Assembly (NCBI GenBank): GCA_026929865.2
Contig: CM049417.1
Coordinates: forward strand, 19,721,001-19,785,000
From: Hyperoplus lanceolatus
Taxonomy: Eukaryota; Chordata; Actinopteri; Uranoscopiformes; Ammodytidae
Direction of reading: 5' to 3'
DNA: 64,000 nucleotides
Shown: positions 1 through 64,000 of the stretch, one piece after another
How positions within the stretch are numbered: the stretch's first letter is position 1
Layout of the letters: every line of letters begins with the position of its first letter
Translations under genes and position numbers: made by a program
The notes under the pieces: model-generated
Told to the model about the DNA's origin: nothing
Seen by the model: only the letters and a program-made list of their open reading frames with translations
Databases searched by the model: none

Positions 1-714
1 CATGACTTCTCTGAGGCTATCTTCAGCTATACTGTCATTTTACTGTGCCAGTTACTTCTCTCAAATGAGATAATATCAGTTGCATCGTGTTTATGCCCTG
101 TAATCACTTTCCCCCTACACCTGATCCCCTGATAGACACAGCGCGCCGACATTATTGCTGCTATAGTCGGAAAAAATATAGAGCCATGTATTATGCATTA
201 ACAATCATCTCCCAGAGGGGGCAGGTGCACATATTTTGATGACACACACACTATTCACACTATCATAAGACTGGTGTCGGTATACTGAAACAATGCAATG
301 CCAGACTGTTCAACGGAATAGAACTCCAATTACTTTGCTTTGTCTTTTTTTAATTCACAAGTCAACATATGCCCCAAAACATCGGGGGTGTAATAGAGGA
401 TGCCTGCACTTTGCCTTTGTCTCATCCCCTCGCTGACACTAATCAACACATTTTTCCGCACATTAAGAAAACCTGTCCGTGCGTCCTGATCTTTCTAACT
501 ATCTCGTTTACATGACTGGCATTCTAGGCTTGGTGTTGGGGGAGGTGTGAGGAGCAGACTGATGAGGGTGAGAAGAAATTAAAGTGAAGAGGAAAACTAG
601 TTGGAAAGAAAAAGAAGATGGCTGCTTGATTTTGCACATATAGTATGCATGTGTACAAGTTTGTTTCAGGGGTTTAAGTTTTAGCATGGGAAGCAATGAT
701 TTAAAAAAAAAATG
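1..714. other. Non-coding stretch, nothing recognised
   Basis: No reading frame with protein character, no inverted-repeat element and no long simple repeat is visible. Composition is ordinary AT-rich vertebrate DNA. Confidence 0.5.
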
Positions 715-1000
715 GGTTACGTTCCAATATCCAGTACTTCCCTGCTATTTCTATGGTAGAAACATATTAAGGTTGTACCATTTTATGTGCAGCATGCTGA
801 AAAATGCCCTACTACATCCGGTCGTGATTTTTAGTGTGGGAATCAACATGCTTTTTTTTGGGCAAATTCCGACCCACAATCTACTGCACAGCGGAAGCTA
901 CGTCACATCAATGGAGTGTCCGAGTGAAAATAAGGGCGTTATGATACAAATAAAAATATAATGTCCAAATTGTTTACCTACTGCTTGCAAACTATGGGTT
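715..1000 (+). repeat. Dispersed repeat, copy 1 (family shared with 26.6 and 42.3 kb)
   Basis: The first part (about 717-835: GTTCCAATA, then TATGGTAGAAAC, then CTACTACATCCGGT) matches the reverse complement of the 26627-26848 element. The second part (about 838-935: CAACATGC, GACCCACAATC, ACGTCACAT) matches 42290-42370. The three copies are diverged, so the family is old. It resembles a non-autonomous DNA transposon, but this copy has no clean inverted ends or target duplication. Family name not assigned. Confidence 0.55.
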
Positions 1001-1180
1001 TTGACAAATGGGGCTCGTCCATTTAAGTCATGCTGCTGTAGTATGTAGAATCGTTAATTTAGAAAGGGTCTAGCAGGGCTATAGTGAGAGTAGGATTAGG
1101 AAGTTGGTGTTGAAAAAAAAAAACACCTGCCCACTTTGTATCCTTTCGCTCCACCTTCCATCTCTTCCTCTGTTTCTCAG

Positions 1181-1308
1181 GTTGGCTGACTTTGCGTAGC
1201 TCAGTGGGGCTTCCAGTGAGCTTTGGCAAATCCTACAAAAAGAGCCTGTACGGCATTGGAGTGGCTGTGGCGATGGGCGTAGTTGGACAGGAATTTGGGA
1301 ACACATAA
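1181..1308 (+). CDS. Possible terminal exon of an unidentified gene (weak)
   Basis: A strong splice-acceptor-like tract (pyrimidine-rich from about 1142, ending TTTCTCAG at 1180) precedes an open frame that starts two bases into the putative exon, at 1183, and runs 41 codons to TAA at 1306-1308. The frame begins WLTLRSSVGLPVSFGKSYKK, continues with a small hydrophobic stretch rich in G, V and A, and ends QEFGNT. An AATAAA lies about 200 bases downstream near 1514. I recognise no family. A 41-codon open frame behind a good acceptor is expected by chance several times in 64 kb, so this is only a candidate. Transcript data or conservation in related fish would decide. Confidence 0.18.
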
Positions 1309-1672
1309 GCGAGTGAACAGACAGTAGTGTAGTCAGCGAAAAAATTGAGTGTGGTGGAAAGATAGGAAAAGGGTGTGGGAACTATTATAGGTGGTTTCAA
1401 TCATTCTGATGCCATCTGTTCCACTACAGTTTTTTTTAACACTGCCGTAGGACATTTTTCCCAGTGAGTCGAGTGGACTCTGTGTGCAAGGTGTGTGTGT
1501 GTGTACACCAATGAAATAAAAGTGAAGGACAGAGTACTGTGGGGCACAGAAGATAATTCATTGACCATTGATCATCTACATCTGAACTGTATAACATGTC
1601 AGAGAAACCCTCACCAACAATCCAAAATCCAACAATATTATTACTTTGTTGAACAGATCTGCCAGGGTGCAC

Positions 1673-1690
1673 CACACACACACACACACG

Positions 1691-1746
<56 letters not shown>

Positions 1747-1751
1747 CGCAC

Positions 1752-1795
<44 letters not shown>
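1673..1795. repeat. (CA)n microsatellite, interrupted
   Basis: About 120 bases of CA dinucleotides on the plus strand with scattered CG interruptions. It creates spurious reading frames rich in His/Thr on the plus strand and Cys/Val on the minus strand. Confidence 0.98.
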
Positions 1796-1797
<2 letters not shown>

Positions 1798-4005
1798 AAC
1801 TTCCGTATGCAAACGCATTGATCGGAAAAATACTAACTTGATGATCAATACTTTACATATGTTCACCATGTTCACTATCTAGTTTTTGGTTAGCATGCTA
1901 ATATTTGCTGAGGTTAATGGACTTGTCATATTTGATCCTGGACCAACGTATTGGGTACAATGACCCTGTGTGCTAAACTGAAATGGCTGTGCCAAATGTG
2001 CAGGGGGGGGGAGCCAGGGTAAGGTCCAGTTTGAATAATCCAGGACAATTTGTGTTCACACATACAGCTCATCCGGGTAGCTCTAGATAAATTCAGAGTC
2101 ACTTTGCATGCATGAAAGGGACTACAATTCTTCTTTTGCAAAATAGAGAACAGCAGTAAATGTTCATATTTGAGAAGAGGAGTCAGCAAGACTTGAGCTT
2201 TTCTGCATGGATAAATTGGTTAGATAAGATTAATAACTGATCCAAAATTCCAAGTCCTCTTTAGAGTGATCCCTATCCTCTGTTCATTTATCTAAAGCTA
2301 CCTTCTTGCTTAAACATGCATGAAGTTATAACAGTGCTCTTAGGGCTGAGTGTCTCTCGCTCTCATTTGCTCTTTCAAATGGATCTATCCATGTCGCTCT
2401 ACTGTATGCCTTTGTCTCTTAATGAGCTCAGCCAAACTTTTTCTCTGCATAACTAGTGTCTCTTTCTCTATATACCCCACTGTTTCTTCTCCACTGGATA
2501 AAAGCTGGCACTGATAACCCCTCGTCATATCAACCTGGTTGTTGTATATGTATATTCAGTACATATAAATAAATACAGCTCTTCAAGATGAAGGGACATT
2601 GGAATTAATGATGGCATTATGGTTTCCTATTTCCAAGCATTTAGGTTCTGGGGGGTCAGTGAATCTGCCTGATGCATATTGAATATTTTTTCAGCATGTT
2701 TGCTCAGTAAACTCAGTATTATTGGATCTACTAGGCTGCTATAGCAATCCAGGGAAAAAGGCCACCGTCGGCTTGCAATAAAATAAAATAAAAAATATAT
2801 TGGGTTGAAAAACTGAACAAAATTCAGGGGAATTTAAAAGCAGCAGAGATGCACCACTCGAATGGAAGGCTGGCATGACATTCATCACCAACTTGAATAT
2901 ATGAATAGAAAATGATAGCTTTATGAATTGTATTACTGTATTATCACATGGATATCTTTTTGTATTGTCATCATGTTAGACCTATCCTGGATGTATGCTA
3001 GCAGCTCTGTGAGGCAAATAAGAGTATTAACCTAATGGAGGCACTAGAGTATAAATCATGATTAGCAAAGTCAATAGGTTTGATCGTCAGAGGTCATGCA
3101 AGTCTGTGCAATATAAGGCACTCCATCCAATCATTCTTTTCAGATATGTCAATCTAGGAACGCTAGAACGCTCTGACCAATGCCATTGCTGGTACCATAC
3201 AACTACAATTTGCAAATAATCTACATAAATAGATGCCACTTGTTGTCATGCTTACAATTGCCATTGCAAACCAACATGGAGTCAGGTTTATGTGTGAAAA
3301 TCTTAACAAACAGCCGACCTTGGCGCCCAATGCTCCAACAACCTCCCTATGTGCTGAACTTGCAGCAGGCAGGAAGGTAAACAGTGTGGCAGCTTAAGGC
3401 TTGGAAGTAGTCTGCTGGGAACCAATCCCACCTAATAGTGTAATTAAAGCCATTGATTGCACATTCAAGTACACACACCCAGCAGTGGACTTTCCCCACT
3501 AACAAAAGCCCAAGTGATGAGCACAATTCGGAGGTATACTCCCACATAATTTTTCTCTCCAGTGTTATTGTTTTTATCAGCCCCTTTTTGCTTGCACAAC
3601 CTTTCTGTGTTGTTTTCTATTGTGCCGCATGCACGCCACTATCCCTGCTGACCATCTTTGTTCAAACAGCATTCGAAATCTCTGTCCATTCTTTTGGGGT
3701 GGACATTCAAAATGGTTGGGATGATTTGAGAGAGCTAGTTGGGACACTGTGCTCCAAGGAATACCTTTTGTGAGAGCTGTCTTTAATGGATTTGACGGCC
3801 CACCCCGAGGCAAGATTCCTTGTCAAGATCAGAACAAGTCAGACAGCTTACCTCTGCACGCTCTCTGAGGCATGATTTCTATATCCCGCTGTTTGCAAGT
3901 TGTTACTTTAGAACTTACTAGATGGGAACTGTATTAAGAAGGTGCTACGAGGAACATGTAAATATTTCTGAAACAGTCTAATTTTTTCCTCTGATGATTA
4001 TACAG
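1796..4005. other. Non-coding stretch, nothing firmly recognised
   Basis: AT-rich sequence with short poly-A/T and poly-G runs. The open frames of 60-110 codons here have no recognisable protein character. Confidence 0.45.
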
Positions 4006-4007
4006 TA

Positions 4008-5249
4008 GGGGAGAACGGGGGAATCTGAGGCATCGGGTAATGTGAGCCGCCCCCTGTATCTAGGCAACGGAAAAGATTTGTGGTCATGTGAGATATATGT
4101 TTTCAAGCCCCTCTCATTTCCCCATGGCCCTGAAAGAGAGGACCTCATGGTGCAGTGGTAAGCATGTTTTTTTCACCAAAATAGGTATTTTGCATGTAAA
4201 AGTAAATGTTCTTGCTGTCAACTGCTGTGCCAAAGCAAATGTATTCACGTAGAAAAACTTCTATCATAGGTGTTGATGAACTACCAACATATGAAACCAT
4301 GTGATGCTGATAACTGAAGATTAGCCTGAAATGCTAAGAGAGGTAGTTTTTTCTCAAATTGTGGTGGTGGGGGAAAGTGAGCCAAATGCTGTGGGGGAAA
4401 GTGAGCCACTGTCTCACTTTCCCCCACGATGAGGCACAAGTTAAGTTTAGTCTTAAACATATGTTAATGTAATATTACATGACATGTTTTATTTTAATGT
4501 CATACACATTGTAGAAAAGCCATCATGCCAAGGAAATACACCAGGAAGACGACCTGGGGCAACCACACGGAAAGGGCACCTTCTCATCTTTTCCTGTAAC
4601 CTTCAAGGCTGGAATGTAGAGTAGGCCTAGTTGTAGAGTATGACAGGCTGATGTTATAATCCAGTTAGGCCTTCTCCTGTGTTCTGAGTCCCAGGCTGTT
4701 CTCGCTGGTTCTGATTTTCCTATGCTTTGACCCCCAGACACTAGCTGGCTCTAAGGGTCCTGTGTTCTGACCCCCAGACTGTGTTCTAATCTAACTGATT
4801 CTATCTTTCATTTGAATCTTATTATTAATTATAATTATAATATGTTGTATTTGATTTTGTTAAGAGTTACTTTCAAGTGTTTAGAAAATGTGCTTTGCTT
4901 AATTGACCAAACCTCATCATTATTTTACTAGTCCGACATTAGTTCTGGAATGTGTGGCTAGCTTTCAGGATTCTTACTGTTACAATATGTGTTGTTATGG
5001 TAGTTTCAGAGTGGAAAAAGTAAGTGGATCAGTTTACCCCACAGCTGGGGTAAAGTGAGCCACATGACAACTTTTTTTTAAAACAATCATATTTTAACTG
5101 CCCTTTGTCTTTCTTGTAATTCTGCTAATGCCCATTTCTAGGAAACATCCTGAATTAATGGGAAATGTGTACAGTTGAGTGATACATCATTGTAGCTCGC
5201 TTAGAGGGGAGCAAATGTAAAAAGGGGCTCAGATTACCCCGTTCTCCCC
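4008..5249 (+). mobile_element. Pogo-type (Tc1/mariner superfamily) DNA transposon, deletion derivative
   Basis: Inverted ends GGGGAGAACGGGG at 4008 and CCCCGTTCTCCCC ending at 5249, with similarity continuing for about 25 bases, are flanked by TA on each side (4006-4007 and 5250-5251), the target duplication of Tc1/mariner/pogo elements. The end-proximal motif GTGAGCC next to a G- or A-rich run recurs inside the element near 4041, 4379, 4401 and 5056, and once inverted near 4411. A pogo-like transposase start codon region survives at 4525-4599 but the body of the gene is gone. The element is therefore non-autonomous. A relative with similar architecture lies at 61036-62159. Confidence 0.75.
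4525..4599 (+). pseudogene. N-terminal remnant of a pogo/jerky-like transposase
   Basis: Twenty-four codons and a stop encode MPRKYTRKTTWGNHTERAP followed by SHLFL. The MPRxYxRKTxxG opening is typical of the N-terminus just before the psq-type helix-turn-helix of pogo-like transposases. After the PS residues the frame leaves the family and stops; no DDE catalytic core is visible between here and the right end of the element at 5249. This supports assignment of the surrounding TA-flanked element to the pogo lineage, and shows that the loss is a large internal deletion. Assignment is by recognition of the short motif, not by a database search. Confidence 0.55.
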
Positions 5250-5300
5250 TATGTCACATTTAACAGCAAACGAGACCATCAGTTCAAAGAATGCTATTTG

Positions 5301-6648
5301 GGTAACACTTTACAATAAGGTACACAAAATTGTAGTAGCTACTACATACCTACTACATAGTTTTTTTTTTTTTGCGCTACCTATGTGTTAGGTAGCACAA
5401 AAAAAAAAAACCCTATGTGTTACCTACTACATAGTTTGTTTGTTTTTTGCGCTACCTATGTGTTAGGTAGCACAAAAAAAAAACCCTATGTGTTACCTAC
5501 TACATAGTTTTTTTTTTGCGCTACCTATGTGTTAGGTAGCACAAAAAAAAAACCCTATGTGTTACCTACTACATAGTTTTTTTTTTTTTGCGCTACCTAT
5601 GTGTTAGGTAGCACAAAACAAAAAACCCCTATGTGTTACCTACTACATAGTTTTTTTTTTTGCGCTACCTATGTGTTAGGTAGCACAAAAAAAAAACCCT
5701 ATGTGTTACCTACTACATAGTTTTTTTTTTTTTGCGCTACCTATGTGTTAGGTAGCACAAAAAAAAAACCCTATGTGTTACCTACTACATAGTTTTTTTT
5801 TTTGCGCTACCTATGTGTTAGGTAGCACAAAAAAAACTAGTGGGTTTTTTTGCGCTACCTATGTGTTAGGTAGCACAAAAAAAAACCCCTATGTGTTACC
5901 TACTACATAGTTTTTTTTTTTGCGCTACCTATGTGTTAGGTAGCACAAAAAAAAACCCTATGTGTTAGGTAGCACATAGGGGTTTTTTTGTGCTACCTAT
6001 GTGTTAGGTAGCACAAAAAAAAACCCCTATGTGTTACCTACTACATAGTTTTTTTTTTTTGCGCTACCTATGTGTTAGGTAGCACAAAAAAAAACCCTAT
6101 GTGTTAGGTAGCACATAGGGGTTTTTTTTTTGTGCTACCTATGTGTTAGGTAGCACAAAAAAAAACCCTATGTGTTACCTACTACATAGTTTTTTTTTTT
6201 TGCGCTACCTATGTGTTAGGTAGCACAGAAAAAAACCCTATGTGTTACCTACTACATAGTTTTTTTTTTTTTGCGCTACCTATGTGTTAGGTAGCACAAA
6301 AAAAAAACCCTATGTGTTACCTACTACATAGTTTTTTTTTTTGCGCTACCTATGTGTTAGGTAGCACAAAAAAAAACCCTATGTGTTACCTACTACATAG
6401 TTTTTTTGCGCTACCTATGTGTTAGGTAGCACAAAAAAAAAACCCTATGTGCTACCTAACACATAGGGTTTTTTTTTGTGCTACCTAACACATAGGTAGC
6501 GCAAAAAAAAAAAACCTATGTAGTAGGTAACACATAGGGTTTTTTTTTTTGTGCTACCTAACACATAGGTAGCGCAAAAAAAAAAAAACTATGTAGTAGG
6601 TATGTAGTAGCTACTACAATTTTGTGTACCTTATTGTAAAGTGTTACC
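5301..6648. mobile_element. 8-bp-TSD inverted-repeat element filled with a tandem hairpin array (hAT-like)
   Basis: The ends are near-perfect inverted repeats of about 61 bases: GGTAACACTTTACAATAAGG at 5301 and its complement ending GTGTTACC at 6648, each extending inward through AATTGTAGTAGCTACTACA to TACTACATAG. The identical octamer GCTATTTG flanks it at 5293-5300 and 6649-6656, an 8-bp target duplication as made by hAT elements (P and Merlin types also make 8-9 bp). There is no coding capacity: the interior is an array of hairpin units. The GGTAACACTTTACAATAAGG end is, to my knowledge, common in fish genomes, but I cannot name the family with certainty. Confidence 0.85.
5362..6587. repeat. 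Tandem array of about 18 hairpin units with A/T-run linkers
   Basis: The unit is about 57-75 bases. It has four parts: CTATGTGTTACCTACTACAT, a T run of 7-13, the imperfect palindrome GCGCTACCTATGTGTTAGGT then AGCAC, and an A run of 6-10. Sixteen copies of the palindrome read in plus orientation, beginning near 5374, 5449, 5518, 5590, 5662, 5734, 5804, 5852, 5922, 5989, 6061, 6131, 6202, 6273, 6343 and 6408. After about 6440 the orientation flips for the last two (6478-6502, 6551-6575). The copies at 5989 and 6131 read GTGCTACC instead of GCGCTACC. Two units also have the first hairpin replaced by a longer palindrome (about 5957-5983 and 6097-6122). A and T runs flank each palindrome and extend its stem. 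Confidence 0.95.
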
Positions 6649-6656
6649 GCTATTTG

Positions 6657-9270
6657 TATATAGTTTTTCTTAAAGGTGAAGTGAGCGATATATTTATGTT
6701 AATATACGTGTTAAACCGCTTTATATTTATACAGTGATCACGTATATAGTGTGCTCGTTTCATAACTCCGATCTGTTAAGTCACCCACTCTGCATGTAAA
6801 CGGCAAATAAACTTTTCTGGGATCCCACAACTGATATCCAATCAGAAGAGAGAAAGCTACAAACCGGCATGTCTCACTGCCGGTGCACGTGCAGAGCGAC
6901 AGATGGGTGAATGTCTATGCGCCTACAATGGCGGAGCAGGTAAAAATCCTTCACAATCTCTATTTTGATGTTTTTTGCCCTCTGCGATGGGGAGAGGTTC
7001 TCTCCAAGTGTTCTGTTAGTTAAGTGTTCCTAAGAAAACTGTTGGGTCTTTTTGTGTGTTTTCAGCTGCTTGGCAGCGGTGGTTAAGTTAGTCGTTTTAG
7101 TGTGTTTTCTTAAAGGTAGTCTGTGTGGTCCTTTACAGTTCTGTGTGCTTTTTGTTTTCTCTCCTTCCCCCATATTCGCAAATAGTGATTTAGTGGTTAT
7201 CCCACCAAAGATAACTTTCAGACACCCCTTGGTCCCCACCTGCAGACCAAAACCCCCCATTTCCTTACAGTTAGCTAAAATAACCATTTCGCTTACAGCA
7301 ACTTGAATGCCTTTGACATGGGTACGCTTACCCAGGACCAGCTGGCATTGCGTGTCCAAAGGAGGTGCAAGAATGAAAAACAAACTGAAAGTTATTCGGA
7401 GTAACTTTAAATGAATATTGCCTCTCCCAAGAAGGTGAATTGTTTTTTTTAATTGGATAATGTCATATAAAATAAGTTTGCTCGGATTAGAGGAAAACAT
7501 ATGTCTTGTGGCAATATGTGATTGAAGGGTTATTGTCCTGCAATGCAATTTTTATCTTTTTTAGAATAGATAACAATGGGAGATATGCTCACAACCTAAT
7601 GATAACTGATCATTCATGTTGCAGAAAGAGATACCGCAACCATGTTAAAGTACATGTTATTTTTTCTATATATCTGAAGATGATTAAATCTTAAAATTCC
7701 AAGGCCTAGTAGGAATACAGTATTCAGTCATCATTCAGCAATGGAATGGATGGATTTAACCAGTGGGCTATTTGAAAAATGACAGGAGGGCAGATTTCTT
7801 TGAACGAGGCAGCGAATGGATCCTCCCAGTCTGAGGAGTTAGGCTCTGACAATAAGGAAACACTGGTGAAGCATCTGAAAAATCAACAAAAATAAATATA
7901 AATTCTGAATTTATGTCATTACAGACAAATGACATCTAGCGACAGAGGTCGAGAGGATGGTTTGGGAAACATTGTGCAATGACAGTGCTGTCACGACAAT
8001 CCATTGGCGAGGAGGACACATCCGGCTCCCACTGCACTTTGAATGCAGAATTAAAAAGGTATGTGATGTATACAATACATTCAGAAAAAAGCTGAGAAAT
8101 GTCTGGTTATTTATTTACGCTTTACACATATGGTTTGCACATGTTGAGTACACAGATGTTGAGATGAAGTGTACAAATACTTTTTTCAAATTGTCTTTTA
8201 ATCTAGCATGAAGTCGACTTTTTCATAATTGTTTCGAAGTGGTGACACATACTTAACCACCTGACCACTTGTTACAACATTCCAGCGCAAATAGTCACCA
8301 CAACCTGTACACAAAACAATGTGTAAAATGCACTATGTCTAATTAAAAGTAATTATGCAGAAAGTACCTGAACCTGCTGTGTACCGCACGGTGCATTGTT
8401 TGGCTGCTGTCATTGGTTGCATCGCTGCCATTAGTCTCGGCTGGGCTCATGGACAGTTTTGAACACTGAACGCAGTATACATTTTGCAAAATGTTACCGA
8501 CCCACAGTGGGTCCTACATACTAATCTAATAACTTGTGTGGGCTGTGTTTTGTATATACTGGCAGAGAAAGCACTTGTATTATGGGATAAGCCGGGCACT
8601 AAGCCGGGTCCAGGTGTTTCTCTCTCTCTCCAGGTGGCCATGTAATACTTCCTGCCTCAACCCAGATCAAGGAAATCACAAAAAGCTGGAAAGGGGGATG
8701 GCACGTTGCCCACGCCAAATGTAATGCCCTGGGTGAACCTGCCAAGTTGGCAGTGACACGTGTGAAAAGCAGGCGGGCAGGCCAGACGGGCAAGAGAGTT
8801 TCTTACACTCCTGGAGTGGAAAGATGCTGGAGGAGAATTTCTCTTCAGAATTCATGAAAAAATGGTCTGCTATGAGGCTTGTCTGATTGACTTTGACTTA
8901 TCTGTGTCAAGAGCATTGGTGGTGGCGTATGCAATACCCTCCCTGATATGATAACTATCATGATCCCACTTACTGTAACTCAACGGCCTGTACCATGTCT
9001 CTGCCTTTGCAATATTTTTTTTTTTCGAACATAGTTTCGAACAGATTTGCCCTCACAAATGTGTTGGCTGGATTTATCTTTTTCTTTTATTTGATGTGAA
9101 CCACAACTGATCCCATCCCCCATTCACATATCTACTGTCAAATATTGTTGACATGCCCGATCATGTCCACTCAAAAAATCCTCAGAGCTAGAGATGATCT
9201 TTTATTAGCTCAGGGAGCCAGTGTTCTAGTATGCAGCCCGATTCTGGCCCTAGTACTGTCTGGGTTGCTG
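6657..9270. other. Non-coding stretch; left part continues an older repeat shared with 55.8 kb
   Basis: The bases just right of the hairpin element (TATATAGTTTTT) and just left of it (AACAGCAAACGAGACCATCA at 5263) are contiguous in a second copy at 55784-55833, so an older repeat spans this junction. At 6925 there is GCCTACAATGGCGGAGCAGG followed by TAAAA, which looks like a start codon next to a splice donor, possibly a leader exon of the old repeat. Longer open frames here (for example 172 codons on the minus strand at 7030-7548) show no domain I recognise. Confidence 0.4.
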
Positions 9271-9271
9271 C

Positions 9272-9299
9272 TGTGTGTGTGTGTGTGTGTGTGTGTGTG
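9272..9299. repeat. (TG)14 microsatellite
   Basis: Uninterrupted TG dinucleotides. Confidence 0.97.
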
Positions 9300-10599
9300 C
9301 CTCCACAGTGTAAGTAGCTTTGGTTGGCAGGCAGCCCACAGACCAGTGCTGTGTTTTTTTTGCCATCCTCTCATTTTGCCTGCACGGTAATTACCGTCTC
9401 AATGCGGTAAGAGAAAAAAACGGCTTTTGGTTTAGACGGATTGAGAGAAATAAATAAGGGGGGAATCATTTTGAGTGTGTGTGTGTGGCTTAAGCGGCTT
9501 AATGAACATGTCAGCTGTATTTAAACAAATGGATTACCACATCTGTACATACTCGGCTGGATCGCGCTCGCTTCCAAAAACACTTACCAGTCTGTAGCAG
9601 CGAGGGAGGCATGTATTGGAGATATGCAGCGAATGGTACTGTATAACACCCCTGCATTTGTCCATATAAATACCATGAGACCATATCTCTCCTCTCAAAG
9701 GGAATATAACATGAAATTAATTTGCATTAATGCTAAAGGTCAGCCAATTTATATCATACAAACTCTACTTTTGTCTTTTTATGCTTTCAATGGTTTTAAT
9801 TTAACTATGCCATAACTATGTTGTTCCCAGATTCAATTTCCAGGAGTCTTTTCACCCTGACCTACGTAGGTGCCCTGTCCATGTCAATACATCTATGCAA
9901 TGAATAATAGCGGTGACCTCATCTTCATTGCATTTTGGAAAGTATACTATTGCAGAAAGGCTAACGAAAACAAATTAAACATAACAATTTGTGTGATATT
10001 GAGACATTTAGATCATGACTTAATGATTGAATCCTCAACCCTAATCATTTGACCTTTCTCTGCCTGTCAAACATTGACGCAAAGGAAAAAGCTCAACCGG
10101 AGAGCTTTCACACTGTGTGCACTTATACATTCGACATTTGAGACATCTGACATTATTTATTTTCCATCGCCAAAGCAATGTGCAAGGTGTAGATAACGTA
10201 AAGAGTTATATTGGCACGCTTGACACCCCGCTTAGGCCCTGTGAGCGTTTGTCTTCGGCTTTGTTTGTGTAGCCTTGAGGCATGTTTGTAAGGACATATT
10301 GTTGTCAGTCGGCTACACTTAAGTAAATCCCCTCCTCTGCAAGATATCAACAACCTAGCAAGTGTTACGGGCTAAAGGGCCACATTTGAAAAATATTACT
10401 TTCTTGGCGAGTTCTAAATGTTGAATTAAAAAAAAATATATATAGATATATTTTTAAGTGTGAGCTTCAATGTGACTGCAAGTCTTCAAACTGGTTAGAC
10501 GCATTAGGACACAAGAGAGTTGCGGCGAATCACTGCATCACTTAGCGGAGGTATGTCGGGGTGCCAATTCATTGTCAAAGTAATGTATACCCTTTACCC

Positions 10600-10601
<2 letters not shown>
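9300..10601. other. Non-coding stretch, nothing recognised
   Basis: No element ends, coding signal or long repeats seen. Confidence 0.45.

Positions 10602-10637
<36 letters not shown>
10602..10637. repeat. (AG)18 microsatellite
   Basis: Uninterrupted AG dinucleotides. Confidence 0.97.
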
Positions 10638-10639
<2 letters not shown>

Positions 10640-10901
10640 AATTAAACTGACCAACTGGAATTCAGTGAGCACGCTTGTTGTGGAGGTTAGAAAATGCCAC
10701 TTCTACTTATTGCTCTTTCCGGACTAAATAAAAGATCCATTAATTGTTGCAGTCGCTAGGAAAATATGTCAACAGCTTAGGAAAAAAAACAACATTCCAA
10801 CAACAGTGGATGCTGAGTTTCATGTGTGCGCTGTAATTTGTTTTTTATGGCTTGATAATGTGCCAACGCCCACATATTTTCTTACGAGTCGTCTCCTATA
10901 C

Positions 10902-10906
<5 letters not shown>

Positions 10907-10962
<56 letters not shown>
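10907..10962. repeat. (TC)28 microsatellite
   Basis: Uninterrupted TC dinucleotides, 270 bases from an AG tract of the same strand-complementary type; the two could pair as an inverted repeat. Confidence 0.97.
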
Positions 10963-10966
<4 letters not shown>

Positions 10967-11940
10967 TAACTAACTTGTGGGTTCAAGTGAAAAGCCGTCT
11001 CATGAGTGCAACTGCTTGAGCGCTCGCAATCGGAGCGCCATGACTGACTATACTTCTCTATCATTTAATTTCCTCCCGTTCCTTTCATTCTTTCACTTTC
11101 CTGTCTGTTTTCTCTCCCTCTCTCTTTCGGCTTTGTACAAATGTTTTTCTTGTCTAAGGAACCGTTCCATATGTTTGCAATCACCCCGGCTCCCTTGCCT
11201 GCACAGATCATTTAGCAGGCTCCCTCATACATTTCAATTAAGGGCCCACCTAGTGCATGCCACAGACAACGGGGGAAAGCAATATTGATTTCTTGATATC
11301 CTCTTGCGTGGGTGGGGGGGACAAAATTAACGCTCGTACCGGGGAAATATGATAGATACCCATAGAACCGTCCGCTTGTGTCTGTTGCCATATTATGTGA
11401 TAGGCTAAAGGCTTGTTGTAGCACATGGAGAAATGTTGAGTATGTATAGCTAATTAAGAGCTGTATTCATGACAGCTGTCCCCACCAATGCACTCTCTCA
11501 GTATGGGTTACTGACAAGGCTTAATGACTACACAGTGTACAGGCATTTCCAGGCATTGTTCTGGTGTTCCACATCACTGCTTGATTGTTCCTGCTGCAAG
11601 GGCTACAACAAAACCCCTTTTATTTTGCTTAAAAGGAAAAGTGAGAGATGCCTGGCAAGACACAGCAAGGGGCCCGCCTTTCAATGTTTCAAAGTGATGG
11701 AGGCATTTACCAAACGTTGCCTGCATCCTAAAAGTGCACTTATTATTCAATTACTCAAAGCGTTTAAAAGACAGGCCGGCTGAAGTGTCGCGGGCTGTCA
11801 CTCACTCTGGGCCACCTCATCCATTCTCTTGACACTCTGCCATGGCCCGGAGAGAGCCATCAGTCAAAGCTAGCTAAGCGACGGAGGGATGCTTGCTACA
11901 TCAAAGAGCCAATTACTTTGTAATCTATAGGGACACTGTT
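10963..11940. other. Non-coding stretch, nothing recognised
   Basis: Unique-looking sequence. Open frames of about 100 codons at 10977-11288 and 11469-11783 have no recognisable domain and no coding-like context. Confidence 0.4.
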
Positions 11941-11954
11941 GAAAATGTACATGG

Positions 11955-12062
11955 CGGGGCGCTCCGGTGGTGTAGTGGATAGAGGGCGTACCATCTTGTC
12001 TCTGGCCTTCGTTGCAGTGGTCGCGGGTTCAAATTCGACCCCTGGACCTTTACTGCAGGTCA

Positions 12063-12104
<42 letters not shown>

Positions 12105-12169
12105 CTCATTTCAACTCTGTACTATCTAATAAAGCTTAAAAATACCAAAAAATAATCTTAAAATAAGAA
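11955..12169 (+). mobile_element. tRNA-derived SINE with target-site duplication
   Basis: An RNA polymerase III promoter is visible: box A TGGTGTAGTGG at 11968-11978 and a box B-like GGTTCAAATTC at 12026-12036. The body then has a (CT)n tract and ends in an AATAAAGC / AAAATAATC A-rich tail. Near-identical 14-bp flanks, GAAAATGTACATGG at 11941-11954 and GAAAATATACATGG at 12170-12183, differ by one base and are the expected retroposition target duplication. The family name is not assigned. Confidence 0.85.
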
Positions 12170-12309
12170 GAAAATATACATGGTGTTTATTTGGTTGTAA
12201 TGACTGAATACGAGAAAATAAAAATATTACAAATCATGCAAGATTATTATGAGATTCAAGTAGTTTGTTTTGGCCAGTAACCTCATAGTATTATGCGTGC
12301 ATTACTGTC

Positions 12310-12425
12310 ATACAATGGTGGAAAGTGACCAGTAAGTTGATTAGCTCATCTGCTGAAGAACAGGTTCGAGCTCCTTGTATGCTACTTTTTACTTCACTTC
12401 ACTACATCCACATTATAAAGAATGC
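12310..12425 (+). repeat. Fragment resembling a common fish dispersed repeat
   Basis: AATGGTGGAAAGTGACCAGT near 12314 and ATGCTACTTTTTACTTCACT near 12378 resemble the edges of a repeat common in fish (GGTGGAAAGTAAC ... GCTACTTTATACTTC ... CACTACAT), with the middle replaced or deleted. Recognition is from memory of the motif only. Confidence 0.35.
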
Positions 12426-15400
12426 ATACTATAGAATAACTACCCAACAGCTCCAAGTTGACCAGCTTAAAAATCAAAAATGCTACTTACTGTATATGTC
12501 AATGCGTAACAACACTAAATAAAACTGGTTAATGTAGAACTATGACCTAAAAAGATACAAACTAACCCATTTTAATCTACAGTATACAGCACAAATGGTA
12601 CGAGCCGTTTCCTTATATAGTCAGCAAGTAAAAAATATGCTCATAAATAATGTACTGTACACATCAATACCATTGATCATTAACAAAAAAACTATTGTTA
12701 CCCAAAACTGTGTAGCGGCTGTCCAATATGATGCTATGTTCAGCCCTCACTATTAATAGCAGCGCACATTCTAATTCAGTCATCCCACCCAGACAACCCC
12801 CCTCTAGGTTTCATCACATAAAAAGCCTGGCTGGTTGCTCCATGTACCCACTTTGCATGCAAGATAATCTCAAAAGGAAGAAAATATAAGAAGAATATAT
12901 TATACTGAAGAGTAGACTTATCCTTATGAATATTATTTCTCCGTGTTACAAATGATTAAAAACTACTCAAACAGTTAATCTTCTTGAGAGAAGGTATTTC
13001 ATTTATTATTCTCTCTTTTTTTTCCACTCTATTAGTCCTTATATCTCAAATGACTGGTCCGTGAAGGTTCAATAGGGATGATGTTGAATAACTCACCAGC
13101 ATTTAATTCTCTTACGGAGGGGCCGTCTGTGGCTAATGTTGACTAATTGTCCCAGTAAAGTAGATGCCATGGGCTTTGCTCTGGTATAAAGATACATGTC
13201 CAGCCTTTTGGTTCATTGCTATTGGGTCTGGGTCTTGGGGGTAGCCAACATAGAGTCTGTCATTATCTTAACGAAGATGGGACGTCTCTCACTTATGGTG
13301 GCGCTTGATTAAAATGAATGGCCCTCTGACAGGCTGACAAAGAAAGCATCAAGTTCCCCTTAAGCTGTGATGTGAGACAATGTGAAGTTTTCAAGCACAA
13401 GTACATTCTGAGGTTTTATAGCTATTTATCTTCAATAACATGTTTTATTTCATACTTGTCTAAATTGAAGGTCCAAAATAGGCATGAAATCGTCAATTGG
13501 ACTAAAACTTGGCTGTTGCGTCTGTATATTTCTACTACAAAACCATCTTAAAAAACCATTACCTCAGTTTTTTTTAATACTCCGAACTAAAAAATCGCAA
13601 TTTCTAAAGCACTTACATCAACTAAACTTTCCATAGTAGGTTTCCACTATTCTGGAAGTTATTACAGCTGGATTTGTTCGTATGTTTTTATTCATCTGAT
13701 TCATGATACATTTTGTTTTTAAAAACATGCCAGCAATGCTATAAAAAACATTGGATCCTTATATGTTGTCAAAATGAAATAAAGACTTCAGCTTTATACA
13801 ACATCTACATTTTTTTGGTTTTTATTTGGAGAGGCAAATTTCTGGGCACATAGTCAGATATTCCCAAATCGTTTTTCGAAAAATAATAATTTTAATAATC
13901 AATTGGCAAAGTTTCATGATGATATCTATACAAGTTAAATCATGTTTGTAAGATTTAAGTTAGATATAGGGACATTGTTTTATGTGCAAAAAGTTCCAAG
14001 TTCATCTCAGCTCTCTCTTATCTTTCCCCATAGACACAGTGACTTGGTTGGGGGGGGGGGGGGGTCGTGTCTGGCTGTGTAATGACAGTCTTAATGGAAA
14101 ACAAAACGGGCTCCCTCGGGAGTGTGATGGTCAGGCCGGCCATTACAGAGTCAGTCAGTGGCAGTTGATTGACTCGCTTCCACCGCTCCGTTATAAGCCA
14201 GTTAAGCCTGCGTCAAAGGGCTGCTCTGGGCACTCTCGGTATATAGTATTATAGGGCCACTGGATAAAGTGCTTTCCCTGATTTTAGTCCAACTAAATAG
14301 CTGAAGACCTCATTTGTGATTGGTCTGGGATATATATTCAATCAAGTACTTAACCCTCAAGGAGTGTTGAGAAAACTTAAGTTGGTTTCAGATGGAGGGA
14401 TGGGGGGGGGGGTATCATTGTAGAAAAAAATCTGTACGGAGTTGGCAAAAAATCAGCATGGTGCCAACTGCAGACATATATATCACAGCGTATTCCAATC
14501 TCGCAAAGGGTTGCCTGATTCATGAATGCAACATCCCAACAGCATTCAATAAGTTATCCGTTTACCACATACTACAATGTTTTTACAATGTAGCAGCTCT
14601 AGTTTTGTCCCCGTCCTTCCCATTTATCTAATATTTATGAGCCTTTGGAATAGCATATTGTACACTCTGCACTATTTGATTATGGGCAAGTGACTAGAAA
14701 CCAGATAAGCCCAGACGAGCCCCCAGTTCTTTGAGTCACAGTGTGAATTCATTAGCATGTATTTGATTATCCTAATTTAAATAAATGCTGTTTCCAGAGA
14801 CGTAAGACTTCGATTACAAAACTGGAAAATCCTTATCGATTTGGATTGGATCGTTTGGGGACTGTGGAAGCCAGACATCAGCCCAAGTCACTGTCATGTC
14901 CCTGGGAAAGCATCTTGAGATGATGAGTGCTTTATCACGTGGTGCATTTAAGTACTTCTCTTGACGACGGAAAGGAGGCAGCTCATCTGCAACAGTGCTT
15001 AGGTATACTTTTGTCTTTCCAATGATACTCCATTTGTATTAAGGGGCCAAATATGTGTCAAGGAAAAAAAAAACACTCTTTGCACCCTTAAGCCAACATG
15101 CACACTCCAGTTGACCAAACACTGTTTGAATCCATGTATTGATGCTGATTTTGAAACTGTGTTTATGGCTCATGTTTGTTAGTATGTATACTCTGCAGGT
15201 CCAATGTCCAATACATTGAGAGATGTCTGCTGTTGAACTAGGCTGTTATTTGCATACTGGTGACCTTACTGTTAACTTAAATGATTTCCAGCCATTCTCC
15301 ACTGACACATCTCAAGGACAAGTTGACCCACCCCCCCCCCCCCCCCAACAAAAAATGCAGCGGGGCATCACAAGCAGATACATATAAACAATAATTAAAT

Positions 15401-15509
15401 GTCCACACTGTGCTAAGCCACCAAATGACTTACTGACACAAACTCAAGAGCCTTTTCAATTGTGACGTAGTGAAAAATCCTAGCCATAATGGCCACTGAC
15501 AAATATATA
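12426..15509. other. Non-coding stretch with short homopolymers
   Basis: AT-rich. Contains poly-G at about 14050-14063 and poly-C at 15327-15346. No element ends or coding signal recognised. Confidence 0.4.
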
Positions 15510-15510
15510 A

Positions 15511-15537
<27 letters not shown>
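15510..15537. repeat. (AC)14 microsatellite
   Basis: Uninterrupted AC dinucleotides. Confidence 0.96.
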
Positions 15538-15541
<4 letters not shown>

Positions 15542-15846
15542 TGACCAAACATCCATATACCGTTTTCCATTTCCCCTGGACCATTCACCTGGGGGAATCT
15601 GATCACCTCCTGATGCGAAGGCTTAGAAACAGTAATGCAATAGACAAGTCAACTTATATTTCCCCAGCGAGACAGCCACAGCTAGAACTTTATATATTCG
15701 TCAGCGGACCGCACAGTCGAGGGAGATGTTGGCTGCAGGACATCGAGAGGAAGATTTAAGTAGATGGATTGGAGGATAGTGGATATTATACATAGAGACT
15801 TACAATATAGGTGCCATTTTTCATCATTTCAAATTGAGCTTACTAG

Positions 15847-16271
15847 CCAGGGTTCATACAGCGTTGTAAGAGTGAAATTCCAAGCACTTTTCCAGCGCTT
15901 TCGAGTTAAAAAAATTACTTTTTCAAGGAACCCTGAAGCGTTACATAATGTGAATTGACAATCACCTGATAATGTTATTGAATAAAAACACATAGGTCTT
16001 TCATAAAAAAATATGAAAATGAAATAGAATATGCACTGAAATCCAATTTAAAGAGGTGTGTCCTGTGTATTTCTGGGACCGTTTGGTGTCCCTGGGCATC
16101 ATTTTGGGTATAGTATAAAGTATTTTATGGACAGTCCCTAAATCAGACTGGTCAATATGGAGAAAAATCCAACATTTTCCAGATTCCAAGCGTCATGTCA
16201 AATCTTATAAAAACACAAGACTTCGAATCAAAACTCAAAATCAAACTTTCAAGAGTCTGTGCGAACCCTGG
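15847..16271. mobile_element. Short inverted-repeat DNA transposon (hAT-like ends)
   Basis: Ends CCAGGGTTCATACAG at 15847 and its near complement CTGTGCGAACCCTGG ending at 16271, each bordered by CTAG. CTAG is palindromic, so the true target duplication length cannot be read. CAGGGTTC-type ends and interior text such as CCAAGCACTTTTCCA and TTTTCAAGG are familiar from fish hAT non-autonomous elements. No coding capacity. Confidence 0.6.
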
Positions 16272-16275
16272 CTAG

Positions 16276-17198
16276 CAGATGCCATAGTAGGTTTGACAGT
16301 TTAACTCTTGTGATGCAAGGTAATCAATACAGTGGACCTCTAACCCACTTGCTGACTGCCAAGCTAGCATGACAGGGCTGGACCGGCCAATGACACCTAA
16401 TCATATCAGTGGGTAGAAAAGCCAACCTGGCCCTGAAATGCTGCATCCAGTCAGACTGGCAAGGCAGAGGAAGAATTGTGAAAGAAAAAAAACGAGACAA
16501 GGAGGGTGGTACATTAGGGGGGGGCGAGAAAGCGTTGTTGAAGCATTTGTGATAAGATGAAAAAGCCAGACATAATTTTCAGTCTGTGTTTCCACGCACA
16601 CAGGCAAGCGAGCAGCAGAGGCACAGATGTGCTGCAGCCCACACCGTCCAGCCATATTGCACAGATAAAACCTGTGAGTGAGTGATCATAACTCAGTGTG
16701 TGGAGTCTGCAGACAACACAATGTCCTCTATTGGACCACTCAGAGGCCGTTTAACTGACTCTGAAAATGGTTGGAATTGACTACATGTGTGTTTCTGTTT
16801 TGGATTATTAAGCCGTAGTTTTTTTTCTGGAACAATATTTACGGTATCTATTTTATTTGTTAAAGCTGTAGCCCGTTAGATTTTTTCATCTAGTGAATGT
16901 TCTGTACTTCATTCTAACACAACACAATTAAATAATAAAATGTTCAGAATCCAAAATATCAAGAAACATCCGCAGCTAGTAGAACAAATGCACATATCAC
17001 AGAGGGAAGGAATGTGACAAAGCCATGCCTAAACAATTTAAACACAGAAATGAGCTCATACACAAACAATGGCTTGTGCGTTCAAAAAACTGATACAAGC
17101 AAACACATTTCACATTCTTCCTTGGAATGTCCGCCATGACAGAGAGAAAAAAACCGATTGGTAAGAGGCTGAGACAGAGAAAACTATATAAAAGATTT

Positions 17199-17200
<2 letters not shown>
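16276..17200. other. Non-coding stretch, nothing recognised
   Basis: No repeats or coding signal seen. Confidence 0.4.
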
Positions 17201-17266
<66 letters not shown>

Positions 17267-17275
17267 CGTGCGTGC
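17201..17275. repeat. (TG)n microsatellite
   Basis: About 30 TG repeats followed by three TGCG repeats. It generates a His/Thr-rich minus-strand open frame that is not a gene. Confidence 0.97.
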
Positions 17276-17714
17276 CTGAGGTTCAACAAAGCCTGGCGGT
17301 TAGATGAGAGAAGAGACGAAAATGCCATCCGAGCCGCGGGAGTGGGAGGCAAGGCGTCACATAATACTTGAGGAAAATGCATTGGCAACAAAGAGGAACC
17401 AGGTGTAATACACTCATGAATAAATATGTTGAGGGCTGAGAATTGATCATTAGTGTTGTCTGGGGGAGGTAAAGAGAAAAAAAACAGGATGAGTAGAGGG
17501 CTTGATGAGTGGTGTTGAAGTATTGGAAAGATCCTTGAGAAGGACACTTTCTATTGTCAGTGTCGAAACTTTGCCATTTTTTTGATGTTGTTGCCGCCAG
17601 TGCTGTCAAATGACTGCCATTTCCTGCTCTATTTAAGCACCTTTTTTTTCTCCAAGAATGTATGTATACAGAGCTTTCTTTGCTTTTTGCTTGCGTATTG
17701 CGCTTGTGTTTCTA

Positions 17715-18016
17715 TAAGGGCCCAACCGATATTTTTTGGGCGCAGATGCAGATTCTGATATTACGAAGTAAAGAAACTCCGATACTCCGATTCCGATACT
17801 TATTTGTTTTGCCGATACATTTTGAGTGAGAGAAAAAAGAAAAAGAACAATTTTCAATAAAAGGACAATATATCTCCAATGCTTCTGACATGGATTTAAA
17901 TTGAAGGCAGAAAATTTCAGCGTTTTAGAATGTTTTTTATGTCAGAAATGATTACAGGAACTTTTATTTTCGTAATATGCATTGGCAAAAAAATTACAAA
18001 TTTACAAATGTTTCTA
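17715..18016. repeat. Probable old DNA-transposon fragment hosting the Tc1 insertion
   Basis: GGGCCCAACCGATATTTTTT at 17719 followed by repeated CCGATAC and CCGATTC words resembles the start of fish hAT-type repeats with GGGCTGxxCCGATAT ends. The right side is lost or interrupted by the Tc1 element at 18017. No opposite end was found. Confidence 0.35.
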
Positions 18017-18908
18017 CACTCACCGGCCACTTTATTAGGTGCACCTGATCAATGGCTTATAAAAACAAAAAGCTAATCAGCCAATCACATGGCAGCAATT
18101 TAATGCATTTAGGCATTTAGATATGGTCAAGACAATGTACTTAAGTCAAACCGATCAGAATGGGGAAGAAAGGGGGTTTAGGTGACTTTGAACATGGCAT
18201 GGTTGATGGTGCACGGCAGGATGGATCCATACTTTCATGTTGTTTACGCCAAATTCTGAACCTGCCATCTGAATGTCGCAACTGAAATTGAGACTCATCA
18301 GACCAGGCATGATTTTTCAATCTTCTATTGTCCAATATTGTTGATCCGGTGAGAATTGTAGCCTCATTTTCCTGTTTTTAGCTGACATGAGTGGCACCCA
18401 GTGGGGTCTTCTGTTGCTGTAGCTCATCTGCATCAAGGTTGGTTGTGTTTAGCATTCAGAGATGGTATTCTGCATACCCTGGTTGTAACGAGTGGTTATT
18501 TGAGTTACTGATGCCTTTCTATCATCTCGAACCAGTCTGCCCATCCTCCACTGACCTCTGACTTCAACAAGGCATTTTACGTCCACACAAATGACACTCA
18601 CTGGATATTTTTATATTTTTCAGACCATTCTCTGTAAACCCTAGAGATGGTTTAGAGTGACAATCCCAGTAGATAGGCAGTTTCTGAAATACTCAGACCA
18701 GCCCTCCTGGCACCCTCAACATTGCCATGTTCAAAGTCACTTAAAACCCCTTTCTACCCCATTATGTTGCTCGGTTTCAACCTCAATAAGTTGTCCCGCC
18801 CAGGTCTACATGCCTAAATGCATTGAGTTGCTGACATGTGATTGGCTGATTAGTTATGTGTTAACAAGAAAAATTAACCGCTGTGCCTAATAAAATGGCC
18901 GGTGAGTG
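18017..18908. mobile_element. Palindromised Tc1/mariner transposon derivative
   Basis: Ends CACTCACCGGCCACTTTATT at 18017 and its near complement ending at 18908 are flanked by TA (18015-18016, 18909-18910). Both ends carry the same 5'-end sequence of the element, including the CCAATCACATG stretch and the codons for GDFEHG, in opposite orientations (about 18017-18222 plus strand, about 18690-18908 minus strand). The normal 3' end and the distal catalytic region are missing. The element is thus an inverted end duplication with a deletion, about 892 bases long, and cannot encode transposase. Confidence 0.85.
18215..18740 (-). pseudogene. Tc1-like transposase remnant (middle region)
   Basis: On the minus strand, from about 18740 down, the text follows a Tc1-like transposase: a GDFEHG-coding start, helix-turn-helix-like text, then the start of the catalytic domain (about 18335 down to 18217) reading HAWSDESQFQLRHSDGRF then IWRKQHESMDPSC. 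WSDES carries the first catalytic Asp. Frame breaks and stops lie upstream of that block. The coding text ends abruptly at about 18217, where GGATCCATCCTGCC joins the inverted copy of the 5' end, so the second Asp and third acidic residue are lost. Not functional. Confidence 0.75.
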
Positions 18909-18910
18909 TA

Positions 18911-19611
18911 AAGTGACGTGGGGCCTTTTGAAACTCAAGACATTAATTAAGTGTTCTAACTGCAACGCAGGTCTACATGCATGTAGCTTAGTTACAAATG
19001 AATTCATCATTATTTCTTTATTTAGGTAATGGGTACGTCCATAAGCGAGCAACATATTGAGTAAAGTCACTGGGGAGCCATATATTATCAGAAAAAGTAT
19101 ACAGTGTGTATATAATAGATCATGTGGCATATCGGGCTCATCTATCTATTCAAGTATTCTATTCTCTGCTTTCTATTTTAATTCTATTCATAATATATCT
19201 TATAAATTACGACTGTGCACACATTCAAAAGTGAGCCCTTTTCTTTAGATTGTATCAGCATGCACCGTTTACACTTTGTTTTCTTGCTGTACCAAAACTG
19301 AGCCGGTTGTGAATGCTCCTGGGCTTGTGGTGTGATGTGAACTAAAGGTTGTCTCCTTGCCTCTTGCTGGGCTTGCAGAGTGGAGCAGCACGGCTCTTAA
19401 TTGGAGCTGTGATCAGAGAGAGGGATGTGGGCTGAGCAGGGGACCCTCAGCTCCTGGGTATATAACGCAGGGCTCTGTGTGTTTCTCCCTGTCTGTCTTG
19501 ATTAACGACCTCTCTCTTTGACCCCTCCCATGAGCCACTCCCTGACAAGAACCTTAGCTAGAGTAGACGCCCATATAATGAGCACACACACTCACACAAG
19601 TATGCAGACCA
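18911..19611. other. Non-coding stretch
   Basis: Nothing coding is seen. About 19370-19560 is more GC-rich, with GGAGCTGTGATCAGAGAG and a TATATAA at 19460, and looks unique; it could be a conserved noncoding element, which only comparison could show. Confidence 0.35.
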
Positions 19612-19790
19612 GGGTATGAAATTTAGTTTTGTTTTTTTCTTTAAACCAAGGGCTTTTTTTGACCCAGTGGAATATATTTGGGGGCATTTTGGATCATTTC
19701 CAAAATTGAAATGTAACTTCACTTCCAAAGGAAAAACTGGGGAATCAGTATCGATTCTATTCCCTAGAAAAATGATTTGGCACGTTTTGT
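19612..19790 (-). repeat. Dispersed repeat, paired with 36830-36945
   Basis: Read on the minus strand this contains GGAAATGATCCAAAATGCCC, then AGCCCTTGGTTTAAAG, then TTTCATACCCTGG. The plus strand at 36860-36945 contains GGAAATGATCTGAAATGGCC, then ACCCTTGGTTAAAAAG, then TTCCCTACCCTG. The two are diverged copies of one repeat. Family unknown. Confidence 0.5.
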
Positions 19791-21290
19791 TCTGATGAAA
19801 GACCAATATGCAATTACTCTTATAACATCTTGTAATAGTACTAGTATAGTATACTATCACAGTGTGTACTATCATACTACAGATGTTTTTCAACTCCAGC
19901 TTTGCAAATGCATGTCAACACTGTTAAAATCTCAATGAAAACAAAATATCTATTTAGTCAAATCAAGGGCAATTTCAGATTTTTCAGGGTCCATTTTGCC
20001 CCAGAGTCCCCGCTAATTTCCTTAGTTGATGTGCACACACACACAAATTGCAAGCTTGTATGTGGAAGCACACACATCCATGGATGGTCATGCAGCCGAG
20101 GTTTAATGAGTGGTTTTCTGAAGAAGAAGCGGGGCAGCAGCTCTGTTTGAATGGAAACGGGCAGGGTTAACGTTTGGCCATGGCTGACGGCATTGAATGC
20201 AAACACACGCGTTCAACATTCATCATCCTACAATGGCCACTCAAATTAAATATAGATGATCTGAAGTGCACTTGTTGTCGGGGAAAGTGAAAAGAGAAAA
20301 CGCGCCCGCCGCACACTCCACATACAGACAGCCACTTTTTTATTTTGTACTGGGTCAGCACCGTTCGAGTGTGCTGTTATTCACACTCAGGCTCTGGTAA
20401 TAAATCTGATTCCTTCACGCTGATGCTCTCTCTCTCCCTTTCCCTCTCTCTCTCTCTATCTCACACGGGCCAATCAGGAAGTGGCACAGCTTGTTTAGAA
20501 CAAAATAAAGGGTCCCACTGTGGAAAGTGAAAAAGGTAGATGCACTGCAGGAGTCATATTGACATTCAGTCCCTTACTACATGCATCAGCCAAGTTACTA
20601 CATTATCAGCTTTTGTTATGTTAAGACACAACCCATATACAGTACTGTACTGTATAATGCATACTGACCAATTAGTCTAGTATACCTTTTACTTCAGATA
20701 CTGAATCTATCCACACATTAGTCGGTATCCTAACTATTTTGATCTTACAAGATACTTAGCTCTTGCAAGCGAGCATGTATATCCTTCATTTTTGCGAATT
20801 GGAAAGATGATTACATCTTGTGATGAATTGTTTTAATGAGGCGACGTTGTGGAAGGATGCACACAGTGTGTTCCCAGCAACAAAGCCCTACAAAGGATGC
20901 AGATTTCTTCCTTAAACAATTTTTTTAACAGATGCAGGCGCGTTAGGCTACTCCCTTTCCACAAAGCGAAACAAATGCCGACATCGAATTTTAACCTTGG
21001 CACATCTGAGGAGACACCTCTTTATAATAAGTAGGGACATACAGTTGTTCAGACAATGTAAGAGAGCATCAGATAATGCATAAGCCAGCGTTGTTTGTCT
21101 TGAGAGACTAACATGCCACACACCCATTCGACACACCCTCCATCAGGGTAAATGCGAAGAGCCTTCATCTATAACGGTGTGTATGCCAACTCCTTCCACC
21201 TCCTCCCTGCTATCCCCTCACTGCTAATTATGCGGAAGATGGATTACATCATGGGATCTAATAGAGAAGAGCACCATTACACTAAGCTAT
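19791..21290. other. Non-coding stretch with a short (TC)n tract
   Basis: An impure CT tract lies at about 20426-20459. Nothing else recognised. Confidence 0.4.
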
Positions 21291-21333
21291 ACACACACAA
21301 ACACACCCACACACATACACACACACACACACA
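21291..21333. repeat. (CA)n microsatellite, interrupted
   Basis: CA repeats with single-base interruptions. Confidence 0.93.
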
Positions 21334-22474
21334 GACTACTCCCTAGCCCTGATAAAATCACTCAGGCGATCTGCCCATTTAGTTTCACATACTTATTAAC
21401 AAAACAGGGAGTGTCACTCATTATCATCACTCAAAAAAATATGAAGAATATTAGCCAGGACTTCATATATCGAGGATGGACACCATGCCATGATAAAAAA
21501 AAGTAATAATAACACCCACCACTGCATGCCCTTTACAACATGTATTGGGTTAGATTGACATACTCATAGCTGATTAAATTCTATATTAAACTATTTGGTC
21601 TGTGTATTATTATGTTTAAAGCAAGTGTTTTAAAAATAATGTATGCATTTTGATCTCACACTGGTAGAATGTAACCTTTAAAATAACAGCATGTTTTGTT
21701 CCACATAACTCCTGACAGTATCGAAAAAAAAATGCACTGGGGATGAATCAGTAAAGCTAGAATCTTACAAGCCGATTGCAATGTAAGTTCTTTCAGGGAA
21801 TATGAAATAACCATGCACTATTGTTGGCACTGCTCCTGCCCTTGCTACTTCAAAACTGCTTTTCACACTAATCTAGGTATCTGAGGATTACCACAAAAAA
21901 AAGCTGGAAAAAAAAACTCACTGACATTGCAGCAGAAAAAAAAAAGTAAGATGCCAAAAAAAAAGGGATCCAAGAACTTGTCTGTGAATGTTGGCAACTC
22001 TTAGAAGGCTTCTCTTTTTTTCTGTTCTTTTTTACCCAGTCCTCCACTCCTGTTACCACGGCAACTGATAGATGGTGAGAGTGGGGGGGACGGGGGGAGG
22101 GGGGAAATCAACATATAAAGGCTCATTTGAAATCATAATGTTGAAAAAAGTCACCACTGTTAGATGCAGGACTGGAGTTATCTCTTCCTCTTTTTTCTTG
22201 TTGTTGATGCCCCAAGGCCAAAGTGTCATGCATCTGGAGCTGGTATATAGACTTGTTTATGACTTCTGAGGCTAGGCAGACTGCATAATGTATTATGTTT
22301 ATGCTCTGTGTGGCTGTTAATTCACACTGTAACTGGGTCCACAAAAAAAATTCTCTTGGAGGAAGGCAAAAACCGCTCCGAGTCTGCTCCATTGTAGATA
22401 GAAACCTGTATGGGCAAGTGCATGCTGCCATCAACTCTCCATGTCCACTGTATCTAGCATTCTTCCACTCATCT
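21334..22474. other. Non-coding stretch
   Basis: Poly-A and poly-G runs only; nothing else recognised. Confidence 0.4.
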
Positions 22475-22990
22475 GCACTGGTGGACAAAGTACTCAAGTC
22501 AAAGTAGAGATGCACTCGGTCAGCTATTACTCAACTATGAATGAAATTTGCCTTGTCAAATATTGTCTTAAGTTAATGTACCATTGTATTTGCTAATGAA
22601 AAGTATTCAAAAGTACTTGGTGTGGATGTTCTGCTAGATATAAGTAAAGGAGTAACGCAGGAACTGGGTTCCAACAAGACAAAGGGATCAAATTAAGAAG
22701 TGAAATGACACATATTTTGCTCATATCATGTTATATCAATTACATCTTAATAGTTGTTCATTGCATAAAAACTTAAAATCATGACAATATTGGAACATGA
22801 TGAATCAACAGCTGACTTTAAACCTATACTCAGCCTCAAACTCAAATAAGTTAAAAGTGGAATACGTTGACATGCTTCCTAGATATTGTCTGGAATCAAA
22901 AGTACAATTCTTCTCAATGTGGTAGAGTGAAAATCATAAGTTTCCGAGTGATGTACAGATGGTCAAATAATTGACTTAAAGTTCAATACT
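22475..22990. repeat. Possible fish dispersed repeat (degenerate)
   Basis: Begins GGTGGACAAAGTACTCAAGT and ends near TCAGTACATTTACTTGTATA, with internal AAAAGTATTCAAAAGTAC and ATATAAGTAAAGGAGTAA. These AGTAC/AAGTA-rich words are typical of a widespread fish repeat with GTACTCAAGTAAAAGTA ends. No intact inverted ends or target duplication. Confidence 0.35.
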
Positions 22991-25900
22991 TCAGTACATT
23001 TACTTGTATAGGCTTCTGCCCACCACCACTGCTCATCTGTTATCTCTGAGTTTCTCTCTGTCATTGTGTCCCTATATTTTTCTCACTTTCTCCTCTGTGC
23101 TCCCCTTCACTGGCTCTCCGTCCTCTCTCTATCCCTCTAATCCCCTCCCTCCCTCTCCTCTCCCAGATGGGGTGGTCCGGCCCTGGCCCTGGCTATTCCA
23201 TTCCCTTCTAATCTCTGTACCCCTCCCTCCTCCGAACCTCCCCAGTCGCCTGATTTGCACACTTCATGAACTGGAAAGTCTCGATGGCTGGTATTCCCCT
23301 TAGTGCTTCGCCCAAGCGCTCCGTTCTCCCGAGCTGTCGTGCCACCTTGAACACATCATCAGCCCCGATGACCGTGAAGACAGGCAGCATATGCATGTGT
23401 GTGTTGTGTGTGTGTGTGTGTGTGCGCACCAGGGACGCTCCCCAAGTTATAATGGAGCGCCCGCTCTCACACACATTCTCTCACACACGACTGATCACAG
23501 GCTCGCTGTGTGAGGGCTGCTTTCACACCTGCCGTGTTTGGTTCACTTGAAATGAATACGGGTATGGTATCCACCTGTGCTGCGGTTTTGTCTGTGTAGT
23601 TGAGAACACAGAAATAGCACTTGGCACCAAAAAAAGGCCAAGACTTTTTTTTGTGGTCCATTTGTGGTGAGAACACAAGCGGACTGAGCCCGACCCGACT
23701 GCACTTCACTAACATAACGAGCTCCAGTAGCCAGCTCTACGCTATGGGATGCGGAAAATCTATCTACTTCCTGTAGTTTTTTAACCACTCTGACAATGAA
23801 CAAAATGTTATTGCTCTGCCCTGCATTTTGGTTTAGCTTCGGATAGATGGAGAGGGAAACTGAAAGAGAACCGAACCAAGGAAGCAAACTATAAGCGAAC
23901 TATCGCTGTGAAAGCGCCTGAAGTTACAATCTCTCTTCCTCTCCCTTACTCAAAAACTTTGGCAGCAACCTGTCAGAGCACTAGATTTACGTTTGGAGCT
24001 TGATGATGATCAGAACAGTCTGAGATGCCTACAGTATGCGTTGGAGAGAAAAGTTAAGCTTCCACTGCATGTGTGGAAAGCATCTTTGAATGAAGATAGA
24101 CATTTATTCCCACACCGGTAGAGTGCTGTGCTGAAAATCAGTAGCACATGCCAATGCTTCACATCAAATTCCTCTTCCTTAAAAGGTGCTCAGAGAAACT
24201 TTTCAGTTTGTCTTAATCCTTGCTCCCCCTTTGTACAAAATCAGTAGTGTTTTTTACTATGCCAGCTGTTGTTCCTGGGTGAGCGTACCCATGACAAAGG
24301 CATTAAGAAAAAACATATCAAATAAAATGTTTTGCACTTATAGTCTTGTTTGCTGTCACATGTCATTCATGATCATCAGAGGAAAGATGAGACTTCTTCT
24401 TTCTGAATATCTAAAAGTTCCTTGTAGCATCTTTTAAGGGCAATCAAACAGAAGGAGTTGATGGACTTCACGTTGTATTGAGCATCACATGAATGTACTG
24501 TAAACCTCCTCTGATTTGTTTTCTCCCCAACCAGTGACCTCTGGTGCTGAATAACCGGTAACGCCATCCACTGAGGACAGTGGTCCCCAGCGGGCTTAAT
24601 GCTAGATGCCTGCTAGTGTGTTTGTCACACAGTATGGAGGTCTGAGTCATTGTTCACTTGGCCCTAGCCTGTTTTTGGCCGGGGAGAGAGTCCCGGGGGG
24701 TGATGATAGGAGTTCGCCTGCCTGCCTTTATGATCCAAAGGCTGGCCTAATTTGTAATTACATTCTGCAGTGTTCTGGAAGACTGCAGTTTGCGCTTGGT
24801 CCAGGATGAGGATAATCTAGTGTACTGAGATGGCAGGGTAGCATACATGTGTGTATAACTTGGGACGCGCAAGCACATAAACACACAGACACACACAAAC
24901 ACACGCAAACACACACACACACACACACCCTCAGCGAGACACTGACGATTTTCCACAGCTGTAGCACTTGATTGACTGAGGCAGCCATGTTCTTAATTCG
25001 ATTTTCCTGTCATGGCATTGTTACATTTTTTTAATGAAACACCCCAGACTGTGTGTGCTATACCTGCATTCCCCCAACACTGGATTACATTTAATTGTAT
25101 AGATTGAATTTGGAGCTAAGAAACGAGAGAAACAGAAACTTCAATCCAGGCTGTTTTCTGTCGAAGCCTTTTGAAGTAGACAATCTGCTCTGTAATCCAC
25201 AGGATGGTACTGTTTTTTCTCCATTAAAGGAAGATGAGTAAAGTTGTGTAGAAGGAATTGAATCAAAATGTGCTGCTAGACTGTCTATTCACTTCATACA
25301 GGCTATTAGGCTGAATAGCCTGGCTAAAGCAATTTGCGAGGCACAAGACACTCTAGCCCATTATGTGTGTGTGCATAGGGGGAACTGTTCTGGAGGCATG
25401 AGGCTAGGGATTAAACATGGATAGAGTAGCAGCTCTGTTAAATTCAATTTGAGAGGGGGGAAAGAGGAGCTCTTGATTGATCTTATCTTGCGACTTCGAT
25501 TTTTTTGGTCTGAAAAATAAATGACTGTACTTGTGGAAAATTTAAATGAGTGAAACCATAGTCATTCATAATCAAAGCATATAAAAAGGATGTAAAGTGG
25601 CAGTGTAGTTCCTTTTTTCAATGATGTGTATTGCGTCAGAGGATAACGACAAAAACAACCCTTCTTTGTCGGGCAGTGTGGAGATTGTTCTGCTCATTCA
25701 ATGCACACTATATTGTGTCAATAAACCCAAAATAATTCCCGACATACAGTAGCTAGCATAACTTTTACAACCGTGTTATAGTGGAGAACGCCATTGACAC
25801 GCTTACAGAAATGAGCATTTTGATCACGGTAATGCTAAACTATACCATAAACCATGGAAGTAGTATAAGAGCTATTAACAGCAAGAGAGAGTCAGTGCTT

Positions 25901-26626
25901 TTATAAATGTACACATGTGCCAAGCAGAACCAAACCGTACCAAGCCAAGCCAGCACATGTATAATATGGAAAAGCGCCATGTGTGAGCCTGAAAGAGATT
26001 AAGGCGTCTTCACACCTAAGTGTGAACAGTTGTAGATGACCAACTGTCTTGCAGGCAGGTCGAGGGGGGAGAAGGCACTGACTTTGCAGTTTTTTTTTAC
26101 ACTGAGCCATGGATATTGCAAAAGAGAACAAAATAACTGAGGGACAGCAAAGAGCAATACTTCCTCGCGGGGTTGACTTCACACATGCGAAGGTGCCTGC
26201 TGCTTTTTTGGCCCTGACCCACATATAGCAGCGTGCAGTAGTGCTGGGTCTGACCGGCCAACAATAGACACACCGTGCACTGGATGTGTACTGTGTCAGG
26301 GTGAGAGTTGAGGATGAAAAGGGTCGAAACTACCAGAGCATGCACAACAAAAAAAACCTAGGGGCGTTTCACTGAAGGGAAGGACTCTGCCAACTGGCTC
26401 CTACTCTCTCCCACTGAGAAGGGCTTTGTGACACAAACTAGTAGCCCAATCAGCTGTGCCACAGTGGGGATGCTGGAGCCACCGGATAGAGGAAGGGCAT
26501 GAATAAGTCACTGAAAAAAAAGAGTGGAGAAAAGAAGGATAGTTATAGGAGCTTCAGACTTCAGACTTCAGCTCATCATCCATTTTCTACTTGGTTTTCT
26601 AGTGTCAGTTAACAAGGACAACTGTT
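22991..26626. other. Non-coding stretch with short simple repeats
   Basis: Pyrimidine-rich at 23040-23170 and 23220-23250; short GT tract at 23395-23424; interrupted CA at about 24873-24928. Open frames of up to 114 codons have no recognisable domain. Confidence 0.4.
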
Positions 26627-26848
26627 GGCTGTGTTCCAAATTGCATACTATTTTTTTTCTGTACGTACTACATTATGAAGCATGAAAGAGCATGCTGATT
26701 TCAACACTAAAAAAAATCTTAACCGGATGTAGTAGGCATCCAGGTACTTTTTAAGCATGCTAAATCTGACCACAAGAATTGGGACATCTTAAATCTTTGT
26801 TTCTACCATACTAAATAGCAGGGGAAGTATGGGTATTTGGAACACAGG
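26627..26848. mobile_element. Short inverted-repeat element (GGCTGTGTTCC family), copy 2 of dispersed repeat
   Basis: GGCTGTGTTCCAAATTGCAT at 26627 faces ATGGGTATTTGGAACACAG at 26848 as imperfect inverted ends. Its reverse complement matches the first half of the repeat at 715-1000. The ends resemble those of the unrelated-looking nested element at 57230-58002 (GGCTGTGTTCGG). No coding capacity; target duplication not resolved. Confidence 0.6.
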
Positions 26849-29800
26849 GAACATTTTGTGTGCTGCTGTAATTCTGTGGCCCATCTGGTGTCAACAAGAG
26901 TTTTTAATTGAGTAAAACACTGTTGGAATGCTTTGGTTAAGGCTGCAATCTGTCGCCCCTGGTATATATCCACAGTTAGATCACAATGGAGCCAAGTGTG
27001 ACTGGCGGTGTGTTAGTCAAGAGAGACAAACCCCTGAATGGTCTCTAGGTCAGTACTAGAATACATAATTGGGAGTACTGGGGAATACTTTTAGCTGCAG
27101 CCGCCCTAAGCCAGGGACGAGCTGGGTGGCTCTTTGATTCACAGCTTCATTAAATTGAATAGTCCTCTGTGCGTGGAACAATTTATATTGAGCCTTGCCT
27201 TGGCTGTCTTCCACATGTGGGACATTCATAGTGCTAGATGTTGCACCTCCCGAACTCAAGATTATAGTTAAGCAACAGTGCGGAAGCTAAATGCAGTCAA
27301 ATTAGCATATTTTAGCACTGCACGGAATGCTAACAAACATTTTAATTTGTAAGGCATTGTCTTTTGTTCGCATGTTAATTAGATTGGGCTGGTCATTCAA
27401 TCATGCCCGTGAACAAGCCTTAATGAATACAAATGTTTGGATCGCTCAACAACTGCTAATATTACCACTCGGGGGCATAATTCAATTGGATGGCATAATT
27501 GGCACTTGGAGTAACAGAGGCACTGGGGAAGTGGGCTCCCTACGGCCCATTCCGGAATGATAGTATGACAAGTGCTGGCAGAGTGAATTTAGCTGCAATA
27601 ATCTTTTGCCAAGATCCTGTCTCAGCTACGTAGACCCTGATGGCACTATACTGTCCCTATACAGTAGATAGGTATTTTAAAATGATTAAATTGTCTCAAA
27701 AAGCAGCCATTTTTTTAGTTGTTAAGGACACATTTTTTGAAAAGTAAGGCACGTACGCTGCTAACAACTAAAATCAAGGGAAAAGGTGAAGTGGAGCGTT
27801 TTAAAAAAAAAGAAAGAAAATAAAAGAATCCCCCCCCCCCACATCTAGACATTCTGCTTGCCATTCACAATGGCTCATTTTTGCCAAAGGCTAGACATGC
27901 AATTACACAATGTAATCTGTATTTCAGACTGCTACAAGCCATGGCATTAGGATTCATTCACAGTAGACAATGCATCTGGGTTTTCGTCTCGACAATGGTG
28001 AAATGATGTCAGCTTTCAAGGAGTCGCCGATCTGTTGGCATACTCTGTATCACCTCACAATTGTGTTAAGGTTGCTGGGTGCCTCTCAAGAGCACAGGGG
28101 TGACTTTGGACACGGGGAGGTTACAATGAGAGGTAATTGCCAAAATCCACGGCGGGATAGCAATGATCTCTCTCTCTGACACAGATGGCAAGGGAAAGAC
28201 AAAGAGGCCTTATGAATATTTAAATTGCAATTTTCAATTGCAATTGGACCTCTCTTTTTCTTTTTTGCTTGCACAGAAGGGAAACACTGGGTTAGACAAG
28301 GGTGTCGAAAATAGAGCATGTTGCTCAAGGCGAGTGAAAATCTGACCAAACAGCAGAAGAAGCTAGGGATTTTCAATGTGCAAACAGGACTAGGCCCTTG
28401 ATGCACCAGGTTAACACTGATGGATGCAATAAAAAAGAGCTTCCTCAATTTTTTAGCTCATTGGGTCAGCAGCAATATTCCAGGGTTCAATTAATCTGGT
28501 ACATGCAGTATATTTGTTGTAAAGGCTACATAAACATTTATTGAACAATGGGAAATAACATTTTGAACAACTATTTCATATTTGTGTTTCATTGTGTGGA
28601 GTCAAACCAATGTAGAAGTCAACTGGGGATAAACTACTTATAGAGGTTTATTATGGAGGTGGCCGATTGTGCTAGTGTGGTCTTTTAGAGGTTCATCACC
28701 TTACACTTAAGACTCTTTCAGAAATAACTGTGTACGTTGTCTCCTGATTACAATTTTACATGATTAATTCCAGGAAATGTGGGAAGAGCAAGACATTTTT
28801 ATATTGAGTGCCGGGGAGAGAGCCAAGTTAAGTAAAAACCAAGCATTCTGGGATCGCAAGGCCAAGTCCTCGGAAGACCTAAACGCGAACACGTTGACAT
28901 GACACATCTGCTTTTTCTTCAGATTACATTCTGTTTTTACTATATGCCGCAATAGATGCATTCAGTCTGACTATGCTGCCAATTAAAGCTCTTGTAAACT
29001 AATCTGTAAAATAATTTATTCTTAAATAAGGCATTCTGAACCATCCTTACGTTTGACACGTCATTGCGGCTAACCCAGAAAACCACCACACTAGCCTCTG
29101 TGTGGATGGAGTCTGTTAAAAATTATTTGTTGGTCCATGCGACATTGACGACTAAAGTAAACAATCAGGGGCTGCCTTCCTCTCACGGACGGAAAGTGGG
29201 GAGGGTCCAGTCTGACTTGGAGGCTAGATTGATGACTTCAAGAACCAATCAGGAGCTGCCTTCCACTAATGGGTGGGGCCCGGGCTCCTCCCCCTATGGA
29301 ATGTCACCAACATTCATGTATATGACAAAGTCACACACTAATTATAGCACATGCACAAGAGTGTAAGTGCATAGCTGATAATGCAAGGAGAACATAGTGA
29401 ATCGATTAAACATACCAATCCAGCCTGAGCCTACACAGACACAGCTCATAAAGATTCTGCAAAAGTCTCCTACAGATTTCAACGGTCAACCAGCCAGACA
29501 GTTCATTTTGCCTTTGGTACTCGGCTTGTGTGTGACCTAACATGAGTCAACGGTCTGGTGTGGTGAGAAAAACACAAGCTCTTTATATCAATGTCACGGT
29601 TGCCTTGCTAGGTTACTAACCCTGAAGCGATGCTGCATGATACCACCAAGTAATGGAAGAGTCAGGGCCAGCCATTCTTAAAATATGCTTTATACCTCTG
29701 GCTCTGTGCATCCCCGGCTTATTAGAACAGAGAAAAAAGCCTCATTTGCAAATGTGTTTGAATCCTTGCGTTATACTGCGGAGAGGTCTTTGCCCCGGGG

Positions 29801-31650
29801 CTGCATTTACTGATCTGGCAGCACCGGACAGAATAGATAAGGGGGGGTTTCATTCACAAAAAAAAATAAAATACAAACTCACTCAAGGGAGACTCCTTGT
29901 TTATAAGCATATTGGCATAGCCCTGCAACCCCTTATTCATTTCCTTGTGCATTCTCCTAAATCCCCCTTTTCCCTCCCTTTCTTAATGTTGTGCCTATAT
30001 GCCATGAATATAAACCAAGAATAACAGGGCTTTTCTCATATGAGCATCTCATAAATGAAACATTGGTTGGAGAAATAAGGCTCTTATTTGGTTTGTATTA
30101 AAGCCAACCCCTCCATTGCTGGGATAACATGGCATTGTTATGCCACCTTTAAGACAATTATTTGCCTTCCACAGCTGTTTTTTGTGGGAGCGTATTATTG
30201 TTAATAATCCTCAAATGCGGAGAGAGGTGCCGCTCCCTGTGCCGTTAACCTCTGCGTATAGACTCGCGTGATAAAAGACCAGGAAAAAATTCCGGTGGGC
30301 AAAAACTGTGCATTCTCTCATCCTGAATGCATTCGCTTCCCCTTTTTCATCATGCAGTTATGACATCTGATCAGACTGTATATGAATTTGCTTTTGTCCT
30401 TCCCAGTAAGTGAATGGATGAATCCAAGCTAAAATTGTCATTAAAACAATGACATATTCGTATCTTTTCTTTTGAGGGATGCTCCACTCCAGTGAGTATA
30501 GTTCCTTGCTTTCTTTAGTTTTTTTTTTCGCCCCCAAGATTGTTGTTTGTATTAGGGCTCCTCTTCTATCTCCGCCATCACCGTGAGACTATATGCATTT
30601 AAGACGTGCTGTTTTTGATCGTGCCAGTGAGCGCATCATTGAGGCGTCTCGGCAAAAATCTTTGATGTATTGCATACTGATGGAGCGTGTGCATCCCCCC
30701 CCACCCACCCACCCGCAGGTTTTTTGAACAATCTCGCAGACTTCCAACTGCTTTCTTTTCAACATGCCAGTGAATCATTCGCTAGTATGTGTGTGCACCC
30801 TAGGGGAATAGATTTTTGCCCATTGATGAAGAGACAACCTGCAACAATGAGTGTCGTCAAAAGTGCTGCAGCTATAAAGATGGACATCATAAAGCTTTTA
30901 CACCAATTCTACCTTTTATTAGAAGTCCTAACGGCATGTTTCTACGATTTTTTTGTCATAAATCAGACAATTAACAACATATGAACAAATCCTTCTGTAA
31001 TAACCTTCAGAATAGTGCTAATAGAGTATGAAAAGTTTAGCGGACGTAAGTGCTTTTGAAGTTGAGATTTTAGGTTCAGAGTGATGGAAAAAAACTAATG
31101 TTGAGATAATGGCTGTTAAAAATGGTTTAGGAGAAATATACAGACGAAAACAGACAAGTTTTAGTCCGATAAACACCCAAATGTACATTGTGGACCCTGA
31201 TGTATAATAATATGAAAGAAGACATGTCACAGAAGCAAAATAGACAACAAATCTCAAAACTGAGATGTGCTTATGGGGGCAAGGATGAGAATGATCAACT
31301 TTTGAGTGTGGCATTGCTTTAAATACACCTCCACATGCAGTATGATAGCAGCAGTGAGACAAATCGGTCACATCAACGTTATTCATTATGTCATTTCAAA
31401 TGGCGAGTGAGATCATGATGAGGTGCTGGTAGCACTGGAAATGGGCTCGGCATGGTTTATAATGCAGGAATCCTTATTGATCCACATTGGTGTTAGAGGA
31501 AAGGAATCGATGAAGCTGATCCCTCTCAGTTGATCTTAAGAGAGCGGAGGTGCCAGGTGAAAAATGATCCATTAGAGGGATGTGAAGCAGCCCTCAGTGG
31601 AGTGCATTAAGTCATTGTTCAAGGCTTTGCCTTCCAGTACAGCTGGAAGT
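26849..31650. other. Long non-coding stretch, largely unique-looking
   Basis: No transposon ends, long microsatellite or coding frame recognised. A direct duplication of about 30 bases sits at 29161 and 29246. About 27330-27500 and 30090-30280 carry TAATTA/TTAATT-type words without low-complexity decay and are candidates for conserved noncoding elements; this is a guess from texture. Confidence 0.35.
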
Positions 31651-31654
31651 ATTT

Positions 31655-31762
31655 AACCCTTTCACTGCATACTCGCCATAACAGACCAAGGCAAATCCCT
31701 TGTACATGTATAGTACATGTTACTTTACTTGTCAATAAACCGGATTCTGATTTTAGTTTCTA
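31655..31762 (+). repeat. 3' tail fragment of a retroelement
   Basis: TTTACTTGTCAATAAACCGG followed by ATTCTGATTTT closely resembles the 3' end shared by several fish LINE/SINE families (TTGxCAATAAAGCTGATTCTGATTCT). Upstream text CCCTTGTACATGTATAGTAC fits. Only the tail is present. Confidence 0.45.
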
Positions 31763-32576
<814 letters not shown>

Positions 32577-32687
32577 TATCGCTTTGTCTGCATGTGGCTT
32601 TGATTTACTGTAGATGGCTTCTAAAAAAAGGTGACTGCTATCACAATGACCGTGGATGACACATTGCATGTCATTCATGTAAGGGGA

Positions 32688-32880
32688 GGACACTGCAGGT
32701 GAATATCTTATAGATAGCATCATGAAACTGTCAGCCTACTGACATTAAAATATTTTTTTTTTTGTGGTCAGGATATTTTCCGGAAATGTCTGAATAAATA
32801 TACAAATTCGGCAACATCCAACTAAATATGCGTACATTTGCGATACAGACACAAACAGACACATTTTAGTCAAATGAACA
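32688..32880 (+). repeat. Dispersed repeat GACACTGCAGGTGAATA, copy 1
   Basis: GGACACTGCAGGTGAATATC at 32688, then TATAGATAGCATCATGAAAC, then ACTGACATTAAAATATTTTT. Two further copies start near 43312 and 45227. Downstream similarity continues (AAATGTCTGAATA / CAAATTCGGCA versus related words in the other copies). Confidence 0.7.
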
Positions 32881-35047
32881 CCTATGTGTAGATGATTTAT
32901 CCTTGTAGACATTTTATGGAAGCAAAATAGCACAGAATCTTAAAAATTAGACCAATTATTGATAAACCATGTTCTTGTCTCGCCTTAAAAGCCGGACCAT
33001 AATTCAGTATATCTTCACATTTTCCAGCCACTGATTTAATTGCATCATTATCAAATGTACGCTTTGATTATGTTTGATTTTCAAATATGTAAATGCCTGT
33101 AATGAGCATTCACAAAATCAGTTTTTTCAACTGTCAATATATTGTAATTACGTTATGGTTAAAGCTTCGAATAGCTGAGAGTTTGACTGCTTGATTCTAA
33201 GTTGTACGCTTTAGCTGATCATTTTACAGCATCTATATTTAGCTCCATACGCAACATGAAACGCTGCATGGCCTGAATTGTCAGGGGGGAAACAAAGCCG
33301 CTAATGATGCCTCATTATGTCGCTGATTCTACATCAGAGCAGAGAGAGTGTGTCAGTCAACGGCACACAATCTGACGCAAAACAAAATGAAAAGCTGAAT
33401 GAAAACAGGCATGCAGGTCTGTAAATTGCATACTTAAAGAGCAAGTGGCTGGCTCTCTGTAATCTGTACGTAGATTGGGCGGTTTAGAGAGAGGAGAATG
33501 GGAGAAAAAACAACACATGGGAAAGTGTGAAAATGATTCCACAGAAATGATTAAGCCAAAGACTGAAAGATTCGCAAATACAGACATCAAGCTCAAATAA
33601 ACATCACACAATTACATCTGTTGTATCTCACAAAATAGTTTCCATGTCAATTTATTACAGAACAGGGAACCTTATCTGTTGAGCTATAGAATGGAATCTA
33701 TTAGCCTTCTGTGATAGATTGTGTGCCTGCTGGAGTCAATGCATCAAAACTATGACATCATTTGGGGGAGATTCATATAAGCACAACAGCCTTGGCCAGA
33801 CAGTGTTTAGAGTCATCACTTTGGATAAGGGTTCACCCTGCCTTGACCTGTGGAGATTAAAGTAAAGTAGAGCCGCACACTATCTGATGGACTGTTTTTT
33901 TTTTACTCCCTGCTTCTAATGCTCAATTTCCAAAAGGAAATGCTAGTGTTGATGTTCAACAAAGAGACCACTCATCCTTTTTACACCCACCCCTACTTGC
34001 CAATTTAAAAAAAATAAATGGATACCTACCTGGTCGCGGTAAACATAGTTAATTGTTGCGTATCGCCAATAGATCAAACAGAGCTTGCGTAAGGCAATGT
34101 TTCACAGAGACAATGTGAAAGAGTACTGATTGAACCTATTATCGAAGGGGTGCAGGGTGGTGAAGTGGCTACAACACAATCCGCTGCCCTACCTGATTCA
34201 GTGCAGCGGTTTTCCACAGCAAATGCCTTTTTAAAAAACAGGAAATGGCTTGAAAGACAAGTGAAGTGTGTGCTCTTACCCTCTGTAATCTTCACACACA
34301 GTGAGGGCAGTGCTTAATGAACGACTGATTGCAGTCTTTAGTCACAGGGCTATCGTAAAAAAGTCAATGCAATTGCCTGGCGTTAAGAAGCATTATTTGT
34401 CTGAACGTTGCATTGCTAAATGGCATGGTTTTCTCTGGTTGTTCAATCACTTCAGTGCATGCCGCATTCATAGGTAATGATTCTGTGTGCACTGTTTGCT
34501 ACTGGATGATTCCAGGGAGTCATTTAATCTAGGAAGGTGACAAAAAAAGGCATGCTGGTTGCCTTGCATAACTAAAATGTGCGACTGAATGGCCGCCATG
34601 TGGTTCACAAACTCGCTGTGAAGTGGGGTGGAAAAATAACTGTGTGCGTTCGAGAGGTTTGCTTTGACAAGAAGCTGTTAGAAAAGAAAGGACAAAGAGT
34701 TCCCTGTTAGTTTGTCATCATGTTCTTCATGGATAACGTTCAAATAGTTTAGTCAAAACCTGGATCTCAACTTGGAACCAACAACTATAAAAATCGTATT
34801 ATCTTATGTGATGGCATGTGTGCCGATCACTAAGGCTTGACTACTTGCTATGATAAAAATATGTGGACACAAATCTCTTGTGGAAGAAAAAAGTTAAACA
34901 TGGTAAATGTACAATGGTAAATGCACCAGCACAGCTCCTTTTGATGTTTTTTTGTCTTTCCATCCATTCTATCAATCAGATATCTGGTCATCTCTGGGGC
35001 ATGAGTAGCATTAATAGGCAGAAGGACATCCCCTTTAGAAATATAGA
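32881..35047. other. Non-coding stretch, nothing recognised
   Basis: No transposon ends or coding signal; texture is AT-rich and unique-looking, for example at 33040-33130. Confidence 0.4.
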
Positions 35048-35049
35048 TA

Positions 35050-35283
35050 CAGCTCTGGAGAAAATTAAGAGACCACTCCAAATGTTCAGTGTCTCTTGTT
35101 TCACCATGTATAGGCATATGTTTGAGTAGAATGAACATTTTGGTTTAATTTTATAAACTCCTGACAACATTTCTACCAAATTCCCCCCAAAAAATATTGT
35201 CATGAAGAGCATTTCCATTAAGTAATGTAGAGATGAAGATTGAATAAAAATCCAGACTGGTCTCTTAATTTTTTCCGGAGCTG
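35050..35283. mobile_element. Tc1/mariner-type MITE, 234 bp
   Basis: Inverted ends CAGCTCTGGAGAAAATTAAG at 35050 continuing AGACCA, and TGGTCTCTTAATTTTTTCCG then GAGCTG ending at 35283, are flanked by TA on both sides (35048-35049, 35284-35285). This CAGCTCTGGAAAAAATTAAG end is widespread in fish genomes. No coding capacity. Confidence 0.88.
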
Positions 35284-35285
35284 TA

Positions 35286-36559
35286 TATGCTCTGTGCTTA
35301 GGAGCCGCCGCGGCTGTCAGAGAAAAGGGCACTCACTGTATAACTGCATATAAACACACAACACAAACTGCCGAGTGTGATAAGAACAGGAAGGGGGCTT
35401 CAACACCAATTTCGACATGACAAATGAGTTGACTGCTGGTGGACTTATCATTGCCGATTTGTGTAGCATCGAAGAATGCTTTGCTTTGTTTTGTTGTAAC
35501 TCCTGCTAGTCTAATTATTTATAGTCTGGGTACTCGCTGTCTGATTTTGGATCATTCCCAAAAAAGCTGGGTGTGGGATTGTATGTGAAACGTTTGAATG
35601 TGAATGCCGTCAAATGTTAATGAGCAAACCTAAGTTGTGTGGGCTACAACAAGATAGATCTCCTTTGCTTTGTGCTGACACGTACAGCGTTTGCGGTACT
35701 TACTTCATAAACACCTGAAGTCAGCCGTTTCACATTTAGAACTGACGGGCAATTTCAGCTTGACAACTTTGAATACTGAATAATCATCTGATGTGATGAT
35801 TTGAATAAACACACCTAATAAAGATCAATCGCACACCCACACCAACACAACCTCTCTACCTAGCATGCCCAGTCAGTAATAATAAGCAGCTCTGGCTTAT
35901 AACATTACGTGATATTCTCACTCTCACCTCTGTTTTATCTAGCCCGGGCCCTGTCACAGCACCTTGTGGTTAATGTGGTGACATAGGAACATTGCTAGCA
36001 GCCCCCCTGAGGATGTAAGTCCTCCCTGCCACTTGAGCTCCCCTTGCTGTCGACTCAGCATGTCGGACAATCTAGCGTGGCTCTCTAAACACCGTCGCGG
36101 CTGACACAATAGGTGGTATGTTAGTAATGTTTCCAGTGCGTGTTCATGTATGTTACGAGGTCAGCGTTTGCCAGGGGCCGATCGCCCGGGAGACAGCAAG
36201 GTTACCATCATGCCACCTGTTGTGTACCCCTCTCACCCCTCCTGCTCTGTGTGTGGTCACACATTATCACCACCAAGAGAAACAAAACAGGCAGTGGTAG
36301 CCAGTTTGTGCAAAGGGTTACGTTGTGCATGTATTATGTAATGGATTTCATTAGTGTGAGCAGGGTTATGTTAGAGATGAACGGCATCAGGGAACGGCAA
36401 TAGGGTGCAGGGAACTAAATTAGCCAGTAAAATCTGGAATTGACCCTTGGAATCAATTTGGCTGGGTATTTTAATGCCTCTGTTTTTTTGAGGGGGTTTT
36501 GACGGGATGTATATGTCTTTGCAAAGTATAGTCGAATATGCTCAGTTTTCTCTCTAAGT
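35286..36559. other. Non-coding stretch, nothing recognised
   Basis: No repeats or coding signal identified. Confidence 0.4.
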
Positions 36560-36815
36560 TAGACATAATGCAAGAAAAAAGTTCACAATGCAATTATTTA
36601 AAATGTTCAATGAGAAATAAAATATGTAAAAGTATTGAATATTGGACAAAACTTGGTAAAGTATTGTCCAGGGCATAGAATCGTTACTGGTCCTTCATTA
36701 TATCATGTAAACCTGAATGGGCGTGCAGTTGGCATTACAATAAATTTTAAGTATTACAAAGGTCTATAAAAGACTTAAAATTGATTTGGAAAACCCTGGT
36801 GGAACCCTGATTGGG
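36560..36815. repeat. Degenerate hAT-like repeat fragment
   Basis: TATAAAAGACTTAAAATTGA then GGAAAACCCTGGTGGAACCC near 36765-36812 resembles the end of fish hAT-type elements (AAAGTCTTAAATTTGA ... ACCCTG). Opposite end not identified. Confidence 0.4.
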
Positions 36816-36829
36816 GAAACAAGGTAAGG

Positions 36830-36945
36830 TATGTTCCAATAGTTCATACAATTGCCCTGGAAATGATCTGAAATGGCCCCAAAACATGGCAAAAACCCTT
36901 GGTTAAAAAGAGGTTAATTCCCTACCCTGTTAGGGTTCCTACGGC
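36830..36945 (+). repeat. Dispersed repeat, paired with 19612-19790
   Basis: Diverged copy of the repeat described at 19612-19790, in the opposite orientation; shared blocks are GGAAATGATC, AAATGGCCCC, ACCCTTGGTT and CCCTACCCTG. Confidence 0.5.
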
Positions 36946-37535
36946 AGAGTGATGCTAGACATGAAACTAGTAAATTAATATACAGTTAGTACGGTGTGAT
37001 AACAACTGCTTCATTTAACAGTGCCATTGAACGGCCAATTTAGTGTTTTAACATCTAGAAGCGGCACAATGCAGTGAATTTTCTACACCAGACCAGACTA
37101 TATACAGTTTGAACAGCCTCCATTCTGTAAAAGCACCCCCTCGTATCTTAATGAACTACAGTAATGAACTGTGTAAAATTATGCCTGCGATTAGAGTTTT
37201 GTTGAACAAGCCATTTGAGCAGGAAGACATAATAGCCCCCCAATTTCTATGGCTAGATTTACTGGCGGTAATCATCTCGGAGTCCCCTGGACAAATCTCA
37301 TTCTGTGTGACTAGTGTTCAAGAGTGATTATTTTTGTGTTAATACTCCTGTAATTAAATGCATGCTCAGACTCCGGAGTGATCACAGCTCCTGACGAGTA
37401 ATTGCTCGGCGGCTCAGATCATTGCGAGAATGATAATCAAATCTGCCAGAGTGTTGTCCTGGTGTCTTGAAGACAACTGAATGGCAGTTGTTCAGTCCAC
37501 TCTAGATCAGCCTCTATTGACTGTAGATGAATACT
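36946..37535. other. Non-coding stretch, possible conserved noncoding element
   Basis: About 37330-37450 holds TAATTAAATGCATGCTCAGA, GGAGTGATCACAGCTCC and GATAATCAAATCTG, a mix of homeodomain-like and TCF-like words. Inference from texture only. Confidence 0.25.
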
Positions 37536-37540
37536 ATTGT

Positions 37541-37790
37541 TTTAAAGTTGGAGTCTGCGATTCTGGAAGACGCTTGTTGTCAAAATCAGTGAATATACAT
37601 TCTCATGATCACCTACCTGTATGTACTGTGTGTGTGTGTTGAAAACAAATCTGGTGGTAATGTACAGCTGTATAGGCTCTGTATGGGGGTATGTAATTCA
37701 GAGGATATGTAAACAAAGGGTAGCCCAAGGTAGCTGGCAAAATGCCTGTTTACAGAGCCTAAACTATCTGTGCAAATCATGACTTAAAGC
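37541..37790. repeat. Probable MITE-like repeat
   Basis: TTTTAAAGTTGGAGTCTGCG at 37540 with ATTCTGGAAGACGC is a start familiar from fish non-autonomous DNA elements; text ends near CATGACTTAAAG at 37787. Inverted ends are poor, so boundaries are approximate. Confidence 0.4.
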
Positions 37791-38075
37791 AGAAAACAGC
37801 CTGGCTGCTTCATAATTCCATACAACACCTCATGGACACACTGCCCACATATCTGAATGAATGTATATACACCAAAAACGATTTGCAAACACAAGGCAAG
37901 GCAATTTTATTTATAGAGCACATTTCAGGCACAGGGCCACTCAAGGTGCTTCACAGGGTTAAAATCAAATAAAGAATATAAATACAAAAAAAGGAACAAA
38001 TTTAAAACATGGATAAAAATACAACATTTAAATAAAAGAATTAAAACATTTTACAAAAAAAAAAAAAATTACAGG

Positions 38076-38460
38076 TTAAAAGGGAAACAAGAACGATTTA
38101 AAAGAGCTGAGAGTCTCAGCGGACCTCAGACTCTCTGGCAATCCGTTCCAGACATTGGGCACATAAACGCTGAATGCCGCCTCTCCCTGTTTAGTCCTAG
38201 CTCTGGGGACTTTTAAAAGACCTGTCCCAGACAACCTAAGGGCTCTGGGCGGCTCATAACGTATCAGCAGATCAGTAATATATTTTGGCCCTAAACCATT
38301 TAAGGCTTTGTAGACCATCATCAATATTTTAAAATCAATTCTTTGAGTGACAGGAAGCCAGGGCAAAGACCTAAGAACTGGGGTAATGTGATCTACTTTT
38401 TTGGTCCTAGTGAGGACTCGAGCAGCAGCGTTCTGAATTAGCTGAAGTTGTCTGATTAAT
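38076..38460 (-). pseudogene. LINE L2 ORF2 C-terminal part, in the shifted frame
   Basis: After the poly-A slip the same protein continues in another frame: LIRQLQLIQNAAARVLTRTK, then LPWLPVTQRIDFKILMMVYK, then ALNGLGPKYI and the C-terminal VWNGLPESLRSAETLSSFKS ending FLFPF. This order (QLIQNAAAR, LPWLPV, WNGLP, FKSFL) is characteristic of the L2/CR1 C-terminal region. One base restores continuity between the two parts, so this is a single young-looking lesion; an assembly or sequencing slip in a homopolymer is also possible. Confidence 0.85.
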
Positions 38461-38466
38461 TTTTTT

Positions 38467-40375
38467 AGGAAGGCCTGCAAAGACACTATTACAGTAGTCA
38501 AGTCTACTAAAAATAAATGCATGGACACGTTTTTCTAAGTCCTGCTGAGATATTAGCCCTTTAATTCTCAATATATTTTTAAGGTGGTAGTAGGCTGACT
38601 TAGTAATTGATTTAATGTGTTTTTTGAAATTCAAGTCGGAATCTATCACTACTCCAAGATTTCTAGCTTGGTGTGTGCTTTCTAACATAACAGATTTAAG
38701 CTGTGCGCTGACTTTTGATTGTTCATCCCTGGCACCAAAGACAATTACTTCAGTTTTGTCGCTGTTTAATTGAAGAAAGTTTTGGCACATCCAGTCATTG
38801 ATTTGTTCAATGCATTTACTTAGTGCTTGAATCGGACTATAGTCTCCTGGTGATATGGTTATGTAAATGTGTGTGTCGTCTGCATAATTATGGTAGCATA
38901 ATTTGTTTTTGTTCATAATCTGAGCTAGCGGTAGCATGTATATGTTAAACAGAAGAGGCCCAAGAATGGAACCCTGGGGGACCCCGCATGTAATATTTGT
39001 CCGCTCAGATGTCCGCTCAGATGTGAAATTGCCTATTGACACATAGTAGTCTCTTTCCTTTAAGTATGATTCAAACCAGTTTAGTACAGTTCCAGAAAGT
39101 CCAACCCAGTTTGCAAGTCGATCTAGCAATATGCTGTGGTCAACTGTGTCGAACGCAGCACTGAGATCCAATAAAACTAATACAGAGCTTTTGCCACTGT
39201 CTGTGTTTAAGTGGATGTCATTGAGGACCTTAACCAGAGCAGTCTCAGTGCTGTGGTGTTGTCGAAAACCTGACTGAAAGACATCAAAGCAGTTATTCAT
39301 TGCTAAGTAGTTATTTAGCTGATGATGAACAGCTCTTTCAATGATCTTGCTTAAAAATGGTAGGTTGGATATCGGCCTATAATTGTTCATGAGTGATGTA
39401 TCTAGATTTTTCTTTTTTAGGAGTGGCTTGATGACAGCTGTTTTCAGGGCCTGTGGGAATACACCAGTGCGAAGGGACATATTGACAATTTCTAGGACAT
39501 ATGAGGCCATAGAGCTAAAAACAGTTTTAAAGAAGCCTGTGGGCAGAATGTCAAGGCAACAGGAGGAGGAGTTCAAGTGTTGTATAATGTCATCCAGGTT
39601 TTTCTTGTTTATCAGAAAAAACTCTGTCATGGCATCTGAATTTGTTTTAAATGGGTACAGAGATAAAACATATCTTGAACCTGGTATTGATGCAGTGACA
39701 GCTTGTCTTATTTTATGAATTTTCTCAGCAAAGAAGGAGGCAAATTCATTGCAGGCCCTCGTGGAAAGATGCTCAGACGCTACTGACACAGGAGGGTTTG
39801 TTAGCCTGTCAACAGCAGCAAACAGGGCATGTGCATTGTTGCTGTTTTTGGTGATGATGTCAGAGAAGAAAGACTGTCTTGCATTTCTTAGTTCTAGGTT
39901 AAACGTGCGTAGTTTCTCTTTGAAGATGTTATAGTGAACATTTAGATTTGTTTTTCGCCACCTGCGTTCTGCTTTACGGCACTCTCTTTTTTTCAATTCT
40001 GACCTGAGGGGTATTTCTCTAGGGAGACCTGCAATAGCATTGATAACATTTGGAATTTTTGAGTTGAAGTTACATACAAGCTCATTAACTGAGATACAGG
40101 GGAGGAGCGGGGACAGAGAAAATGCCTGGATAAATTGTTCACTCGTGTTTTCAGTAATATACCGTTTTTTGATAACCTTTGTTTTTGCAGTTGTGTGCAA
40201 AGATATTGTACTCCCAAAAAACAAACAGGAATGGTCGGAGAGACCCACATCAGACACTAAAAGGTTTGAAATGTCCAGGCCCTTTGAAATGAATAAGTCC
40301 AGGGTGTGACCTTTGTTATGTGTAGGCTGGTTTACGTGTTGAGAGAGTCCAAAAAGATGTCCAAAAAGACGTCCA
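38467..40375 (-). pseudogene. LINE L2 ORF2: endonuclease tail and reverse transcriptase (5' truncated)
   Basis: Numbering from the methionine at 40485, the open frame is 692 codons, but homology begins at about residue 45. Residues 45-90 are the endonuclease tail (FGLSQHVNQPTHNKGHTLDL and the SDH near 83). The reverse transcriptase spans about 345-640: NYRPISNLPFLSKIIERA at 368, motif A LLDLSAAFDTVDH at 438 with catalytic Asp 440, GVPQGS at 501, and the catalytic YADD at 534-537. TSERTSER at 488-495 is a 12-base tandem duplication. The true frame is left at the seven-base poly-T at 38460-38466, after AGLPKK; the residues that follow are frameshifted. A full L2 ORF2 would have about 200 more N-terminal residues. 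The element cannot retrotranspose as it stands. Several plus-strand open frames here are its shadows. Confidence 0.85.
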
Positions 40376-40485
40376 AAAACAAGTTGTCTCTCCACTTTGC
40401 AAAAGGCACTGTCTTTTAAAAACCTTGAACGGTGGCATTCACAAAAGCACTGCATTTCATTCCGCTTTCCACTTGAGCTAGACAA

Positions 40486-42284
40486 TTCCCAGCATCAATG
40501 GCTCTTTAGGAAAAATGTAGAGGCAAAACATCTTGAATGGCAGCCACGAAAACAGCAACAGCACAAGCCCACTTAGAGAAGATCTAAATAGGAACACAAA
40601 GTGAATGTGACTGATTCAACAAGGGTCCCCTTTGCGAAATCCCTACTGCTTTTTTGGCGGTGACATTTTTCTCTATCCTGGAAATAATTGTGACTCTCGG
40701 CTGTCAGGTCGGCTCTGTCAATGCACTGTTAAAAGGCAGTGGTTTGAGTTGTGCAGAAAACACCTATGATAGTAACCGGGCATCACCTTGACAATCCTCC
40801 CTCTGCTCCATAAGCTCCACAAGGATGCATCATGCAATACAGTAGTAGTATGGTGGATGCCAAATATGGAGTTTTCGTGAAAAAAAAAATTACAATTAGG
40901 ATTGATATTTTAATCAATGACTGTGTTAGTGGCAGAGCTGAAATGGTAGGGGTACTATCATATTAAGGATGGAATAATATGATGTGATTGTTAGAGGAAC
41001 ACATTTGAGAACACTGTAATGGCTAAATTGCTATGTTCATTTACATGAGCATAACGCAGTCATTAGCATGTTCCTTCAGAAAAGAATCATCCTATCACAT
41101 GAGCACAACCCTCACTGATTCTTAAAATTAAAATAAAATTAGGCAAAATTAGTAGCACATCTTTATATATAGAATAATAGAATGGCATGTATACCACAAC
41201 AAGTGATGTATCATGATGCATTGGGCAGAAACCAAGCAAGTCCATACAATCAAAGACATTCAGCACCCCCATAAAGGCAGAATGAAAAGGACCGTTGATA
41301 AATAGCAATCTTTTGCTACTTTTCAGCCATAAGATTGTCAGTCGAATCGGTATCCTTACATTGAATTGTCGATTTATTTTGGGTCCCCTTCTGAATTGCT
41401 TTTTCATGTTGCCATATGGAGTGGATTGTACATTTCAGAGCAAGCTGACCAAGTTTGAAGCACAACCCCAGCATTGTGCATCTTATTTCTGCTGGATATG
41501 TACAGTTAGAGCAAGCGTACTGTAACCCTCAATGTACTTTGACTTCCCTTTGCTTAAAAAAATATTCCCGCAATATATATATATATATATAGTGTCACAA
41601 GGTAACTGTTGAGTCTTTTGAAAAGCCTGCCTGGCTTTGATGAACAATGCCTGATGTTCTATCCCATCTTCTGGCATTCCCCTGGGGTCCAAGCCCCATC
41701 TCTTTGACCCTTTTCTCTCTCTCTTTCTCTCTATTTCAATCAAGGCTCACTCAGCTGTAACTGTCTTATTTCAGCTCGCTGACCCTCTGGGATGCTCTCA
41801 TTCCCATCACTGATACCTATACCTTTGATATTGTTGATCCCCACACAGGTATTGGAGATACATTTAAAACACAGGTATATATAGTCATAAATGACATAAC
41901 TATACATTATAACCACATATAGTATGAAAACTGGAATCTGCTATTTAAACACACCAGGCATTTATCCTGTTGCATGTAATAAAGAGCCGGCATGGAAAAC
42001 ACATTTGCCCACACAGTGACTGAATGCAATTCCATGTTGAGATAAATTGCCCTGCTCCAATTTAATGAATACAAAACATTTCCACATCGCACAGCATTGC
42101 AGTCTAAACATCCAAACAGACCATTTATTTAACAAAAGTCTAACGGAAATTGTCAGCTAAAAGGGGCAGCGTATACAAAACCAGGGATTTCCATGCCTTT
42201 ACGAGATGACATGCACAGAGGGCTCAAATAAGGTGCAGTGCGTTCTAAATATGTTTCCAAAAATGATAGTTCACTTAACCTTGT
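40486..42284. other. Non-coding stretch with a short (AT)n tract
   Basis: (AT)n at about 41572-41591. Nothing else recognised. Confidence 0.4.
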
Positions 42285-42565
42285 TAAGTGTTGAAATCAG
42301 CATGCTATTTGGGCCGATTCTGACCCACAATCCAGTGCGCACCTAAAGTGACGTCACATTGACGGAGCCTCCAACAACGGGAGGCTGCGACGTATATAAA
42401 AGCAAGAGGCAAGATCGAGGCGCAATGTCTGCGATGAAATAAATAAGTGAAAGTATGTCCCAATGTGTATGCTTACTGCATGCTAACTAAAATATTCTTA
42501 TGGCCGGACGTAGCATGTTGAATATAAAAAAAAGAGAGAGTATGCAATTTGGGACGCAGAGGATA
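42285..42565 (+). repeat. Dispersed repeat, copy 3 (family shared with 0.7 and 26.6 kb)
   Basis: GAAATCAGCATGCTATTTGG, then GACCCACAATCCAGTGCG and GACGTCACATTGACGGAG match 838-935. The right end GAGTATGCAATTTGGGACGC resembles the complement of the 26627 end. The copy adjoins the (GT)n tract. Confidence 0.6.
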
Positions 42566-42572
42566 TCTTAGG

Positions 42573-42574
<2 letters not shown>

Positions 42575-42667
<93 letters not shown>
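42575..42667. repeat. (GT)n microsatellite, interrupted
   Basis: About 93 bases of GT with GCGT interruptions near 42616. Confidence 0.98.
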
Positions 42668-42669
<2 letters not shown>

Positions 42670-43309
42670 CAGCAGTAACAGCAGTGCATCATGATTAAAT
42701 GCTTGCGTGGGTTGTGAGCGAATGATCTCCGTTGCGTGTGTCACCCGTGAACAGAGCTTAGTGTCCGTCACATAGCTGCCAGCGGAAGGTGTGTCGTCTG
42801 TCACAGAGTGTGGGAACAGAAAAGAGGCCAGATTGTGTGGGGATGGGAGGCCTTGGCACATGACCAGCTGCATCTCAAGCCTTCCTTCCCTTTCTGATCC
42901 CGCCAAATGTGCTGTTGAGCTGCTTCTCTATTCCCCCAACACAACGCCAAACACCTGCTTGAACAGCCGATTGTCAAGACTGGAAGAAAAAGCTCTGTTA
43001 TGGTGGTGAGGTCCAAATGGTGAGGCACACTCTTGCTTTCATCCGCGAGTACTATCGACCAAAAGCGGAGATGGGCCGATTGATTGTCAAGTCTTCTGAG
43101 AAGGTTTTTGAGAAGATGGAGTCTTCATGAAGTCAGTTTGATTCCTGACTTATGACTTATGACTATGACTGAGTTATGATACACACAGCACATGGGGTAA
43201 TAGTTGTGCAAGTGCAAGCAAACCTGTGCCTTAATGTCAACCAGAAACATGTATATGTGCATCATTAGACGTGCAAGTTAATTAGTTTTAGTTTTACGTC
43301 ATCCTCAAG
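42668..43309. other. Non-coding stretch, nothing recognised
   Basis: No coding or repeat signal identified. Confidence 0.4.
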
Positions 43310-43500
43310 AGAGACACTGCAGGTGAATAAGGAAAACATTATACGTATTTCATTGTGAAACTTTGCCAGTTGATTAATGACGTTTAAACAGTTATTTGTT
43401 TCTGTATTACAATTTTTTCAGAAAGATTTAAAAGAAATAGAACATTTGGCAATATCTGACTGCTTGTGTGTAAATTTGCGACTAAACATGTATGTTCAAT
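43310..43500 (+). repeat. Dispersed repeat GACACTGCAGGTGAATA, copy 2
   Basis: GAGACACTGCAGGTGAATAA at 43311, then GTGAAACTTTGCCAGTTGAT at 43352, then GGCAATATCTGACTG and AAATTTGCGACTAAACATG, which parallel CGGCAACATCCAACTAAATA in copy 1. Confidence 0.7.
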
Positions 43501-45224
43501 ATAAATATTATAATATTCATTTTCCAGAGTTTTTTATTGATTTTGGATACAGGCTTTTTTACATTTTATTAATACAAAAATACTATGAATAAGTCTTATT
43601 TTTTTTTATTTTTTTGGCAAGAAAGGTTATGTTTTGTAATTTCAAAAGTAAACAGTGCTGTAAAAACAATGTTTCTGTTAGCGGTGTATAGCCTCCATCA
43701 AAGAAATAAAAAAAATAGCTACTGAATGGTATACACCTATCTGTCCTTTTGTAATTGTATTGACCGAAAATACGCCACATGAAGTATTAGCATCTGCTTT
43801 GGTGAAATATTTACGTGACTACTATCCATGGTAATTGATTGAGATGTTAAATGCAAGGGGGTGTGTGGGTCATCAAGAAAAGGATTGCGCGGTCAACAAT
43901 ATGAGTTGCCTTGTACGGAATGGAGATGCATTGGTCTAATGAAAAATCCTGAAAGGAGGCATCCGTCAGATGGGGAAAAAACTAATGCCAGATTGACTCA
44001 AAGCAATGGCGAGAGATGACTGAGGTGCAACAATGTGACATTTTAATTGAAGCGTATTCCAGAGGCAGGAAAAACAATATGTGCTCTGTTGTGGGGGCTG
44101 GGGGATGGGGGGGGGGGTAGTCTCGTGAAAACAAATGGCTAATAAAGTCTTTATCTGGAGGCCTATTGGACTGCCGGTGACAGCTTAGAATGTGATGTTA
44201 GTGGTGGAAAAAGCTAGGCAGATATCGGAGTGGCCCATCACTGCGTTTGGTAGGAGAGTAATTGACAGAATAAAAACAGAATTGACATTCATTTCATTCC
44301 ATTTACTTATTTATACTCGAGAGATCATTGAACAGTCTTTCCTCATTTACAATGATGTCGAATCAACAAATGCAAAACAAAAAAAAGCAATAATACAAAC
44401 ACTATATAAAATGCAAATACATCAAATACACAACAAGCTGGTAAAGAGACAAAACTATTGAAACGTTTAGACGGCGATTTAGAACGGCTGCAATTCAAAT
44501 GAAATGGGTGAAAGTACAATATAGCCTAACTGACACAGATACAGGTAGAGTTCGGCAGATTTAAGATAACGTCTACATTTGTGAAGGGACATGCGTATGA
44601 AGGTATTCATTTGAATTTGTTGCTGTAAATTGTTACAGGGGTCAGGGGGGCGCTGAAGCTAAAAAAGCTGTCTTTCCAAGCTTAGACCGGGCGTATGGAA
44701 CATATGAGTTGTTTCAGAGAAGGCATGTTAGACAAAGATATCTGAAGTGGAAGGGGGTTGGGTTGGTGGTTCGGGGGAAGTAGTAAGAGGGGGGGTGACA
44801 GATAAATGAGGCCATCGCTAGCTATGGGATGAGGAGGGGAGGAGAGAGAGTTGCTAGCGCGCTCCCTTAGCGATCACTACCTGCCAAGTTCCTGCCCCGA
44901 ACAGCTGCCAGCAACTCTGAGGCTGTGTGCAGCAGCATTCCTCCCTCTCTCCCTCCCTCCTTCCCTCCCTCTCTCCCTCACCACATCCATCTTTTACAGC
45001 TTGTAATCCAACTGCACTGAGATCGCTGGCCTACGAGGTGTTTGATGCAGCGCTTTACTTCAGCAGAACTGGGTTATTTTAGCATGACTCTCATGCACTA
45101 TTCATATAGATGAAACACAATGACCTTTTCATATGCCAACACCTTCCAAATGCAGGGTACCATAAGGACTACGGTCATGTCAAGCTAGTGTGTATGGTAT
45201 CCTTTTTCATTCCTCAATTGAAGT
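43501..45224. other. Non-coding stretch with poly-G and (TCCC)n tracts
   Basis: Poly-G at about 44107-44117; CT/C-rich tract at about 44938-44980. Nothing else recognised. Confidence 0.4.
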
Positions 45225-45400
45225 CGAGACACTGCAGGTGAATAGGGTAACATTTTAAACTCATAGATATCATCACAATACTTTGCCAGTTGATTACTTA
45301 CATTAAAAACAATATATATATATATATATTTTGAATACAATTACTTTACATAAATGTTTGAATACATATGCAAATTTGCCCATGTATTGCATGTGCGTGA
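45225..45400 (+). repeat. Dispersed repeat GACACTGCAGGTGAATA, copy 3
   Basis: GAGACACTGCAGGTGAATAG at 45226, then CTCATAGATATCATCACAAT and ACTTTGCCAGTTGATTACTT, then an (AT)n tract at 45313-45330. The AT tract sits where copies 1 and 2 have T- or A-rich runs. Confidence 0.7.
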
Positions 45401-47629
45401 AGAAAACAATATTTTTCGCCTGGCATGTCTCGCTTCAACAATGTACATCACTTGCATGTGATGGGAAAACATATATAGTTTGCTTTGTGAAGCTGCTCCC
45501 CACACATGTCACATGTCTCATGCCCTGCCATGTGGTGTTTTGACAAACTAGCACCTGGCTTTGCTACTCCAGAATTAGCCTGACCACTATACATCATGTC
45601 TGATTTTAGCTTCAGAATACATGACAAAAAGCGCCCAGCACTTCTCACTTGTCCCGCCTCTACTCTCATGCCCCCCCCCCCCCCCCCCCCCCCTCACAAC
45701 ATGATGGTCACTTCCAAGCTGCCACCTGCCATTCAAGTGCACTCCGTATGAGTTGCACCCAGGTCCATTTTGTTCTTTTCCCACAGACACACTCCACATG
45801 ACCCGCATTTGCAATGATGATGCCCTGTCGTTAAAGACATTCTGTCAGCTGGGGCATGTGGCATTTTTTTTTCTCATTCATAAACTCATAAGGGTTTTCA
45901 ATTAGGCATCTTGTGGCTGGCCCTCCCAGTGGTTTGCGTGTTTAAATGAGTTGCCTCTGTGGGGGGAAGACGAAGGGAAGAAATCTCTTAAAAGGCGTCC
46001 AGAGAATAGCAAGCCAGAGATGATGAAATATGTGTTCATATTTGCAGTAAAGGGTTTGTAGTCATTACAGTGTTTTTGCTACAGTTTGGGGCCCATTTTA
46101 GAGTATTAGTTTGAACAATGCCATACATTTAGCCTTCATTGTTGAGCTTTTTAATTTAAAATTAGGTTGATTTCCTATTAACTATTCCTAATTTTGTGAC
46201 GGGCAAGATCTTGATTTGAAAGTGTTTTAAGTTCAAGTCTCTCTTCCGCATTTTCTAATTTCTACAGAAGCCCACAATATATAGCGAGTGATCATGGAAA
46301 CTTCACCACCAGATGCAACACTACAGCCAATTAAAAACAACTACAAAGGAAGTAGAACGCTGCCATGGGTGTGACCCAGATGTGAGAGAACATAAAAAAA
46401 CAAAAAACAGAAGAAGAAAAGTGGTGGGGAGGGTGGATGGGCTAGGCCTGTTATCGTGCATTTAGCTGTCAGTTCATACCATCTCTAGCAACCAGCTCCT
46501 TTTTGTAGATCCACAGGGCACTTCAAGCACGGCTGTATTAAGCGGGAACAGGTCATTTACATTCTCGGGTTGTGATTTGCAGCACAGCTCTGACCTAAAT
46601 AGACAGCACCACTGACAAGCCGTTTTTTCTTGTGTCGAAGTAAGAAACAATTGACATCAAGGTGACAAACAAAAAATGCATCCCTCCGTTGATGCATTTC
46701 AGTGGAAGAAAAAATGTTTGAAGGAGATTTTTTCATTTTTTCCCCCATCATATCAAAACTGTAGAAGGAAGGCGCTCACAAGCCATTATTAAACCATTAT
46801 GCCCTCGAGACTGAAAGGGATGCATGAGTTGAGCAAATACCTTCTCAAAGATAAAATGCGATAGGCCACGCACTGGATGACCCTCAATCTGCGAGTGCTT
46901 CTTTTGCTCTTTCTCACAACTCAGCCGGTGCCTTTTTCAAGCATATACTCTGCCACAAGTCTATTTAATATGAAAGGATTGTTCAAAGACATTCTATTTT
47001 TATGTATGGCCCGTGGTCACTTCAAACTGCTTGGCCTTCGTTTTAGCATCTGGTATGACCTGCCTGAACTCTATCTGTCTGTGAAATTAATACAAATTGC
47101 AGTTCAGAACCTTAATTTAAAAAAGAGTTACCCAGTGTACTGTTTAGCTGAACCTAATTTACATAAGTATGTCCCCGAAAACTACTTTTTTTAACTGGTC
47201 CGGGATTTTGAGAATGAGCTCATAGACTTGTAATAGCCGATAATGTTACAACAACCCGTGAAGAAAATTGAATAGAAACCCATTTTCCATAATGGATAAC
47301 GTCATAGTCTACATTCACATTGCATTTTGGTTCACTTATTTCATTATGAAGCAAGCAAAATATTGCTTCTCACAATAGTGCAATCATTTTAGAGTGAGTC
47401 AATGATTTTCAGTTTAAATTGGTAATTGTTTAAATGTAGAGTTTAGTTTACAATAAAAGTATTCTTTCAATTGTGTTTACTGTCATGCAAGGCTCAAAGT
47501 GTTCGTACACAAACCAATAATGTCGATAATTGGTGGATAATTGACTTTCTGGGAAAAGGGTGGCATTACATTCCACAATACTCACCACTGTTCCTCATAT
47601 ATTTTTTAGAAAATGGCAGTAACAGAACA
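45401..47629. other. Non-coding stretch with a 23-base poly-C
   Basis: Poly-C at 45671-45693. Nothing else recognised. Confidence 0.4.
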
Positions 47630-47860
47630 TCAGTGCTTAAAGGCCTACTTCAGCGGTTGGAATATGAAGGTGTATTGAGCTCGGAGATCCTATGTAGTAT
47701 AAATGTGCAAAAAAAAAAATGAAATCGGTTCATCCTAGCCTGAGAAAAGGCAGAAAGAGTGTTTTATGGTCTCACTGTCTAACCCTACATTTTCCTTACT
47801 GTGACATCACAGTAAGGGTCAGGATTAACAGGACAGCTGGGTTAAGGGAAGACTGAGGAA
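47630..47860 (+). repeat. Possible fish dispersed repeat
   Basis: Text such as TTAAAGGCCTACTTCAGCGG, TTGAGCTCGGAGATCCTA, GAAATCGGTTCATCCTAGCC and CTGTGACATCACAGTAAGG looks like a repeat I have met in fish genomes. No inverted ends or target duplication seen; boundaries approximate. Confidence 0.35.
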
Positions 47861-50800
47861 AGAAAAACCTCATTCATTATATTATAATAGTGATTTTATA
47901 ATGATAGAACGCTGATTCCGTATGGGTGAAGTATTAATTTAATCATCCTCATTCAAACCTCCGAGTCAAGCTTACATTATCAGCTCTTACAAGCCCTAAG
48001 AACAATGAACGGCTCAAAACAAAAGGACAACTGATTAAAATGAATGGACTATACAGTAGATGACAGCGATTTGATTGTTAGATAAAGAGTTCATTGTTGA
48101 ATATCACCTGCTATCAAACGGTGACATATATTATGTCACATTGCCATTATACACAATGCTCACTGATGATCTGCGTGACATTCATAAGGGTGGATAGAAA
48201 GCATTGTATTTCTCTCTCATTCTCTCATTGTACTTCTTGCATTGACATTTCTGTAGTGCACGATATGTTTCCGGCAGCTTACAGACATGCTCGAGTAGCG
48301 CTATCTTAGATGACAGTCCTTTTATTCATGGATGTAATGTGATCGAAACTACTAAAACCACCAGTGCATCTGCATTTAGATCAGCCACAAAACAACCCTA
48401 TATCTGGATCCCACTGACTCCATTTGCATAATTGGAGATTGTGGCCCGCGCGGCCAGCTTGTTATTCATTGACGTGACATTGCAGAGAAGGCAGATGGAC
48501 AGATGTACTGGACTGACTGTTCCAGGCAACTTCTGTTGTTAGGTAGGGTGTTTGTGGGGGGCGGGGGGGTGGAGCTCAAAAAAAGGGAGTTGACGTATAC
48601 AGCCTTGCCACCCAATGCTCCAAACTAACACTACATCTAAGTGCTTTTATTTGCTCTTTGTGTCCAGGTCTGAATTGTAAATTAACATGTAGGGCCAGTG
48701 TCTTAAGAAGAAAAAGCAGCCCTGTGAACAGCAGCAACTAAGCAAAAATTAAACTCTGTTCTGCCTTTCAATAGACACATTTGAGACTTAAGGGAAAATA
48801 GCCGTTTTGCTGTTTAACCGGTCTGGCGTGCCTCCAAATAACCCTGAAGTATACACAGATGCACCTGACTTAGATGAGACAGCGCCCACTGACTGACTGA
48901 CCGACACATCCATCTCCCCCTTGCTATCTGTCTGACGAAAAAGGTGCCGATTGCCAGCCCTTCATGCATGAAGAATAGAGCACTGCTTATTAGTGAGGGG
49001 AGACATAGAGAGAGAGATAGAGATAGATAGCGTGGGGAGGGGATAATGAAGGATGAGAAGGAGCGATTGCATCATCTCAATTTCAGTTTGATGAAGGACA
49101 CAGTGTCTCTTCAGGAATAGCAAGATATCTGTGTCACGTTGGGCATGGTTAACACTTCAAATAGTGTCCAGTGAAAATATGCCCGGACTTCAAATGGTCT
49201 GCAATTCACTGTAGTGACACAGAGCAGCATTATTCTCTCCTATATAAGCCCTTGCATTCCTTTTTTCTTACCAAATGTAAAACCAGTTTTTAAGTGGATT
49301 ATTTGATAGTATTTGAACAGTCTGCATGCATTTACACCTGGCATGAACATGTCTTTGGGTCAGTTGTGAATGGGGGATTATTCACCATTTGGTTATGATT
49401 ACCATAAATGTTGCCATGTCCACTATTAATGACGCATTCCATTCAGATACTGAGGTTTAAATTGGGCTACATGATCAAATGAGTTGATGCCCCAGATGTC
49501 CTTTTACTGTCAAAATATTATGACATTTAATGTAGGGGTTGAGTTAATGCAGTCTAAAATAGGATATTAAAGACATATTACACTGGAGTAGCCTTTAATT
49601 TTTTTCCAAAGGTGACGGATAAAGATTTACCCTTCCTCCCTTATAACTTGTCCTTCTATTTTAATTTAAATTGCCGTTTGTGAAGGGGGTTACAATGCTA
49701 TTTATGAAGAAAGGTCTACTCCTCCAGTGCATGGCTGCTTCAAATCATTACATGACTAACCGCGCAGTAAATGTCAGTTTGCACCATAGCCTTAAAATTT
49801 TATGATTTTATGTGCGTTATACTAAAAAGAAGTTTAAAAAGTTTCTGGCACGGTAGTTTGACTGGGAATGCACTTTATAATTTCAGTAAACCTGCAGTTG
49901 CCACATACGATTTATACAGCAGCCAACAAACCTTTCAAAAGCTACACTTACTGTTAAGTTAGTGCCAGTGACATATTAATAAAACATCTTCCCGGACATA
50001 GAAAAGTCACATAAATCGTCGACTGTGTTTGCTTTATATACAGTATATACATGGACATAACATTTCCAACAGGAAGCTGTCCTAAAAATGTGTGTTTATG
50101 AACAGTGCAATCAATACAACTGACCTATTATACCTGCAAGGGCTTGTCATGGGTACTATTTCAGGTTTACAGCCTTTCAGCGTGAGCTCTATTGATTGTT
50201 TGCCTTCAGGAACACTTCTGGTGTAACGACATAAGAGGGGTTGGGGGGGGCTCGTCTTATTGCAGTTCTGGGGATTTTGATCTGATGCTTCGACCAGAAC
50301 CACAGAAGCATTAATGTGTGACACAGTAGCAGGGCCCGATAGGCTTTTCCTTTGTCAGTGTAAAAAAGCAATATTTACAAGATGATGTCATTGGTCCGTG
50401 TGTGAAGTATAAGTCAGCGGCAGTTGTTCACATTGTATAATGAAAAATGCCATTTAAAGTGGTATAACCTTTTTTTAATTGTCCTGCTTGAGCTAATGTT
50501 AATGTCCAGTATGTTCACCTGTGAGAGTTTGTTCTTCCAGAGCCAATGTGGCCTACATGCTATTAGTGCCATGTTTGTGTTGCGCCATAGACTTCCTTGT
50601 TCAATTTCCAGTCAACACTGTAACTGGCATATTTTTTTCATACAATGTGAACTGCAAGTGAATTACACTTTACACAAGGACGACCATTCAAATATATGTG
50701 GAGACGAGTGAGACAGGTGTGAACTGTGTGAAAACACATAAATAAAGCATATATACCTGTGCCCTTTTGTAGTATAGCAATAGGAAAAAAAAACAGATCT

Positions 50801-53131
50801 ACTGAGGATAAGTGTATACAGACGGCAAAGAAAGATAAGGTTCAAGATGTCTAGAATAATCTGGGAAAAAACAAAAGACTTCGATCTGTGTGTAGTTTGA
50901 CAGTTTGGGTACAGTTTGACATTCCACACACACTCTAGTGGAAAAAAAAAACTCCTCCTCTGTAGTTCAGAATAAAAGATGGCATCCATACTGTCTGCAC
51001 TCATGCTATTTCACACAGTGGCTCTGAACACGAAGCTGTGCACTTCAGAACTTGTTTTTGTCTCGCCCTGGGATGCGAGGATTTTAAGGTGAAATCAGGA
51101 CCAGTTGTGTCTGTAGCGTCACAGTGAGTGGGAATATCTAACTATGCGGTGAAAAAAACCGCTAAGCAGTTAAGGTGCTGTAGGGGCTAGGCGAAACTAT
51201 GTTATGTTTCAGACACACAATTTGTCCACGGTTTGGCATATTGTGTGATTTTGAAGATGGGACTGTAAGGGTTATACACACAAAAAAAAGCAAAAACAGC
51301 ACAGCAGCTGGTGCAGACCTCCATTGTTGTTGGTGTGTTTACGTCTTGCAGCTTGTGAATCGTCACTCTCCCGACTGTAAAGCTAAACTGACATTGGCAA
51401 AGATGGAAATTGCTGTGCTTTACCCCCCCCTCCTCCCCCCAGCTTCCGGAGTTGTGCTTCCTGATATTGGATTTAGGCAATTGGTGTGGACGCTAAATGC
51501 TACACACACAATAAAAAGACTCAGCCAAACAAGAGTGCTTAGAGCACACAGGCTCCCAGTGCTTGTGGGATACAGATATGAGGCTAACATAATATATAAG
51601 GAAGACACATTACTTGATCCTATACTGTATATCAGCTCCTGAAAAAGGCGGGGTCGGGGGGACCTACATTCTCATCAACATCCATTGCTGTCCCCTCAAT
51701 TGAAATTCAGCAAATGTTGTCATCAATCAATTTCATTTAAACTCCCAGTGATGTGACTGTGACACAGAAATACACATCACAGACCACAGCCCATAACACA
51801 AGGTCGAAAGAGATTGTTCAGCGGGTCTTTCAAGTGAAATGGATGGATGATGAAAATGAGTCTCTAAGCTAGGAAGAACGGTTCTCTAAATAAGTATAGC
51901 ACTAAAACTTACACATGCAAGTATTTCCTTATTTTTTTCTCAAAGTTTGGACATACATGGGATATTAATCATTTGCTGTTGTGTAGAAATATTAGTGCTT
52001 GTGCTCGTCCTTCGTGAAAATATGGAGTTATACTGTGTATAAGACATTTTAGTATTTACATTCCGAAATTTGCTAACCATCCCCACCACAGTCTCCCAAA
52101 TTCCTGTGAGAAACACTGTATGTGTGTATGGCTATTAAAAGTCATTAGACCAAGGGGTGTGTTTATGTACAAGTAACGATGTGGGCATTCATCAATAGAA
52201 ATATTGTGGTGTTATCTGGCTTAGAGAGGGACCAGTCACCAATACATTTTGGACTTTAGACAAACATGGCTTTTACACATTTGTATAAGACCGGCTCTCA
52301 GGGGGGCCATCAGGACTTGTTGTATGGGGCCCATAATTTGGTGCTACGCCCCTGGCAGTATGCATGGCAATGAGGATACTTATTTAAATGTGACTTGTCA
52401 GATTAATAATGGTAATTCGACTATTGGGAAGTAAAGCACATTTTGATTGAGTACCATTCATAACACAGGCTTTTCAACTTTGCAACTCCAATCATTCTCG
52501 GCAAAGTCATTCAAATGTCATCAGCCTGTTCTCTCCACTAATTGATAGTTAAATATGTGCCCTTGCATTCAGTTAAGCAATGTTATTTTGGTAGTGTTGC
52601 ACTTCCTTCTTGTTTTTCTTTCAATTTTATACAAGTATAATTATTCTGTACGCGCTTGACAAATTGGTTTCATTTCCGGTATGATTGTTGTGGTGCAATT
52701 CATTTATGTGAATTGTAGAACAGAAATAAATATTTGAAGGATTTAATTTATCCGAAGACAGGAGCCAGCCCTTGTGAAGGTATGCATTCAGGGGAAAAAT
52801 ATATTCCAAGACAACTCCAAAACATTTTTAATCATGGTTATAATTGATAGGGAGGACATGTCCCTGTGAATGAATGAATCCAAATGGGGCCCCTTTTGAT
52901 GTGAGCAGAACTGTGACCTTCAGATGTGTGTTCGACTGAGTCTGAACCACTTTGCATATACTGCCCCTCTGAGTCCAAACAGCTGACAATGGCCGGCCGA
53001 GGCATCCATCACGTTTGCCTATCAAACTCCAGACAGGCAGATTGATTACCCAGATAGAGATTCAAGAGAGATCCAACAGAGGACGCACGCCTTTTCATTT
53101 TGATCACCTCTCCTATAGTTGTAATTCTACC
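47861..53131. other. Long non-coding stretch
   Basis: No transposon ends, long microsatellite or convincing coding frame. A 147-codon open frame at 51199-51642 is not low-complexity but shows no domain; it may lie in a degenerate repeat. Confidence 0.35.
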
Positions 53132-53135
53132 TTAA

Positions 53136-53636
53136 AGCTCCCATATTATACACTTTTCGGTACTATTATACACCATATTATATGGTCTTAGTGGTCCCTA
53201 ATACGTTTTTCTTTAATTGTTTGCTGAAAAAAACTTTCAGATAATTTATTGTACTATGCTGATGTTCAGCTAATCTCTTTTAAAAAGAGCTGCAGCTCCC
53301 CTCGTAAATATACAATCTTTGAGCTCCCCCCGCCCCCTGTCCGGAAGTGAAGCCAGATACGCCTCGCCCTCTGTCTGTCGGGGCCGTGGACCAATAAGAA
53401 ATAGGGGTGTGGGCTGCGCAGTGGAAGCTTCTGGCTTTCCAGTTTGTGAGGTCAGAAACGAGGAGAATTCTGACTGGAGTATATTGGGGGGGGGGAGGGG
53501 GGGTTTCAGAAAGGGGGAGAGTGAGAAAAGGAGATATTGTTATTTTTTTAATATTTTGGTAGTCTCTAGGCACACCGTGGACCCATGGATATGTTAGAGC
53601 ACATTTAAAAAGTGCATTTAGCATAATATGTGACCT
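53136..53636. mobile_element. TTAA-flanked non-autonomous DNA transposon (piggyBac- or Kolobok-like)
   Basis: AGCTCCCATATTATAC at 53136 faces GCATAATATGTGACCT ending at 53636 as imperfect inverted ends, each flanked by TTAA (53132-53135, 53637-53640). TTAA duplication is typical of piggyBac and Kolobok elements. The start AAGxTCCCATATTATxC is common in fish. Contains a G-rich tract at 53488-53505. No coding capacity. Confidence 0.75.
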
Positions 53637-53640
53637 TTAA

Positions 53641-55152
53641 TGCATGATGACTGACAGTTGTAGGTAAGTGGTTAACAAACAGTTAAGTCTCTAATTACAG
53701 GGGGACATTTTCAAATTTAGAATATGTATTTGTTGTTGTTTGTCACATGGTTTTACAGTAGTGTTGAACAATATCTCTACCCAAGAGAAAGTTATTGACC
53801 CTGTGGTCTATGGACCCCACTGTGCTGCATCACTGTGTTAATATCTTCCACCCTGGGTAATGAAACATGGCAAAGAAAATGGCCCGAAGTAATGGCTGTA
53901 AAATAGCAGGAGGCTTAGCTTCATAAGCTATCAGGCAGCTGGCCTAGTAGCCTCTGGCAGGCTCTGGCTGGCAATATTCTGCCTCGTCCAGACTCCTTGG
54001 CCTCGAAGGCCTGTAGTGGGTAGCGCATGTCGAAATGGGGGATTCACATTGGTTATGATGTAGATTAAGCAGCGTGGGCAAGCTAAGCCTGTGAACTCCA
54101 CAAGAACTTTCCATAAAGCGCACTTTTATTAACCTGTAAATGACTTTTGGAACATAACTGTAGCCAACTGAGATACCAATGTCATTAAGAATTATTTCTG
54201 TGATGGAATGAAGGTACATGGCATATGGAAAGGAACGTGAGGACACGTCTGCTGTTATGTCACTGTACCCATTGTTGAAATTAGCAGCTGGTCCAAGAAA
54301 ATGCAAATTGCAGTGGTTGCTAGCAGCACTTGATCTCTTTAATAAGGTTAAAGGAGCGGACTGGGGGATTACCCCTGATGCTGCCTAAGACAGATGGTAA
54401 AAGGACATGACCTCACTAACCGCTGAGTGTGTTTTGACTGCAAAGGAGATCATCTAGCACTGAGCACTGGAGAGGATTCAGCAGCCAATACAGAGAGACA
54501 TAGAACCTTAACTGACAAAAAAAAATATTATGGTACTTATCTAAGTAGGCGCATACACTTTGCACAATTAGACTTATTTGATCAATTGCTCTTAAGGGGC
54601 ACCTAGATCCAAGATGGATGAGGCTTCATGATTTTGGACAGGGAGTAGCCTACCTCAAGGCAGAGTGCATGTTGGCACTTTTAAGAGAGTGTGGCAGCAT
54701 GGTGTACTGTATTGCCTGGATTTGAATGTGTTTAAAGATAGACCTCTGCCCCTTTCATTGCTTGAGGTTTATGTTACAAGTCAGTCCAATGGGAAAGTTG
54801 AAGTGACCCTCAGACATACAGTGGCAGCCCTTCCTACAACACAGTCGTCTTGAACAATAACCGCACCGTTAAGAGCACTCAACTCATTGTTGCCCAAGTC
54901 AGGCCATGCAGAGCTTGTTTTAGCTCTCCGCCAACCCAAGTGCGCCAACCTTTCTCTGCCATGATTTTTTGCATACATCTTGTATCAGATGGACAGGAAT
55001 TTTCTCCTCCCATAGATAAATCATTCATCCAGAGATTGACCTCTTTGTGGGGCAGGGATTCTAAAGGGATCCTGACCTGTCAAAGCCCATTTGTTTCAAA
55101 ATTTCAACAGATGCCACAACGACTTGAGCTCTCTGTGAGGTGAGAAGTTAGC

Positions 55153-55153
<1 letters not shown>
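53641..55153. other. Non-coding stretch, nothing recognised
   Basis: No element ends or coding signal identified. Confidence 0.4.

Positions 55154-55184
<31 letters not shown>
55154..55184. repeat. (AG)15 microsatellite
   Basis: Uninterrupted AG dinucleotides; a poly-G-rich run follows at 55270-55290. Confidence 0.96.
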
Positions 55185-55188
<4 letters not shown>

Positions 55189-55359
55189 CATTCAGAAATG
55201 GAATTCAGCACCTCAGCATAAACTAAATTGATCTTCAGCATAATAGTGTGCCCTCTTTAAAAAGAGTATGGAGGGGGGGGTGGGGGGGGGGAGAAATGCA
55301 GCACGTCTTCATTTAATAACTCTTCCCAAGTGCATCCAAAGGCAAAAATAAATGTTTTT

Positions 55360-55409
55360 TCTCCGGTCTGCATGGCTGAGTGAGAGAAGAGCGCTATATA
55401 AATAAAATC

Positions 55410-55410
<1 letters not shown>
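55360..55410 (+). repeat. 3' tail fragment of a LINE/SINE
   Basis: AGCGCTATATAAATAAAATC directly before an ATT tract is the usual 3' end of L2-mobilised fish retroelements. Only the last bases are present. Confidence 0.5.

Positions 55411-55491
<81 letters not shown>
55410..55491. repeat. (TAT)27 microsatellite
   Basis: Trinucleotide tract grown from the 3' tail of the preceding retroelement fragment. Confidence 0.97.
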
Positions 55492-55492
<1 letters not shown>

Positions 55493-55774
55493 CAATTATT
55501 CCAACAAATATGAAATAAGTTTTTCTATATTCTTAGTAATTATTTTTTTTTCTTAAAAGTTACCATACTGTCAACTCTGTAATTACTTTGAGTAAGTTTT
55601 TTCGAGCATATATTTGATCCTTCTTTTTTGAAGGAATATTTCTTTTTACTTTTAGTTTGTTATCTCACTCTCGGGTTCAAGACAAGGCGACAGAAAGCAT
55701 TCTTCTTCAACTTCTTCAACTTCTTTAACTTTTAAATATCTTTTAAACAGCCTCATGTTTCCTCTCATAATCAT

Positions 55775-55985
55775 ACATTACCTTTAACAGCAAACGAGAC
55801 CATCAGTGCAAAGAAAGACGTTTTTATATAGTTTTTATTACTGCATTTGATCTGGTCGTACACCCAGTCCGATTTTCGGTGCACGTGTGCATGCTCTATG
55901 GTCACATATCCGTATTGGTCGCAGATTTCAGTGTGGCGCAGAAACGCGATTTGAGAAGCCTATCACTCCAGGTGAGGGAAGGGGA
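55775..55985 (+). repeat. Older repeat: second copy of the sequence that flanks the hairpin element
   Basis: TTTAACAGCAAACGAGACCA then TCAGTGCAAAGAA at 55785 matches 5259-5292, and TATATAGTTTTT at 55826 matches 6655-6668. Here the two are contiguous, with no hairpin element and one diverged version of the octamer. It is a paralogous empty site. Right of this, CGGTGCACGTG at 55878 also has a counterpart at 6882. Confidence 0.7.
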
Positions 55986-55987
55986 TA

Positions 55988-56547
55988 GGGAGACCAGATC
56001 CCAATTCACCAGATGTGGGACAAAGACTACGTTTGTGCGGGACAATGCGGGACAAAGTGCCGTTTTTTTAGCAAAATAAACTTGTGTCACCACCGGTAAT
56101 GCCAGAGACACGGCTTTCTATATTAAAAAAACACTATCTTTAGATCAGCGCGCAGCAGTTAAGTTAGCTACTGTTAAACAAATAGAGCATTAAGGCTGCG
56201 GCTTCACATTAAAAGCATTTCACTGGCTTCACATTAGCATTTCACTTGACAAACGTGAGTTGGCTTTTATTTTGAAGTAACAGGAAGGTAAACGCTGAAG
56301 CACTGCAGGCAGCACCTTCACTGAGCCCACTGAGCCCAGCAGCCCGATACACACACACAGACAAACACACACACAGACAAACACACACACAGACAAACGG
56401 AGACTGCTGTCTCCTCACAGCTATCGGATAAATGCCAGATTATAAAACACACATTTAAAAGGGGGGGCTCACTTTCAATAACAATGCGGGACAACGTCTC
56501 AATTTGCGGGACATGTGAAAAGTATTGGAAATGCGATCTGGTCACCC
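55988..56547. mobile_element. Inverted-repeat DNA transposon (GGGxGACCAGATC ends)
   Basis: GGGAGACCAGATCCCAATTC at 55988 faces GCGATCTGGTCACCC ending at 56547, with TA beside each end. Subterminal GCGGGACAA words repeat near 56038, 56048, 56487 and 56506. A short minisatellite of ACACACACACAGACAA units is at about 56350-56398. Target duplication length is uncertain because flanks are G-rich on both sides. No coding capacity. Confidence 0.65.
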
Positions 56548-56798
56548 TAGGGGAGCGGGAGCCTTGTTTGAGACAGTTATGCCTCGTTTCCACCGAGTAG
56601 AGCAGGTCGGATCGGAGCGATTCGGTCCGGGTAGTTTGGCTTTTCATTTGCCAAAAGTTGGGTAGGGTACGGTTTAAGCGCACCTAACCGCTCTGAGCCG
56701 CTCCAAATCTCAGTACTCCTCCGTAGGGGTACTAGCCGCCTGAAAGGGTGCCTAAAAGGTGGAGCTACACACTGCCGTCATTTGATTGGTCGAAAGAA

Positions 56799-57105
56799 TC
56801 ATTTCCGCCATGTGTAGTCATCTCGGCAAGAGTGAAGATAGTCTTGTGTTTTGGCGAAAATGTGAGCACAGCTCTGTTTGTTGTGTGGTGTTTTTCAATA
56901 AATTAATAAATAAATTAAATGATTAATAAATTAATCGGTTGGTTACACTGTGTCCCATATTAGTCACGCAGCTGCCGCAGCCAGCACTGTTCGCTCACTG
57001 TCTCTATGAGTTGCGCCGAGCCGTCTCTGTGTTTACGCCATAGATAGTAGTAAATACAAGCTCACAACAACACGGGGGAGTAAATAAAGAAGCGGCTGGT
57101 TTGAG
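56799..57105 (+). repeat. Internal tandem duplication, copy A
   Basis: Starts TCATTTCCGCCATGTGTAGT and ends AAGCAGCTGGTTTGA-like text; copy B starts TCATTTCCGCCGTTTGTAGT at 57106 and, after a nested insertion, ends at about 58130. The copies have diverged by many substitutions, and copy A contains a TTAATAAA-rich expansion near 56905. Confidence 0.85.
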
Positions 57106-57229
57106 TCATTTCCGCCGTTTGTAGTCACCTCGGCTAAAGTGAAGAGAGTTTTGGCGAAAATGTGAGCGCGGCACTGTTTATCGTGTGGTGTTTTTCCTCG
57201 TCATTAAATGAATCAGTTGGCTACACTGT

Positions 57230-58002
57230 GGCTGTGTTCGGAAAGCCATACTAGCGTCCTACATCCTACATACTCACCATCTATATACTGCATACTCAAA
57301 GATCGATTGTGTATGCGAGCTGCGTCGAAACGTTTTCAGTTGAAGTATACTCAAGCAATGAAGAATTTCTTCTTCTTCTTATAAGATTCAGATGGTCAAG
57401 ACTCTGTTTAGCGTATAACCGCCCTCTACAGGTTAGATATTGAACTAGATTTTTACAGTCCTGTGTTCATCATCTGTGTTTTAGACCTCTTGTTTTATAA
57501 TTATGTTTTGAGGCGGAGGATCCCTCCGACGCTCTCTGTCCGGCTCATCACAGCACTCAGCTGTCTGTGAGTTGAGCTGGACGAGCCGCGGTGTATGGAA
57601 CAGCGATCTGTTCTGATCTCTCTCCACTATCAGACTCACATCACTGATTTCACTTAGTAACTCTAATGTTGTTAGGTATTTATCTTCATCTCTTATCTAT
57701 TGTAAGAGTTTATGAATGACTGCACGTACAGCTGTCAGATCGCGGGCCCCAAACAATGTTGTTGCCTAGCAACTTGCTCGAAAATATTTCATTTTCCTGG
57801 GTGGGTAGAATTGACCCAGTGCATTGTGGGGCGGTTGAGTAGGAAAAGTATACAATCGATTCATACCCAAAATCTTCCCGGAAGTTAGTACTCATCCAGG
57901 AATTTCTCACATACCCAAACTCGCATACCCAAACGTCACATACTCAAATTGAAGTCAAAATGAGTTTGAGTAGGACGTTAGTATGGCATTCCGAACACAG
58001 CC
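57230..58002. mobile_element. Nested inverted-repeat element inside copy B of the PIF/Harbinger-like element
   Basis: GGCTGTGTTCGGAAAGCCAT then ACTA at 57230 faces AGTATGGCATTCCGAACACA then GCC ending at 58002. Copy A of the host duplication gives the empty site ACACTGTGTCCC; here the insertion lies between ACACTGT and TGTGTCCC, so 3-5 bases were duplicated (TGT, or CTGTG if the ends are one base shorter). Interior has CATACTC words and a TTCTTCTTCTTCTT tract. No coding capacity. Confidence 0.8.
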
Positions 58003-58360
58003 TGTGTCCCACTGCTACGTTGTCACGTAGCTGCCGCAGCCGCTGTTGGCTCACTGTCTCTATCAGTTGCACCGAGCCGTCTCTGTGCTCACAACACGGG
58101 GGGAATAAATAAAGAAGCAGCTGGTTTGACAAGCAAAAACAAGAGACCGCTGGCTTGACCACAGTTGTTCCACAGCCCGATAGTTTGACCCACATTCTGG
58201 CGGCAGCTATCGCAGTCCAGCCTAAACCCCGCCCTACCAGTAAGGGTAGGGTCGGCGGTGGAAACAGCACCGAGATTCTTAAAAGTGAGCTGTCCCGCTT
58301 TGAGTCGCTCCAATCCGACCCGCTCTACTCGGTGGAAACGAGGCATTATTTGTCGTCATA

Positions 58361-58490
58361 ATGACTGATAACGGGGCTGAACCTGCAATGAAAAAAGCTA
58401 AAAGGGAGAGTGATAGGCGGGCGGGAGGGCGTTGCCAAGCAACGTATACACAATTTCACGGAGTGAACCTAGACTGCAGTGTTTACTCCT
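58361..58490 (+). other. Open frame beside the PIF-like element, possibly part of the old host repeat
   Basis: ATG at 58361 opens MTDNGAEPAMKKAKRESDRR then AGGRCQATYTQFHGVNLDCS and stops soon after. The KKAKR run looks like a nuclear-localisation-type basic cluster. I know similar text from fish repeats but cannot name the protein; not a supported gene. Confidence 0.2.
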
Positions 58491-59079
58491 AAATGAATGA
58501 GCGGTAGCCTACTAAAACAAAGTTTACTTTGCCTCACCAGCATCATCAGATGACCATTATTCATCTGAAATAGTCATTATTTAAAACAACATAAACACAT
58601 TACCACATCGTGATCCATAACTAACTGCCATCTCTCGTTCATTTGCTTTGTGTGGGGACACATACTCGTTCAGCTCCGTGAGAGGTGACAATGGATCAAC
58701 TCATTGCAATCAGGTGTAGTTGATGCTGTGTCACTAACCACTCTCACCGAGCCGAAAAGAGTCCGGTGCCCTCACACTTTCAACACACGGACACGCACTA
58801 TATTGCTTCCTGATTATTTGAATCTTGCACGCCATGCACGAGCTAGAAAACAGCTTCACGACAGCTAGCGTCGTAAAAATACTACCGCTTTTGTTCAAAG
58901 GTGTCGCCAACGTGCCGACTTACTCATTGTAGCTTTAACTGTGTGCATTTTTGAAGAAGACATGGGCAAATGTCATCCATCGCTTATTAGCTTATCACAA
59001 ATACTGGGAGTCAATGGGAAGAATTGGCCTGCCTCCTCTGACTGTCAGAAGATACACATTATCAACATTTGTTTTAACC
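58491..59079. repeat. Probable old fish repeat, right part
   Basis: Text ending GTCGCCAACGTGCCGACTTA then CTCATTGTAGCTTTAA at about 58938 is a familiar fish repeat terminus (complement begins TTAAAGCTACAATGAGTAAG). It probably belongs to the same old element interrupted by the insertions at 55988-58345; the matching left end was not proven. Confidence 0.35.
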
Positions 59080-59082
59080 TTT

Positions 59083-59332
59083 ATTTCTACAGGTAAATTC
59101 CATTGAGACCGGAGACTCTTTTTCAAGGGAGACCTGTTCCTATTTACACGTTACCATTCACACACACATTCATACACCAAAAGCAGGCCAACTATCGACA
59201 TTCACACGAAGCAAGGTGGGTGAAGTGTCTTGCCCAAGGACACAAGAACCATGACAGAGGTGGCAGGACGGGTATTGAACCGCCAACCCTTCGATCATGA
59301 CCGACCCGCTCTCACCTGAGCCACAGTCACCC
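59083..59332 (-). mobile_element. tRNA-derived SINE (minus strand)
   Basis: On the minus strand box A TGGCTCAGGTG lies at 59313-59323 and box B GGTTCAATACC at 59271-59281, 42 bases apart edge to edge in order, as in a pol III promoter. The body contains the common SINE text GTGTCCTTGGGCAAGACACT and CACCCACCTTGC, and the 3' end reads GTCTCAATGGAATTTACCTG then TAGAAATAAAGG. No clear target duplication seen. The open plus-strand frame here is a shadow. Confidence 0.75.
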
Positions 59333-60724
59333 TAAACATCACTACACTGTCCTGTGTGCTTGTTAGGACTTGAGTATTTACCATTTGAATGTGCAAACCA
59401 CTGCAGATGTGATTGCCAGTAGGTCAACAAAATAAAACATCTGTGTTCACGAGATGCATGTCCACTTCCGGGTTTCCTTATGGTATGTATTGTATTCTAA
59501 AATAACAAAAGTACAAACAAATATAAAGCGCAACATAATGTGGTAAAAAAACAAGTCCCAATAAGCACAAAGGACAAGTTGAATAATGCTTTAAGCTAAG
59601 AGGTCTTTGCTCCAGCAATACATTGGACTGTATGGTTAGATAAAATCCCTGCTATCAGAAACAATAGATACACTCATTCATCCATGAAACCCTTTGTCAA
59701 GTGTCAAATTACAGACCAGCAAAAACAAAATCCATCCTTGGCCCTGCAAAATTCAGAATGATCTTTTTACTTTGAAGAGATTTTTGTTTAAACATGGTGA
59801 AGAATGAGAATTACCGGCTCGATGTGTGGTAAATAAATTTGTGATATTTCTCAAGATCTATAATATCCTGGGGTGTTTGGTATGCCGTCTATGACAGTGC
59901 ACAAACTATAACAGCCTCGAGCAGTAATACATAAATAGTAAAGGTGTGTTACCTGTGAGCAGCCAGTTGCATTTTCTTTCATTCTTCGTAATAAGTAAAA
60001 AGGGGATTTGTTTTTAAACCGTTTCACATGTTGTTAATTTAAAGTTACGCTTGTTTCTGTGCAAAACTGGATTGTATGTTTTGTCTCGTCCTTGTAATTG
60101 AGTTTATAACTAATAAGTGCACTTCCCTGTGTGGGGGTCTGACAGAGTGAAGAGACACAGACGGCAAAAGCCTTTAAGACGGCTGTGGAAATGCCAGCAA
60201 AGGGGAAACAGTATTTCAGGTCCCAGCAGATTTTTTTAAAAGGCCTTGATGATCCTTCCCCAGCTAAACTTGGGGATTATTTCCAGAGTTGGCAGTTCAT
60301 GGGGCTTGCATTGCAGGGAGGTGCTGAGGGCGAAAAGGCTTGACAGGAAGGCATTCTGCTGCCAATTAGTATCAATCGAGAAGGAAAATAAGGGCTGCAC
60401 TGTTGTAATTTTTTTCTTTTTTACACAGGGCTTATTTTTTTTCTCGCGGCTCCGCTCCTCCCATCACATTAGAGCTGTTTTTACCCGCCGTTATCTGAGT
60501 GATCAAACCTCTGAGCCATAACTCAATCTGTGACACGGTGTGCCCGATTAAACTACTTTGTGTGAAGTATTAATTTACGCTAAATTAGCTCTGTTGGAGA
60601 GAGATCTGGATCAGGGGACATTTTGAAATAGGGAGAAACACTGCAACTAAAAGTACAATGTATCTTATCTTATGGGTTGGCCCAGCACTACTTAATGGTG
60701 AATATGTATAGGACATGTTAGGGC
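59333..60724. other. Non-coding stretch, possible conserved noncoding element
   Basis: About 60130-60400 is unique-looking and not AT-decayed (CAAAAGCCTTTAAGACGGCT, GCAAAGGGGAAACAGTATTT). Nothing else recognised. Confidence 0.3.
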
Positions 60725-60976
60725 TCAGTTTTCTTGTGAAGGGTATCCATTGGGGGTAGGACCAGAAAAGTTTTTCTTAACTTCTTCCTATCCCTTTTTT
60801 AACATGAACTATGTTATTTGAGTTATGTATTTGTTGCTTAGGATCCTGAGGAACCCATTGGTTTGGTTTTAATTTATTTCTTTCCTTGTTTACTGCTCAA
60901 TCCTTTTATTTGTTTGTATTGTTTTTTTTAACCATGTTCAATAAAGACTTAAAAAATAAATAAAAAAAATAAAGGA
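60725..60976 (+). repeat. 3' UTR fragment of a LINE with A-rich tail
   Basis: GTTTTTCTTAACTTCTTCCT then ATCCCTTTTTTAACATGAAC, a T-rich stretch, then ATGTTCAATAAAGACTTAAA and an A-rich tail ending at 60976. This resembles the 3' UTR of a fish LINE family (AAGTTxTxCTTCTTCCTACTCCTTTT ... ATGTTCxAAATAAA). No coding part present. Confidence 0.45.
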
Positions 60977-61440
60977 TGCCTCCATTCTAAAAACAAATTA
61001 CTCCTGAGTTATTTATTTTATTTTCATTAACAGTAGGGGAAGGTGGGGTGATTTGTGCATTTTGGAAGTTGCAAAACCCATTGTTTCTAGAAAACCGTGG
61101 AAGAAATTGGAAATGTGACCACATATTTAAGAAGAGCCATCCATTTGACTCATCCTGTAAAGAAGGGAGACACAAGGAATAAGATATAAGCACATTTAAG
61201 CTCAAAAAACTGTGTTTTGCCTTTCAAAGTAAAATTTCCATGATCAAGGTTTTTTGATTATTGTGTCTGAACAATTATAGACACGTTTGAAAACATTTGA
61301 CACATGTTTTAGTGCTTTGGTATGCTACACTTTGAGTCTATATAATTAGCACAATGTCAACCCTAAATTGCTGCATCATGCCTATTATCCAAAATTCTGG
61401 GGATGGGGTGATTTGTGCGCAAGGGCCTGGGTGAGTTATA

Positions 61441-61788
61441 AGTAAGTAAGTAAGTAAAATGTATTTATAAAAGCACATTTATGACAGTTTGCACTGTCCA
61501 AAGTGCTGTACATAGTGCATTCAGTAGGTAAACAATGAAGGTAAAATAACAATAACCAAAATAAAAGACGTAAAGCCCATACATCCACATAAACACAGAT
61601 AGTAGTGCAGAGGTAAGTAAGTAGTGCAGAGGTTAATGGGGAGGAAACACCAGGGTGTACATATGGGTTTGGAGCCTTGATTTAAAGGCAGAAATGTAGG
61701 GGGAATCACATTTGTCAGGTGGCAGTTGGTTCCACAAGCACGGAGCAACTAGTGCAAAGTACATTTCTGAGAGTTGTGCCAGTGGCAT
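61441..61788 (-). mobile_element. Nested L2/CR1-type LINE 3' fragment
   Basis: On the minus strand an open frame from 61788 to the stop at 61633-61635 ends EMYFALVAPCLWNQLPPDKC then DSPYISAFKSRLQTHMY and TLVFPPH. The LWNQLPP and FKSRLQTHMY words are the C-terminus of L2/CR1-type ORF2. A 3' UTR follows (CAGCACTTTGGACAGTGC, GCTTTTATAAATACATTTTA) and ends in (CTTA)4 at 61441-61456. The 5' boundary overlaps ambiguously with the transposase remnant on the opposite strand. Confidence 0.7.
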
Positions 61789-61936
61789 GGCTGTATACGC
61801 TGGTCACCAAAAGAAAGTGATTGTCTACAGTAGCTCAGAAGAGAGTGACATCTCAATTCCACTTAACGACACCACTGATGAGAGTTCAGATGGCCAGAAA
61901 GATGATGATGGTGACTTTGTCATTGTGACACAATGA
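61787..61936 (+). pseudogene. C-terminal remnant of a pogo-like transposase
   Basis: The frame reads MAVYAGHQKKVIVYSSSEES then DISIPLNDTTDESSDGQKDD and DGDFVIVTQ, with TGA at 61934-61936. An acidic Ser/Asp-rich linker ending in a GDFVIV-type strand is usual at the C-terminus of pogo/jerky-type transposases in fish. The stop is followed within four bases by the internal copy of the terminal motif. N-terminal and catalytic parts are absent, replaced on the left by the LINE insertion. It is complementary to 4525-4599, which keeps only the N-terminus. Confidence 0.5.
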
Positions 61937-62481
61937 CGCACAAATCACCCCACGTAGTGGGGTGATTTGTGCGACAAGACAACTTTTTTTCCGAAAGCTA
62001 TATTTCTTAAACTGTTTATTCCAGATCCAAAGTTTTTATTGCCAGGGATGCACAACATCCTGAAATATATGTACATATTTGAGTTGGAGACATAACTGTC
62101 AAGGCCTCACTTTAAAATCACTTTGAGTAAAAAGTTGCACAAATCACCCCACCTTCCCCTATAATAGCAGCAATGTATATCACAATATAGGCAATGTATC
62201 TTGATTTTATTAGGAGAAACCACCAGCCATTCAGCAACCCCATATAGCTGGAATAGAATGGTCCTAACCAACTTTTGCGACTTTTCAACTCTGGCTCTTT
62301 CCATCGAATTGTCAAATACTTGACTATTGAGGACCCCCCTCCCCTATCTGCTACTATTATCATAACCTTCACAAATAGATGTGCAATTACTGTGGTCTGT
62401 CGGTGTAAGTCCAGAGGTTAAAATGCAATGAGAATTTGGATGGGCCTGTACTCTGATTTTATTAAACTAAAATGATGTGCA

Positions 62482-62617
<136 letters not shown>

Positions 62618-64000
62618 CATGTGTAGACACAGACACACACTGTGCTCTTCACCCCTTCGCTACCCACTGTTAAATACTGTGTCAAACCTCATTATATTTG
62701 CTGGAGAGACCCTGGAGTGTTCGGCCCCCGGGAAACCCAAGGGGCATCATCATGCCAGACATCAAAGGAATAAACAGCTCTAACTATGGAAGGATGCTTC
62801 ACCGCTCTCTCCCCAGTGGAAAACCTCCTCTCCAGTTAGCATGGAGGAGTAAGGGGGTCTGATTGTGAATGAGGGGGTTGTGTATCCCTGTTTGTATAGT
62901 CATGTACTTAGCATTTTGTGCTAGCTGTAGTTCAGTTGCAGATGCTTGAGTGAAGGAAATTCCAGTTAAAATCAAGCAGTACTATTATTGAGATGCTACG
63001 GCTAAGAAAACAATGTTAATGCAAGACAATGCAGGCAAACACATACTGTAGTATTTCCCAAGCACTGAGATTGTCCTACAATTACAGTTTTTGATGTCTA
63101 TGTTGCTGCCATAGCGTGTATTTCTTCATACTAGTTTAAATGAAACAGCCAGTTTTTCTCCCCCTTGCATCCAATTTTTAAATGAAGCTAGGCTAACTTG
63201 CAGCTAGCGCCAGTGACACATGGACAACATGAGAGTGGTATCAATTGTCTCATCTTCCTACATGTAAGAAAGCAACTAAGTGTATTTCGGAAAAATGTTA
63301 AACTACTGTATACCTTTAAAGTTGATTGCCTAACTTCTACTCTGCCTTTTTGAAAGGTGAACTGTTTGAATAGGCCATACTTAATATCCTCCTTCTGACA
63401 ACCTCAAATGAAAAGGAACAGTGACTCACGAAAGAGGCATTCAATTGCATGGTGGCGATAAATGAGCAATTGTGTTTTGATTCCGGTCATCAGTGCTGAC
63501 ATATAGTCAATCAACAACTCAATCCTCTGTACATGTAGAAAATCACACAAAATGAATTGTTACAAGAACATGCGTGGTATTTTCTGAAGGATGGTGTTTT
63601 TTTCTGTTCAGGTATTCAGGTGGAAGAGAAGGTCAGACAGACGGCATATGTCTTCTTGCTAGCGTTAAGCCTGACAGGTCAGTTGCCCTGAGTAAAAGCA
63701 CCACCTTCTTTATTCTGAATTTATGAAATATTCAGCTTGAAGAGCTCCAGTGACATCCAACCAAACACAGCTTGCTCCCTGCGGTTTCACCTCTCCCAGC
63801 CGTGTGGTTTTGCTACTGCGTTAACTGACCCTCACTGCCACTCCAAAATCAGGTCAGCCGTACAATAGACTTACACTATGTGACTGATCATTCAGTCTTT
63901 TGGAAAGAAAGGAATATTAAGTTTCACCCGACAAGAGTAATAAGTTGCCTTTCCTTGTGACTATAGGGAAATGATGATTCTGAACAAAAGGTGATTCATC
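62618..64000. other. Non-coding stretch; one weak exon candidate
   Basis: At about 63603-63617 TTTTCTGTTCAG resembles a splice acceptor, and ACAG followed by GTCAGT at about 63679 a donor. The 63-base interval between them is open in two frames (one reads YSGGREGQTDGICLLASVKP). No family recognised. Otherwise nothing seen. Confidence 0.2.

Follow-up and report, generated by a model that had tools for sequence, protein, structure and literature searches.

The window, as we call the whole stretch of DNA analysed here, comprises 64,000 nucleotides of contig CM049417.1 from the fish Hyperoplus lanceolatus. At 5301..6648 it contains an element of 1,348 bp that consists of inverted ends and a hairpin array alone and is bordered by a perfect 8-bp target-site duplication (TSD), GCTATTTG, at 5293..5300 on the left and 6649..6656 on the right (no strand assigned to the element or to either duplication), just as an earlier interpretation made from the letters, hereafter the sequence-only reading, had described. 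The left inverted end (5301..5409, plus strand) is matched exactly by the right one (6540..6648, minus strand) over 109 bp, and the first mismatch falls at position 110; the length of 61 bp originally given for these ends was too short, as it stops at the first T-run. The outer 60 bp of the left end are the terminal inverted repeat (TIR) found family-wide, the family inverted ends being GGTAACACTTTACAATAAGG, and its remainder is made up of the first T-run, a K hairpin and an A-run. The proposed identity of the element as a transposon is supported.

The interior is composed only of alternating hairpins joined by A- and T-runs, as previously noted. Cores of the first type, K (GCTACCTATGTGTTAGGTAGC), are present in 18 identical copies without a single mismatch (16 direct and two inverted; shuffle mean 0.00 in 100 shuffles), and alternate with 16 second hairpins, namely 12 J, one inverted J, two P and one inverted P. 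We describe the array by its links: X comprises the right arm of K, an A-run and the left arm of J, Y comprises the right arm of J, a T-run and the left arm of K, and lower-case x and y are their inverses, so that the second hairpin takes the form of either an imperfect J (X then Y) or a near-perfect palindrome P (X then x). In the long arm (5361..6442, plus strand) the K cores, 16 in number and all direct, are interleaved with J or P hairpins, the orientation of the array flips at an inverted P palindrome (6443..6468, an Xx centre), and the short arm (6469..6602, minus strand), which extends to the inner TIR edge, contains a single inverted J and two K cores, both inverted. Near-perfect P palindromes, in which an inverted X replaces the Y link, are located at 5956..5982 and 6095..6121, and at 5837..5844 a second hairpin is truncated, with only CTAGTGGG left between an A-run and a T-run (no strand assigned to the flip point, the P hairpins or the remnant). 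The initial estimate of about 18 hairpins holds for the main type, the K cores, but not for the total, which by hand count is 34 plus the one truncated remnant; the flip in orientation reported for the final two units was confirmed, as were the converted second hairpins, at 5958, 6097 and 6445. The secondary-structure fold suggested as a check gave a DNA folding energy of −38.5 kcal/mol for a 152-nt stretch, far stronger than its shuffles (−13.3 ± 2.7 kcal/mol in 200 shuffles; z −9.3); the RNA fold of the entire element reached −778.6 kcal/mol, a value that has no shuffle control at that length. Neither the hairpin array nor its folding is a product of chance.

Several other features were recorded in the window. 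A LINE-type open reading frame of 695 aa (38410-40494, minus strand) contains a reverse transcriptase domain (PF00078, E 4.4e-37) and has its best named matches in the teleosts Xyrichtys and Chaenocephalus (71-73% identity), most of the other named matches being teleost as well. The SINE-like repeat at 59068-59333 is 83-89% identical to several of the loci retrieved in the family search. At 18064-18862 there is a second inverted repeat, with arms of 83 and 69 nt and 80-83% complementarity, which is probably an old inverted-repeat element. No Rfam match was obtained in the window at gathering scores.

The genome (806.7 Mb in 527 contigs) was searched with the 61-bp end, and among the best 40 of 908 candidates that were scored we found at least 41 matches, on contigs C1-C3 and mostly as inverted pairs; a search with the whole element gave matches on many contigs among the best 40 of 700 candidates scored. 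We analysed 60 loci, comprising the window, 23 loci chosen by exact TIRs, 35 by array similarity and one by chance; the sample is therefore biased, 23 loci having been picked for exact TIRs and 35 for likeness to the long array of the window. Both ends were present in the retrieved stretch at 52 of the 60 loci and not at the remaining eight. The two-ended copies carry 42 perfect 8-bp TSDs, no two of which are the same, five with one mismatch and five with two or more. The shortest of them measures 246 bp and the longest 3,159 bp, with 51 different lengths among the 52, and each array is unique, also after the A/T runs are collapsed or the arrays are reduced to link strings. The search with the terminus that the sequence-only reading had recommended thus recovered a family in which every two-ended copy (52/52) carries the array; copies with the same TIR and unrelated interiors, which would have spoken against that reading, were not seen, one copy holding extra sequence in addition to its array. 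The element of the window is one copy of a young, non-coding family, in which each arm consists of repeated hairpins; the copies are young because their ends are near-identical. MITEs are short, non-coding elements of high copy number that descend from larger autonomous ones; in the family, 51 of the 52 copies consist of ends and array alone and no stop-to-stop frame longer than 105 codons is present in any of the 52, and a parent element was not found.

Insertion can be followed at one site. A sister element of 1,782 bp (L072) has GGAAAAAG on both sides and lies in a repeat that is also found in the window, at 4533-5252, where it is unoccupied. Comparison of these paralogues places the empty target site at 5013..5020 of the window (no strand assigned), with a single GGAAAAAG that is duplicated around the sister element, from which we conclude that the latter was inserted; the two copies of the repeat also differ by a separate 52 bp just downstream. 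These data bear on the possibility that the array is a misassembled, hairpin-rich locus. Palindromic A/T-rich arrays are indeed difficult to sequence, but such arrays are found at dozens of loci, spread over many contigs, that differ in flanks, TSD and array, an empty-site paralogue exists, and arrays of 0.25-3.2 kb would fit within long reads. As dozens of loci, each with its own TSD, show the array, we regard an assembly artefact as highly improbable.

Individual loci showed further peculiarities. The exceptional copy with other sequence (L027, C1:26334706-26337500) is chimeric, with a normal left arm, a divergent right end and a perfect 8-bp TSD, and its interior contains a SINE-like stretch that is also present in its left flank, as though the stretch had been picked up in the course of repair. 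The longest two-ended copy (L049, C9:22358700-22362800; 3,159 bp) changes orientation as + − + −, and its flanks match each other over 72 bp in inverted orientation. In another locus (L024, C2:8603609-8606500) a truncated arm joins a second left end directly, inside a J hairpin. Copies 98-99% identical to the repeat at 61033-61631 of the window abut arrays at a site in J, next to TAG, at two loci that each have only one TIR (L066, near 544, and L083, near 1527), which suggests that a repeat of this type may have been inserted into, or may have replaced, array sequence twice. Seven loci (L040-L046) proved to be copies of a SINE-like repeat only.

The copy in the window is not a lone oddity; it belongs to a family with foldback architecture. 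In 47 of the 52 copies the hairpins point inwards from each end and the K orientation switches once, at a varying position, while four copies have three switches and one, the chimeric copy, has none. The difference between direct-to-inverted and inverted-to-direct steps, when counted on links, equals 1 in only 32 of the 52 elements, in part because some links are unclassified. The numbers of units in the two arms (for example 1/18, 16/2 and 23/5) are not positively correlated (left versus right r −0.20, n=52). Foldback elements are recognised by long inverted arms of tandem subrepeats, by arms that vary separately in repeat number and by TSDs of about 8-10 bp, and all three are found here: inward arrays with a single switch in 47/52 copies, r −0.20 between the arms of the 52 copies, and perfect 8-bp TSDs in 42/52.

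The arrays of the 52 elements obey a simple grammar. They contain 2,213 links, of which 165 were unclassified; from 2,161 adjacent link pairs we set aside 293 with an unclassified link, leaving 1,868. Most of these alternate (YX 390, XY 384, xy 332 and yx 318), others change orientation (Xx 213, xX 197, Yy 25 and yY 0), and only nine break the alternation (XX 4, xx 4 and Yx 1). No mirror palindrome (y then Y) was therefore observed among the 1,868 classified pairs of the 52 elements. Coding by J arms places the 25 Yy steps in 24 elements, so a K hairpin can serve as the centre as well. Perfect palindromes appear to have taken the place of imperfect hairpins, the change running one way only.

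As to the origin of the units, J is covered by 12 nt common to P and the 14-nt inner TIR edge, with an overlap of 2 nt, which bears out the earlier proposal that the array contains TIR-derived sequence; P and K have 19 nt in common. J may be read as the junction created by duplication of a block reaching from the TIR edge to the centre, and the P hairpins inside the arms may have arisen by hairpin correction, the succession of these steps being a matter of inference; the fusion is not the only reading of J, because J may predate P. A composition of inner TIR edge plus part of a hairpin fits slippage combined with template switching in hairpins. The smallest copy (L009, 246 bp, links Y X x y) has a perfect TSD and no J, a form that may represent either the appearance of the progenitor or a product of late deletion; in the history that we prefer, the family would descend from a short progenitor resembling this copy.

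The unit had also been said to carry the terminal octamer of the element, GTGTTACC. The match is present, but taken alone it is weak evidence of descent, because it is explained by the J junction, where GTGTTA adjoins the CC of the TIR edge. The same octamer could be taken to indicate that the repeats are kept by selection as multiple transposase-binding sites, with long arrays transposing better. Of 20,000 shuffled units just 32 contain it, and Galileo repeats are reported to hold secondary transposase-binding sites (PMC3573991). However, the octamer was chosen after the fact and is situated on the J junction, 2,499 of 20,000 shuffled units contain at least one 8-mer from the outermost 46 nt of the TIR, and the 246-bp copy has a perfect TSD yet no J. 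Selection for binding sites therefore seems to us unlikely to explain the arrays.

The TIRs have changed little. In 29 elements picked by array similarity we counted 0.172 edits per 60 bp of TIR, with 50 exact ends out of 58, and in the other 23 elements 42 of 46 ends were exact, where two outlying ends, with 16 and five edits, account for the mean of 0.5. As the TIRs are near-identical and the arrays all differ, array change must be fast relative to substitution in the ends. The order of variant units, determined in 16 elements, is common to loci beyond what is expected from shuffles (none of 100 shuffles reached the observed level; z >3 in 11 of 120 pairs), which means that transposition hands on the arrays at least in part. 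Growth by slippage, as put forward by the sequence-only reading, or by aberrant copying fits the data, in which unit order is partly common to loci.

Arrays could alternatively be locus-specific satellites, merely seeded by transposition and altered in place after insertion by slippage or unequal crossing-over. Second-hairpin units were indeed slightly closer within than between the 52 elements (3.555 versus 3.704; 0/200 permutations), and some change may therefore occur in place; however, the effect is only about 4%, it is weaker for K units (1.287 versus 1.318; 19/200 permutations), and in the first 17 elements neither class of unit showed it (460 and 66 of 500). Ordered variants common to loci mean that arrays travel with the element, and simple crossing-over leaves the absence of yY from the 1,868 classified pairs unexplained. 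Change confined to the insertion sites is, in our opinion, quite unlikely to be the main process.

The lengths of the A/T runs on the two sides of a hairpin are weakly correlated in imperfect K (r 0.175, n=575; 0/2,000 permutations) and imperfect J hairpins (r 0.165, n=594; 0/2,000 permutations), and no correlation was found in perfect K palindromes (r 0.084, n=210; 438/2,000 permutations) or perfect P palindromes (r 0.024, n=186; 1,486/2,000 permutations). Perfect palindromes that were templated should have matching run lengths, and these do not, so recent copying of runs on a hairpin template is unsupported; fast drift of run length could hide such matching. Template switching or slippage in hairpins is, we infer, the best reading of array change.

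We consider it probable that the elements form a non-autonomous family of foldback-type cut-and-paste transposons, the arrays of which are altered by miscopying of hairpins and then carried onward. Each copy would follow the same plan, with a 60-bp TIR, n hairpin units in one arm, a single change of orientation, m inverted units in the other arm and a closing TIR, and would be mobilised by a transposase acting in trans that makes 8-bp target duplications. During replication or gap repair, a polymerase would slip between units and switch template inside hairpins, gaining or losing K+J units separately in each arm, shifting the point at which orientation switches, and rewriting imperfect second hairpins into perfect ones, the direction being that suggested by the link counts; the altered arrays would then be carried to new sites by transposition. 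In a bolder version, the array would be rewritten whenever the element transposes and the gap is repaired, with one-way conversion of hairpins (Y to inverted X) and switching of template within them giving a new array at essentially every jump, so that the family would be a mobile tandem repeat that mutates itself; this is possible but in our judgement doubtful. If it were true, array structure would record both a transposition tree and the errors of hairpin repair in a living vertebrate.

The source of the transposase was sought among known genes. The 8-bp TSDs and GGTAACAC ends fit several superfamilies. TSDs of hAT elements are biased towards the consensus nTnnnnAn. This bias was not seen here, as the consensus fits only five of the 42 perfect TSDs, with T at position 2 in 11 and A at position 7 in 12. 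Eight matches to MULE genes were detected in the genome, and in their surroundings (3.1-3.3 kb around the eight, 5.5 kb around one) the family TIR had only 5-edit matches, at about the rate of the window. There are 19 matches to P-type genes (PF21787), the type that would be expected for the FB/Galileo lineage of the P superfamily, and no match to the family TIR was seen in the 5.5-kb stretches around two of them (L094 and L095). No autonomous partner was found at the MULE and P-type loci inspected, none of which has the family TIR, and a transposase would presumably be supplied in trans.

Foldback architecture as such is already familiar. The FB elements of Drosophila have inverted ends with internal direct repeats. 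Together with Galileo, FB and FB4 resemble the fish family in their long inverted ends, internal direct repeats, repeat numbers that differ between ends and high structural turnover, according to the available parts of the reports (PMC3573991, PMC4168063, PMC8277862): the F repeats of Galileo in D. mojavensis are about 210 bp long with up to three copies (PMC3573991), a Galileo copy of D. willistoni has repeats of about 140 bp (PMC4168063), and template switching is described in TIR elements including FB4 (PMC8277862). The likeness described is structural, and the fish family differs in that the array takes up nearly the entire element and has as its unit two hairpins linked by A/T runs. Tetris of Drosophila virilis, likewise a foldback element, contains within its TIR a tandem domain of variable copy number, makes TSDs of 8-10 bp, has a repeat that shares sequence with the outer TIR domain, and is not known to have an autonomous copy, from the available part of its description (PMC4079207); by the same partial description it differs in its TIR-220 repeats, in having only three structurally complete copies and in the lack of a described hairpin grammar.

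Short elements with variable internal tandem arrays are also represented by the Xenopus MITEs Xstir and miDNA4, as outlined in the available part of a review of transposon-derived satellites (PMC12628747), where a stem-and-loop mechanism is proposed for Xstir and miDNA4 is assigned to Tc1/mariner. Unlike these, the fish family has arrays of opposite orientation in both arms, usually with a single switch. Angel of zebrafish is, in the available text of that review (PMC12628747, citing Izsvak 1999), an inverted-repeat element of a fish with proposed hairpin-based amplification, and is set apart from the family by a description in which tandem hairpin arrays do not figure. No description of the element, or of a fish foldback of such design, was encountered among the matches listed from open-licence PMC, mostly as titles and the first parts of abstracts. 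The 20-mer of the TIR and the 19-nt K core had no exact matches in viral contigs, nor did the TIR pattern in prokaryote genomes, as is expected for a fish element.

Rearrangements are a known feature of foldback elements, and growth of their repeated arms has mostly been inferred. As each complete copy analysed has its own array and the grammar is simple, slippage, inversion and hairpin-templated correction can be counted at many loci, and the family could allow hairpin-driven instability to be measured in a vertebrate, its arrays being a natural record of the miscopying of hairpin DNA. The arrays may also serve as variable, dispersed markers in the source fish. A full-text literature search with the letters of the TIR gave no paper, and with shorter forms of it returned a genotyping primer for zebrafish ptpmt1 with 17 nt in common, a hint that related ends may exist in zebrafish.
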